Shown in pieces: positions 1-35,566 of a DNA stretch of 35,566 nucleotides. The position numbers and the translations under genes were made by a program. The first letter of the stretch is position 1. Every line of letters starts with the position of its first letter. The DNA is from a virus. The notes below the pieces were generated by a model that saw only the letters and a list, made by a program, of their open reading frames with translations, had not been told where the DNA came from and made no database searches. The DNA lies in the IMG/VR virus record IMGVR_UViG_3300034104_000403, positions 1 through 35,566 of that record; one strand, 5' to 3'.

Positions 1-127
1 TATACTGCAATCTTTGACCACCTCTGATACTAGCTAGTATCTTTGTGATTTCATTTTCAGCTGCATAAAATTCTTGTAGTTTTTTAACTAACCAAGATTC
101 CTGTTCTATAGCACTCCATTTATTAAA
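1..127. repeat. Left copy of the 127-bp contig-end overlap
   Basis: Bases 1-127 are identical to 35440-35566. An exact end overlap of 127 bases is the usual signature of a circular contig assembled with k=127, so the true molecule is most likely a circle or a circularly permuted genome of about 35,439 bp. The overlap lies inside a small minus-strand gene, which reads through without a break when the ends are joined. That supports circularity over a packaged terminal repeat. Confidence 0.95.
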
Positions 128-139
128 ACCTTTTGGCAT
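1..139 (-). CDS. Small phage protein spanning the contig ends, 5' part (59 aa in the closed circle)
   Basis: Joining position 1 to 35439 gives one open frame of 59 codons. It starts with ATG at 139-137 and ends with TGA at 35401-35399. The protein is small and charged, starts MPKGFNKWSAIEQE, has a central stretch that could be helical and a KILASIRGGQ segment, and ends in DELELKS. I do not recognise a function. The start overlaps the 3' end of the preceding gene (stop at 123-125) by 17 bases in another frame, and the stop overlaps the GTG start of the metallopeptidase gene. It therefore sits in a tightly packed minus-strand operon. In this linear window the 3' part must be read at 35399-35566. 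Confidence 0.7.
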   Translation of the reverse strand, partial: MPKGFNKWSAIEQESWLVKKLQEFYAAENEITKILASIRGGQRLQY

Positions 140-326
140 TTTCATTCTGTTTAGTTTTTATAATTTTTTTAAGATAAATAGCTAAGTCTAATGCTTCCTC
201 GTATGCGTGTTGCAACCAATCCTGTTCGGTTAAATCAGTTCTATCCATTGTAGTACCGTATTCCTTTAAACCTTTGTCTTCCCTAGATAAAAGGTCATCT
301 ATGATAGAGTATAATATCCTGCTCAT
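123..326 (-). CDS. Small phage protein with a MazG-like helical motif
   Basis: The 67-residue protein has the segment DWLQHAYEEALDLAIYLKK (about residues 36-54). The EE..D pattern on a helix resembles the metal-binding helix of all-alpha NTP pyrophosphatases of the MazG/dUTPase type, and short proteins with this segment are common in phages. It is shorter than a full MazG domain, so nucleotide pyrophosphohydrolase activity is only a possibility, perhaps as an oligomer. Its ATG overlaps the stop of the exonuclease gene as TAATG (position 326), and its 3' end overlaps the junction gene, so it belongs to the same late minus-strand transcript. Confidence 0.7.
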   Translation of the reverse strand: MSRILYSIIDDLLSREDKGLKEYGTTMDRTDLTEQDWLQHAYEEALDLAIYLKKIIKTKQNENAKRF

Positions 327-1060
327 TATTTATCAGTTTTTGAATGGTACTTATTACAGGTATTACATTTGTACTGTATCCTAGTTAACCCTGTTGCAGT
401 TATTACCTTATTGTTTCTTATCAGGTCATCACTACCACATTCAGGACAAGTACCCCTATCGTGTCCAAATACAACCCCATAATGCGTTTTAGGTTCTATG
501 TGCAAAGATAAAGCCTTATGCACTTGCTCCAACAATACTACATCTTTTTTGCAGTATTTAATCATTTTCTCCATTGCTATCTTATCCTTCTTTAATAGGA
601 TGTCCTTCCACAATGAATACTCTGTTTTTATCTTTTGTCCTAATCCTAAATAATCTGCAATGTAGTTAAGCCTGTTAGAATTAAATCTAAACTTTTGCCT
701 AGCTACTTTTAATGTGTCAATGGTTGTATACTTAGGGAACATTTCAATCTTATGGAATAGGCATCTAGTCCTAACCCACGCTAAATCAAATTTGTCTCCA
801 TTGTGTCCTACCAATTCATTTGCCTGATTAGCTACTTCAATAAACTTTTGAAGCATTCCTTTGTCATTCTGCTTCGCATCCCATTGCAATGCGTAAACTT
901 CTTTTTCTTCTTCCCACTTGTAACATATACAAATAATTGCCCTTTCTTGTATAATGTTTGAATAGTCTATGTTTTTCTTGTATCCTGCCTCCCAAAATAA
1001 GCCGATGTTAGGACTTGTCTCAATGTCAAAGAAAAGCCTTCTGCGTTTTGTTTTTAGCAT
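326..1060 (-). CDS. DnaQ/PolB-like 3'-5' exonuclease with C-terminal zinc ribbon
   Basis: The 244-residue protein has an RNase H-fold 3'-5' exonuclease domain with the three expected motifs: Exo I FFDIET (Asp12, Glu14), Exo II VGHNGDKFD (Asp92) and Exo III Y169-x3-D173. After about residue 195 it has a zinc ribbon, Cys205-x2-Cys208 and Cys232-x2-Cys235. There is no polymerase domain, so it resembles stand-alone family B polymerase exonucleases. It could trim DNA ends in replication or recombination, or degrade host DNA. It starts directly on the stop of the endolysin gene (TAATG at 1060), so it appears to be expressed with the lysis genes rather than with the replication block, which is unusual. 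Confidence 0.85.
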   Translation of the reverse strand: MLKTKRRRLFFDIETSPNIGLFWEAGYKKNIDYSNIIQERAIICICYKWEEEKEVYALQWDAKQNDKGMLQKFIEVANQANELVGHNGDKFDLAWVRTRCLFHKIEMFPKYTTIDTLKVARQKFRFNSNRLNYIADYLGLGQKIKTEYSLWKDILLKKDKIAMEKMIKYCKKDVVLLEQVHKALSLHIEPKTHYGVVFGHDRGTCPECGSDDLIRNNKVITATGLTRIQYKCNTCNKYHSKTDK

Positions 1061-1518
1061 TATATTTGTTTGTAGTGTGTAATACCATTTAGTTTAGTTG
1101 CTTTTAAAATCTGTCTTCTATGTCTATCTGAGTAAGAAACGTGAACCCAAAAAGGATTTAAGACATTTCCAAATTCCCAAATTAATTGGTCAAATGGTAG
1201 CTTATCTTTTATGAAGTTAAAAATATCTGCATTAGTAACATCATAGCTTGTACCATCCATATCTATATCAATGGCTTGTCCTAATGAATGTTGCGATGTA
1301 TTAGCACCGCCAATTTTGGCATTTAATTCCTTAGACCTGTAACCACTTGAAATCAAGATAGGGCATCTAAAATTAAGCCTAATAGGCTCAAATATATGTT
1401 CTGCTAAAAGTTTAAGATTAGCTATGTGTTCAGGTGTTGGCATATTTGCAATGCCATTGCGCTTTGCAGATTCACTACGAATCAATTCTGCTAAAGTAAG
1501 ATGCTCAGATATTTGCAT
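1060..1518 (-). CDS. Endolysin, peptidase M15-type (D-Ala-D-Ala carboxypeptidase-like)
   Basis: The 152-residue protein has the M15 zinc-site pattern SQHSLGQAIDID (His77, Asp84) and WVHVS (His126), with Glu115 as the likely general base and SSGYRS upstream. These peptidases cut peptidoglycan stem peptides. There is no signal peptide, so release would need the holin encoded just upstream. I chose the ATG at 1518. The frame is open further upstream to 1584, but that stretch would overlap the spanin frame more deeply and gives a non-family N-terminus. The start lies inside the 3' end of the spanin gene (28-base overlap). Confidence 0.88.
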   Translation of the reverse strand: MQISEHLTLAELIRSESAKRNGIANMPTPEHIANLKLLAEHIFEPIRLNFRCPILISSGYRSKELNAKIGGANTSQHSLGQAIDIDMDGTSYDVTNADIFNFIKDKLPFDQLIWEFGNVLNPFWVHVSYSDRHRRQILKATKLNGITHYKQI

Positions 1519-2003
1519 ATTATTCTTTTGATTATGATAAATGCAGCTATTGCTAATATAAGATACCAAAAACGACTTTTCCACTTTTTGCTAGTATCTT
1601 TACTTTGTTGTAAAGATTCTTTATAATAACGTACAGAATCCAAAGTTATTGCTAACCTTCTAGTATCTACAATATATCCTGTGTGAACTTTGTCAACCGT
1701 AATTGTCTTTACTATTGTTTTAGGTTGCTCTTTTATAGTTATGTATTCAATCCCATTAATATTGACTGTATCTGTTTTGTAGTTAGTAATGGTATCAATA
1801 ATGGTGGTAGTATCATTCTTTGTAATTATTGTTGTATCATTCGCACAAGGTCTAGTTTTTTCTAATTCTCTAAATACTCTTTCACTACTTTGTAAATCAT
1901 TTAAAACCCTGCGTTCTGCCTTCCTTATTGGGTTACAGGCTGATATAAGTAATATGATTAAGCATATTAAATAAATAATAAATAATTTACTTTTGCTTCC
2001 CAT
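1491..2003 (-). CDS. Probable unimolecular spanin (lipoprotein with C-terminal membrane anchor)
   Basis: The 170-residue protein has an N-terminal hydrophobic signal ending in a lipobox, LISAC, with the lipidated residue at Cys23. A long periplasmic region rich in Thr, Asp and Ile follows, then one transmembrane segment near residues 144-160. An outer-membrane lipoprotein end joined to an inner-membrane anchor is the architecture of u-spanins, which fuse the two membranes in the last step of lysis. Its place between the holin-like genes and the endolysin fits that role. No sequence family is recognised, so the call rests on topology and context. Confidence 0.7.
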   Translation of the reverse strand: MGSKSKLFIIYLICLIILLISACNPIRKAERRVLNDLQSSERVFRELEKTRPCANDTTIITKNDTTTIIDTITNYKTDTVNINGIEYITIKEQPKTIVKTITVDKVHTGYIVDTRRLAITLDSVRYYKESLQQSKDTSKKWKSRFWYLILAIAAFIIIKRIICKYLSILL

Positions 2004-2184
2004 ATCTAGTATCGTTTGGATTTATATAGTTTATAACAATAGGCAGAATTGATATAACACCTGCACTAATGCATTCTTCTAATGTTACTAAATAAATATT
2101 TCCTTTAGCAATAATCATAGTAAGAACTGATGAAAGGAATACTTTTATCCAACTACCATAAACACTATTTAGAAACTTCATCAT
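1987..2184 (-). CDS. Holin-like small membrane protein
   Basis: I place the start at ATGATG (2184) for a protein of 65 residues. The upstream extension to 2226 lies inside the previous gene. It has two hydrophobic stretches, WIKVFLSSVLTMIIA and ISAGVISILPIVINYI, and a polar NPNDTRYGK tail of a kind often seen in phage holins of Bacteroidota. The start overlaps the 3' end of the 63-residue membrane gene and its end overlaps the start of the spanin gene. It probably forms the membrane lesion that releases the endolysin. Which of the two small membrane proteins is the true holin cannot be told from sequence. Confidence 0.7.
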   Translation of the reverse strand: MMKFLNSVYGSWIKVFLSSVLTMIIAKGNIYLVTLEECISAGVISILPIVINYINPNDTRYGKQK

Positions 2185-2356
2185 CTTTAAATCTTTTAGT
2201 TGCATTATAATAATAACGAATTGCAAAGATACCTGAAATAATAGCAGTCAAACCTGCTACCAAAGTTACAAAAGGTTGTACCTGTGTTAGTGTTAATGAA
2301 GCTGCAGTTAAACTGATGCCTGTATTAACTAATGCTTGACTGCTATCTTGTGTCAT
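2165..2356 (-). CDS. Small membrane protein, second holin-like candidate
   Basis: The 63-residue protein has one long hydrophobic region, about residues 26-49 (PFVTLVAGLTAIISGIFAIRYY), with a short N-terminal part and a charged C-terminus KRFKDDEVSK. Its position directly upstream of another holin-like gene, and two genes before the endolysin, suggests a holin, antiholin or pinholin-like role. It follows the 52-residue gene with one base between stop and start. Confidence 0.6.
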   Translation of the reverse strand: MTQDSSQALVNTGISLTAASLTLTQVQPFVTLVAGLTAIISGIFAIRYYYNATKRFKDDEVSK

Positions 2357-2357
2357 T

Positions 2358-2516
2358 TTAATCTTCTTTTAAATCTACAACCTTAGCCTCATCTTTAGGC
2401 TTTTGGTCTTCTGCTAACTTACCAAAGAAATTTAACAATGGCAACCCGAACTCAGTTGGGATTTTGTTGATGAATGCTTGAAGCTCGTTCAAGTCTTTTT
2501 CGCTTAATTGTAACAT
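2358..2516 (-). CDS. Small conserved-looking phage protein at the head of the lysis cluster (52 aa)
   Basis: ATG at 2516-2514 opens a 52-residue frame, starting MLQLSEKDLNELQAF and ending in TAA at 2358-2360. The N-terminal half looks helical, and the C-terminal 18 residues are charged (DQKPKDEAKVVDLKED). There is no membrane segment. The spacing to both neighbours and the tight 3' junction support a real gene. Function is unknown. Confidence 0.65.
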   Translation of the reverse strand: MLQLSEKDLNELQAFINKIPTEFGLPLLNFFGKLAEDQKPKDEAKVVDLKED

Positions 2517-2542
2517 AAATTTAAATTTATACAAATATACTA

Positions 2543-2857
2543 CTAAAATGGATTCGGCAATATAATTGTCTTAGGATTAATAATGTTATCTAATTGGATA
2601 GCAAGTTCAGCATCTAAAGCTGATACATCTGTTCCTGCGTTTAACCAACCTTCTACGATTTCTTGAGTAAGGTCAGCATAAGGAATAAACCCCTCTGTTG
2701 GAGGTGTTAACCCTACGCATACAGGGATTTGTGTTGATGTAGTTTCATCGCTAATTTGTCTGTAAGCGTTTACTTGTACTACTACATCTGTTAAGCCATC
2801 TATTGCTAATTCTGTTAGCATTGCACCTTGTGGGATTACCCATTGAAAATTTGTCAT
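2543..2857 (-). CDS. Small structural or fibre-associated phage protein
   Basis: The 104-residue protein contains NGLTDVVV-like and PYADLTQEIVEGWL segments. I recognise these from small phage proteins encoded next to fibre genes (a DUF7936-like pattern, by memory). These proteins are common in phage tail regions but their role is not established; a fibre accessory or assembly role is possible. It lies directly downstream of the long fibre gene, 10 bases after its stop. Confidence 0.65.
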   Translation of the reverse strand: MTNFQWVIPQGAMLTELAIDGLTDVVVQVNAYRQISDETTSTQIPVCVGLTPPTEGFIPYADLTQEIVEGWLNAGTDVSALDAELAIQLDNIINPKTIILPNPF

Positions 2858-2867
2858 TTTATATTAT

Positions 2868-5800
2868 TTAAAAGTTTATCCATAATGTGCCATTGAAATA
2901 TGACATTTGATTTAAAGTTGTGTCGTAAACCATAAGACCTGCCGCAGGTGTACCAATAGCCAACTTTTGTGTAGTAGTCATTCTTGGAGGTAAGAAACCT
3001 TGTGTAGTTGAATCTACTTGTAATCTTGCAGAAGCGTTAGGGCTAGTAGAATTTACTCCAAGTTGTCCACTTGTAGTTATTGTTACAAAGTTGTTTGTAT
3101 TGTTTGCACCTAAATTTAAAGGTCCATTAGTTGATGTAAAAATAAACGAACCTGTTGCAGTTACAGAACTTTGTAATTGTAATGTACTACCACTATCTCT
3201 TGTGATTGATACTGTTCTTGAGCCACTACCATTAAAATTAACATTACCTGCTACTTCTAATAAACTTGTACCATCTGTTGTAGTAGTGCCAATTCTAAGA
3301 TTCCCTGCCATATAGTTAGCAGCCGTTCCTGCCATATACAAGTTCCATCTGTTAGTTCCACTTGGAATGTTACCCCAAAATCCGAAGTTATTAGTTGCTC
3401 CTATTAAAGTGTTTTCTACTGCAAATCCATACTGATTAGTTACGGCAGATGTTGAACCAATAGTACCTTGAGATGCAATAAAGTGGTAATAAGTAGGTAA
3501 GCTAAATGCAGCTGCAGCCGTTGTTAATACAGATGTAAAGTTATTGGCTTGTGATGTTACATCTGATTGTACCACACCATTTGATAAAACTGCAAAAGCT
3601 ACTGTACCACCAGTTATTGTTTTACCAATATGTAAAGTTCTATTACTCAAACTTGTACTACCAATACCCAATGAACCTGCCATATAATTGTTAGCAGTAC
3701 CATCCATGTAGATGTTCCATCTGTTAGCAGCAGCAGGTATTGAACCTCTAAAACCATAGTTATTAGTTGCACCAATTAAATTGCTTTCTGCCCAAAATCC
3801 ACTTTGTGTTGTTATTGCACTACCTGCTCCTAATGCAGCTTGTTGGGCGTAGTAATGAACCATATTGCTCAATGTAAATGCAGCAGCAGCAGTTTGTGCA
3901 GTTGATGTATACATTATTGAAAAATTGGTAACATCTGATTGAGTTATTCCTTCATTCAATATACCAACAGCAATAGTAGAACCACTTATATTTCTTGATA
4001 CTCTTAAATTTTGTTGTCCAGGTAAATTTGTTGTGCCTATTCCCAATGAACCAGCACTAGTTAATGTCATTGCTTGAGTAAAAGTGATAGCATTACCTCC
4101 CGTTCCACTTGGAGCAGTATACCATCTAAACCCAGAAACTCCAACATCAAATCTACCTGCTCCTGCAGTTGCTGCATATACTAATCCACTTGATGTCCAA
4201 ATGCTATTTGATAATAAAACTAAATCTCTTACCTCTCTTGTTATTGATGCACCTGATACACCAATTTCAAACCCTGTTCTACCCCAATTACTTGCAGGAG
4301 TAAGACCTAAACCTAATGTACCTGCCTCATTAAGCACCATATCAAGTGTACTATTAGTAGCGAATCCAAGTGTGTTTGTACCACTTAAATACATTCCATT
4401 AGTAGGTATTGTGCTTGATGTAGGAATGAATGATGCAGCAGTAACACTACTTGAAAATGTTGCTGCTCCGTTACCTGCAATTTTAAATAATTCACTTGCA
4501 GCAGCGTTTCTAACTCTTAAAGCATAATCATTTACAGATGTACCTGCATCTACTAATAATCCAAAAGATTGGTCAGTAGTTGTATTGTTATTATCAAACC
4601 AAGCAATAGTGTTGCCATTAGCAACTGTACTGCTAAAAACTGTATTTGTACCTGTTAAAAGTCCATTTAAATTTGTTGTACCATTTACATTAAGTTTATA
4701 ACCACCTGTTGTTGTGCCTATTGATGTATCTCCTGCTAAATAGTTAGCAGCAGTACCATCCATATATAGATTCCAACGATTAGTACCACTTGGAATAGAA
4801 CCTCTAAATCCGTAGTTGTTTGTCCCTTGAATAAAGTTGCTACCAACAAAATAACCATTTTGAGTAGTTATAGAAGAACCTGCGCCTAATGTTGAACCAT
4901 TAGTATTAAAATGACTTAATTGACTAAGTGTAAATGCACTTGCTGCCGTTGATGGGTCGCTTCTAAATATTTGTGCGTGAGCAGTTACATCGGATTGTAT
5001 AGTAGTATCTTGATAAAGGCTAAAAGCATTTACTGCACCTGTTAAATTTTTAGATATTCTTAAATTAAATCCACTTAAACTTGTACTACCAATACCAATA
5101 CCACCATTACTATCTATACGGAATCTCTCAGTACCATTTGTTTGAAATACATGGTGTGCGCCACCATTAGATGAATCATAAGTTAAATTTGAACTTGAAA
5201 TGCTTAAAATTAATTGAGCATTTGATGTTCCTCTAAAAATTGCCATATTACCATCGGTAGTTCTTTGAACATGAAGTGTGCCACTTGCAGTAGCATTACT
5301 ACCAACTGCTAAATTTCCATTCACATAACTTGTAGAACCTAAAGTAATCAAAGAACCTGTATCTGTAATATTACTATTGCCTATTGCACTTGTGCCTGTA
5401 AACTTAGGTAAAGTGTTTGTTGTACCTGTACCTGTTACAGGGTTAGTTAAAACCCCTTGATATTGTGGAATGTTTAAAGTGCCACCACTATAAGTCGCTG
5501 CACCACTTGTACCTGTTGTAGTTAATGTAATCGCTGCCCTTGCCCTTGCATCTGTAAAGTAAAGGTTTGTTCCTTCTGTTACTTGAGTAGTTGTATAATC
5601 ACCACTTTGAGCAGTAACTGCACCTGTTCTACCAAATACACTTGTAACCGCATCTGTATTTATATCAGTCCAAGAAGCAGTTATTGTACCACCATCTTGC
5701 TGATTTAAAGTTAATGTTTTAGTTGTTGTTCCTGTAACCGCTGCACTTGTAATAGAATCATTATAAGCCGTATTAAAATTACTCCAATCTGCACTTGTTA

Positions 5801-6200
5801 ATAACCCTCTATTAGTAGCCGAAGCACTAGGGAAATTAAAAGTATGCGTACTTGATGCACTTGATATATTAAAATCAGTACCACTTGTGCCTGTAGCAAA
5901 AGTTTGACTTAATGCCGTTAAAGTATTTAAAGTAGTTATGCCTGTGTCAGCATCCGTACTATTTACCCATTGCGTACCATTGTACTTTAATACCTGACCA
6001 TTTGCAGGACTTGTTAAAGTTACATCACCTAATTGTGTTAAATTATAATCGCCTTCAGCAGATACTATTGCGCCTACCCTTCCAAATACAGAATAAACCG
6101 CATTAGGAAAAGGATATGCACCTGTAGGTGCTTCAATCGTTATAACTTCTTCAGTTACGTTTATATCTATTATTTCCTCTGTTACGTTAATATCTGCCAT
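2868..6200 (-). CDS. Long tail fibre protein with three internal repeats (1110 aa)
   Basis: The 1110-residue protein is rich in Thr, Ser, Asn and Gly throughout, as expected for a trimeric beta-structured fibre. The N-terminus (DINVTEEIIDINVTEE, repeated) may attach to the virion. A module of about 120 residues occurs three times, near residues 372-493, 727-847 and 847-968. Each has the pattern QSDVT...AAAFTLS...GAGS.ITTQ.G, then NYGFRGSIP and NRWNLYMDGTA.NY.AG. The C-terminus (about the last 55 residues) has GFLPPRMTTTQKLAI and AGLMVYDTTLNQ, a common end of Bacteroidota phage fibres. It starts on the stop of the 122-residue gene (position 6200). Host binding is the likely role; receptor specificity cannot be read. 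Confidence 0.85.
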   Translation of the reverse strand: MADINVTEEIIDINVTEEVITIEAPTGAYPFPNAVYSVFGRVGAIVSAEGDYNLTQLGDVTLTSPANGQVLKYNGTQWVNSTDADTGITTLNTLTALSQTFATGTSGTDFNISSASSTHTFNFPSASATNRGLLTSADWSNFNTAYNDSITSAAVTGTTTKTLTLNQQDGGTITASWTDINTDAVTSVFGRTGAVTAQSGDYTTTQVTEGTNLYFTDARARAAITLTTTGTSGAATYSGGTLNIPQYQGVLTNPVTGTGTTNTLPKFTGTSAIGNSNITDTGSLITLGSTSYVNGNLAVGSNATASGTLHVQRTTDGNMAIFRGTSNAQLILSISSSNLTYDSSNGGAHHVFQTNGTERFRIDSNGGIGIGSTSLSGFNLRISKNLTGAVNAFSLYQDTTIQSDVTAHAQIFRSDPSTAASAFTLSQLSHFNTNGSTLGAGSSITTQNGYFVGSNFIQGTNNYGFRGSIPSGTNRWNLYMDGTAANYLAGDTSIGTTTGGYKLNVNGTTNLNGLLTGTNTVFSSTVANGNTIAWFDNNNTTTDQSFGLLVDAGTSVNDYALRVRNAAASELFKIAGNGAATFSSSVTAASFIPTSSTIPTNGMYLSGTNTLGFATNSTLDMVLNEAGTLGLGLTPASNWGRTGFEIGVSGASITREVRDLVLLSNSIWTSSGLVYAATAGAGRFDVGVSGFRWYTAPSGTGGNAITFTQAMTLTSAGSLGIGTTNLPGQQNLRVSRNISGSTIAVGILNEGITQSDVTNFSIMYTSTAQTAAAAFTLSNMVHYYAQQAALGAGSAITTQSGFWAESNLIGATNNYGFRGSIPAAANRWNIYMDGTANNYMAGSLGIGSTSLSNRTLHIGKTITGGTVAFAVLSNGVVQSDVTSQANNFTSVLTTAAAAFSLPTYYHFIASQGTIGSTSAVTNQYGFAVENTLIGATNNFGFWGNIPSGTNRWNLYMAGTAANYMAGNLRIGTTTTDGTSLLEVAGNVNFNGSGSRTVSITRDSGSTLQLQSSVTATGSFIFTSTNGPLNLGANNTNNFVTITTSGQLGVNSTSPNASARLQVDSTTQGFLPPRMTTTQKLAIGTPAAGLMVYDTTLNQMSYFNGTLWINF

Positions 6201-6568
6201 TAGATTTTAGTTATATCTTCTTGAACAAAAAAAGTACCCCAAACATATGTTTTCACTTCGCCACTAGGAAAAGCTACGTTCATATCATATAAATAGCTTC
6301 CTGCAGCAATAGTTACTTGCTTGTTTAAAGTAATTTGATTGTTATTAACACCACCAATAGTAATTGAACTATCAGCGGTTGACAAAGTCAAATCAATAGC
6401 TGAAGCATTAGCAGTCTTTCTTACCTGAATAGTAATCGTACTACCTGATAGATTTACTGCAACATTATTTGCACTAATAGCAAATACCTGCGCCCAAGTA
6501 TCGTTTCTCCATATTTGGACATTATATTGTGCAGGTCTTAAATCTGCAGTTGTTGTTGAACAAGACAT
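6200..6568 (-). CDS. Small beta-rich tail or baseplate protein
   Basis: The 122-residue protein has alternating hydrophobic and polar residues typical of a beta sandwich, including ITIQVRKTANASAIDLTLST and a C-terminal YVWGTFFVQEDITKI. This resembles small domains used as fibre connectors or upper baseplate proteins, without a confident family. It is placed between two fibre-related genes and shares its stop with the start of the long fibre gene. Confidence 0.6.
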   Translation of the reverse strand: MSCSTTTADLRPAQYNVQIWRNDTWAQVFAISANNVAVNLSGSTITIQVRKTANASAIDLTLSTADSSITIGGVNNNQITLNKQVTIAAGSYLYDMNVAFPSGEVKTYVWGTFFVQEDITKI

Positions 6569-6590
6569 AATATATTAATTTTTATTTTTT

Positions 6591-6977
6591 TTAACAAGTT
6601 CCATCTTCAGCTGATATTATGCAATAGGTTGTATTATTTACATAAACACCATAGAAGGTAATAGTATTATTACCCACATTTGTATCTTGACAATTATACG
6701 AACTATTGCTATCTGTAAAAGTTATTTTTTGACCTGTTGAAGATGCTCCATAATAAATAGTAATGTCATAATAATCAGGTATTGTTACTCCTAATGGCAC
6801 TTTTAAAGTAGTTCCATTACCTGTTGTATTAGGTAATAAACCACTCCAAACCTGCATTAAAGTCGCACCTATATATACGTTTGCTATTTCAATATCTAAA
6901 GATGAATTGACAATTTCAATGTAAGTTGGTGTACCTGCATTAGCTGACATTATTATTCCTTGTTTTACTAACTTCAT
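6591..6977 (-). CDS. Small virion-associated protein of the fibre cluster
   Basis: The 128-residue protein is beta-rich and Asn/Thr/Ile-rich with several cysteines, and ends CIISAEDGTC. The ATG at 6977 overlaps the stop of the preceding fibre gene as TAATG, so I kept this start. An internal Met at residue 10 (MSANAGT) is an alternative. No family is recognised; composition and position suggest a fibre or tail-tip component. Confidence 0.6.
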   Translation of the reverse strand: MKLVKQGIIMSANAGTPTYIEIVNSSLDIEIANVYIGATLMQVWSGLLPNTTGNGTTLKVPLGVTIPDYYDITIYYGASSTGQKITFTDSNSSYNCQDTNVGNNTITFYGVYVNNTTYCIISAEDGTC

Positions 6978-8593
6978 TATGGTTGAATATTACCGATTAA
7001 ATACCATTCATTTGTATCTCTTTTGATTAAAGTAGCACCTGTGTATTGGTCGCCAATACGTGTACTAAAATCTTTGCTTCTAAATGTTACACCACTTGCA
7101 GCTACGATTGTAGTATTACCTGCTCCGTATTGCATTACAGTAATTTCAGTTCCAATAGGAAAAGCAACGCTTGAATTATTAGGTACTGTAACTGTGTTAG
7201 CACTACCTACATTCATATCAATAATCTTACTTGCATCACTTAATACTAAAGTATAACTTGATGTTTGAGAATTGTAAACATTATAATTTGTTAATAAATT
7301 ATTTACGGTAAGTGTTCCACTAATTGTGCCACCACTTAAAGGCAGGTAAGTGCTTGATGCAGTTGATATAGTCAAATATGTACTTGCAGCAGATGATGTA
7401 GTTAAATATGTACTATTGTCATAGCTTATTGAAGTACCTGAAGCCTTTACAAATCCTGTTCCATTTAATTGTGGCTGACCACCTAATCCTGCTAAAGTTT
7501 GGTCTCCTGTGTTTGTGCCACTTGATGACCCACTAAAGTTTGCAGCACTTAAATTGTTAGGGAATGAAGTATTACCTGAACTATCTAAAAGTGTTGCAGT
7601 TCTTACAAGTGTACTAAATACACCTGTATATTGTCTTACATAAATAGGTTCTGTACCATCATCTGCAGTCGCTATTTCAGCATACCCTGAATTTGTACCT
7701 GTACCACCAACTAATATTCTAAATTGGTCATTATCTGCCATATTACCTCTAACTAATTCAGCAGTAGTTGTACCTGAAACTGTTCTGCTTACTGCAGCAG
7801 CCGTACCACTTGAGGTAATAAAGCCATCAGGGTTAGTTGAATTATATGGAGTAAATCCTAATGCATTTTGTTTATTATTAAAAGTAGTCCAATCTGTACT
7901 AGAAAGATATCCATTTTGACTACCTGAAGCTAAATTAACAGTAAAAGTTAAAGAACCATTAACAGGCGCACCTGAACCTGTAATAACCAATACACTTGTA
8001 GGTGATGAACTAACACTACCTAAAGTGAATGTACCTGCTTTAGCATCTAATTGTGTTTGAATATTTGAAGTAACACCATTTAAATATGAAAGCTCTGTTG
8101 CAGTTGTAATACTAGCAACTAACTGACCTGTACTACCTGTATTAACTGCCCTATTAGCAGTTAAAGAAATTGCATTTTGTTTACTATTAAATGTTACCCA
8201 ATCAGTAGAACTTAAAAAACCACTTGTAGTAGCATTAGATTGTGCAATAGAAATTGCATTTGATGCTATTGATAAAGGTGCAGATGCACTTGTAATTCTA
8301 TTAGTATATGAAGTATCCCATTCCGCTTGTTTAGCCGTTGTTGGGATAGAATACCCTGCAGTTAAAGTAACCGCCAAAGTACCACTTGTTGTAATTGGTG
8401 AACCTGTTACAGTTAATCCTGTTGGTACAGTCATAGCAACACTAGACACCCCACCTACAGAACCAAATAAACTTGCAATCTGATTTAATGTAATCTTTTT
8501 TAATTGCCCTGTTGCAGCATCACCAACTACTGTTAAATCAAATATTGAAGGTGAAAGGTTAGTTCCTAATTCGTTTATTTTTTTACTTTGCAT
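6977..8593 (-). CDS. Tail fibre or tail spike-like protein (538 aa)
   Basis: The 538-residue protein begins MQSKKINELG and continues with repeated fibre-type elements, for example two copies of a SSTDW.TFN.KQNA segment. The long fibre has a related SADWSNFNTAYN element, so the two probably share ancestry in their shafts. The C-terminal 100 residues (YTLVLSDASKIIDMNVG to DTNEWYLIGNIQP) look like a beta-rich tip domain often found at the end of phage fibres. Composition is Thr/Ser/Gly-rich without Cys-rich or membrane parts. Confidence 0.8.
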   Translation of the reverse strand: MQSKKINELGTNLSPSIFDLTVVGDAATGQLKKITLNQIASLFGSVGGVSSVAMTVPTGLTVTGSPITTSGTLAVTLTAGYSIPTTAKQAEWDTSYTNRITSASAPLSIASNAISIAQSNATTSGFLSSTDWVTFNSKQNAISLTANRAVNTGSTGQLVASITTATELSYLNGVTSNIQTQLDAKAGTFTLGSVSSSPTSVLVITGSGAPVNGSLTFTVNLASGSQNGYLSSTDWTTFNNKQNALGFTPYNSTNPDGFITSSGTAAAVSRTVSGTTTAELVRGNMADNDQFRILVGGTGTNSGYAEIATADDGTEPIYVRQYTGVFSTLVRTATLLDSSGNTSFPNNLSAANFSGSSSGTNTGDQTLAGLGGQPQLNGTGFVKASGTSISYDNSTYLTTSSAASTYLTISTASSTYLPLSGGTISGTLTVNNLLTNYNVYNSQTSSYTLVLSDASKIIDMNVGSANTVTVPNNSSVAFPIGTEITVMQYGAGNTTIVAASGVTFRSKDFSTRIGDQYTGATLIKRDTNEWYLIGNIQP

Positions 8594-8594
8594 A

Positions 8595-9017
8595 TTATGG
8601 TATTTGACAGGTATCGTTTAATGAAGATAATGTTAATGAAAAGTCTATTTTAACACCTGCTAAATAATCAGGGTCTGATTCCGTATAAAAAGAAACAGTC
8701 ATATTATCACTAGCAATCCAATTATAAATAGGGTCTCTTAATTCAGCAACCAAATCTTGACCTATTAAAGTCATATCACTTAATACCTCTGTTTCGTTTG
8801 TTTCTTCCATTAACATTCTATCCATTACATAGATAGAAAAATTATATTGTATTTGTTTAGCTAGTATTTGAGCATCAATTAAAGTAAAGAACATAGCAGG
8901 ATAAGTAACTTCGCCATTACTTAATCTTTCCCATACATCCCCAAAATACACGAACTTAATTTGCTCGTGATTGTTTGCGAATGTTGTTATTGTTTTTACT
9001 ATTTGATTTAATGTCAT
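8595..9017 (-). CDS. Putative neck or tail-terminator protein
   Basis: The 140-residue protein starts MTLNQIVKTI and ends CQIP, with YPAMFFTLIDAQ, FSIYVMDRM and EVLSDMTLIGQDLVAEL in the middle. I know this pattern from a family of Bacteroidota phage proteins found beside DUF6712-like connector genes. Length and position fit a tail-terminator or head-tail joining protein. It follows the connector gene by 68 bases and precedes the fibres. Confidence 0.65.
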   Translation of the reverse strand: MTLNQIVKTITTFANNHEQIKFVYFGDVWERLSNGEVTYPAMFFTLIDAQILAKQIQYNFSIYVMDRMLMEETNETEVLSDMTLIGQDLVAELRDPIYNWIASDNMTVSFYTESDPDYLAGVKIDFSLTLSSLNDTCQIP

Positions 9018-9084
9018 TCTTTTTTGTTTTTTCTAAATAAACTTTTAGCTTATTTTGATTTTTAATATTTGCTTCTTTGCTCAT
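8956..9084 (-). CDS. Possible small basic peptide gene (42 aa)
   Basis: ATG at 9084-9082 opens a 42-codon frame, MSKEANIKNQNKLKVYLE onward, ending with TAA at 8956-8958. Its first half fills the otherwise unexplained gap between the connector gene and the 140-residue gene, and its second half overlaps the latter in another frame. It is very rich in Lys and Asn, which also arises by chance in AT-rich DNA, so the evidence for expression is weak. Confidence 0.3.
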   Translation of the reverse strand: MSKEANIKNQNKLKVYLEKTKKNDIKSNSKNNNNIRKQSRAN

Positions 9085-9085
9085 A

Positions 9086-9661
9086 TTAGCAGCCTATTTT
9101 ACCTTGATATTTTTTTGATAAAGGTTTTTTATCCCAACAAGCACAATCATCTTCTAAATAAAGTGATGTTGTATAACCTTCTAAATCAGGAATTATTGTA
9201 TCTATACCACTTGTAAAGTTTAAATATTCAGGGAACATTGTGTTGTTCTGTCTTAAATATTTAATCAATCTTTGTTTATAAAATTCTGCTCTAGTTCTGT
9301 ATCTGTTTGCCACATCAATCATATCCTGCATTGATGGGTTTTCTTGATTATCCCCACCTTTGCGAAGCAATCCTTTGTTATAAAACTGATATGATAACCC
9401 CATTGGCAATTCACTCATAACATAATAGATAAGGCAATCAGTAACATAGTTATCTAATAAACCTTGTTCATCCATATTTAAGGTGCAGTTATTAACTCCA
9501 TCTTGTAATCTGTTATATAATGTACTGCCCAATGCAGGTAAAATATACATATCCTGTGCAGTCTTAATTTCAGGTAAAACTAATTTTTCATCCACATTTG
9601 CGTGTAGACCTGTTCTATCTTTAATACTCTGTACCGATATGAATAATGTATTTAATGACAT
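9086..9661 (-). CDS. Head-tail connector protein, DUF6712-like
   Basis: The 191-residue protein has LPEIKTAQDMYILPALGSTLYNRL near residues 28-51, the characteristic start of a Bacteroidota phage family I recall as DUF6712. It continues with helical segments and a C-terminal CACWDKKPLSKKYQ. It follows the portal gene by four bases. Helical proteins of this size after the portal usually form the connector ring. The exact ring position is inferred. Confidence 0.72.
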   Translation of the reverse strand: MSLNTLFISVQSIKDRTGLHANVDEKLVLPEIKTAQDMYILPALGSTLYNRLQDGVNNCTLNMDEQGLLDNYVTDCLIYYVMSELPMGLSYQFYNKGLLRKGGDNQENPSMQDMIDVANRYRTRAEFYKQRLIKYLRQNNTMFPEYLNFTSGIDTIIPDLEGYTTSLYLEDDCACWDKKPLSKKYQGKIGC

Positions 9662-9665
9662 CTTA

Positions 9666-11648
9666 TTATTTTTTTCTTGTAACTATGTTTGTTTTCCACT
9701 CGTGTCTGCAAGATTCACTATGTTCACCGCTAGGCATTGTCCACCAACCACCTGCTCTATCCCAAACAGAGTATCCTAATCTTGCTGAAATTTGTTCTAT
9801 GTCGCTTCTACTATATAGCTTTTTTGCTCTTATTAATTCTTTACAAAATGGTCTGCTATTTGATAAATCAGAATCATTAAATCCTGATTTCCAATCATAG
9901 GAATAACGCACTAAAATTTCAGTAGTCTGTGGTTTTACATTACCAACTGTCTTGCTTAATGGTTGCACCAACTCCCTAGAAATAATGATGTTGCTATTTA
10001 TTCCCTTTCCTATTTTTTCTTCGCTAACCTTTAATATCTTTCTATCTTCTAGGTCTTTTAAAATAGTATTAATTGTATCTACGCTTTCATCTAAAACCTC
10101 TGCTAATACTTCAGGTGTAATATCTTTTTGCTTTGCAATTTGGTCTAGAATGTCAGATTCTAATTGGTTCACATCTGCGAACATATGAAAATCTGATTCT
10201 TCGCTAAAACGCTTTTTAGATTTCCAAATATTATATGCATCTTGACTTTCTCCAAATTCGTAAAATACACTAAAATCTTGCGCTGCAAATTCAGCATCTA
10301 ATTCTGCACCTAACCATAGATTTACTTCTTCATCACTTAAAGCATATCCTGTTTTAAGCATTGCAGTAGCTTGTTCTCTGTTGATTTTCCCTTTAGAAAA
10401 TTCACGAATAATGCGCTGCATATTCTGCCATTCACGACCTTTTAAACCTTTGATATGTTCATTAACTGACAATTCCTGTACAGGTGCAGCAGCATCAGCA
10501 ACAGGTGCGTATTTAGTCATATCAATACCAATCTTTTCTAGTATCCATTCTTTAGGTGCATTAGCTGCTATTGTAGCTTCACTAAATTCAATACCTATTG
10601 GTTCTGTAGGGATAATTTTAATTTCACTTGTTACCCCTTTTAATTTAGCTAACATATTAAAGATACTTTCTAAATGCATTTGTTTAGCATTCACATAAGT
10701 GTTCTTAAATATTTCATAGCCATCACGCATTTCTGTTCTAGTGCCTAACTTACCTGCTTCAGCAATACCCATAATTGAAGGGGTAGTTACCTGATGCCCA
10801 CTAAAAATATTAGTCTGAATCAATTCATCTATCTTACCAAAGTCTTCTTTTGTTAAATCACTTGTACCTAAATCATCAATAACAGGCTTTCTAGATATGT
10901 CATTAACAAAGGCAATCATATACTTTTTGCCATCTGCACCGCTATATGTCTTTCTAATTCTATTGTCTACATTGCGTTTTTCTTCATCATTAGGCTCACC
11001 ATTTGGTAAGGTAATAAGTTTACTAGCAGAAAACCCTGTCTGTGCATTTCCTAAGATATGCTTAGATACCTCAATGTCAGATTCAATATAGTTTAATGCA
11101 GCAAAGTATGAAGGCAATCCATAGATACCAATGTTAGGTCTGTATTCCTTAACATATAAAATCTGCTTACCTGTTGGTAGCTTAGGATTAAATGCAGCAA
11201 TCACTTCAGGCTTTACCTTGTTATCCTTCCAATCTTCTTTATACCAATACTGCGTATTATCTTTATTTGTGCGCATCTTTGTATAATCACAATGCCAAAT
11301 CTCTGCAAGATTACCTGATAAATCCCAAATGATTTCTAAAAATGAACCACCAAAAATTTCAATATCCAATGATACCTTTCTAGTTAAATCATTTAAAGAT
11401 TCAACTCTATTTGCCTTGTCTATGAATGCTTGTGCATCAGGCTGACCTGACCAACCATTACCTGTAATATAATGTACCTTACTTTTAATAATGGCACTAT
11501 GCTTAGAAGACTTATTATATAAATCTACTATGTATTCAGGATAGTCATTATTTTCGCCATATTTAATGTACCCACCATCAATACCTTTTTTTTCTTTGAA
11601 TTCAGGTTGTCTAGCTTCTGCGAATGTTAATACTCTTAAATCTATCAT
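9666..11648 (-). CDS. Portal protein with a C-terminal winged-helix region and a Cys/His module
   Basis: The 660-residue protein begins as a phage portal. It has the clip/stem-like pattern KHSAIIKSKVHYITGNG and FGGSFLEIIWD, and a central KLGTRTEMRDGYEIFKNTYV helix; the portal part extends to roughly residue 380. After it come a linker rich in Glu/Ala, a segment resembling a winged helix (about 487-545, ILDQIAKQKDITPEVLAEVL onward) and a final 80-residue module with SRPFC near its start and CRHEWK near its end. The last module resembles the C-terminus of Mu gpF-like minor head proteins. The protein is about 200 residues longer than ordinary portals, so portal and minor head functions may be fused. 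It overlaps the 125-residue gene by four bases. Confidence 0.8.
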   Translation of the reverse strand: MIDLRVLTFAEARQPEFKEKKGIDGGYIKYGENNDYPEYIVDLYNKSSKHSAIIKSKVHYITGNGWSGQPDAQAFIDKANRVESLNDLTRKVSLDIEIFGGSFLEIIWDLSGNLAEIWHCDYTKMRTNKDNTQYWYKEDWKDNKVKPEVIAAFNPKLPTGKQILYVKEYRPNIGIYGLPSYFAALNYIESDIEVSKHILGNAQTGFSASKLITLPNGEPNDEEKRNVDNRIRKTYSGADGKKYMIAFVNDISRKPVIDDLGTSDLTKEDFGKIDELIQTNIFSGHQVTTPSIMGIAEAGKLGTRTEMRDGYEIFKNTYVNAKQMHLESIFNMLAKLKGVTSEIKIIPTEPIGIEFSEATIAANAPKEWILEKIGIDMTKYAPVADAAAPVQELSVNEHIKGLKGREWQNMQRIIREFSKGKINREQATAMLKTGYALSDEEVNLWLGAELDAEFAAQDFSVFYEFGESQDAYNIWKSKKRFSEESDFHMFADVNQLESDILDQIAKQKDITPEVLAEVLDESVDTINTILKDLEDRKILKVSEEKIGKGINSNIIISRELVQPLSKTVGNVKPQTTEILVRYSYDWKSGFNDSDLSNSRPFCKELIRAKKLYSRSDIEQISARLGYSVWDRAGGWWTMPSGEHSESCRHEWKTNIVTRKK

Positions 11649-12022
11649 TGTCTAATTGTATAAGTGTCTGTTGTTGTATATTGGTTATATGTCAAGGTAG
11701 AACCTGAAAGCCACATAATCCCTGTTTCTAGCTTGTTTAAGCCTGTAATATCTAAATTGGTAGTACTTGCTTGTTCGTATATTTCATAGGTGTACTGACC
11801 TTCTAATGCGTTTTTAAACTTAGTATTTGTAACTATGCTAAACTGATTAAATCTGTCTTTGTATAAACTTGTATCTGCTGCGTTTAATACTACGAATTTA
11901 ATGACATTATTACTACTCCTATTCGTGAACACAAATAAATAATTAGGGTTAGTCAATAACTGCTTTTCAGTTAATGTCATAACAATAGTATTAGTTTCGC
12001 CTTTAGTTAAATGTATCATCAA
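11645..12022 (-). CDS. Conserved-type Bacteroidota phage virion protein (125 aa)
   Basis: The 125-residue protein has LTKGETNTIVMTLTEKQLL at the start and YTYEIYEQAS....LETGIMWLSG in the second half. I know this type from Bacteroidota phages, where it often lies near portal or fibre genes, but no function is established. It is beta-rich and might be an Ig-like decoration or connector protein. It is the first gene after the terminator at 12126-12156, so a separate transcription start may exist in 12023-12125. ATGATG at 12022 leaves the exact start open by one codon. Confidence 0.6.
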   Translation of the reverse strand: MMIHLTKGETNTIVMTLTEKQLLTNPNYLFVFTNRSSNNVIKFVVLNAADTSLYKDRFNQFSIVTNTKFKNALEGQYTYEIYEQASTTNLDITGLNKLETGIMWLSGSTLTYNQYTTTDTYTIRQ

Positions 12023-12075
12023 TTATAAATAGCAATTATATAAATATTTACAAAATGAATCAGTAAAGGTAAAAC

Positions 12076-12104
12076 TTGACTTATGTTGTAATAAAGTAAG
12101 TCAA
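12076..12104. repeat. Inverted repeat TTGACTTA / TAAGTCAA downstream of the terminator
   Basis: TTGACTTA (12076-12083) and TAAGTCAA (12097-12104) form a perfect 8-bp inverted repeat with a 13-bp spacer. It is in the non-coding gap between the terminator and the 125-residue gene (start 12022). It looks like an operator or the control site of a second late promoter; no TAnnTTTG element is evident. Confidence 0.5.
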
Positions 12105-12125
12105 TAACTTTACTTTTTGGCACAT

Positions 12126-12156
12126 AAAAAACCCCCACCTTGTTTAAGGGTAGGGG
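12126..12156 (-). terminator. Rho-independent terminator after the tail tube gene
   Basis: The minus-strand RNA folds CCCCUACCCUU-AAAC-AAGGUGGGGG with one bulge and one G-U pair, followed by six U residues (12131-12126). It lies 27 bases after the tail tube stop. It would cap a transcript carrying capsid and tail tube, or lower expression of the portal genes that follow. Confidence 0.85.
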
Positions 12157-12182
12157 AACTAAACTATGAAAAACTACAAACT

Positions 12183-12701
12183 TTATCCTGCAGTTGTAAG
12201 AGCAGCAGCAACTGTGCTATTTACTTCAGGTGCTAATGCAGGTTCTGCACCTGTAAAAGTCAAAGTGTAACCACTTCTATCACCTTCAGCAGTACCTGAT
12301 GTTGCATTTCCTGCAGTCAAATCTAATGCTCTAGTTTTACCTAAGTAGAAAAACTTACCATTATTATCTTTTGCAACTGCTACAAGTCTATTCTGTGCCA
12401 ATAACAAGATTTCATTTCTTGTATTTGCTTGTAGCTTATTTAAAATTATTGTTAATTCAGGTGTGAAAAACAAAGTACCATTTTGAACATTTGATGCTAC
12501 ATTCTCTGTAAACATAGATGTTCCTTTTGTTAATTCGTATTTATAGAATCTTTTACCTGCAGCCTTTGTTAAAGCAGTAATTACACCACTAGCTTCGGTA
12601 GTAGAAGTTACATCTGAACTTGCAATAAAATAAACTTCCGTAATACCACCTAGTGAATCACGGCAATCTAAGGTATATCCTTGTGTTAATGCGCACGGCA
12701 T
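12183..12701 (-). CDS. Probable major tail tube protein
   Basis: The 172-residue protein starts MPCALTQGYTLDCRDSLGG, then ITEVYFIASS, a pattern I know from Bacteroidota phage tail tube proteins. Later come LTIILNKLQANTRNEILLLA and an Ala/Thr-rich end. Length is typical for tail tube subunits. It lies right after the capsid gene and ahead of a strong terminator, which fits a high-copy structural product. Two internal Cys residues near the N-terminus are typical of this group. Confidence 0.65.
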   Translation of the reverse strand: MPCALTQGYTLDCRDSLGGITEVYFIASSDVTSTTEASGVITALTKAAGKRFYKYELTKGTSMFTENVASNVQNGTLFFTPELTIILNKLQANTRNEILLLAQNRLVAVAKDNNGKFFYLGKTRALDLTAGNATSGTAEGDRSGYTLTFTGAEPALAPEVNSTVAAALTTAG

Positions 12702-12758
12702 ATTGTATTATTTTATTGTTTTAAAAAATGGGGAGTATATTTCAACTCCCCTTTATAA

Positions 12759-13709
12759 TTAGATAGTTACCTTTACGATTTCATCAGGGAATGCAACGTT
12801 CACACCCATTTTGAATTCTGCAGCAAATCTTACTTCATCAGCTTCTTTAGCAAAGAAGATTTCAAATTTTTCTTCTTCGTTCAATAAGTCTGTACCTAAG
12901 AACAAGTTGCTTAATCTCATTGCATAAACATCGTTTGTACCATTAAGACCTTGTAAAGCTACTACTTTAATTGAAGTACCCGGAAGTACGAATTCAGAAT
13001 CTGCCTTACCATCAAATGCATAGTTGAACATATTAGCGTTCTTCAATGCAATAGTGTAAGTTCTGAAAGTATCCATACCACAAACGATAACCATATCTTC
13101 TGCAGCTACTACTTTAGCAGGAATTGCTCTGTATACACCATCAAATAAAGAAATTACGTTAGAAGCATTGATAGCTGTTAAAGGCGCACCTGAAATAAAT
13201 CCTGATACGTTTGCATCAACAACACCTGAAGCAGCACCAATCAATTTGATTAAACCATCAAACTTGTTTAAGTTACCGTTTGCAGAAGCAGTATCACCCT
13301 GCCAAATTGCACTCTCTAATTGAGAAGCAATAGTCTTTGCTTTCTTGTCAGAAAATTCTTGCTCAAAAGGAATTGAATCGTACTGAGAACCTGTAGGTAA
13401 AGCCTTTTGTAAATACTTAGATTCTAATGTCTTAGGACATAAAGCCTCTTGTACTTTGATTTTACCAACTGTTACAGTTCTTTGTGTGAAAGAAGTTGTA
13501 CCTGATGCGTTCCAACCGCAAGTACCACCTGCTTGAAAGAATGCATCTGTATCCATAATGTTGATAGTCTCTGCAGACTTTACACCAACCATTACGTTAC
13601 CTGCGCTTTTAATTAAAGCTGCAGTTTTTGCGCCTAATACTGAAGAAGTAACTAATTGTGCTTCGTTCTCTTTTGTATAGTTCGCTAATGTGCTTACTGA
13701 AAATGCCAT
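12759..13709 (-). CDS. Major capsid protein (HK97-fold type)
   Basis: The 316-residue protein follows a scaffold-like gene and precedes the tail tube gene. It has no membrane segment. It contains GSQYDSIPFEQEFSDKKAKTIASQLE, then FDGLIKLI, VISLFDGVYRAIPAKVV and MVIVCGMDTFRTY, a layout typical of HK97-fold capsid proteins: long helix, P domain, then an A-domain strand. Codon choice is conservative and similar to the tail tube gene. The identification rests on architecture and position, without an alignment. Confidence 0.82.
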   Translation of the reverse strand: MAFSVSTLANYTKENEAQLVTSSVLGAKTAALIKSAGNVMVGVKSAETINIMDTDAFFQAGGTCGWNASGTTSFTQRTVTVGKIKVQEALCPKTLESKYLQKALPTGSQYDSIPFEQEFSDKKAKTIASQLESAIWQGDTASANGNLNKFDGLIKLIGAASGVVDANVSGFISGAPLTAINASNVISLFDGVYRAIPAKVVAAEDMVIVCGMDTFRTYTIALKNANMFNYAFDGKADSEFVLPGTSIKVVALQGLNGTNDVYAMRLSNLFLGTDLLNEEEKFEIFFAKEADEVRFAAEFKMGVNVAFPDEIVKVTI

Positions 13710-13720
13710 TGTTTATTAAT

Positions 13721-14326
13721 TTATTTGTTTAAAATTGCGTTTCTATATTTCTCTAATCTTTCGTACTTGCTATCATTAGTAGTTACGTATGATTGAAATG
13801 CGTTTGCTGCTTTTTGAGTAGGCTCTGCAGTTGGGGTGTTTGAAAGTGCTTCTACTAATTCAGCTACTTGTGCAAAACCTTGTTTTACTTTGCTCTCTAA
13901 TTCAGCAATTTTTGCTTCTAATTGACTTTTTTGCTCTGCAAATTCTGCCTTTAATTCTTCAGCCATTGCAGTTGTGTCTTGTGCAGGAGGAATTGGTGCA
14001 GCAGGTGCAACAGGTTCTACTTCTACAACATCAGACTTAGGTGATTCAATTTCTACGATTGCGCCTAATTCATCAACTACAATAGATGTACCATCCATTA
14101 ATTGATGCTCACCTGCAGGAGCAGGAGTACCATCAGCCATTTGTACCATACCACCGATTTCTAAAGCAGATATCATAACTTTCGTTCCATCTACTAAAGA
14201 ATATTCAGCCATTTCTACCTTTGTAACTTCAGGTGCAACAGGTGCAACAGGAGCAACAGGCTCAACAACTTGTGGCATATCTTCAAATAATGCTCTTATT
14301 TGTTGTAATGCTTCTTTTGGATTCAT
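13721..14326 (-). CDS. Scaffold-like protein upstream of the capsid gene
   Basis: The 201-residue protein has Pro/Val/Ala-rich linkers (VAPVAPVAPEV and VAPAAPIPPAQ) around a compact segment with two DGT motifs (LVDGTKVM and LMDGTSIV, residues about 40-95). A coiled coil follows, near 125-165 (EELKAEFAEQKSQLEAKIAE). Its position 11 bases before the capsid gene and its helical, low-complexity make-up fit a scaffolding protein that the prohead protease removes. The plus-strand island starts just upstream of its ATG, so it either has its own promoter or depends on read-through. Confidence 0.7.
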   Translation of the reverse strand: MNPKEALQQIRALFEDMPQVVEPVAPVAPVAPEVTKVEMAEYSLVDGTKVMISALEIGGMVQMADGTPAPAGEHQLMDGTSIVVDELGAIVEIESPKSDVVEVEPVAPAAPIPPAQDTTAMAEELKAEFAEQKSQLEAKIAELESKVKQGFAQVAELVEALSNTPTAEPTQKAANAFQSYVTTNDSKYERLEKYRNAILNK

Positions 14327-14370
14327 AAATATTTTAATATAAATATTAAATATGTGGATATGTTATCACT

Positions 14371-14461
14371 TAACCGCTTATCCTTATTATTTACCGTTCA
14401 TCATATTCTTTAAAAAAAGTCCCCAAATGTTTGGAAAGTGTACAGAACCTGTGTATATTTG
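14371..14461 (+). promoter_or_regulatory. Promoter module A: paired 12-mers plus TTG/TAnnTTTG promoter
   Basis: On the plus strand the 12-mer TTACCGTTCATC lies at 14391-14402, and a degenerate copy, TAACCGCTTATC, lies exactly 20 bp upstream at 14371-14382. Downstream are TTG at 14431-14433 and TATATTTG at 14454-14461, 20 bp apart, a full match to the Bacteroidota vegetative promoter. The gap from the proximal repeat to TTG is 28 bp. The module faces the plus-strand island; the first start codon is at 14499. The spacer shares TTGGAAAGTGTA with module C. Confidence 0.85.
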
Positions 14462-14498
14462 TTATGTCATTGAGAGAGAGCCAACAAAAACTAGAAAT

Positions 14499-14600
14499 AT
14501 GAACCACAAAATTTTGCCACCACCATTAGAAATTAAATTGTTCCTTTATTTTATAGGAGCAGCTATTATTAGTGTTTTAATCCAATTATTAATCAAATAA
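14499..14600 (+). CDS. Small single-pass membrane peptide, first gene of the plus-strand island
   Basis: The 33-residue peptide starts MNHKILPPPLEIK, then has a hydrophobic helix LFLYFIGAAIISVLIQLLI and a final Lys. The frame is open further upstream to 14352, but the promoter at 14431-14461 lies inside that stretch, so the ATG at 14499 is the sensible start. It ends nine bases before the next gene. It could be a superinfection, membrane-stress or anchoring peptide; nothing in the sequence decides. Confidence 0.6.
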   Translation: MNHKILPPPLEIKLFLYFIGAAIISVLIQLLIK

Positions 14601-14609
14601 ATATAGACT

Positions 14610-15185
14610 ATGAAAAATCTAATTGAAAAGTATGAAAGTTTAGGATTCCACCTTTCTGTAAAAAATGAACCAATGTTTGTAGGGTACTGTACTAAGAAAG
14701 TTAGTAAAGCAAGATTCCCTAAGGCTTTATTCAACTACAGATTCAGAAGTGCTGAAAGAATGGCTGAATTCTGTAAGGAATGGATTGAAAGAGTAGAAGC
14801 TAACATTAATTCTGTGAAGCAACTAAAAGAGCAAAAGAAGATTGCTCAACAGAATATGAATCACAATTTTAAAGTTGGTCAGGTTATTTACAACAGTTGG
14901 GGTTACGACCAAACTAACATTAACTTCTATCAGGTTATTGAATCTAAAGAAAAATCAATAATTTTGAGAGAAATCGCTAGTAGTTACGTTGCAGGGTCTG
15001 AAGGTTTTATGTCTGCTCGTGTTAAGCCTGTTGAAAATGCTTTTATTGGTGAACCAATCTTAAAAAAGGTTGTTGTTTCAGTTGGTTACAATGGGAATGT
15101 TAGTTACTACATTAAAGCAAAACACGGTTGCTTCTGCGAATATGCTGCGAATGAAGAAGGTGTTTACAGTAGTTGGTATGCTTAA
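14610..15185 (+). CDS. Unknown phage protein with an SWGYDQTN motif (191 aa)
   Basis: The N-terminal half (about residues 1-85) is basic and helical. The second half begins near residue 88 with FKVGQVIYNSWGYDQTNINF, followed by YQVIESKEKSIILREI. I recall this SWGYDQTN module from small phage and plasmid proteins of unknown role. The end has CFCEYAANEEGVYSSWYA. The gene is the middle one of the plus-strand island and its end overlaps or abuts the hydrolase gene. No catalytic motif or membrane segment is visible. Confidence 0.75.
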   Translation: MKNLIEKYESLGFHLSVKNEPMFVGYCTKKVSKARFPKALFNYRFRSAERMAEFCKEWIERVEANINSVKQLKEQKKIAQQNMNHNFKVGQVIYNSWGYDQTNINFYQVIESKEKSIILREIASSYVAGSEGFMSARVKPVENAFIGEPILKKVVVSVGYNGNVSYYIKAKHGCFCEYAANEEGVYSSWYA

Positions 15186-15195
15186 TCAAATTAAA

Positions 15196-15720
15196 ATGAA
15201 TAAAATAAAATATAACTCACTTGCTCTTGCTGCTGAATACCACAAGTATCAGCAGTATGGGGTTAAGCCTTACTTATACCATTTACTAAATGTATGGTAT
15301 GAAGCAGAAAAGTTCTGTAATGAAAACAATATCAAAGGAATTAAATTAGATATAATCCTGTCTGTGTGTGCATTGCACGATACTTTAGAAGATACTGCAT
15401 TAGATGAAAATAAAATCAAGCTAATACACAAAGAAGTTTTTAATAGTGTTAAGCTACTGACTAAGAAGCCACCTTTAAACAGGTACTATATTGAAATTGC
15501 TAAAAATGAAATAGCATCTATAGTTAAACTGTGTGATAGAATATGCAATGTCAGAGAATGTATTAAGAACAGAGACTACCGTAAATTAAAAAAGTATATA
15601 AATGAATCTAATAAATTCAAGATTATATACTCTAAATTTAACAAGCCATTATCTAATAAATTAGAAAGACTTTATTTAAAAGGAAAATTGATTAGTAGCT
15701 TTCGTATTCCTCTTTGCTAA
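15196..15720 (+). CDS. SpoT/MESH1-like HD-domain (p)ppGpp hydrolase
   Basis: The 174-residue protein carries the HD hydrolase pattern of small alarmone hydrolases: PYLYH (His29), ALHDTLEDT (His61, Asp62, Glu65, Asp66) and VKLCDRICN (Asp114, Asn118). All metal-binding and catalytic positions known from SpoT and MESH1 appear present, and there is no synthetase or regulatory domain. It should remove the 3' pyrophosphate from ppGpp-type nucleotides in the cytoplasm. I chose ATG 15196; ATG 15178 is possible and would overlap the upstream stop. Its 3' end overlaps the opposing 72-residue gene by 29 bases. The convergent neighbour beyond it is a head protease carrying a RelA-like domain, so it may act as an antidote, or may damp the host stringent response. 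Confidence 0.85.
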   Translation: MNKIKYNSLALAAEYHKYQQYGVKPYLYHLLNVWYEAEKFCNENNIKGIKLDIILSVCALHDTLEDTALDENKIKLIHKEVFNSVKLLTKKPPLNRYYIEIAKNEIASIVKLCDRICNVRECIKNRDYRKLKKYINESNKFKIIYSKFNKPLSNKLERLYLKGKLISSFRIPLC

Positions 15721-15910
15721 TAATCTTTCCTTCAATAAACGCTTCAGTTAACGGTTTTAAACCAATGTTAACTTCATAAGGTTTCCCACCTTTTCTTTTA
15801 GCCTCATAGCCACCTTCAGGAATACTTCTAAAGACAAATTCTTCAAAAGTGTTTTCAAAGAAAACTTCCTTTCCACTAGCAATTTCACTAATTAAGTTCT
15901 CATTTCTCAT
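15692..15910 (-). CDS. Small unknown protein downstream of the protease-RelA-like gene
   Basis: The 72-residue acidic protein has FEEFVFRSIPEGGYEAKRKGG, then PYEVNIGLKPLTEAFIEGKII, and ends KEEYESY. Similar small proteins with a KR.GG..Y core are frequent in phages and have no known role. It starts 26 bases after the stop of the head protease gene and shares that transcript. Its 3' end overlaps the convergent hydrolase gene by 29 bases. Partner or immunity function for the RelA-like domain is possible but unsupported. Confidence 0.65.
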   Translation of the reverse strand: MRNENLISEIASGKEVFFENTFEEFVFRSIPEGGYEAKRKGGKPYEVNIGLKPLTEAFIEGKIISKEEYESY

Positions 15911-15936
15911 ATAACAAATGTACTAATTATTTCTGA

Positions 15937-17211
15937 TTATCCCAAAAAATTACTGTAGTATTTTTTAGATTTTTGTTCTATTTCCTTCATTTTAGCTCCA
16001 TCTTTTTTAGGGTTTAATACACGATATTGTTCATAAAATTCGTGTCCTCTACCACCTACAAAACCTGTTTGCTTTTGAATTTGGTTATACTTAGCCTCAC
16101 CTAGTATTCTTTTAGCATCTGCAGGCTTTTCTTTGGCATATATCATTTTAGGTGTATTTACCTGAACTTCTGCAGTTAAGCCGTTAGAAGTCTTTATATT
16201 GATAATATTGCCACTATATCCCAATGAATTAGAATCGTGTGATTGTACCTTAACTCTACCATTACCACCTGCAACTCTAGGGTCGTTACTAAGGTCTCTT
16301 ATTATATTTTGTATTGCTACAGGGTCATCACTTATAATCGTATTCCTAACCGAATCTTTGATATTGCCTAAATTACCACCTTCTTCATCATTGGTTTTTC
16401 TTACAATAGAATCGGCTGATTTCATATTAATAGGAGTAACAATAGCATCATATTTTTCAGCTAAGTCTTTGCCTAATTTATCAACTTCAGGTGCTGCAGC
16501 TTGTGCCTGTGCAATTAAATCTTTAACCTCTTTATCATCTACAGATACTGTTTTAACTCTCCCACCTGTGCTTTCTTTATCCCCACCGCCTTCAGGTCTA
16601 CGACCACTGCCCGGACCACCCAATTCAACTTCTTCTAGGATTTTATATATTTCATTCATCACCTGTGCTTCTTTAGAAACAATAGGTGCATAGTTAAATA
16701 TGCCTTCAATAGAAAACCCATTAACCATTCCCTGCTTAACCTTATCCCATACTTCATCATTTTCTACTAGCATAGATACAAACCAACTGCCATCAGGAGC
16801 ATCTTCAAACCCTTTCATTGGTTCAATACCCCTAGACTTATCACTGATGAAACTTTCAAACATCGTAACCCCTGTCTCAATTTGATTAGGGTCGTGCATC
16901 AGGTTAACATTGTTCTGATAGCCTTTTTTAAAGTATTTCTGAACAATCTTTGTAATAGTTTCTTTAGAAAAAGCAACATAGTAATCCCCAAAAGTAGCAT
17001 CGCTTCTAAAGATAGGAGTATCAGCCAACATAGCGCAACCACTGATAATATGCTTATCTTCACTAATAATTTGAAACTTCTGTTCATTTTTAAACGCATT
17101 CCAATTCTTTTGAATGGCAGGTCTATCTACTAATGAAACGAACTGCACCTCTGCATCATCATTCAAATCATCAGATATTTCCAACATATATAAAGGTAAT
17201 TCCATACTCAT
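15937..17211 (-). CDS. XkdF-like prohead protease fused to a RelA/SpoT synthetase-like domain
   Basis: The 424-residue protein has two parts. Residues about 1-180 match an XkdF/S78-type prohead protease: IISGCAMLADTPIFR, then NLMHDP (His106) and VNGFSIEGIF (Ser167) as likely catalytic residues. A Gly/Pro-rich linker, ELGGPGSGRRPEGGG (197-210), follows. Residues about 250-400 resemble a RelA/SpoT nucleotidyltransferase: K264-S265..S268..K272, IKDSVRNTII (Asp286), LGYSG (Tyr332), EVQVNT (Glu348, Gln350) and GRGHEFYEQY. Two usually basic positions are Asn (Asn262, Asn352). The domain could be inactive, altered in substrate, or a toxin released when the protease matures. It follows the tape measure gene and precedes the scaffold. 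Confidence 0.78.
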   Translation of the reverse strand: MSMELPLYMLEISDDLNDDAEVQFVSLVDRPAIQKNWNAFKNEQKFQIISEDKHIISGCAMLADTPIFRSDATFGDYYVAFSKETITKIVQKYFKKGYQNNVNLMHDPNQIETGVTMFESFISDKSRGIEPMKGFEDAPDGSWFVSMLVENDEVWDKVKQGMVNGFSIEGIFNYAPIVSKEAQVMNEIYKILEEVELGGPGSGRRPEGGGDKESTGGRVKTVSVDDKEVKDLIAQAQAAAPEVDKLGKDLAEKYDAIVTPINMKSADSIVRKTNDEEGGNLGNIKDSVRNTIISDDPVAIQNIIRDLSNDPRVAGGNGRVKVQSHDSNSLGYSGNIINIKTSNGLTAEVQVNTPKMIYAKEKPADAKRILGEAKYNQIQKQTGFVGGRGHEFYEQYRVLNPKKDGAKMKEIEQKSKKYYSNFLG

Positions 17212-17231
17212 AAATAGAATTTTTTAAAATA

Positions 17232-18929
17232 TTAACTAAATCTTGCTCTTTGTCTTATTGCAGTTATTCTTTCTTGACTGTTAGTAACATCACTTTCAAC
17301 TACATATGCCCTGACTGCCTGATTGCCAATATCGTTAATTGTCTGTTGATTTAATTGTGTTACCTGTGCAGTAGGTAATTGTGGTGGGATTGGTGCAGCA
17401 CTTGACATACTAGGCATACTACCACCACCACCGCCACCTCTAGGAATAGATACAGATGCAATTTGTTTTACCCTAGCTATACCACCTAAAACTGCAGGAG
17501 CAGCCATTAAGTATGGATATGCAGGATTTACAACTGTTATTGGATTTTTAGAAGCCTGTTTGAATATTGTTGATGCACTTAGGTATGTATCAATAGTAGC
17601 TGATGCAATAGCAATAGCTTTACCTGCTGCAGTTTCTTGACCTATTATATTTGATATACCTGCTGTAATATCAGCAATTTGATAAGCAGTTTCTATCTTA
17701 CTTTGTTTTTCTAATTCATCAATTCTTTTTTTAGCAGCAGCAGTATCTTCAGCATCTTTAATAGATTGTAAATCAGCCTTTGCTTTTATTGCTAATACTT
17801 TACCTAATCCATCTTTTTCACTTTTTTCATTAAACTCTTGCATAGTTTTTTCAGCATCTGCTTTAGACTTTGCATCATCTTCTTCTTTTTTCTTTCTTTC
17901 GGAATCAGTCATTCCATCAGAACCAATTGGTTCTCTATTTAATTTTTTATACTGTTCCTTTCTTTTCTCATAAAGAATAAGGTCTTGATTTAATAACCAT
18001 TCATTATATTTTTCTATTTCAGCTTTTTCTTCTTCAATTATTTGTTGTTTTCTTTTTTCTTCCTGAATATCTAATATTCTTAACTTAGAATTTAAATCTG
18101 CTCTTTCTTCAATTTCTTTTTCTGAATTACCTTTTATAGCTTGTAATTGATATTCAAGTCTTTGTCTTTTTAATTTATATACTTCATCTTCCCTACCACC
18201 CTGTGCTTCAAGTTCTGCTATTTGATTATCTAAAGCCTTAGTAATTTTACCAATAGCATTTGCCCATTCTTCTGATTCTCTTTTTGCTTCTGATGTAATC
18301 CCAACATAATCAGTAATATTTTGTACTATGCCACCTATTGTTTCTCCTAATTCAAATAATGTAGGAAAACTCTTTTTAATATATTCAGTAAACTCATTCC
18401 AATTTGCAATAAGTAAACCAATAGCTACTGCCAATGCTCCTAGACCTGTTGATATAATAGCACCTCTTAATGTACTAAATGCGCTTACAACCTGTGTTCT
18501 AATTACTGCGCCTAATTGCTTAAATGAATCTATGCTTTCTCCTACTGATTGTAAGCCTTGTGAAATTGCCATAGCAGATTGAACCTTTAACAATGTCTTT
18601 TGAACATCTTCTGATTCTTTTCCAAATAAAGCCATCGCACCCTGTACTGCACCAAATCCACCTGCAACACCTGATAGGGAAGCAGTTAGTGCTTTAAATT
18701 TTGCATCAGGATTAAAAGCATCAGTCAATGCTTTAGCATCACCTATCCTATCCCTAAGTTCTGCTGCCTTCTTTGCCGCATTTACTGCTTGTACAGAAGT
18801 AGCACCGAACTTATCAGATAATGCTATTACTTCTGCTTGTGCTTCCCTCATTTGCCTTTTAAGTGAACCTATAGAACCTTCAGCACCTGTCGTATTTATA
18901 TTTACGTTTAAATTTAAATTTTCTGCCAT
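17232..18929 (-). CDS. Tail tape measure protein
   Basis: The 565-residue protein has an N-terminal coiled region (IGSLKRQMREAQAEVIALS), hydrophobic membrane-active segments near residues 150-175 (IISTGLGALAVAIGLLIANW) and a long charged coiled coil about 225-425. It then has AAGKAIAIASATIDTYLSAS, a hallmark of Bacteroidota phage tape measures. A Gly-rich linker and VRAYVVESDVTNSQERI close the chain. Using about 1.5 angstroms per residue, the tail would be around 85 nm, consistent with a siphovirus-like tail. It overlaps the start of the tail gene at 18929. Confidence 0.85.
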   Translation of the reverse strand: MAENLNLNVNINTTGAEGSIGSLKRQMREAQAEVIALSDKFGATSVQAVNAAKKAAELRDRIGDAKALTDAFNPDAKFKALTASLSGVAGGFGAVQGAMALFGKESEDVQKTLLKVQSAMAISQGLQSVGESIDSFKQLGAVIRTQVVSAFSTLRGAIISTGLGALAVAIGLLIANWNEFTEYIKKSFPTLFELGETIGGIVQNITDYVGITSEAKRESEEWANAIGKITKALDNQIAELEAQGGREDEVYKLKRQRLEYQLQAIKGNSEKEIEERADLNSKLRILDIQEEKRKQQIIEEEKAEIEKYNEWLLNQDLILYEKRKEQYKKLNREPIGSDGMTDSERKKKEEDDAKSKADAEKTMQEFNEKSEKDGLGKVLAIKAKADLQSIKDAEDTAAAKKRIDELEKQSKIETAYQIADITAGISNIIGQETAAGKAIAIASATIDTYLSASTIFKQASKNPITVVNPAYPYLMAAPAVLGGIARVKQIASVSIPRGGGGGGSMPSMSSAAPIPPQLPTAQVTQLNQQTINDIGNQAVRAYVVESDVTNSQERITAIRQRARFS

Positions 18930-20992
18930 TAGTATGATATTTCAATTACTTTTAATAAACTTATTTTGGTTGTATTGTATTCCATAGGATTATATCCTTC
19001 TACTGTATTTAATCTGAATAGTACACCATCTATCCAAATGTATTTACTAAAATCTAGGTTGTTAATGTCTAGGGTATTTAGCAATGCAGTACAGGTCAAT
19101 AGTTTACTATCTTTGCTAGTTATTTCAGCTATGTATTCACTATGATATGCATTAAACAAATTTGTAGTTGGATATGATGTAGTATTTATATATACCTCTT
19201 TTGGCACACCAAAGTTTATATCTTGGTCAGGAACTCCACTACCATTAAAATGCAAATGTCCTGCGTATCCATATACTGTACCATTATGTAAATCGCCTGT
19301 ATTATTTTGATTTCTTATTTTCCAACTATGTACACCTGTTATTTTTTGAACCTGCATAATACGAATAACACTATCCATTTGGTCTTCTTTAGTATTCTCG
19401 TTAGATAGTTTAAATATTTGCGTTACTATTTTTTCTTCTCCTGCTATTTGTACTAATGGACTTGATGCAAATATTATTTCAAGTGATTCTGTATCTTTAC
19501 TGAAATCATAATTAGTATCATATAACCTATCGCCATAGTTTTGATTATATTTCTTTTTATAGCTTTCATTGTAAAAATCTGAATCATCTTTGTATTTATA
19601 TTGGTAATACCTTGCATTTAATTCACTCATTGGCTTGATGCTTAATGGCTTTGACCTGTCTATTTTTTCAGACCAATCTAAAGCATTAGCACTTGTATCA
19701 GGATAAAAATCAATGTAAGGTTTTATATAAATCTTTTTATCGTTAAATATATCATCATAGACATAAAGATTATACATCTTACAAATACTTAAAAAGAAAT
19801 CTTTTTGAAATATACCTTTTGGTATTGTATCATTAATAACTAAATCATCATTATAATTTAAAGGAACAGGAACAATAGAACCTGAAAAAAATGATACTTG
19901 AGCATATGTAATTGTAACAGGTGGGTCATCTCTATTTGGTGCAGTATTAGTATATCTAAAAGTTATTGCATCATTAGTATTCATTAATATTTCAAATTCT
20001 CCATCTACTCCAATACTATTTAAAGTATATACAATCGTGCCATTTTTATAAATATTAAATGTACCACTTGTACCATCTCCTTCAAATGTATAAACCATTT
20101 TTAAGTTTATAGAAGTTGCGCCTGTGTATGTAAATACACTATTTGCACTACTAGCAACCAATCCTGAACCTGTAACGGTATCAAATGTAATTGCGCTTGT
20201 ACCTGTAATTTCTTGCTCTGTTGTTTTTGTAGCTACATTTAAAGTGCTTGTTGTCTTTGTTAATTTCTTTTGATTGTGTGGTATAATTAACCTTTTAAAT
20301 GGGTCAGTATTTAATAAAGGAAAATCATAAGCATAACCACTACCTTCAAATATTTTTTCTAAATATTCTTTGACAAACAATGCAGGTCTAAATGTCATTA
20401 CACTATAGTCTCTATTATTTGTATTTCTATAAGTTCCATAGTCAATCAATGGGTAGTAATATCCTGAACCATAAGATAAACTATTATTTACACCTCTATC
20501 CCCTGCAGTTGCTCCTGATACTTCCCAACTATCAATTATATTATCGTGATTATAAGTATGATTGTAAATGCTAAAGTCTAGTTCCTCAATTTTTTTATTA
20601 CCTAATGCAGTAATAAATCCACCTAACTCCCCAAATACAGAACATTGATATTCAATAGCCTTACCATCTACTATGATTTCTAGTATTCTTAATGTGCCTT
20701 TAAACACCTGTATTTTATCAATAAAGATTCTACACTGTGCAGCCTTTGCAGCATTGTAATTATAATTGACATTCGGCAATGTGTCATCTGTAAAGTTGGC
20801 ATTACCCAAATCAAATACAAACCCAAAGACCCTGTTATTTGTAGAATTACCTGCAATGTTAATAGTCTTTGAAAAGGATGTATTCTTTGAACCAAAATCG
20901 GTTATATCATCAATGGCATAATTAAACTCTGTGCTTAATTCCTTTGATAATTCTAACTTATAATCTTCTATGTATATTTCTGTACTAACCAT
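18929..20992 (-). CDS. Large tail or baseplate protein (687 aa)
   Basis: The 687-residue protein begins MVSTEIYIEDYKLELSKELS, then ITDFGSKNTSFSKTINIAGN, a pattern I know from large tail proteins of Bacteroidota phages. The rest is beta-rich with many Tyr and Asn residues and no membrane segment. It sits between another tail protein and the tape measure gene, with single-base overlaps at both ends (20992 and 18929). A tail-tip hub or distal tail protein is likely; the fold is not identified. Confidence 0.7.
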   Translation of the reverse strand: MVSTEIYIEDYKLELSKELSTEFNYAIDDITDFGSKNTSFSKTINIAGNSTNNRVFGFVFDLGNANFTDDTLPNVNYNYNAAKAAQCRIFIDKIQVFKGTLRILEIIVDGKAIEYQCSVFGELGGFITALGNKKIEELDFSIYNHTYNHDNIIDSWEVSGATAGDRGVNNSLSYGSGYYYPLIDYGTYRNTNNRDYSVMTFRPALFVKEYLEKIFEGSGYAYDFPLLNTDPFKRLIIPHNQKKLTKTTSTLNVATKTTEQEITGTSAITFDTVTGSGLVASSANSVFTYTGATSINLKMVYTFEGDGTSGTFNIYKNGTIVYTLNSIGVDGEFEILMNTNDAITFRYTNTAPNRDDPPVTITYAQVSFFSGSIVPVPLNYNDDLVINDTIPKGIFQKDFFLSICKMYNLYVYDDIFNDKKIYIKPYIDFYPDTSANALDWSEKIDRSKPLSIKPMSELNARYYQYKYKDDSDFYNESYKKKYNQNYGDRLYDTNYDFSKDTESLEIIFASSPLVQIAGEEKIVTQIFKLSNENTKEDQMDSVIRIMQVQKITGVHSWKIRNQNNTGDLHNGTVYGYAGHLHFNGSGVPDQDINFGVPKEVYINTTSYPTTNLFNAYHSEYIAEITSKDSKLLTCTALLNTLDINNLDFSKYIWIDGVLFRLNTVEGYNPMEYNTTKISLLKVIEISY

Positions 20993-22218
20993 TATCTGAA
21001 TTGACTGTTTACATATTTAGATACTTCAATGTCTATTTCAAAATTAAATAACTTATCTGCACTTTCTAGTTTGTATTGATAGTTATTATTGCTAATTGTA
21101 ACAGGGAAAAATGCACCCTGTACTTCCATATAAACAATAGAACTAGACATTAACTGTGCTAACCATTCGTAATCCTGTTGGCTTACCCAATCAGATATAA
21201 GATGGAACATATCCTTATGTTGAATGGCATAGTTAACCGTGCTTTCATTATACTTGTTATAAGCATCAATGTTAGTCATTGCATTTCCTGATAGCTGATA
21301 TTCGTTTTTTCTGTAGCTTGTTTTTGTGAACTCACTAGACCTTCTATTAACTAATGCAAATTTCATTGTATCCCAACCGCCTAATCTATTTAAAAAGTTC
21401 AGGTTGTATTGTCTGAATTTAGGGTAGCACTTCTGCGTAAATCTTAACTTCCTAGATTCAGCAGCACCCAATTTTATATATACATCGTATCCATAAGCAG
21501 ATTCATTTATTAAACTTCTACCTGCAAAAGTATTGATACTAGCAGCAGAGCAGTTAAATAGGTTCATCTGTCCGCTAAATGTAATTGAACCACTAGCAGT
21601 ATCAAGTATAGAACCTGCTTCATTAAGCACATCTATTTTGGCTGAATAAGCACCTGTTGTTACCCTAAAAAAGGTAGCATAAAAATTATCACCGTATTCA
21701 ATCGTAATATCATTTGTATCCCTTTCTGTTAACCAATCATCTGTAAAGTTTTCTATTAATAGATTGTCATAGTAATCAGATAGCACTAATGGATTATCTT
21801 CATTAGTAAATAATATATCTGCAAATAAAGGTGGATAATAGTTATACGCACTTAATGCACCTGAAGCTAAGTTTAGGTTGGTTATTAAATTACCACCTGA
21901 TACATATTCTTCCCCTATTCTTATTTGAGAATCCACTTTAATCTTATCATTTGATGCTACTAGGATTGATGAACCTGAAGGCTCAAAGTAATTAGTAACA
22001 AAAGACCTAATCATAGGGGAAGGATTAAAAATACCATAACTGCCTTCTGCAGATGGTGATGGGTATACTTTAGTTCTACTTACCTGTGCGCCGTTAACGA
22101 ACACATCGTACACGAATTTAAATGCAGTGTTATTTACATTAGTTGAACTAGATACATACCACAAGTCATTATGCATACTTGAATAAGGTGCAGGACTACT
22201 TTGTATTGTTATTGCCAT
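20992..22218 (-). CDS. Tail structural protein (408 aa)
   Basis: The 408-residue protein starts MAITIQSSPAPYSSMHNDLWYVSSS and contains YDVFVNGAQVSRTKVYPSP and FNFEIDIEVSKYVNSQFR at the end. It is beta-rich and probably a tail-tip or distal tail component paired with the 687-residue protein that follows. Its ATG lies inside the 3' end of the preceding gene (23-base overlap), so translation is coupled. Confidence 0.68.
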   Translation of the reverse strand: MAITIQSSPAPYSSMHNDLWYVSSSTNVNNTAFKFVYDVFVNGAQVSRTKVYPSPSAEGSYGIFNPSPMIRSFVTNYFEPSGSSILVASNDKIKVDSQIRIGEEYVSGGNLITNLNLASGALSAYNYYPPLFADILFTNEDNPLVLSDYYDNLLIENFTDDWLTERDTNDITIEYGDNFYATFFRVTTGAYSAKIDVLNEAGSILDTASGSITFSGQMNLFNCSAASINTFAGRSLINESAYGYDVYIKLGAAESRKLRFTQKCYPKFRQYNLNFLNRLGGWDTMKFALVNRRSSEFTKTSYRKNEYQLSGNAMTNIDAYNKYNESTVNYAIQHKDMFHLISDWVSQQDYEWLAQLMSSSIVYMEVQGAFFPVTISNNNYQYKLESADKLFNFEIDIEVSKYVNSQFR

Positions 22219-22864
22219 TGTTTATTTCTTTACCGATTTGTCTTATTTTAATTTGAATATCTTTACCTAATGCAGCCTCCATTACATCGTAGAAGTTTTG
22301 ACCAAATACCTCTTTTTGAGCATTGTCAAAATAATGAGTAGACCTGATACCTTTTCTATGTATAGACCTAGCTACCACATAGGCTAAAGATTTTTTAGCA
22401 TCTATTGCTTTAGCTTCTACCCCTAGTTTTCTGTATGGCTTTACTGCAGTTGCTTTTAATTTGTTGTAACCTAGCCATCCCTGTACTGCTGAAATAGGAA
22501 TGCTTTTTTTAGATGGGTTAAATTTATAAGGTGTTTTTGAATCTGCCTTAATATTTTTAGTTCCCTTTACCCCCTTGTTTATAAAATCCCAATACTTAGA
22601 AGCCTTTTCTGATTTAGGGTAGCCTAATGAAATACTATAGGTTGTACCAAATTTACTGAAGTACATTCTGATATCATCAATAGCACCTGAAGCAATAGAA
22701 CCATTTGCCCTAAGATTAGCCTGTGCAGTTTTTATAAAGTCTGCACCAAAGTCTTTTAGCAACCTTTCAGCAACAGGTAGTTCTCCCTGCTTCATAGGTT
22801 GTTCGCCTAATGAATTAAGGAAGCCATCTGCTATTGCCTGTGCTTGTGCTTTGGATATGCTCAT
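22196..22864 (-). CDS. Putative tail completion or gp10-like protein
   Basis: The 222-residue protein has a helical N-terminus and the segment ASGAIDDIRMYFSKFG.TYSISLGYP, then KYWDFINKGVKGTKN near residues 90-104. This resembles HK97 gp10-like or tail-completion proteins, which have a mixed alpha/beta core and a flexible loop. It is Lys-rich. It starts after the hairpin at 22900-22921. The assignment is by pattern and position only. Confidence 0.6.
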   Translation of the reverse strand: MSISKAQAQAIADGFLNSLGEQPMKQGELPVAERLLKDFGADFIKTAQANLRANGSIASGAIDDIRMYFSKFGTTYSISLGYPKSEKASKYWDFINKGVKGTKNIKADSKTPYKFNPSKKSIPISAVQGWLGYNKLKATAVKPYRKLGVEAKAIDAKKSLAYVVARSIHRKGIRSTHYFDNAQKEVFGQNFYDVMEAALGKDIQIKIRQIGKEINNGNNNTK

Positions 22865-22899
22865 ACTAATAAATAGTATAACAGGCTTAAAATAACTAT

Positions 22900-22921
22900 C
22901 CCCACCTTTTTAGGGATGGGG
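22900..22921 (-). terminator. Hairpin downstream of the tail-assembly gene, likely weak terminator
   Basis: The minus-strand RNA can fold CCCCAUCC-loop-GGUGGGG with one bulge, between the frameshift-extended tail gene (stop at 22951) and the next tail gene. The tail after the stem is AUAGUUAUUUU, so the U tract is poor and read-through is likely. The stem body and its upstream AACTATGAAAA (22940-22950, plus-strand reading) also occur at the strong terminator at 12126-12156, so the two elements appear related. Confidence 0.55.
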
Positions 22922-22950
22922 AAGTAAACCAAAAAATCCAACTATGAAAA

Positions 22951-23223
22951 CTATCTTACCTTTTTTATCTGCTCATTATCGTAATCTGTTTTAGCTTTTA
23001 GATATGCTAGTATGTTTAAACATTCTATTGTACTTAATTCATAGGCTTCGCTAACTGTGCAATTTTCGTACTCGGCAATAAGTTTGGTGCTATATTGCCA
23101 TCCAAAATACTGCATAAACTTTGAACCACCTCTTTCGCCTGTGCTTCCTGCATCCCTGCTTCCACCATCTTCTTCACCAAATAACCCTTTGAAACTTCTA
23201 TCCAATTTCTGTATACTTGATAA
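22951..23223 (-). CDS. -1 frame extension of the tail-assembly protein (90 codons)
   Basis: If ribosomes slip one base back on the T9 run at 23230-23222, translation continues with TTA at 23223 and runs 90 codons to the stop at 22951. That gives a 251-residue fusion (161 zero-frame residues plus 90). The added part is Gly/Ser-rich at first (GEEDGGSRDAGSTGERGG) and then has FMQYFGWQYSTKLIAEYENC and LNILAYLKAKTDYD, a pattern typical of the T-part of gpG-gpGT tail assembly chaperones. No independent ATG precedes it; only TTG at 23205 is available, which supports frameshift expression. Confidence 0.7.
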   Translation of the reverse strand, partial: LSSIQKLDRSFKGLFGEEDGGSRDAGSTGERGGSKFMQYFGWQYSTKLIAEYENCTVSEAYELSTIECLNILAYLKAKTDYDNEQIKKVR

Positions 23224-23705
23224 AAAAAAACCAACGAATGATAAACATCTACGAACTTTGCAGTCAACATATCATTTGAGTATTCCTCGTGCATACTAGC
23301 ATCATACTTTTCATTAAACCAAATACCGAATTTTCGCTTCTGTGGTATTACCATAGTAGCTGCTAATTTATGCAGGTTACCATACAGGTCTTCACTAAAT
23401 ACCTTACTTTCTATATACCTAGCAAATGGCATCTTACTGACATCGTAATTAATCTTGTACCTCTTACTATTGGATATGCGTATATGCTTCTTAGGTGTGC
23501 CTTCTATCGGTTCATTCAAGAAAGCTATGGTTTTACTCAACTCTTTATATTCATTCAAAGGTAGACTGTCTATTTGCATTTCAGTCATATTGTTGACTAT
23601 CCCTACTAATTTGACTTCTAGGTCTAAATCAGTTGCATCCTTCTCCTTTGTATTTAAAGCACTGTAAATCTGTTGGTATTGCCATACGTTTATTTTGTCC
23701 CACAT
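23034..23705 (-). CDS. Tail assembly chaperone-like protein with slippery site
   Basis: The 223-residue zero-frame product starts MWDKINVWQYQQIY and is mostly helical, with no membrane segment. Codons 159-161 are GTT TTT TTT within T9, a perfect X-XXY-YYZ slippery heptamer (T TTT TTT). The -1 frame stays open downstream, exactly as in tail assembly chaperone genes, where a short and a long form are made in fixed ratio. In most siphoviruses this gene directly precedes the tape measure gene; here three other tail genes lie between them. The start overlaps the 42-residue membrane peptide gene. Confidence 0.72.
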   Translation of the reverse strand: MWDKINVWQYQQIYSALNTKEKDATDLDLEVKLVGIVNNMTEMQIDSLPLNEYKELSKTIAFLNEPIEGTPKKHIRISNSKRYKINYDVSKMPFARYIESKVFSEDLYGNLHKLAATMVIPQKRKFGIWFNEKYDASMHEEYSNDMLTAKFVDVYHSLVFFYQVYRNWIEVSKGYLVKKMVEAGMQEAQAKEVVQSLCSILDGNIAPNLLPSTKIAQLAKPMN

Positions 23706-23818
23706 AGCTGCTTGATTTTAGATAAAGATACTGCAATTATATATACTAAACAAGCTAATGGAACTGAAATAATTGTAAACTTTAATAGTTCATATGTAAA
23801 TGTTAATGCTTCTTTCAT
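23690..23818 (-). CDS. Small membrane peptide overlapping the tail chaperone start (42 aa)
   Basis: ATG at 23818-23816 opens 42 codons, ending in TAA at 23690-23692, inside the start of the tail chaperone gene. A single hydrophobic segment, LLKFTIISVPLACLVYIIAV, occupies residues 11-30, followed by a basic end. It follows the large hairpin at 23831-23902. Overlap with a structural gene suggests that translation is coupled. Role unknown. Confidence 0.5.
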   Translation of the reverse strand: MKEALTFTYELLKFTIISVPLACLVYIIAVSLSKIKQLCGTK

Positions 23819-23830
23819 TGTGTTTGTTTT

Positions 23831-23902
23831 AAAAAAACCACCCCAAGTACCCAAATTACTACCTTTGTTATTTTTTAATATTAAAAATTTTCTTGAGGTG
23901 GT
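23831..23902 (-). terminator. Long-loop hairpin with U7 tail
   Basis: On the minus strand ACCACCTCAAG (23902-23892) can pair with CTTGGGGTGGT (23847-23837) over 11 bp with one G-U type pair. It is followed by seven T residues (23837-23831). The 44-base loop itself holds a perfect palindrome, TTTTTAATATTAAAAA (23872-23887), so a nested structure is possible. It would end the small-gene unit started by module B, or reduce its read-through into the tail genes. The loop is longer than in ordinary terminators. Confidence 0.5.
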
Positions 23903-23910
23903 CTATGCTC

Positions 23911-23988
23911 TTAAATGTTCTGATATATCGCAACTACTAAGAATGCGAATATAAGAATAATAACGGCTTGTATGTTTTTGTTTTTCAT
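23911..23988 (-). CDS. Tiny membrane peptide (25 aa)
   Basis: ATG at 23988-23986 opens MKNKNIQAVIILIFAFLVV, then AIYQNI and TAA at 23911-23913. It is essentially one transmembrane helix with a basic N-terminus. It lies four bases after the stop of the 97-residue gene and before a hairpin with a U7 tail, so it would be the last gene of the module B transcript. Function unknown. Confidence 0.45.
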   Translation of the reverse strand: MKNKNIQAVIILIFAFLVVAIYQNI

Positions 23989-23992
23989 AATA

Positions 23993-24286
23993 TTAATTTA
24001 AGATTTCATTTACTAATTCAACACTAGGTTCTTGATTACTTGCTGCAACCTTTAGCAATTTAGCTAAATTTTCAGGCTTATAAACTTTTAAAATAAATTG
24101 AACCGCTTCTTCTTTATTCCCACCATTAGCAACCATCAACATTGCATAGCTATTAGCCATTGCGCTTTCTAATGGACTATTACCTTCCCATTCTAATTGT
24201 CTAAGGAAAGATGCTTTAGCAATTTCATAACCTTTGTGATTTCTTAAATACTGATAAATTTCTTCAGCTTTTTTTTGATTGTTCAT
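23993..24286 (-). CDS. Small helical protein under promoter module B (97 aa)
   Basis: The 97-residue protein is helical and starts MNNQKKAEEIYQYLRNHKGY. It then has MANSYAMLMVANGGNKEEAVQFILKVYKPEN and ends in a Glu/Asn-rich helix. There is no recognised domain, membrane segment or catalytic motif. It is the first gene after promoter module B, so it is probably made with the early operon rather than with the tail genes downstream. A role as regulator or host-takeover protein is possible. Confidence 0.65.
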   Translation of the reverse strand: MNNQKKAEEIYQYLRNHKGYEIAKASFLRQLEWEGNSPLESAMANSYAMLMVANGGNKEEAVQFILKVYKPENLAKLLKVAASNQEPSVELVNEILN

Positions 24287-24323
24287 AATTTTGGTTTTTG
24301 TTGGTTATCAATCAATGACATAA

Positions 24324-24404
24324 CAAATATACAACCTCTAAACACATTATCCAAATATTTTCCACACTTTATGATGAACGGTAATTATTAAGGATAAATG
24401 GTAA
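24324..24404 (-). promoter_or_regulatory. Promoter module B: paired 12-mers plus TTG/TAnnTTTG promoter
   Basis: GATGAACGGTAA is at 24373-24384 and the variant GATAAATGGTAA at 24393-24404, exactly 20 bp apart. On the minus strand TTG is at 24354-24352 and TATATTTG at 24331-24324, with 20 bp between. The gap from the proximal repeat to TTG is 18 bp, ten less than in modules A, C and D, so the repeats remain on the same helix face. The sequence after TATATTTG (TTATGTCATTGA) is also shared with module A. The module drives the 97-residue gene starting at 24286. Confidence 0.85.
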
Positions 24405-24407
24405 ATG

Positions 24408-24426
24408 TGCGTTGGACAGTCGCACC
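24408..24426. repeat. Inverted repeat GTGCG/CGCAC beside module B
   Basis: GTGCG at 24408-24412 and CGCAC at 24421-24425 flank TTGGACAGT on the plus strand. It lies between the stop of the winged-helix gene (24437) and the module B repeats. It could be a weak terminator stem or an operator. It contains GGACA, as does the TGTCCG cluster next to module D. Confidence 0.4.
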
Positions 24427-24436
24427 CCTGTATGGG

Positions 24437-24742
24437 TTATATAATTTCAGATGCTTCTAACTTACCTTCACTTTCTTCAACCCAATGTTTTACCAAACCT
24501 TCGGCTGCATTTATCAAATAAATAACATCAACCTTTTCCCATCCATTATCTGTTTCAACTTGAACTAATTGTTTTTTAACTAATGAACTTACAACCCCTC
24601 TTAATACTTTTGTACTTAATTCAAGTTCTTCAGTCAATTCAGCAAATCCATAATCAGAGTATCCATACTCTGCATACATACCACCTGCCAAAGCATTTAA
24701 AACTTTTGTTTCTAATTCTGTAAGATTTTTAATTTGTGTCAT
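24437..24742 (-). CDS. Winged-helix DNA-binding protein under promoter module C
   Basis: The 101-residue protein has the order LTELETKVLNALAG (helix 1), YSDYGFAELTEELELSTKVLRGVVSSLVKK (helix-turn-helix), then LVQVETDNGWEKVDVIYLI (wing). This is the layout of MarR-like or primase-type winged helices. A C-terminal acidic helix follows. The gene has its own module C promoter with two perfect 12-mers, so it is a natural candidate for the protein that binds those repeats and controls itself. No direct evidence links it to the repeats. Confidence 0.75.
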   Translation of the reverse strand: MTQIKNLTELETKVLNALAGGMYAEYGYSDYGFAELTEELELSTKVLRGVVSSLVKKQLVQVETDNGWEKVDVIYLINAAEGLVKHWVEESEGKLEASEII

Positions 24743-24765
24743 AATGTTGGTTTTTTTTGATACAG

Positions 24766-24858
24766 TAAAGATATACTATGTTATCTACACTTTCCAAACA
24801 TATTGCCAACTATTTTTAAACTTTGTGATGAACGGTAAATAAAGCTGATGAACGGTAA
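24766..24858 (-). promoter_or_regulatory. Promoter module C: two perfect 12-mers plus promoter
   Basis: GATGAACGGTAA is at 24827-24838 and again at 24847-24858, 20 bp apart. On the minus strand TTG is at 24797-24795 and TATCTTTA at 24773-24766, 21 bp apart; the last base of TAnnTTTG is A instead of G, so this is the weakest promoter of the four. Repeat-to-TTG gap is 29 bp. The upstream repeat abuts the terminase stop codon at 24859. The spacer has TGTAGATAA, as in module D. It drives the winged-helix gene starting at 24742. Confidence 0.82.
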
Positions 24859-26010
24859 TTACATCATAGAATACCTGCCATTACCCCTTTTCATATTGAA
24901 ATTATTCCAAGCCAAAGCCAATGCCATAACGCAGTCATCGTGAAAGCCTGATGGTGCAGAGTACCTAACCCCATTAGATGTGAACTGATATTCAAAGACC
25001 TGTAGTTCATTTGTGATTGCGCCTTCAGGGAATCCTATCTTTTGTTGTTGTATTGCAGTTGCAAGACCCTCCATAAGTTGCTGCTTACTTGAACTCGTGA
25101 ATTTCAGACCTTCTATTGCAATGCCTTCCCTTTGCAAGTCTTCTAGGATAGGGTCTCCTACACCTGTACTATCTACCAATATAGGGCATTTAGGCAGCCT
25201 TTTTATATTCTCCTTAGTATTATGCCAATCCATTTGATACCTGTCAAAATAAGCCACATTCCCATTATTATCTAACCCTATTATAACTGTATGGTCAACA
25301 GACTTTGCAAGGTCAATACCAAATGCAACTATTTGTTGGTTGCTAATTGGCTTGATACAATCCTGTATAAATTTATTCCCAAATGGGTTTGCGCTATTCT
25401 CTGAAGGGTTAGCCATATATTCCTGCTCAAACACTACGTTTGGCAGTTGCATCCTAGCTTCATCAATTTCTTTTGGGTCTATGAATGGGTTATCATAGCT
25501 AGTGAATTTAAAGGATGCCCAATCCTGTTCACCATCTTTCATAAACAGGCTATAGAAATAGTTTTTCCCTCTAGGGGTAGATAGGAATACTGCCTTCCCT
25601 TTATAGTCAGTTAGGGTTGGTCTAATACTATTTTGCCATCCTGCTTCTAGGTCAGGTATAAAGGATGCTTCATCTACAATAACCAAATGGAACTTTCTAC
25701 CTCTTAGATTATCTAATCTTTCACCTGTGAAAAATTCTACCTGTCCGCCATTAGGGAAGTCTATTTTTAAATCAGACTTGTTTTTAGGCAATTCTAGGGA
25801 TTCTGTCAGCTTACTGAAGAAAACCTTCGCTAATCCATAAGTAGGGGTTATATAAGCAACAGAAAGACCTTTAACGGCATATGTAACAGAAAGTACCTGT
25901 GATAGTTCTGATTTACCAAATCTACGACCACACATCACTACCCTGAATCTTTTTTCACATTCTAGGATTTTTTCTTGATTACAATGTGGTGTTGGTAATT
26001 CTATGCGCAT
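24859..26010 (-). CDS. terL: Terminase large subunit
   Basis: The 383-residue packaging motor has the ATPase motifs CGRRFGKS (Walker A, residues 27-34), LVIVDEAS (Walker B, Asp113-Glu114) and STP (coupling motif, Ser144-Thr145). The C-terminal RNase H-like nuclease has Asp233 (GIDLAK), Asp280 (VDSTG) and Asp358/Asp359 (HDD). Both domains look intact, so it should translocate DNA into proheads and cut it. It shares base 26010 with the small subunit gene. The stop abuts the repeats of promoter module C. Confidence 0.95.
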   Translation of the reverse strand: MRIELPTPHCNQEKILECEKRFRVVMCGRRFGKSELSQVLSVTYAVKGLSVAYITPTYGLAKVFFSKLTESLELPKNKSDLKIDFPNGGQVEFFTGERLDNLRGRKFHLVIVDEASFIPDLEAGWQNSIRPTLTDYKGKAVFLSTPRGKNYFYSLFMKDGEQDWASFKFTSYDNPFIDPKEIDEARMQLPNVVFEQEYMANPSENSANPFGNKFIQDCIKPISNQQIVAFGIDLAKSVDHTVIIGLDNNGNVAYFDRYQMDWHNTKENIKRLPKCPILVDSTGVGDPILEDLQREGIAIEGLKFTSSSKQQLMEGLATAIQQQKIGFPEGAITNELQVFEYQFTSNGVRYSAPSGFHDDCVMALALAWNNFNMKRGNGRYSMM

Positions 26011-26375
26011 TATAAAATGGTTTTACCATTCACAAAAACAACCTCTATTTTATTATCTGACTTAATATCCATCTGTTCCTTTGGTTTGCCATATACTCTA
26101 GTTAGTAAAGTATCCAATGAATACAGGCTGCCATTGCTCATAGACTTTAAAATGGCTTTTGCTACTGTCTTTTCTAGTACAGTTGCTTTATCATTTGTGC
26201 TTACTGATTTTAGTTCTTCTTCATCCATAGACATTAAAGCCTGTATGCTATCGTTTATTTCTGATAGCTTGTACCCTTGTTCCTTCAATAGGCTGACATA
26301 TTTTCTAGGTCTGCCATTGGGATTCCCTGAAACTCCTTTAGGGAACTGATGCTCTATTATATCCTTTGCTGCCAT
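26010..26375 (-). CDS. Terminase small subunit-like protein
   Basis: The 121-residue protein begins with a basic segment FPKGVSGNPNGRPRKYVSLL. GNPNGRP is a motif seen at the start of DUF5681-type proteins encoded upstream of large terminases. Helices follow, then YGKPKEQMDIKSDNKIEVVFVNGKTI at the end. It probably recognises phage DNA for packaging. Its stop overlaps the start of the large subunit, which supports joint translation. Confidence 0.75.
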   Translation of the reverse strand: MAAKDIIEHQFPKGVSGNPNGRPRKYVSLLKEQGYKLSEINDSIQALMSMDEEELKSVSTNDKATVLEKTVAKAILKSMSNGSLYSLDTLLTRVYGKPKEQMDIKSDNKIEVVFVNGKTIL

Positions 26376-26394
26376 TGTGCTGCTATTGTGTTGT

Positions 26395-26748
26395 TTATTT
26401 ATCTAATTTAGATTTAAAATGCTCACAAAGTAATTCCATCTTTGCTATGTAGTAAGTTGTAAAATCTTTGTATCCCTCGTTGTTCTGTTGATAGTTTATA
26501 TATAAAATACCCCTCAATCTTTGTGATGGGGTCTTATTTGATTCTAAGTCTGTCTTAACACTATCTAAATTATCTAATTCATCCTGTTGAAATGATTCCT
26601 CTTTGATAGCTATGTAACAAAATCTTTGGTTAAGTTGGAATACCTGTGCTGCATCAACAGGTGATAGTTCCTGTGTGCCAAAGGTAACTTTAATGGTCTT
26701 ATCCTTTCTAGATGTTAAGCCTTCTATTTGTGCAGGTAGTATTATCAT
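26395..26748 (-). CDS. Conserved-type protein upstream of terminase (117 aa)
   Basis: The 117-residue protein begins MIILPAQIEGLTSRKDKTIK and has QRLRGILYINYQQNNEGYKDF, ending with FYYIA-like helical residues. I recall relatives with this pattern immediately before terminase genes in Bacteroidota phages, without an assigned role. ATG overlaps the stop of the 40-residue basic peptide as ATGA. A packaging or DNA-maturation accessory role would fit the position. Confidence 0.65.
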   Translation of the reverse strand: MIILPAQIEGLTSRKDKTIKVTFGTQELSPVDAAQVFQLNQRFCYIAIKEESFQQDELDNLDSVKTDLESNKTPSQRLRGILYINYQQNNEGYKDFTTYYIAKMELLCEHFKSKLDK

Positions 26749-26867
26749 TTGCCTTGTCCCCTTGATGGTTTTGGTTTGGGTGTATGTTTGTTATAAGACT
26801 TTTTTGCCTGTCCTCTTTTGCGCTTACCAAATGAAACTTTTGATGAATCGCTTTTACCTTTTGCCAT
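26745..26867 (-). CDS. Small, very basic peptide (40 aa)
   Basis: ATG at 26867-26865 opens MAKGKSDSSKVSFGKRKRGQ, then AKKSYNKHTPKPKPSRGQGK, ending with TGA at 26747-26745. Nearly half of the residues are Lys, Arg, Ser or Gly, consistent with nucleic-acid binding. Similar SFGKR...NKH.PKPK peptides occur near terminase genes of Bacteroidota phages, as far as I recall. Both ends overlap the neighbouring genes (ATGA at the stop). Confidence 0.6.
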   Translation of the reverse strand: MAKGKSDSSKVSFGKRKRGQAKKSYNKHTPKPKPSRGQGK

Positions 26868-27111
26868 TTAATTTCTCTTTATGTTTGCTTTTTAAATATT
26901 CCATATGTGTCTTAGTATCCCCCATAACTAAATGACATTGCCTACATAGTGCCATCAGGTTATTTATATTGTCTGCCTTTTTATCACCGCCCATTCCCCT
27001 AGCTTCTATATGGTGTATGTCAACTGCCTTTGCACCACAGGATTCACAAGGGATAAAATCTTCTATGCCATATCCAAAATAATCTAAATATAGTTTAGTG
27101 TGTTTCTTCAT
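26854..27111 (-). CDS. HNH endonuclease
   Basis: The 85-residue protein has CESC (Cys22, Cys25), DIHHIEARGMGG (Asp31, His33, His34), NINNLMALCRQCH (Asn51, Cys56, Cys59, His60). These form the complete HNH nuclease fold with a structural zinc site. Small HNH proteins next to terminase genes are known to help cut packaging intermediates. The position two genes before the small terminase fits that. A homing-type role is less likely because the gene is part of an overlapping operon. Confidence 0.88.
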   Translation of the reverse strand: MKKHTKLYLDYFGYGIEDFIPCESCGAKAVDIHHIEARGMGGDKKADNINNLMALCRQCHLVMGDTKTHMEYLKSKHKEKLNGKR

Positions 27112-27277
27112 TCATTATTATAAAGTTTAAAGAAACGAATATAAATCCTATGTTTAAACTCTTATGTAATTGTGCAAATTCATCTACTGAATATCCTATT
27201 GAAATACCTAGTTGTATTGTTTCTGTTAATACCCCTAATGATATTCTGAATCTGCCAAATTGAATATGGTATTCCAT
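27095..27277 (-). CDS. Small hydrophobic protein of unknown role (60 aa)
   Basis: The 60-residue protein reads MEYHIQFGRFRISLGVLTET onward and has a mildly hydrophobic C-terminal half (SLNIGFIFVSLNFIIM). It may touch a membrane, but the pattern is not a clean transmembrane helix. ATG overlaps the stop of the 139-residue gene (position 27277) and its end overlaps the HNH gene by 17 bases, so it is translated within the operon. No family is recognised with confidence. Confidence 0.55.
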   Translation of the reverse strand: MEYHIQFGRFRISLGVLTETIQLGISIGYSVDEFAQLHKSLNIGFIFVSLNFIIMNEETH

Positions 27278-27696
27278 TACTTATCTATTTGCTTTAGCTT
27301 ATTTATTGCCCATTCAATGCCTGAAGTACCACCCCAAGCATCCCACATTAACCCACCACATCCTTCAGAGTATGGTACATCTTTACTTTGTTGATGCCTT
27401 TTAAATGATGCCATCCTAGCTATGGTATCCCTAGATATGTTTTCTTTATTCGCTAATTGGTTTGCCCTAGCTTTACCTACTGCAGTTCCACAATCACCCC
27501 AACCATTTTCTTCTGCCCATTTTAATGCCCTCTTTGCATTGTTACTAGCTGATTCAGGATAGTCATTATAAGTTTCTTCATATTTACCACTAGCTATAAT
27601 TGCTGCCCATACTTTAGCAGCTTTTTCTTCTGTGTCATATATGCAACTACCTGTACCTATTCTGTACTTACCATTGCTACATTTGTATATCGGCAT
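27277..27696 (-). CDS. Conserved-type phage protein with an EENGWGDCGT motif (139 aa)
   Basis: The 139-residue protein has two parts. The first (about 1-35) is MPIYKCSNGKYRIGTGSCIY, a short basic unit common in phage proteins. The second (about 45-139) has ALKWAEENGWGDCGTAVGKA, then RANQLANKENIS, FKRHQQSKD, and CGGLMWDAWGG with a final helix. I know that second part from phage proteins, where it can be fused to prohead proteases or portal-related proteins, but its role is unknown to me. The start overlaps the stop region of the glycosyltransferase gene. Confidence 0.65.
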   Translation of the reverse strand: MPIYKCSNGKYRIGTGSCIYDTEEKAAKVWAAIIASGKYEETYNDYPESASNNAKRALKWAEENGWGDCGTAVGKARANQLANKENISRDTIARMASFKRHQQSKDVPYSEGCGGLMWDAWGGTSGIEWAINKLKQIDK

Positions 27697-28687
27697 TACC
27701 TATCAATTTATTATAAATAGCAAATCTTTTATTATTTATGGTGTGCAGGTTAAAGTTAGTATTGCAGTAATCAAATAGCTTCTGCCCATATTCAATCCTA
27801 GCTGCTTTATCAAATGTCAGTAGCTTAATCCATTTGTACCAATCCTGTTGATTGTTTACATAGCATACAGGCATATTCTTATAAGGGTGTACGTTGCTAA
27901 CTATAGCAGGGTTTTTCTTTGCTGCAGTCTCTAATACCTTTAGGTTTGATTTCATAGCACCGAACTTATTTTCTACCAATGGGATTATACTTATATCAGA
28001 ATCAGCATAAGCACCCATATAATTACTAACATCTGCATAGTCATAGATAGTTGGATTCAGCTTTAATCCGTTTGTAAATACTCCAATCATTCTATCCCAT
28101 AAATGTTTTTCCCCAAGATTATAACCTGCAATAACCGTTCTTACAGGGAAGTTAATTTTTTTCATTGGATTCCTAAGAATATCTAAGTCAGGAACGTGAG
28201 TACCTGAACCTGCCCAAAATAATCTAACCAAATCAGATTCTAATTTATTATCCTGAAATTGTTCCTCACCATATGGTAAAGCATTAGGAATTATTTCTAC
28301 ATTAGGATTTAACTTATATATTTCTTCAGCCAATCTTTCGTGCGTACAGGTGCATAGGTCTGCCACCTTCATATACTCTGTAATGATTTCAGCAATATTA
28401 CTTTCTCTATATCTTTGTGCAAGAACGTGTGAAGGTGGTAAAACCCAATAGTCATCATTATCTACTATCAGTTTGAAGTTATATTTTATCTTCATCTTTA
28501 CTAATAGTTTAGCATCTGTTGAAGCTAAGAATCTATTAAATAAAACTATGTCATAGTTATTATCAAATACTGCCTCATTGATTGTATCTGTTATCAAACA
28601 ATAGTCTTTGCGCATATTGACTAATGGCATCATTATTCTATGATAACCAACCCCACTAAATTTGTTTGTAATTGCTAGTATTCTCAT
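27677..28687 (-). CDS. Glycosyltransferase, GT-B fold type
   Basis: The 336-residue protein begins MRILAITNKFSGVGYHRIMM and has LFNRFL, DNDDYW and NVEIIPNALPYG in the first half. In the second half come FWAGSGTHVPDLDIL and KSNLKVLETAAKKNPAIVSN, the usual donor-sugar site region of GT4-like enzymes. It should transfer a sugar from a nucleotide donor to an unknown acceptor. It overlaps the GT2-like gene by four bases (28684-28687), so the two probably work in one pathway with the acyltransferase upstream. Confidence 0.78.
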   Translation of the reverse strand: MRILAITNKFSGVGYHRIMMPLVNMRKDYCLITDTINEAVFDNNYDIVLFNRFLASTDAKLLVKMKIKYNFKLIVDNDDYWVLPPSHVLAQRYRESNIAEIITEYMKVADLCTCTHERLAEEIYKLNPNVEIIPNALPYGEEQFQDNKLESDLVRLFWAGSGTHVPDLDILRNPMKKINFPVRTVIAGYNLGEKHLWDRMIGVFTNGLKLNPTIYDYADVSNYMGAYADSDISIIPLVENKFGAMKSNLKVLETAAKKNPAIVSNVHPYKNMPVCYVNNQQDWYKWIKLLTFDKAARIEYGQKLFDYCNTNFNLHTINNKRFAIYNKLIGNADIQM

Positions 28688-29265
28688 AAAGGAATATAAT
28701 ATGCTTTAGTTCCATTTGAATAATCAGATACATTTTTATTATGCAACTCCCAAGTCTTTTTAACTAAATCCATTTTATTATATCCATAAACATCACTACC
28801 ATTCTGTTCAATATGGGTAGCTTTAGTCAATGGGATGAACTTTGTATGTAATCCTGATGCCCTGCATCTAGTACAGTAGTCTAAGTCTATTGCTCCATAT
28901 GGGTCTAATTCTTCATTAAATGCGCCTAGTCTATTTATTGTTTCTTTTGATATTGTAAAATTACCAATCAAATCTAATGAATCACCATTGAAGCCATCTA
29001 AAGGAATTGAGCATATGCCAATCGTTTTATCCTGCATAAATTCATTTCTAGTTACTAGCCAATTGTCAGGCTCTAGTATATCATTGCCCATTATCGTAAC
29101 ATAGTCAAAATTGTTTAATTGCATCAATCCTTTATTGATTGCATAAGCTATGCCTGTTTCATCTATAATGCTAATTAAGTCTATATGCTTACCTGCATTT
29201 TTAATGTTATGAAACAAAGTTTCAATGTTTCTACTTTGATAGTTTAAATATATTACTGCGTTCAT
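28684..29265 (-). CDS. Glycosyltransferase, GT2 (GT-A) type
   Basis: The 193-residue protein has YVTIMGNDILEPDNW (Gly60-Asn61-Asp62, in the place of the usual DxD) and LGAFNEELDPYGAIDLDYCTR (near 113-133), followed by His151. That is the GT2 catalytic layout. It is short, consistent with a compact GT-A domain without membrane segments. It overlaps both neighbours by four bases, the acyltransferase upstream and the GT-B enzyme downstream. Confidence 0.78.
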   Translation of the reverse strand: MNAVIYLNYQSRNIETLFHNIKNAGKHIDLISIIDETGIAYAINKGLMQLNNFDYVTIMGNDILEPDNWLVTRNEFMQDKTIGICSIPLDGFNGDSLDLIGNFTISKETINRLGAFNEELDPYGAIDLDYCTRCRASGLHTKFIPLTKATHIEQNGSDVYGYNKMDLVKKTWELHNKNVSDYSNGTKAYYIPL

Positions 29266-29744
29266 CTAGGTTTATTTTCTCCTAATTTTCTTGCAGGAAC
29301 TCCTGCATATTTTGTAAATGTTTCTGTCTTACCTTTTATAAATGCACTTGCTCCAATCATACATCCTTCTTCAATATGTGTGAACTGATGCAATACTGCG
29401 TTTAATCCTATGTTTGAATTTTCTTCTATTATAGAATGACCGCCAATCTTAGCACCGCAACTAATAGTAACATTATTAAAAATGGTACAATCGTGTCCTA
29501 TGTGTGCGTGTTTCATTATAAAACAATTATCCTGTATATAGGTAATATCTTCAGTACCTGCATCTATTGTAACTAATCCTGTTATAATATTATTATTGCC
29601 TATGATTACATTACCCTTTTGCTTACCCCAATACTTTTTATGTTCCGCAGGGTCGCCTATAATACAATAAGCACCTATGTAATTGTTGTCCCCTAATACA
29701 ACATTATCACCTATGATTGCAGTTGGATGTATATAATTAGCCAT
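29262..29744 (-). CDS. Left-handed beta-helix acyltransferase (LpxA/WbbJ-like)
   Basis: The protein shows hexapeptide repeats such as IGDNVVLGDNNYIGAYCIIG and VIIGNNNIITGLVTI, then CFIMKHAHIGHDCTIF with a His pair typical of LpxA/LpxD catalytic regions. It ends with KYAGVPARKLG. I chose ATG at 29744 (MANYIHPTAIIG, 160 residues), which overlaps the upstream stop; 29765 would overlap more. It probably adds an acetyl or acyl group to a sugar or nucleotide sugar. With two glycosyltransferases it forms a glycan-modifying cassette. Confidence 0.82.
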   Translation of the reverse strand: MANYIHPTAIIGDNVVLGDNNYIGAYCIIGDPAEHKKYWGKQKGNVIIGNNNIITGLVTIDAGTEDITYIQDNCFIMKHAHIGHDCTIFNNVTISCGAKIGGHSIIEENSNIGLNAVLHQFTHIEEGCMIGASAFIKGKTETFTKYAGVPARKLGENKPR

Positions 29745-30030
29745 TTGTTTTTGGTTTGCGACCACGCTTTTTTGGTTCTAAAATTTCTTTTTGTATCATA
29801 TTTAAATCTTCATCTAATACTTTATCATAGTACTTATATAGTCTTAATACCATATCCATTCTACAATTGCCGCACCAAATAGTCAAAATAAAATTAGGGT
29901 CTATGTATGTTCTGTATATATGCTCATACATTTTCATAATACCTAAATCTAGATTCCTAAGAAAACCACTTTGAGCAGTTTCATAATTATTGATGTGTTG
30001 ATTTAAAAAATTCCTATGTTCTAATTCCAT
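29737..30030 (-). CDS. Small unknown protein with a WCGNC motif and basic tail (97 aa)
   Basis: The 97-residue protein has AQSGFLRNLDLGIMKMYEHI, then YRTYIDPNFILTIWCGNCRM and LYKYYDKV, ending with EPKKRGRKPKTNG. RGRKPK resembles an AT-hook and suggests DNA contact, but the rest is unfamiliar beyond a vague recollection of similar Bacteroidota phage proteins. It overlaps the membrane protein gene upstream by 10 bases and the acyltransferase downstream by 8. Confidence 0.6.
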   Translation of the reverse strand: MELEHRNFLNQHINNYETAQSGFLRNLDLGIMKMYEHIYRTYIDPNFILTIWCGNCRMDMVLRLYKYYDKVLDEDLNMIQKEILEPKKRGRKPKTNG

Positions 30031-30260
30031 ATTTTATATATTAAAGTTTCTACAATAGATGCCATAAACCCTGATATAAATAAAACACTTGCAATGTTTA
30101 CAATTAATTCAGGTGTGAAATATAATACGACTGCAATCCACGCAGCCAAACAACTTCCACAACTGAAAGGTTTGAAATTGATTCCCCATTTACGGTGCAG
30201 GTTGTGGATAGTATTAAAAAATAATGATGCACAGATACTTGTTAAGATTATTTGAATCAT
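30021..30260 (-). CDS. Small membrane protein with CGSC motif (79 aa)
   Basis: The 79-residue protein has hydrophobic segments at about residues 1-16, 35-50 and 52-72, with FKPFSCGSCLAAWIAVVLYF between. The CGSC motif at the membrane boundary recurs in small phage membrane proteins, as far as I recall (a DUF1360-like arrangement). It overlaps the sigma-like gene by four bases, which suggests translational coupling. It could modify the host membrane or exclude other phages. Confidence 0.55.
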   Translation of the reverse strand: MIQIILTSICASLFFNTIHNLHRKWGINFKPFSCGSCLAAWIAVVLYFTPELIVNIASVLFISGFMASIVETLIYKIWN

Positions 30261-30739
30261 TTCCGTATGTGTTTTTTTAGTTCAGTTTTAGTTTGTTTCA
30301 AAGTTCTTATTATTGACATATAAGGTATTCCTGTCTGTCTGCTTAATTCCTTTGCGTTCTTATTAAAATCAAAAGTGTATAGCCTTAATATTTCCTTTTG
30401 ATACCAATGTAGTTTTTCAATACCCTGCTCCATTACATCAATTACACTTTCATTTTCTACCTCTGCAACTTCCTTACCATTAAATTCTGTATAGTTCCTG
30501 TACTTTTTCCAAAATTGGCTTCTATCAGATTTAATCATATTTAGCATTGTTCTAACTATGTAAAATCTAATTTCATTCCTTTCATATAATCCATCTAACT
30601 TCGCATCATCCATTTCTAAAAGAACCATAAAGACTTCTACCTTCAAATCATATTGCAATTCTTCAGGCTGCATCTTTGCAAATGCCTGATTGACTTCATC
30701 ATTAAGCCAATATTGCTCTATAATTTTATTTTTGTCCAT
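30257..30739 (-). CDS. Phage sigma factor-like protein (ECF type)
   Basis: The 160-residue protein resembles a short sigma-70 family factor. Residues about 30-80 (DLKVEVFMVLLEMDD, then IRFYIVRTMLNMIKSDRSQF) look like region 2. Residues 112-155 (WYQKEILRLYTFDFNKNAKE, then LSRQTGIPYMSIIRTLKQTK) look like region 4 with a helix-turn-helix. It may direct host RNA polymerase to late promoters, which in this genome do not show TAnnTTTG motifs. It overlaps the VRR-NUC gene upstream by 22 bases. Confidence 0.72.
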   Translation of the reverse strand: MDKNKIIEQYWLNDEVNQAFAKMQPEELQYDLKVEVFMVLLEMDDAKLDGLYERNEIRFYIVRTMLNMIKSDRSQFWKKYRNYTEFNGKEVAEVENESVIDVMEQGIEKLHWYQKEILRLYTFDFNKNAKELSRQTGIPYMSIIRTLKQTKTELKKHIRK

Positions 30740-31032
30740 TCAATTAGTACAGGCTGATTATCTTTTTCAGTACAAATATATACTAATCCCTGACAATTAT
30801 GGATATCTTCTAATCTTTCTTTTTGTTCAACACTTAACTTATCACCTATTTTTTTTACTTCAACTGCAACATACCTTCCTTCTGATGTGTAACCTTGCAG
30901 GTCTGCCCATCCTTTTTGTATTGTTCCTTTGCGTTTTCCGTATGGTATATTGTTTACTCTGTTAAGCCTATACCCAATATATTCTAAATTTTTCTTTGCC
31001 CATTTAGTTAGGTCGTTAGCCGATATGTCCAT
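30718..31032 (-). CDS. VRR-NUC-type nuclease
   Basis: The 104-residue protein has GWADLQGY (Asp44), YVAVEVKKIGDKLSVEQKERL (Glu58, Lys60, Gln70) near residues 41-73. That is the D-ExK-Q pattern of small VRR-NUC nucleases of the PD-(D/E)xK superfamily. It is likely a structure-specific or Holliday-junction-type nuclease for replication intermediates. It overlaps the small gene before it by 25 bases and the sigma-like gene after it by 22. Confidence 0.82.
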   Translation of the reverse strand: MDISANDLTKWAKKNLEYIGYRLNRVNNIPYGKRKGTIQKGWADLQGYTSEGRYVAVEVKKIGDKLSVEQKERLEDIHNCQGLVYICTEKDNQPVLIEWTKIKL

Positions 31033-31190
31033 AGTAAATCATAAAATTGTTTTTTAAATTTAAGTCTATTAGTTCCATCAATAGCATCCTGTCTTGTAGG
31101 ATAGCAATCAAAAAAGTTAATCGTGTAGCAATATTTTACACTACCACAGTAGGTATATTTAACCTGAAAGACCCTCAAAGTATTTGACAA
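31008..31190 (-). CDS. Small unknown protein between the replication genes
   Basis: The frame runs from TTG near 31190 and overlaps the 3' end of the 246-residue gene by 32 bases. The product (up to 60 residues) has KYTYCGSVKYCYTINFFDCY and ends FYDLLWTYRLTT, with several Cys and Tyr residues. No ATG lies near the expected start, so initiation is uncertain; an in-frame TTG at 31178 is an alternative. Function unknown. Confidence 0.45.
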   Translation of the reverse strand: MSNTLRVFQVKYTYCGSVKYCYTINFFDCYPTRQDAIDGTNRLKFKKQFYDLLWTYRLTT

Positions 31191-31899
31191 GTGCTAATTT
31201 TTTACATTGTGTATCAATAAAATCATCATCTTTTAGTTTTTTACTAAACTCTTTTGCATCTAATCCAACTAATTTATTCATTTTCATTAGGTTATCTTCC
31301 CTAACCATCCTGATAATTTGTAACATTTCGTGTTCTTCAAATTTTAATTTGCCCTGCTTTAGTAATATTGCAAATACCTTATTAGCATTAAATACTCTGT
31401 TAAAGTCATTTTTAGGCGATTCTAGCCATTCTTTCTGTGTGAATGATACAATATCATCATCTGATAATTTTGGTGGCTCAATTTCGTTTATAATCGGTTT
31501 TATCATTTTTCTTACTTCTAGTGCTTTTTTTGTATAGGCTGACATAACCTGACCAATGAACTTAGGACTAAACTTTTCATAGTGTTCTGTACTACAATCT
31601 AATTTACCCTGTACTGCCATTTTGAATGCTAATCTAAATTCTTCAACTGTGAACAATGGGTAGCTAGTCCTAATGAAATCTTCAATCACAACCATTTCCT
31701 GTGTATCAGGATATTTAGTAAATCCTAATAATGTGAAGATGTAAGCTAAATTTTCTTTCAGGGTAATGGGTGAAACTAGATTTAATTTGTTCCCTTTGAA
31801 TGCTTCAGCTATTTCATTATCAACTATGAACCCACTTTGCAAGGGCATCCATTCGTTCCCTGCTTGTGGCAGTTGGGTTAAGTGTTTTTGAATTTCCAT
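31159..31899 (-). CDS. Replication-module protein, possible helicase loader
   Basis: The 246-residue protein is helical, with EEFRLAFKMAVQGKLDCSTEHYEKFSP and KFIGQVMSAYTKKALEVRK. It lies directly downstream of the initiator gene and overlaps it by 80 bases. No Walker motif is visible, so it is not an AAA+ loader of the DnaC type. The position matches helicase-loader or primase-accessory genes in many phages. The role is inferred from position only. Confidence 0.6.
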   Translation of the reverse strand: MEIQKHLTQLPQAGNEWMPLQSGFIVDNEIAEAFKGNKLNLVSPITLKENLAYIFTLLGFTKYPDTQEMVVIEDFIRTSYPLFTVEEFRLAFKMAVQGKLDCSTEHYEKFSPKFIGQVMSAYTKKALEVRKMIKPIINEIEPPKLSDDDIVSFTQKEWLESPKNDFNRVFNANKVFAILLKQGKLKFEEHEMLQIIRMVREDNLMKMNKLVGLDAKEFSKKLKDDDFIDTQCKKLALVKYFEGLSG

Positions 31900-32455
31900 A
31901 TCTTAGTTTGTTTTTAGTCCAAGTATTAATTCTTCTTTTTACATCAAAGAATTTTTCTAACTCATAACGCAATTTACCATTTTTATTTGGTTCGCACCAA
32001 TAGTCAACAAATTCTGTAAATGAATCACCTAAAATTTCTTGATACTCTTTTATATTATTTATAAATAAATCTTTAGTATTTACATTTATATTTACATTTT
32101 CCATATGACCTGTCATATGTTTGGTCATATGACCTACTTCTTTTTCTTTGTTTTTAGTATGTTGATTTTTACCTAAAACGTTGTTGCGCCTAGATTCCGT
32201 GAAAGTTTTCCTACGTTCTTTTTCCATATCTAACCTTTCATTATACCATAGACCATCAGCATCTTTTACAAATTTGTCCTGTATCTTGACCCAAATTTGA
32301 CCTACCGTTTGACCTATCATATGTGTGGTCATATGACCTCTATTAAATTGCAACATTAGCAGTTCCATATATGCACCTTTTTCTTCAAAGGTCATACCCA
32401 TAGTTCCCCCTATGTAATCATTAGGGTAGAATAAAAATGCAGGGTCTTTTGACAT
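31820..32455 (-). CDS. Replication initiator-like protein (DUF1376-type N-terminus), gene contains iteron-like repeats
   Basis: The 211-residue protein begins KDPAFLFYPNDYIGGTMGMT, then EEKGAYMELLMLQFNRGHMT, the pattern of DUF1376-type replication initiators and replisome organisers. A helix-rich C-terminus follows (WTKNKLRYGNSKTL). Within the coding sequence two clusters of 12-bp repeats (32102-32134 and 32296-32343) each hold the perfect palindrome GGTCATATGACC; they encode HMTTHM and HMTKHM. As in lambda O, an origin inside the initiator gene is plausible. A structured leader (32456-32550) precedes the ATG. Confidence 0.75.
   Translation of the reverse strand: MSKDPAFLFYPNDYIGGTMGMTFEEKGAYMELLMLQFNRGHMTTHMIGQTVGQIWVKIQDKFVKDADGLWYNERLDMEKERRKTFTESRRNNVLGKNQHTKNKEKEVGHMTKHMTGHMENVNINVNTKDLFINNIKEYQEILGDSFTEFVDYWCEPNKNGKLRYELEKFFDVKRRINTWTKNKLRYGNSKTLNPTATSRERMDALAKWVHS
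32102..32134. repeat. Iteron-like cluster 1 in the initiator gene
   Basis: CATATG cores are at 32102, 32114 and 32126, exactly 12 bp apart. The third core is the centre of the perfect palindrome GGTCATATGACC at 32123-32134. The 12-bp period also keeps the reading frame, giving the four-residue pattern HMTKHMTGHM. Binding-site function is inferred. Confidence 0.65.
32296..32343. repeat. Iteron-like cluster 2 in the initiator gene
   Basis: Four 12-mers lie head to tail: TTTGACCTACCG, TTTGACCTATCA, TATGTGTGGTCA and TATGACCTCTAT, starting at 32296, 32308, 32320 and 32332. CATATG cores are at 32318 and 32330. The palindrome GGTCATATGACC recurs at 32327-32338, 204 bp from its copy in cluster 1. 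Confidence 0.65.
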
Positions 32456-32550
32456 AAAATAAAAATGGGGTTCAGATTCCCTGCTAGTCGCATTAGCAGT
32501 TCATCATCCCCCCAATATTGTTTATAAACTAAATGCGACTTAGTTCTTGA
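32456..32550 (-). promoter_or_regulatory. Structured leader RNA before the initiator gene
   Basis: This is the longest non-coding gap of the replication block. On the minus strand CTGCTA-ATGCGAC-TAGCAG (32499-32481) forms a perfect 6-bp hairpin with a 7-base loop. The loop is complementary to GTCGCAT at 32539-32533, and the pairing extends to 11 bp with one bulge (32540-32529 against 32496-32484). The hairpin and the long pairing exclude each other, or form a loop-loop contact. A G6 run (32513-32508) and a CCCC-ATTTTTATTTT tail (32470-32456) could add a terminator-like state. Confidence 0.55.
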
Positions 32551-32979
32551 TTATTTTGTAGACAAATATAAAGCATATTTATCCATTTCCTCACAAAGTT
32601 GTTCTATTTTTTCTTTGAACCAATATTCAGTAGTCATTATATCCCTACACTTAGTGATTGAATATAATACTGTTGTATGGTCTTTAACTCCAATATATGA
32701 AGTTATTTCTGATAGGCTTAACCTTGTATACATTCTTAACATATAAGCTGCTGCCTGTCTGCCAAAGATTGTTTTTTGCTTTCTGTTATTTGCTTTAATG
32801 TCTGTACTAAATACTTCTTCAACTAACTGAACAATCTTTTCAGGCTTAATAGTTTTATCAGTAACAGGTATTCTAACATCATCTAAAATAACTCCTTCTT
32901 TAATTAAAAGATTTTGTAGGTAGTTAAAGCTATCTTTTTGCATCACATATGCTGCGTATATTTCTTCTTTATTTGTCAT
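32551..32979 (-). CDS. DnaA domain IV-like DNA-binding protein
   Basis: The 142-residue protein has a C-terminal block, FGRQAAAYMLRMYTRLSLSE (73-91), then ITSYIGVKDHTTVLYSITKC (92-111). It matches the DnaA helix-turn-helix signature, including Asp100-His101-Thr102-Thr103-Val104. The N-terminal half is helical and lacks the AAA+ domain. It should bind DnaA-box-like sites and could act as origin-binding protein or as a competitor of host DnaA. It lies just upstream of the structured leader and initiator gene. Confidence 0.82.
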   Translation of the reverse strand: MTNKEEIYAAYVMQKDSFNYLQNLLIKEGVILDDVRIPVTDKTIKPEKIVQLVEEVFSTDIKANNRKQKTIFGRQAAAYMLRMYTRLSLSEITSYIGVKDHTTVLYSITKCRDIMTTEYWFKEKIEQLCEEMDKYALYLSTK

Positions 32980-32981
32980 AA

Positions 32982-33176
32982 TTAAAATTCTAAATCTTTG
33001 TTTTCGTTTTTCATTTCATATAAATCTTCATAAATCTGATAGTCAGGATGGGAATTTTTATCTTTGTATTTGTTTTCCCACATTGAGTATCTTTTACCTT
33101 CTATCGTAAAACTGATTACAATACCTTTGGTAGTTTCTTTTTTCCAAGCACCATACTTCTTTTTTTCTTCTGACAT
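32982..33176 (-). CDS. Small unknown protein (64 aa)
   Basis: The 64-residue protein starts MSEEKKKYGAWKKETTKGIV and continues with SFTIEGKRYSMWENKYKDK. A short beta hairpin region around FTIEGKRYSMW with basic residues could contact nucleic acid or another protein, but I recognise no family with confidence. It shares base 33176 with the upstream helix-turn-helix gene and leaves two bases before the DnaA-like gene. Confidence 0.6.
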   Translation of the reverse strand: MSEEKKKYGAWKKETTKGIVISFTIEGKRYSMWENKYKDKNSHPDYQIYEDLYEMKNENKDLEF

Positions 33177-33388
33177 TACTTTGTGTTTTTAATTAATGAA
33201 TATTTAGCTACAAACTTAGGGTTATTTTTAGTACCTACATTTACTCTTTCAGTAATAATATTATGCCCTTCATCTTTAAGATTAAATACTAATGCTGCTA
33301 ATCTTAATGTCCCATACTTTCTTAATGCCACTAATGGGGTTAATGGTTCTTTTTTAAGGTGATTAAGCACCTGCGTTTGTTGGCTCAT
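33176..33388 (-). CDS. Helix-turn-helix protein (HTH_39-like)
   Basis: The 70-residue protein has QVLNHLKKEPLTPLVALRKY, then GTLRLAALVFNLKDEGHNII. This pattern matches small phage helix-turn-helix proteins of the HTH_39 type. It is one compact domain and probably a DNA-binding regulator. The start overlaps the 3' end of the 67-residue gene by 26 bases. Whether it binds the GATGAACGGTAA repeats or another site cannot be told. Confidence 0.75.
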   Translation of the reverse strand: MSQQTQVLNHLKKEPLTPLVALRKYGTLRLAALVFNLKDEGHNIITERVNVGTKNNPKFVAKYSLIKNTK

Positions 33389-33566
33389 ACTGTTTGTTTT
33401 TAATTTTTGAAAAATTGTATTGATTGTTTAAAGATACTGCATTGTGGATTAGCTTTTTATCAGCATATTGACTAGATACATTTAACCTTTTAACCCATTC
33501 ATTAAAGTCTAATCTTTCATCAGGAAAAGCAATTTTGCTTATTTTAATTCCCCATTTATTTTCCAT
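33363..33566 (-). CDS. Small unknown protein (67 aa)
   Basis: The 67-residue protein starts MENKWGIKISKIAFPDERLD and ends KNKQYEPTNAGA, with a helix FNEWVKRLNVSSQYADKKL in between. No family is recognised. It lies between the ERF gene (one base after its stop) and the HTH gene, so it may assist in recombination or regulation. Confidence 0.55.
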   Translation of the reverse strand: MENKWGIKISKIAFPDERLDFNEWVKRLNVSSQYADKKLIHNAVSLNNQYNFSKIKNKQYEPTNAGA

Positions 33567-33567
33567 A

Positions 33568-34113
33568 TTATTTTATTTGATTTTCTTTAATACTTTTTAA
33601 TGCTTTGTTATACTGCTCTAAGGTAGTATATTGGCTTATCCTGTTTGCTATTGAATCTTTGGTTGTACTATCGTAAATTGTATTTTCTAGTAGTACAATC
33701 AGTTCTAATCTTTTTTCTTCACCCAATTCATCCTTATGCTCATTTGTAGCATCTGCATCCTTTGTATCATCTATTGCAAATAAACCATTTAAAGCATACT
33801 TCCTAGCATAACTAGATGTGCTACCTGTAATCTGTGCAGCATCCATACCTTTCTTAACTTCTTCTTCCCTTGCCCAACCGCTTACACTAATACTATCATC
33901 ACTTCCATCAAGTAATGTTGCAGTAGCTTTGATGTAGATTCTATCCCCTACCTGTACTACTTCATCACTTACTACTAATGCAGTCCCATATTTATTTAAT
34001 ATGGGTTTTACTGCTTCAATGATGTCCTCTGCATTTCGGTATTTGTATTTACCGAATGCATTAAATTGTCCTTTTGGTGCTTTTAATTCAGCTTGAATTT
34101 TTACTAAGTTCAT
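33568..34113 (-). CDS. ERF-family single-strand annealing protein
   Basis: The 181-residue protein has the ERF signature: LKAPKGQFNAFGKYKYRNAE, then DIIEAVKPILNKYG, and AAQITGSTSSYARKYALNGL with FAIDDTKDAD (roughly residues 10-125). ERF proteins anneal complementary single strands and support recombination and genome circularisation. An acidic C-terminal region follows. The VRR-NUC nuclease and the DnaQ-like exonuclease elsewhere in the genome could be partners. Confidence 0.9.
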   Translation of the reverse strand: MNLVKIQAELKAPKGQFNAFGKYKYRNAEDIIEAVKPILNKYGTALVVSDEVVQVGDRIYIKATATLLDGSDDSISVSGWAREEEVKKGMDAAQITGSTSSYARKYALNGLFAIDDTKDADATNEHKDELGEEKRLELIVLLENTIYDSTTKDSIANRISQYTTLEQYNKALKSIKENQIK

Positions 34114-34131
34114 TGTTTGTTTTTTTTAAAG

Positions 34132-34407
34132 TTACTCAATTTCTGCCATTTTATTATATTCTATTTCTGCCTGATGCTGCATCCATTGTCCGAATGTAAA
34201 AGCATCATCTTCATAGTCATACCCTGCAAATAAGGTTGGCTTTTTGTTATAGAATTTGAAATAATCTTCTACAGATACTAATGTATTATTTACATTAACT
34301 CTGCCTTTGTATTGCATTTGCCAATAGATAAAAGTATCTAAAGCATCAATAGTTTCTGTACCGTATTTGGTACATAGTTCTGTGTAGGTGTGTAGTTCTT
34401 TAGTCAT
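34132..34407 (-). CDS. Unknown early protein (91 aa)
   Basis: The 91-residue protein begins MTKELHTYTELCTKYGTETI and contains YWQMQYKGRVNVNNTLVSVE and FTFGQWMQHQAEIEYNKMAE. It is acidic and mixed alpha/beta with no membrane segment or known motif. The spacing to both neighbours is 10-18 bases, so it is part of the early operon started at module D. The function is unknown. Confidence 0.65.
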   Translation of the reverse strand: MTKELHTYTELCTKYGTETIDALDTFIYWQMQYKGRVNVNNTLVSVEDYFKFYNKKPTLFAGYDYEDDAFTFGQWMQHQAEIEYNKMAEIE

Positions 34408-34417
34408 ATGTTTATTT

Positions 34418-34555
34418 TTAAATGTTATTTACTCCTTTAGCAAAATCAATTACTGCTTTAATAGTTATAGCAGTTGTGCATTGTTTATCTTCAAACCCTT
34501 CATATTGTCTAATAAGAGCAGCAATAAACATTTCAAATTTTTCAGTCTGTGTCAT
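34418..34555 (-). CDS. Small unknown early protein (45 aa)
   Basis: ATG at 34555-34553 opens MTQTEKFEMFIAALIRQYEG, then FEDKQCTTAITIKAVIDFAK and GVNNI, with TAA at 34418-34420. The frame fits neatly between its neighbours, with three bases after the upstream stop and ten before the next start, and looks helical. No function can be assigned. Confidence 0.6.
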   Translation of the reverse strand: MTQTEKFEMFIAALIRQYEGFEDKQCTTAITIKAVIDFAKGVNNI

Positions 34556-34558
34556 ATT

Positions 34559-34720
34559 TTAATTTTTATTTAATTGTTGATTAACTTTTTTATATTCCAA
34601 TTTTGCTATTGGTTCTGCTTGTTCTTGACTAAGATTAAATTTATACATTAAAAATTGTAATCTTTCTAGGAATGGTGATGCATTCCATACTTTTTCATAC
34701 TTTTCAGTTAAATAATTCAT
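34559..34720 (-). CDS. Small unknown early protein (53 aa)
   Basis: ATG at 34720-34718 opens MNYLTEKYEKVWNASPFLER, then LQFLMYKFNLSQEQAEPIAK and a Lys/Asn-rich end, with TAA at 34559-34561. It is helical and aromatic-rich. The frame accounts for most of the space between the 74-residue gene and the 45-residue gene. No function can be assigned. Confidence 0.6.
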   Translation of the reverse strand: MNYLTEKYEKVWNASPFLERLQFLMYKFNLSQEQAEPIAKLEYKKVNQQLNKN

Positions 34721-34741
34721 ATTTTATTTTTTTTAGTTTTA

Positions 34742-34966
34742 TTAATTAAACATCATCCAACCTGCTAAATCTTGTGATTTTCTCATAGATTCAGTTGCTT
34801 TAACAAATGTATTTTCTTGAACTTTCATACTAGGGAATTTTTCTTTTGCTAATTTAATTGCATTAGATTTATTAGCTGCCCATACAGAATTAAATCCACC
34901 ACCCTGAAACAAAAATTGATAGTAATAATTACCAATTGAATTTTTTAATAACTTTTCTTTTTTCAT
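34742..34966 (-). CDS. First gene of the early operon, unknown protein (74 aa)
   Basis: The protein starts MKKEKLLKNSIGNYYYQFLF and has GGGFNSVWAANKSNAIKLAK, then FPSMKVQENTF. It looks like a compact alpha/beta domain with an Ala/Lys-rich helix. I chose ATG 34966: an in-frame TTG at 34993 lies inside the promoter -7 element (34998-34991) and cannot be the start. It is the first gene downstream of module D, so it should be among the earliest made. Confidence 0.7.
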   Translation of the reverse strand: MKKEKLLKNSIGNYYYQFLFQGGGFNSVWAANKSNAIKLAKEKFPSMKVQENTFVKATESMRKSQDLAGWMMFN

Positions 34967-34990
34967 AGTTGTTTGTTTTTGATTACAGAA

Positions 34991-35082
34991 CAAATCTACT
35001 ACTTATCTACATACTATCCAAGTATTATATACTAAATTTCTAAAAAATGTGATGAACGGTAAATGGGACTGATGAACGGTAA
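34991..35082 (-). promoter_or_regulatory. Promoter module D: two perfect 12-mers plus promoter of the early operon
   Basis: GATGAACGGTAA lies at 35051-35062 and at 35071-35082, 20 bp apart. On the minus strand TTG is at 35021-35019 and TAGATTTG at 34998-34991, 20 bp apart, a full match to the Bacteroidota consensus. The gap from the proximal repeat to TTG is 29 bp. It reads into the early operon, first ATG at 34966. The spacer has GTAGATAA like module C. Confidence 0.88.
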
Positions 35083-35083
35083 A

Positions 35084-35119
35084 TTGTCCGATATTTTGTC
35101 CGGACAGAAAACCGGACAG
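35084..35119. promoter_or_regulatory. TGTCCG repeat cluster upstream of module D
   Basis: TGTCCG or its complement occurs four times in 36 bases: TTGTCCG at 35084-35090, the palindrome TGTCCGGACA at 35097-35106, and CCGGACA at 35112-35118. On the minus strand, TGTCCGG-loop-CCGGACA can form a 7-bp hairpin, but there is no T tract after it, so an operator is more likely than a terminator. It lies between the metallopeptidase stop (35133) and the module D repeats. Confidence 0.5.
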
Positions 35120-35132
35120 ACTAAAAAATTAG

Positions 35133-35402
35133 TTATTTGCTGCCATCCTGTAGGGGTAAATGTTTGCTATTGTCTACCTGTCGGTAGCCTAAAGACCATA
35201 GCATTTTGGTAAGTGTAACACTTTTTTCAACTATTTGTTCCTCTGAATCTTCAGGATTTAATAGGTGAAAAATTTCATGGATGACTATTTCCATTTTCTT
35301 TCTACCCTTTAATCTAGGGTCAATATATATAATACCATCACTTTCGGCAATGCCGTGTGCCTGTTCTCTGCCTAGCTTCTTATATATAATTTTTATCTTC
35401 AC
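35133..35402 (-). CDS. Small HExxH metallopeptidase-like protein
   Basis: The 89-residue protein has EIVIHEIFHLLNPE with the zinc-binding HEIFH motif near residues 42-46. SDGIIYIDPRLKG precedes it and a Glu-rich helix follows, a layout seen in ImmA/SprT-like minimal metallopeptidases. It lacks the partner helix-turn-helix domain of ImmA proteins. Start codon is GTG at 35402, overlapping the stop of the 59-residue gene. It is the last gene of the late operon before module D. It could cleave a regulator or act on a host protein. Confidence 0.75.
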   Translation of the reverse strand: MKIKIIYKKLGREQAHGIAESDGIIYIDPRLKGRKKMEIVIHEIFHLLNPEDSEEQIVEKSVTLTKMLWSLGYRQVDNSKHLPLQDGSK

Positions 35403-35566
35403 GACTTTAATTCAAGCTCATCAGGTCTTTCTATTTCATTATACTGCAATCTTTGACCACCTCTGATACTAGCTAGTATCTTTGTGATTTCATTTTCAGC
35501 TGCATAAAATTCTTGTAGTTTTTTAACTAACCAAGATTCCTGTTCTATAGCACTCCATTTATTAAA
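35399..35566 (-). CDS. Small phage protein spanning the contig ends, 3' part
   Basis: This is the 3' part of the 59-residue gene described at 1-139. Bases 35440-35566 repeat the left end, and 35399-35439 add the final residues up to TGA at 35401-35399. The stop overlaps the GTG start of the next gene (35402-35400) by four bases, a translational coupling arrangement. Function is unknown. Confidence 0.7.
   Translation of the reverse strand, partial: FNKWSAIEQESWLVKKLQEFYAAENEITKILASIRGGQRLQYNEIERPDELELKS
35440..35566. repeat. Right copy of the 127-bp contig-end overlap
   Basis: This is identical to bases 1-127. Read it as the same DNA seen twice, not as a second locus. Its only coding content is the middle of the 59-residue gene that spans the circle junction. 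Confidence 0.95.

Follow-up and report, generated by a model that had tools for sequence, protein, structure and literature searches.

A putative lambda-type tail assembly chaperone gene recoded at a run of nine T's in relatives of Nonlabens phage P12024S

Introduction

Does a run of nine T's inside a phage gene give rise to two proteins, and are these the two forms of a tail assembly chaperone encoded far from the tape measure gene? The question was raised by an original prediction, made from the letters of a viral DNA, of a programmed -1 frameshift in a tail-assembly gene. The DNA analyzed, here called the window, is a stretch of 35,566 nucleotides that comprises positions 1 to 35,566 of the IMG/VR record IMGVR_UViG_3300034104_000403. 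In the usual synteny, the G/GT chaperone gene is flanked by the genes for the tube protein and the tape measure protein. The gpG/gpGT tail assembly chaperone of lambda was reportedly the subject of work by Xu, Hendrix and Duda in 2004, and the slippery heptamer of lambda differs from the T9 run considered here.

Results

The recoding site and its chance expectation

The T9 run lies inside a gene of 223 codons that is read on the minus strand from 23705 to 23034 (Table 1). At the run the codons are GTT TTT TTT TAT, encoding V159, F160, F161, and Y162, and the -1 frame that starts at 23223 stays open for 90 codons, as far as 22951. The predicted -1 fusion has 161 + 90 = 251 residues, and the shift point lies 62 codons ahead of the zero-frame stop. 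The coordinates, the phase, the length of the open -1 frame, and the size of the fusion given in the original prediction all hold, and the letters of the FMQYFGWQYSTKLIAEYE end that it quoted as typical of gpGT proteins are present in the translation of the -1 frame.

Table 1. Coordinates of the recoded gene, its parts, and the neighboring genes in the window.
Feature	Position	Strand	Basis or remark
Terminase large subunit gene, upstream landmark	24859..26010	-	phrog_2, E 1.6e-46; no detectable similarity to P12024S gp37
Zero-frame gene, gpG-like, 223 aa	23034..23705	-	Residues 1-161 common to both predicted products; 162-223 form the zero-frame-only C-terminus
T9 run, recoding site	23222..23230	-	Sequence; T9 or T10 counts in relatives
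Slippery heptamer T_TTT_TTT, codons 160-161	23223..23229	-	Phase; conservation of the F160 and F161 codons
Weak hairpin GAAAUU-N7-AGUUUC, 12 nt past the T-run	23191..23209	-	Consensus about -3.3 kcal/mol; covariation term about 0
Stretch read in the zero frame and the -1 frame, about 62 codons	23034..23222	-	Codon-position entropy
-1 frame extension, gpT-like, 90 codons plus stop	22951..23223	-	Conserved GW...CLN.L.Y.K.K domain
Tail completion/neck-like gene, 222 aa	22196..22864	-	Homologue of P12024S gp42
Structural gene, 408 aa	20992..22218	-	Homologue of P12024S gp44; tail tip/distal tail is a guess
Structural gene, 687 aa	18929..20992	-	Weak homologue of P12024S gp45, blastp only
Tape measure protein gene, 565 aa	17232..18929	-	phrog_3336 tape measure, E 3.8e-13; TM segment at 157-175
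Probable major tail protein (tube) gene, 172 aa, adjoining the capsid gene	12183..12701	-	P12024S gp03 homologue; appearance and position only

The run by itself proves little, because GTTTTTTTT arises with a probability of about 0.23 given V-F-F and is therefore unremarkable. It is nevertheless the sole A/T run of at least 9 in the window, against about 4 expected under a first-order model. Among the 51 in-frame heptamers of the XXXYYYZ type in the 25 genes scanned, only the T9 site has a -1 frame that is open for more than 23 codons. When the zero-frame protein was held fixed and codons were drawn by the phage's own usage, the simulated -1 frame stayed open in 0.0002 of 20,000 draws. Taken with the comparisons below, these results indicate that the recoding site is more than chance and is no assembly error. 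The weight of evidence, as we read the sequences, is in the open, conserved -1 frame and in its invariance across relatives, and not in the letters of the run.

Conservation of the site in relatives

Three IMG/VR scans for the window clade gave 166 loci, many of which are repeat fetches of the same contigs; two of the scans contributed the best 80 of 224 and the best 80 of 101 matches. Together with the window these make 167 sequences, three of which (L043, L045, and L048) end ahead of the site. The other 164, the window among them, all have the T-run in phase: T9 in 161 and T10 in 3, in which codon 159 is TTT. Of the first 46 run-bearing sequences, 41 are uncut, and in all of these the open -1 frame measures 90 codons; loci of greater divergence have 90-91. 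When the -1 frame is followed upstream past the run, stops interrupt it in 14 of the 15 loci inspected, and the fifteenth (L160) shows 11 residues only. F160 and F161 are both TTT in 83/83 unique sequences; F151 is TTC in 11/83. An alignment of 30 zero-frame proteins has only five invariant residues, and three of these are F160, F161, and Y162.

A cultured member of the group was reached through the protease and portal of the window, which matched Nonlabens phage P12024S. In P12024S, gp38 and gp39 are annotated as two separate hypothetical genes directly after the terminase gene, spanning 23136-23830 of the record (L168), which contains no joined gene. Positions 23578-23586, within gp38, form a T9 run that is phased as in the window (L FF Y); from it an open -1 frame of 81 codons leads through the annotated gp39. 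On this comparison, a T9 recoding site appears to link gp38 with gp39. The gp38 protein is a distant homologue of the zero-frame gene of the window: phmmer matched the two with an E-value of 1e-4 against a set of 21 proteins, hhalign aligned gp38 with the window clade as far as FFY (E 5.6e-4, with a probability of only 30%), and the zero-frame model of the window matched the gp38 fold in BFVD (E 1.3e-7). The PHROG matched by gp38 itself was also matched by 3 of 16 window-clade members (best E 1.4e-4). The -1 domain of P12024S, compared by itself with that of the window clade, had no detectable similarity to it (hhalign probability 0.6%).

A scan starting from gp38 yielded 63 loci of 25-99% identity, and the run was in phase in 63/63 (T9 in 62, T10 in L180); the 59 uncut loci have -1 frames of 80-92 codons. 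One of the six seeds contained FFYH, which favors Phe-Phe-Tyr, and its back-translation allows TTC. As a test of this bias, two further scans were seeded from the -1 domain only, with a profile that begins about 13 codons past the run, or from the part of the zero-frame protein before the site only, and the seeds exclude the run. They returned at least 575 and at least 577 relatives, respectively, among 600 stretches, and the best 80 of each were analyzed; these two sets overlap in contigs with each other and with the earlier sets. The run was in phase in 80/80 loci from the -1-domain scan (T9 in 58, T10 in 22), with -1 frames of 82-87 codons. In the zero-frame scan it was in phase in 77/77 (T9 in 72, T10 in 5), the other 3 loci ending before the site, and in 73 of the 77 the locus includes the end of the -1 frame, reached after 82-87 codons. 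Neither a run shorter than 9 nor a single-frame fusion was present among the best 80 of either scan. The run length is 9 or 10, never less, in all four sets. Homologues lacking the slippery run, which the original prediction had named as grounds against it, were looked for in the four sets, and none was found among the sequences that reach the site.

Searches of annotated genomes added few relatives. A tblastn search of annotated phages with the zero-frame protein and the tape measure protein of the window found no close relative, and one with gp38 and three divergent zero-frame proteins found the P12024S and P12024L records; gp38 also gave one match to a Xanthomonas phage, with an E-value of 0.8. 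Two scans of host genome contigs found no relative and thus no prophage pointing to a host. From P12024S, we infer that the host belongs to the Bacteroidota. The P12024 genome announcement is cited in PMC4615864.

Dual coding

The variation across codon positions shows, at the level of the alignments, that both frames are under selection. For the 81 unique window-clade sequences that span the whole stretch, the entropy at positions 1/2/3 of the zero-frame codons is 0.64/0.46/1.31 bits upstream of the run and 0.46/0.52/0.47 bits in the overlap. Downstream of the overlap it is 0.33/1.09/0.36 bits, the high value being that of the third position of the -1 frame. To judge from these alignments, the pattern is characteristic of a single reading frame that gives way to two overlapping ones and then to the second frame alone. 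The P12024S-type group has 0.31/0.27/0.63 bits upstream compared with 0.02/0.14/0.10 bits in the overlap, calculated from the 23 (of 42 unique sequences) whose frames are equally long, with 92 codons in the -1 frame. Programmed -1 recoding at the T9 run is strongly supported by these comparisons, that is, by the run being in phase wherever the site is reached in all four sets and by the dual-coding signature. The predicted programmed -1 frameshift stood as recoding in this general sense, and its ribosomal part did not find the same support.

Ribosome or polymerase

The heptamer has the X_XXY_YYZ form of a ribosomal frameshift site, in phase and conserved, and we lean toward the ribosome as the agent of the shift. 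An alternative that we take seriously, and hold to be possible, is transcriptional slippage, in which RNA polymerase would add one U on the T9 run and normal translation would then yield the -1 protein. By the sequence, an extra U and a -1 ribosomal shift give identical residues (V F F L S S...), so mass spectrometry is unable to tell the two routes apart.

A T9 run and no conserved stimulator are almost as compatible with slippage by the polymerase as with a ribosomal frameshift. All sequences that have the site contain an A/T homopolymer of at least 9, the lengths never fall below this in any of the four sets, and the run is alone of its kind in an A/T-rich window. The polymerase of bacteria slips on runs of 9 A or T, according to PMC5009743. 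The same source ranks U_UUU_UUU far below A_AAA_AAG in shift-proneness for E. coli ribosomes, which makes it a poor ribosomal shift site in E. coli (PMC5009743). The length of the run must be read with care, however. Codon 159 is GTT, CTT, ATT, or TTT and encodes a hydrophobic residue, and this codon, together with Tyr162 and the Leu of the -1 frame, can explain the two T's that lie outside the heptamer. Length 9 is therefore weak evidence and does not decide the mechanism. Polymerase slippage is also disfavored by precedent since, to our knowledge, all cases of recoding in phage tail chaperone genes are ribosomal.

A scan for a downstream stimulatory RNA structure, proposed with the original prediction, gave no conserved stimulator in the window clade or the P12024S-type group. 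It found one weak hairpin, in the window clade only (Table 1), which is conserved without covariation and may be a by-product of dual coding. In the 44 unique sequences of the P12024S-type group there was no conserved structure (consensus about -0.4 kcal/mol). No Shine-Dalgarno-like stretch was seen by eye to be conserved in the 13-20 nt upstream of the run. A strong fold that is specific to the window and includes the T-run (z -4.0) was rejected as a stimulator because it is not common to the relatives.

Gene order and neighbors

Matches to PHROGs indicate that the window genome encodes tape measure, portal, terminase, and tail genes. The recoded gene comes soon after the terminase gene and stands apart from the tape measure gene and the tube-like gene, whose starts are about 4.1 kb and about 10.3 kb downstream of it; the usual chaperone position between these two genes is not what the window has. 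The earlier statement that three large tail genes intervene is roughly right, in that genes of 222, 408, and 687 aa precede the 565-aa tape-measure-like gene. This 565-aa protein matches P12024S gp49 with a phmmer score of 17.0 and a bias of 19.0, a large composition bias, and gp49 itself matches the tape measure family phrog_58 (E 2.2e-4). P12024S gp42, the homologue of the 222-aa protein, matches the tail completion/Neck1 family phrog_5 (E 4e-4).

The order of the P12024S homologues is gp38/39, gp42, gp44, gp45, gp49, and then, across the ends of the record, gp01, gp02, gp03, gp06, and gp08. This P12024S-type (Inhavirus) order is found in the window as chaperone, completion, gp44, gp45, tape measure, protease, capsid, tube-like, portal, and gp08. 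The comparison was confined to 21 proteins and used phmmer together with blastp, the latter run uncorrected for composition, which makes the E-values optimistic; phmmer pairs cover the order as far as the protease, and the gp45 pair comes from blastp only. In the same 21-protein comparison, the terminase, gp05, and gp41 had no convincing partner. Among 18 metagenomic records, the tape measure gene was located in 16, and it lies 4.05-4.17 kb past the recoded gene in 14 of them, 6.5 kb past it in one, and past it in one only if the record ends are joined. The tube-like gene is on the same strand in 18/18 records, 8.1-11.0 kb past the recoded gene in 13 and downstream of it in the other 5 only if the ends are joined. 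Across these records, the unusual order is a property of the whole phage group and not a peculiarity of the window genome. The prediction that the tail gene order is rearranged, with the chaperone gene far from the tape measure gene, is thus supported, and the order is common to P12024S and its relatives.

Several other features of these genomes were recorded. P12024S gp03 (L168 2149-2694) and gp09 (5953-6552) both match phrog_19091, making two copies of a tube-like gene. In the window, the second half (about residues 230-410) of the product of the protease gene at 15937-17211 matches a head morphogenesis PHROG, and a RelA_SpoT match fell below the cut-off. The 660-aa portal at 9666-11648 matches the P12024S portal in two pieces (4-401 and 564-659) with about 160 extra residues between them. 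Plus-strand ORFs occupy 14352-15720, within the minus-strand structural block, between the protease gene and a 201-aa pre-capsid gene. Upstream of the packaging genes, at 27677-29265, are two adjacent genes with glycosyltransferase PHROG matches (E 1.6e-61 and 5.4e-5).

Family and fold searches and the likely function

Family libraries did not name the recoded gene. Its matches in PHROGs were all of unknown function (best E 0.0046), PHROG 2452 was matched in one of four records, and there was no Pfam match above the cut-off. Neither the model of the zero-frame product nor that of the -1 part had a convincing structure match in the PDB, where the best rows for the -1 domain were histones (Z 3.6), a common helical arrangement. 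BFVD proteins labeled as tail assembly chaperones were weak matches, with E-values of 0.38 and 0.93 to the zero-frame model and 1.3 to the -1 part.

Tail assembly chaperone function is most likely by analogy, on the basis of architecture and context. Our estimate is roughly 0.8 for the reading that a lambda G/GT-type tail assembly chaperone is encoded here and recoded at the T9 run. The predicted label of a tail-assembly gene is accordingly probable from architecture and context, but no family library or solved structure names it. The missing family and fold names, together with a position not adjacent to the tape measure gene, would also suit a real recoding event in some other tail or head protein. 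This is improbable, given a core to which -1 recoding supplies an alternative end of about 90 residues at the sole such site in 25 genes, and given neighbors that are tail genes; in addition, none of the 20 window sequences searched in PHROGs was named a tail assembly chaperone, which leaves no competing candidate among them.

If the locus is such a chaperone gene, most products would end at the zero-frame stop as a gpG-like protein of 223 aa. What we infer to be a minority would switch to the -1 frame at T_TTT_TTT and end 90 codons on as a gpGT-like protein of 251 aa. By analogy with lambda, the 161 shared residues would serve for binding to the tape measure protein and the -1 part for recruitment of the tube protein, and both forms would leave before the tail is completed.

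Two predicted products with alternative ends

The shift sits 62 codons before the zero-frame stop in the window and, for this reason, the C-termini are alternatives. The zero-frame tail past the shift has 25 codons in P12024S and 16-84 in the complete gp38-related members. Comparison of the relatives indicates that the predicted products carry different C-termini, both of which are conserved. The AlphaFold model of the zero-frame product (mean pLDDT 83.7) has a long helix at 151-182 across the shift point and then a helix at 187-200. The model of the -1 part (mean pLDDT 76.4) has helices at 34-53 and 65-89 after a short helix and a disordered linker. According to these models, the two products would swap one helical end for another.

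A BFVD protein of 243 aa from an uncultured Caudovirales phage, A0A6J7WJY4, matches both the zero-frame model (E 5.9e-7) and the -1 model (E 5.4e-4); in this uncharacterized protein a single reading frame may hold both parts. The zero-frame model also weakly matches Flavobacterium phage 6H (E 2.8e-3), and the hit was taken by equal length to be gp10 (L232 10352-10927, 191 aa), which ends ...CFFYSTR at a T_TTT_TTC. A W-containing stretch of the -1 frame of gp10 is open further on. It was rejected as a case of the same scheme, its -1 frame stopping one codon after T_TTT_TTC.

The -1 part might instead be a separate overlapping gene, translated from its own internal start with no change of frame. 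Candidate starts exist, since -1 codon 7 is TTG in 79/81 unique sequences and codon 37 is ATG in 65/81, and P12024S gp39 was annotated on its own. Neither start is universal, however, with CTG at codon 7 in 2 sequences and no ATG at codon 37 in 16/81. The -1 reading is conserved from the run itself onward, with LS at its start, in both the window clade and the P12024S-type group, and an internal start would leave the intact T-run unexplained. We consider separate genes very improbable. A homopolymer sequencing or assembly error, or a decaying gene whose true single frame is the -1 frame, is refuted for practical purposes: although homopolymers are error-prone and the -1 tail resembles a normal protein end, a cultured phage and the assemblies of many samples carry the same run, the zero-frame tail shows conservation of its own, and both frames constrain the overlap.

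Discussion

With the locus read as a recoded tail assembly chaperone gene, the gpG/gpGT class would gain a protein family that has no functional name in the libraries searched. Its lineage is known mostly from metagenomes, with more than 570 matches in each of two scans, and P12024S is a cultured member. Annotation that looks for the chaperone gene next to the tape measure gene, or for a shift close to where the zero frame stops, will miss such genes, and the two hypotheticals gp38 and gp39 of P12024S are an example. Among the matches listed in a literature search of partial coverage, no title or abstract opening described this frameshift in P12024S or its relatives.

The two C-termini bear on how work is divided between the G and GT forms, and the T9 run raises the question of whether polymerase or ribosome slippage sets the ratio of the products. 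The gpG/gpGT class is already known, and interest in the locus would rise if polymerase were the agent. A bolder and, in our judgment, doubtful picture would combine these points: a large P12024S-related lineage, mostly known from metagenomes, would produce both chaperone forms through slippage of RNA polymerase at an invariant stretch of 9-10 T's rather than through a ribosomal frameshift, swapping folded C-termini over about 16-84 dual-read codons, from a gene uncoupled from the tape measure and tube genes.

Three known systems can be compared with the locus. In Shigella mxiE/spa33 and Citrobacter tssM1, polymerase slippage is described as shown by experiment (PMC5009743 and PMC4256274). As would be the case in the window, an A/T homopolymer leads there to two forms of one secretion or tail-like assembly protein. 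The difference is that polymerase slippage was demonstrated experimentally in those genes, whereas in the window the shift may occur at either level, transcription or translation.

The lambda gene provides the architectural analogy. As set out in PMC5009743, gpG and gpGT come from one gene through a -1 shift at a slippery run and have a shared N-terminal part, to which gpGT adds a -1-encoded C-terminal domain; the same source gives both proteins as absent from virions (PMC5009743). In lambda and, by sequence comparison only, in the window, a -1 site joins a G-like frame to an overlapping T-like frame. The window gene differs in its T9 slippery run and in a shift that precedes the zero-frame stop by 62 codons, unlike that of lambda near the 3' end, which makes the C-termini of the window alternatives. 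It also lies about 4.1 kb before the tape measure gene, with the tube-like gene farther on, and the lambda proteins have no detectable sequence or fold match to it.

Cultured P12024S, an Inhavirus, differs from the window in a zero-frame tail of just 25 codons, a -1 domain that is only loosely alike, and a longer tape measure protein (686 aa). The window has no counterpart of gp41 and gp46-gp48 at the corresponding place, and no similarity between the terminases was detected. The two phages agree in the distant homology of the zero-frame proteins, a T9 run in the same phase, and a gene order that is largely collinear.
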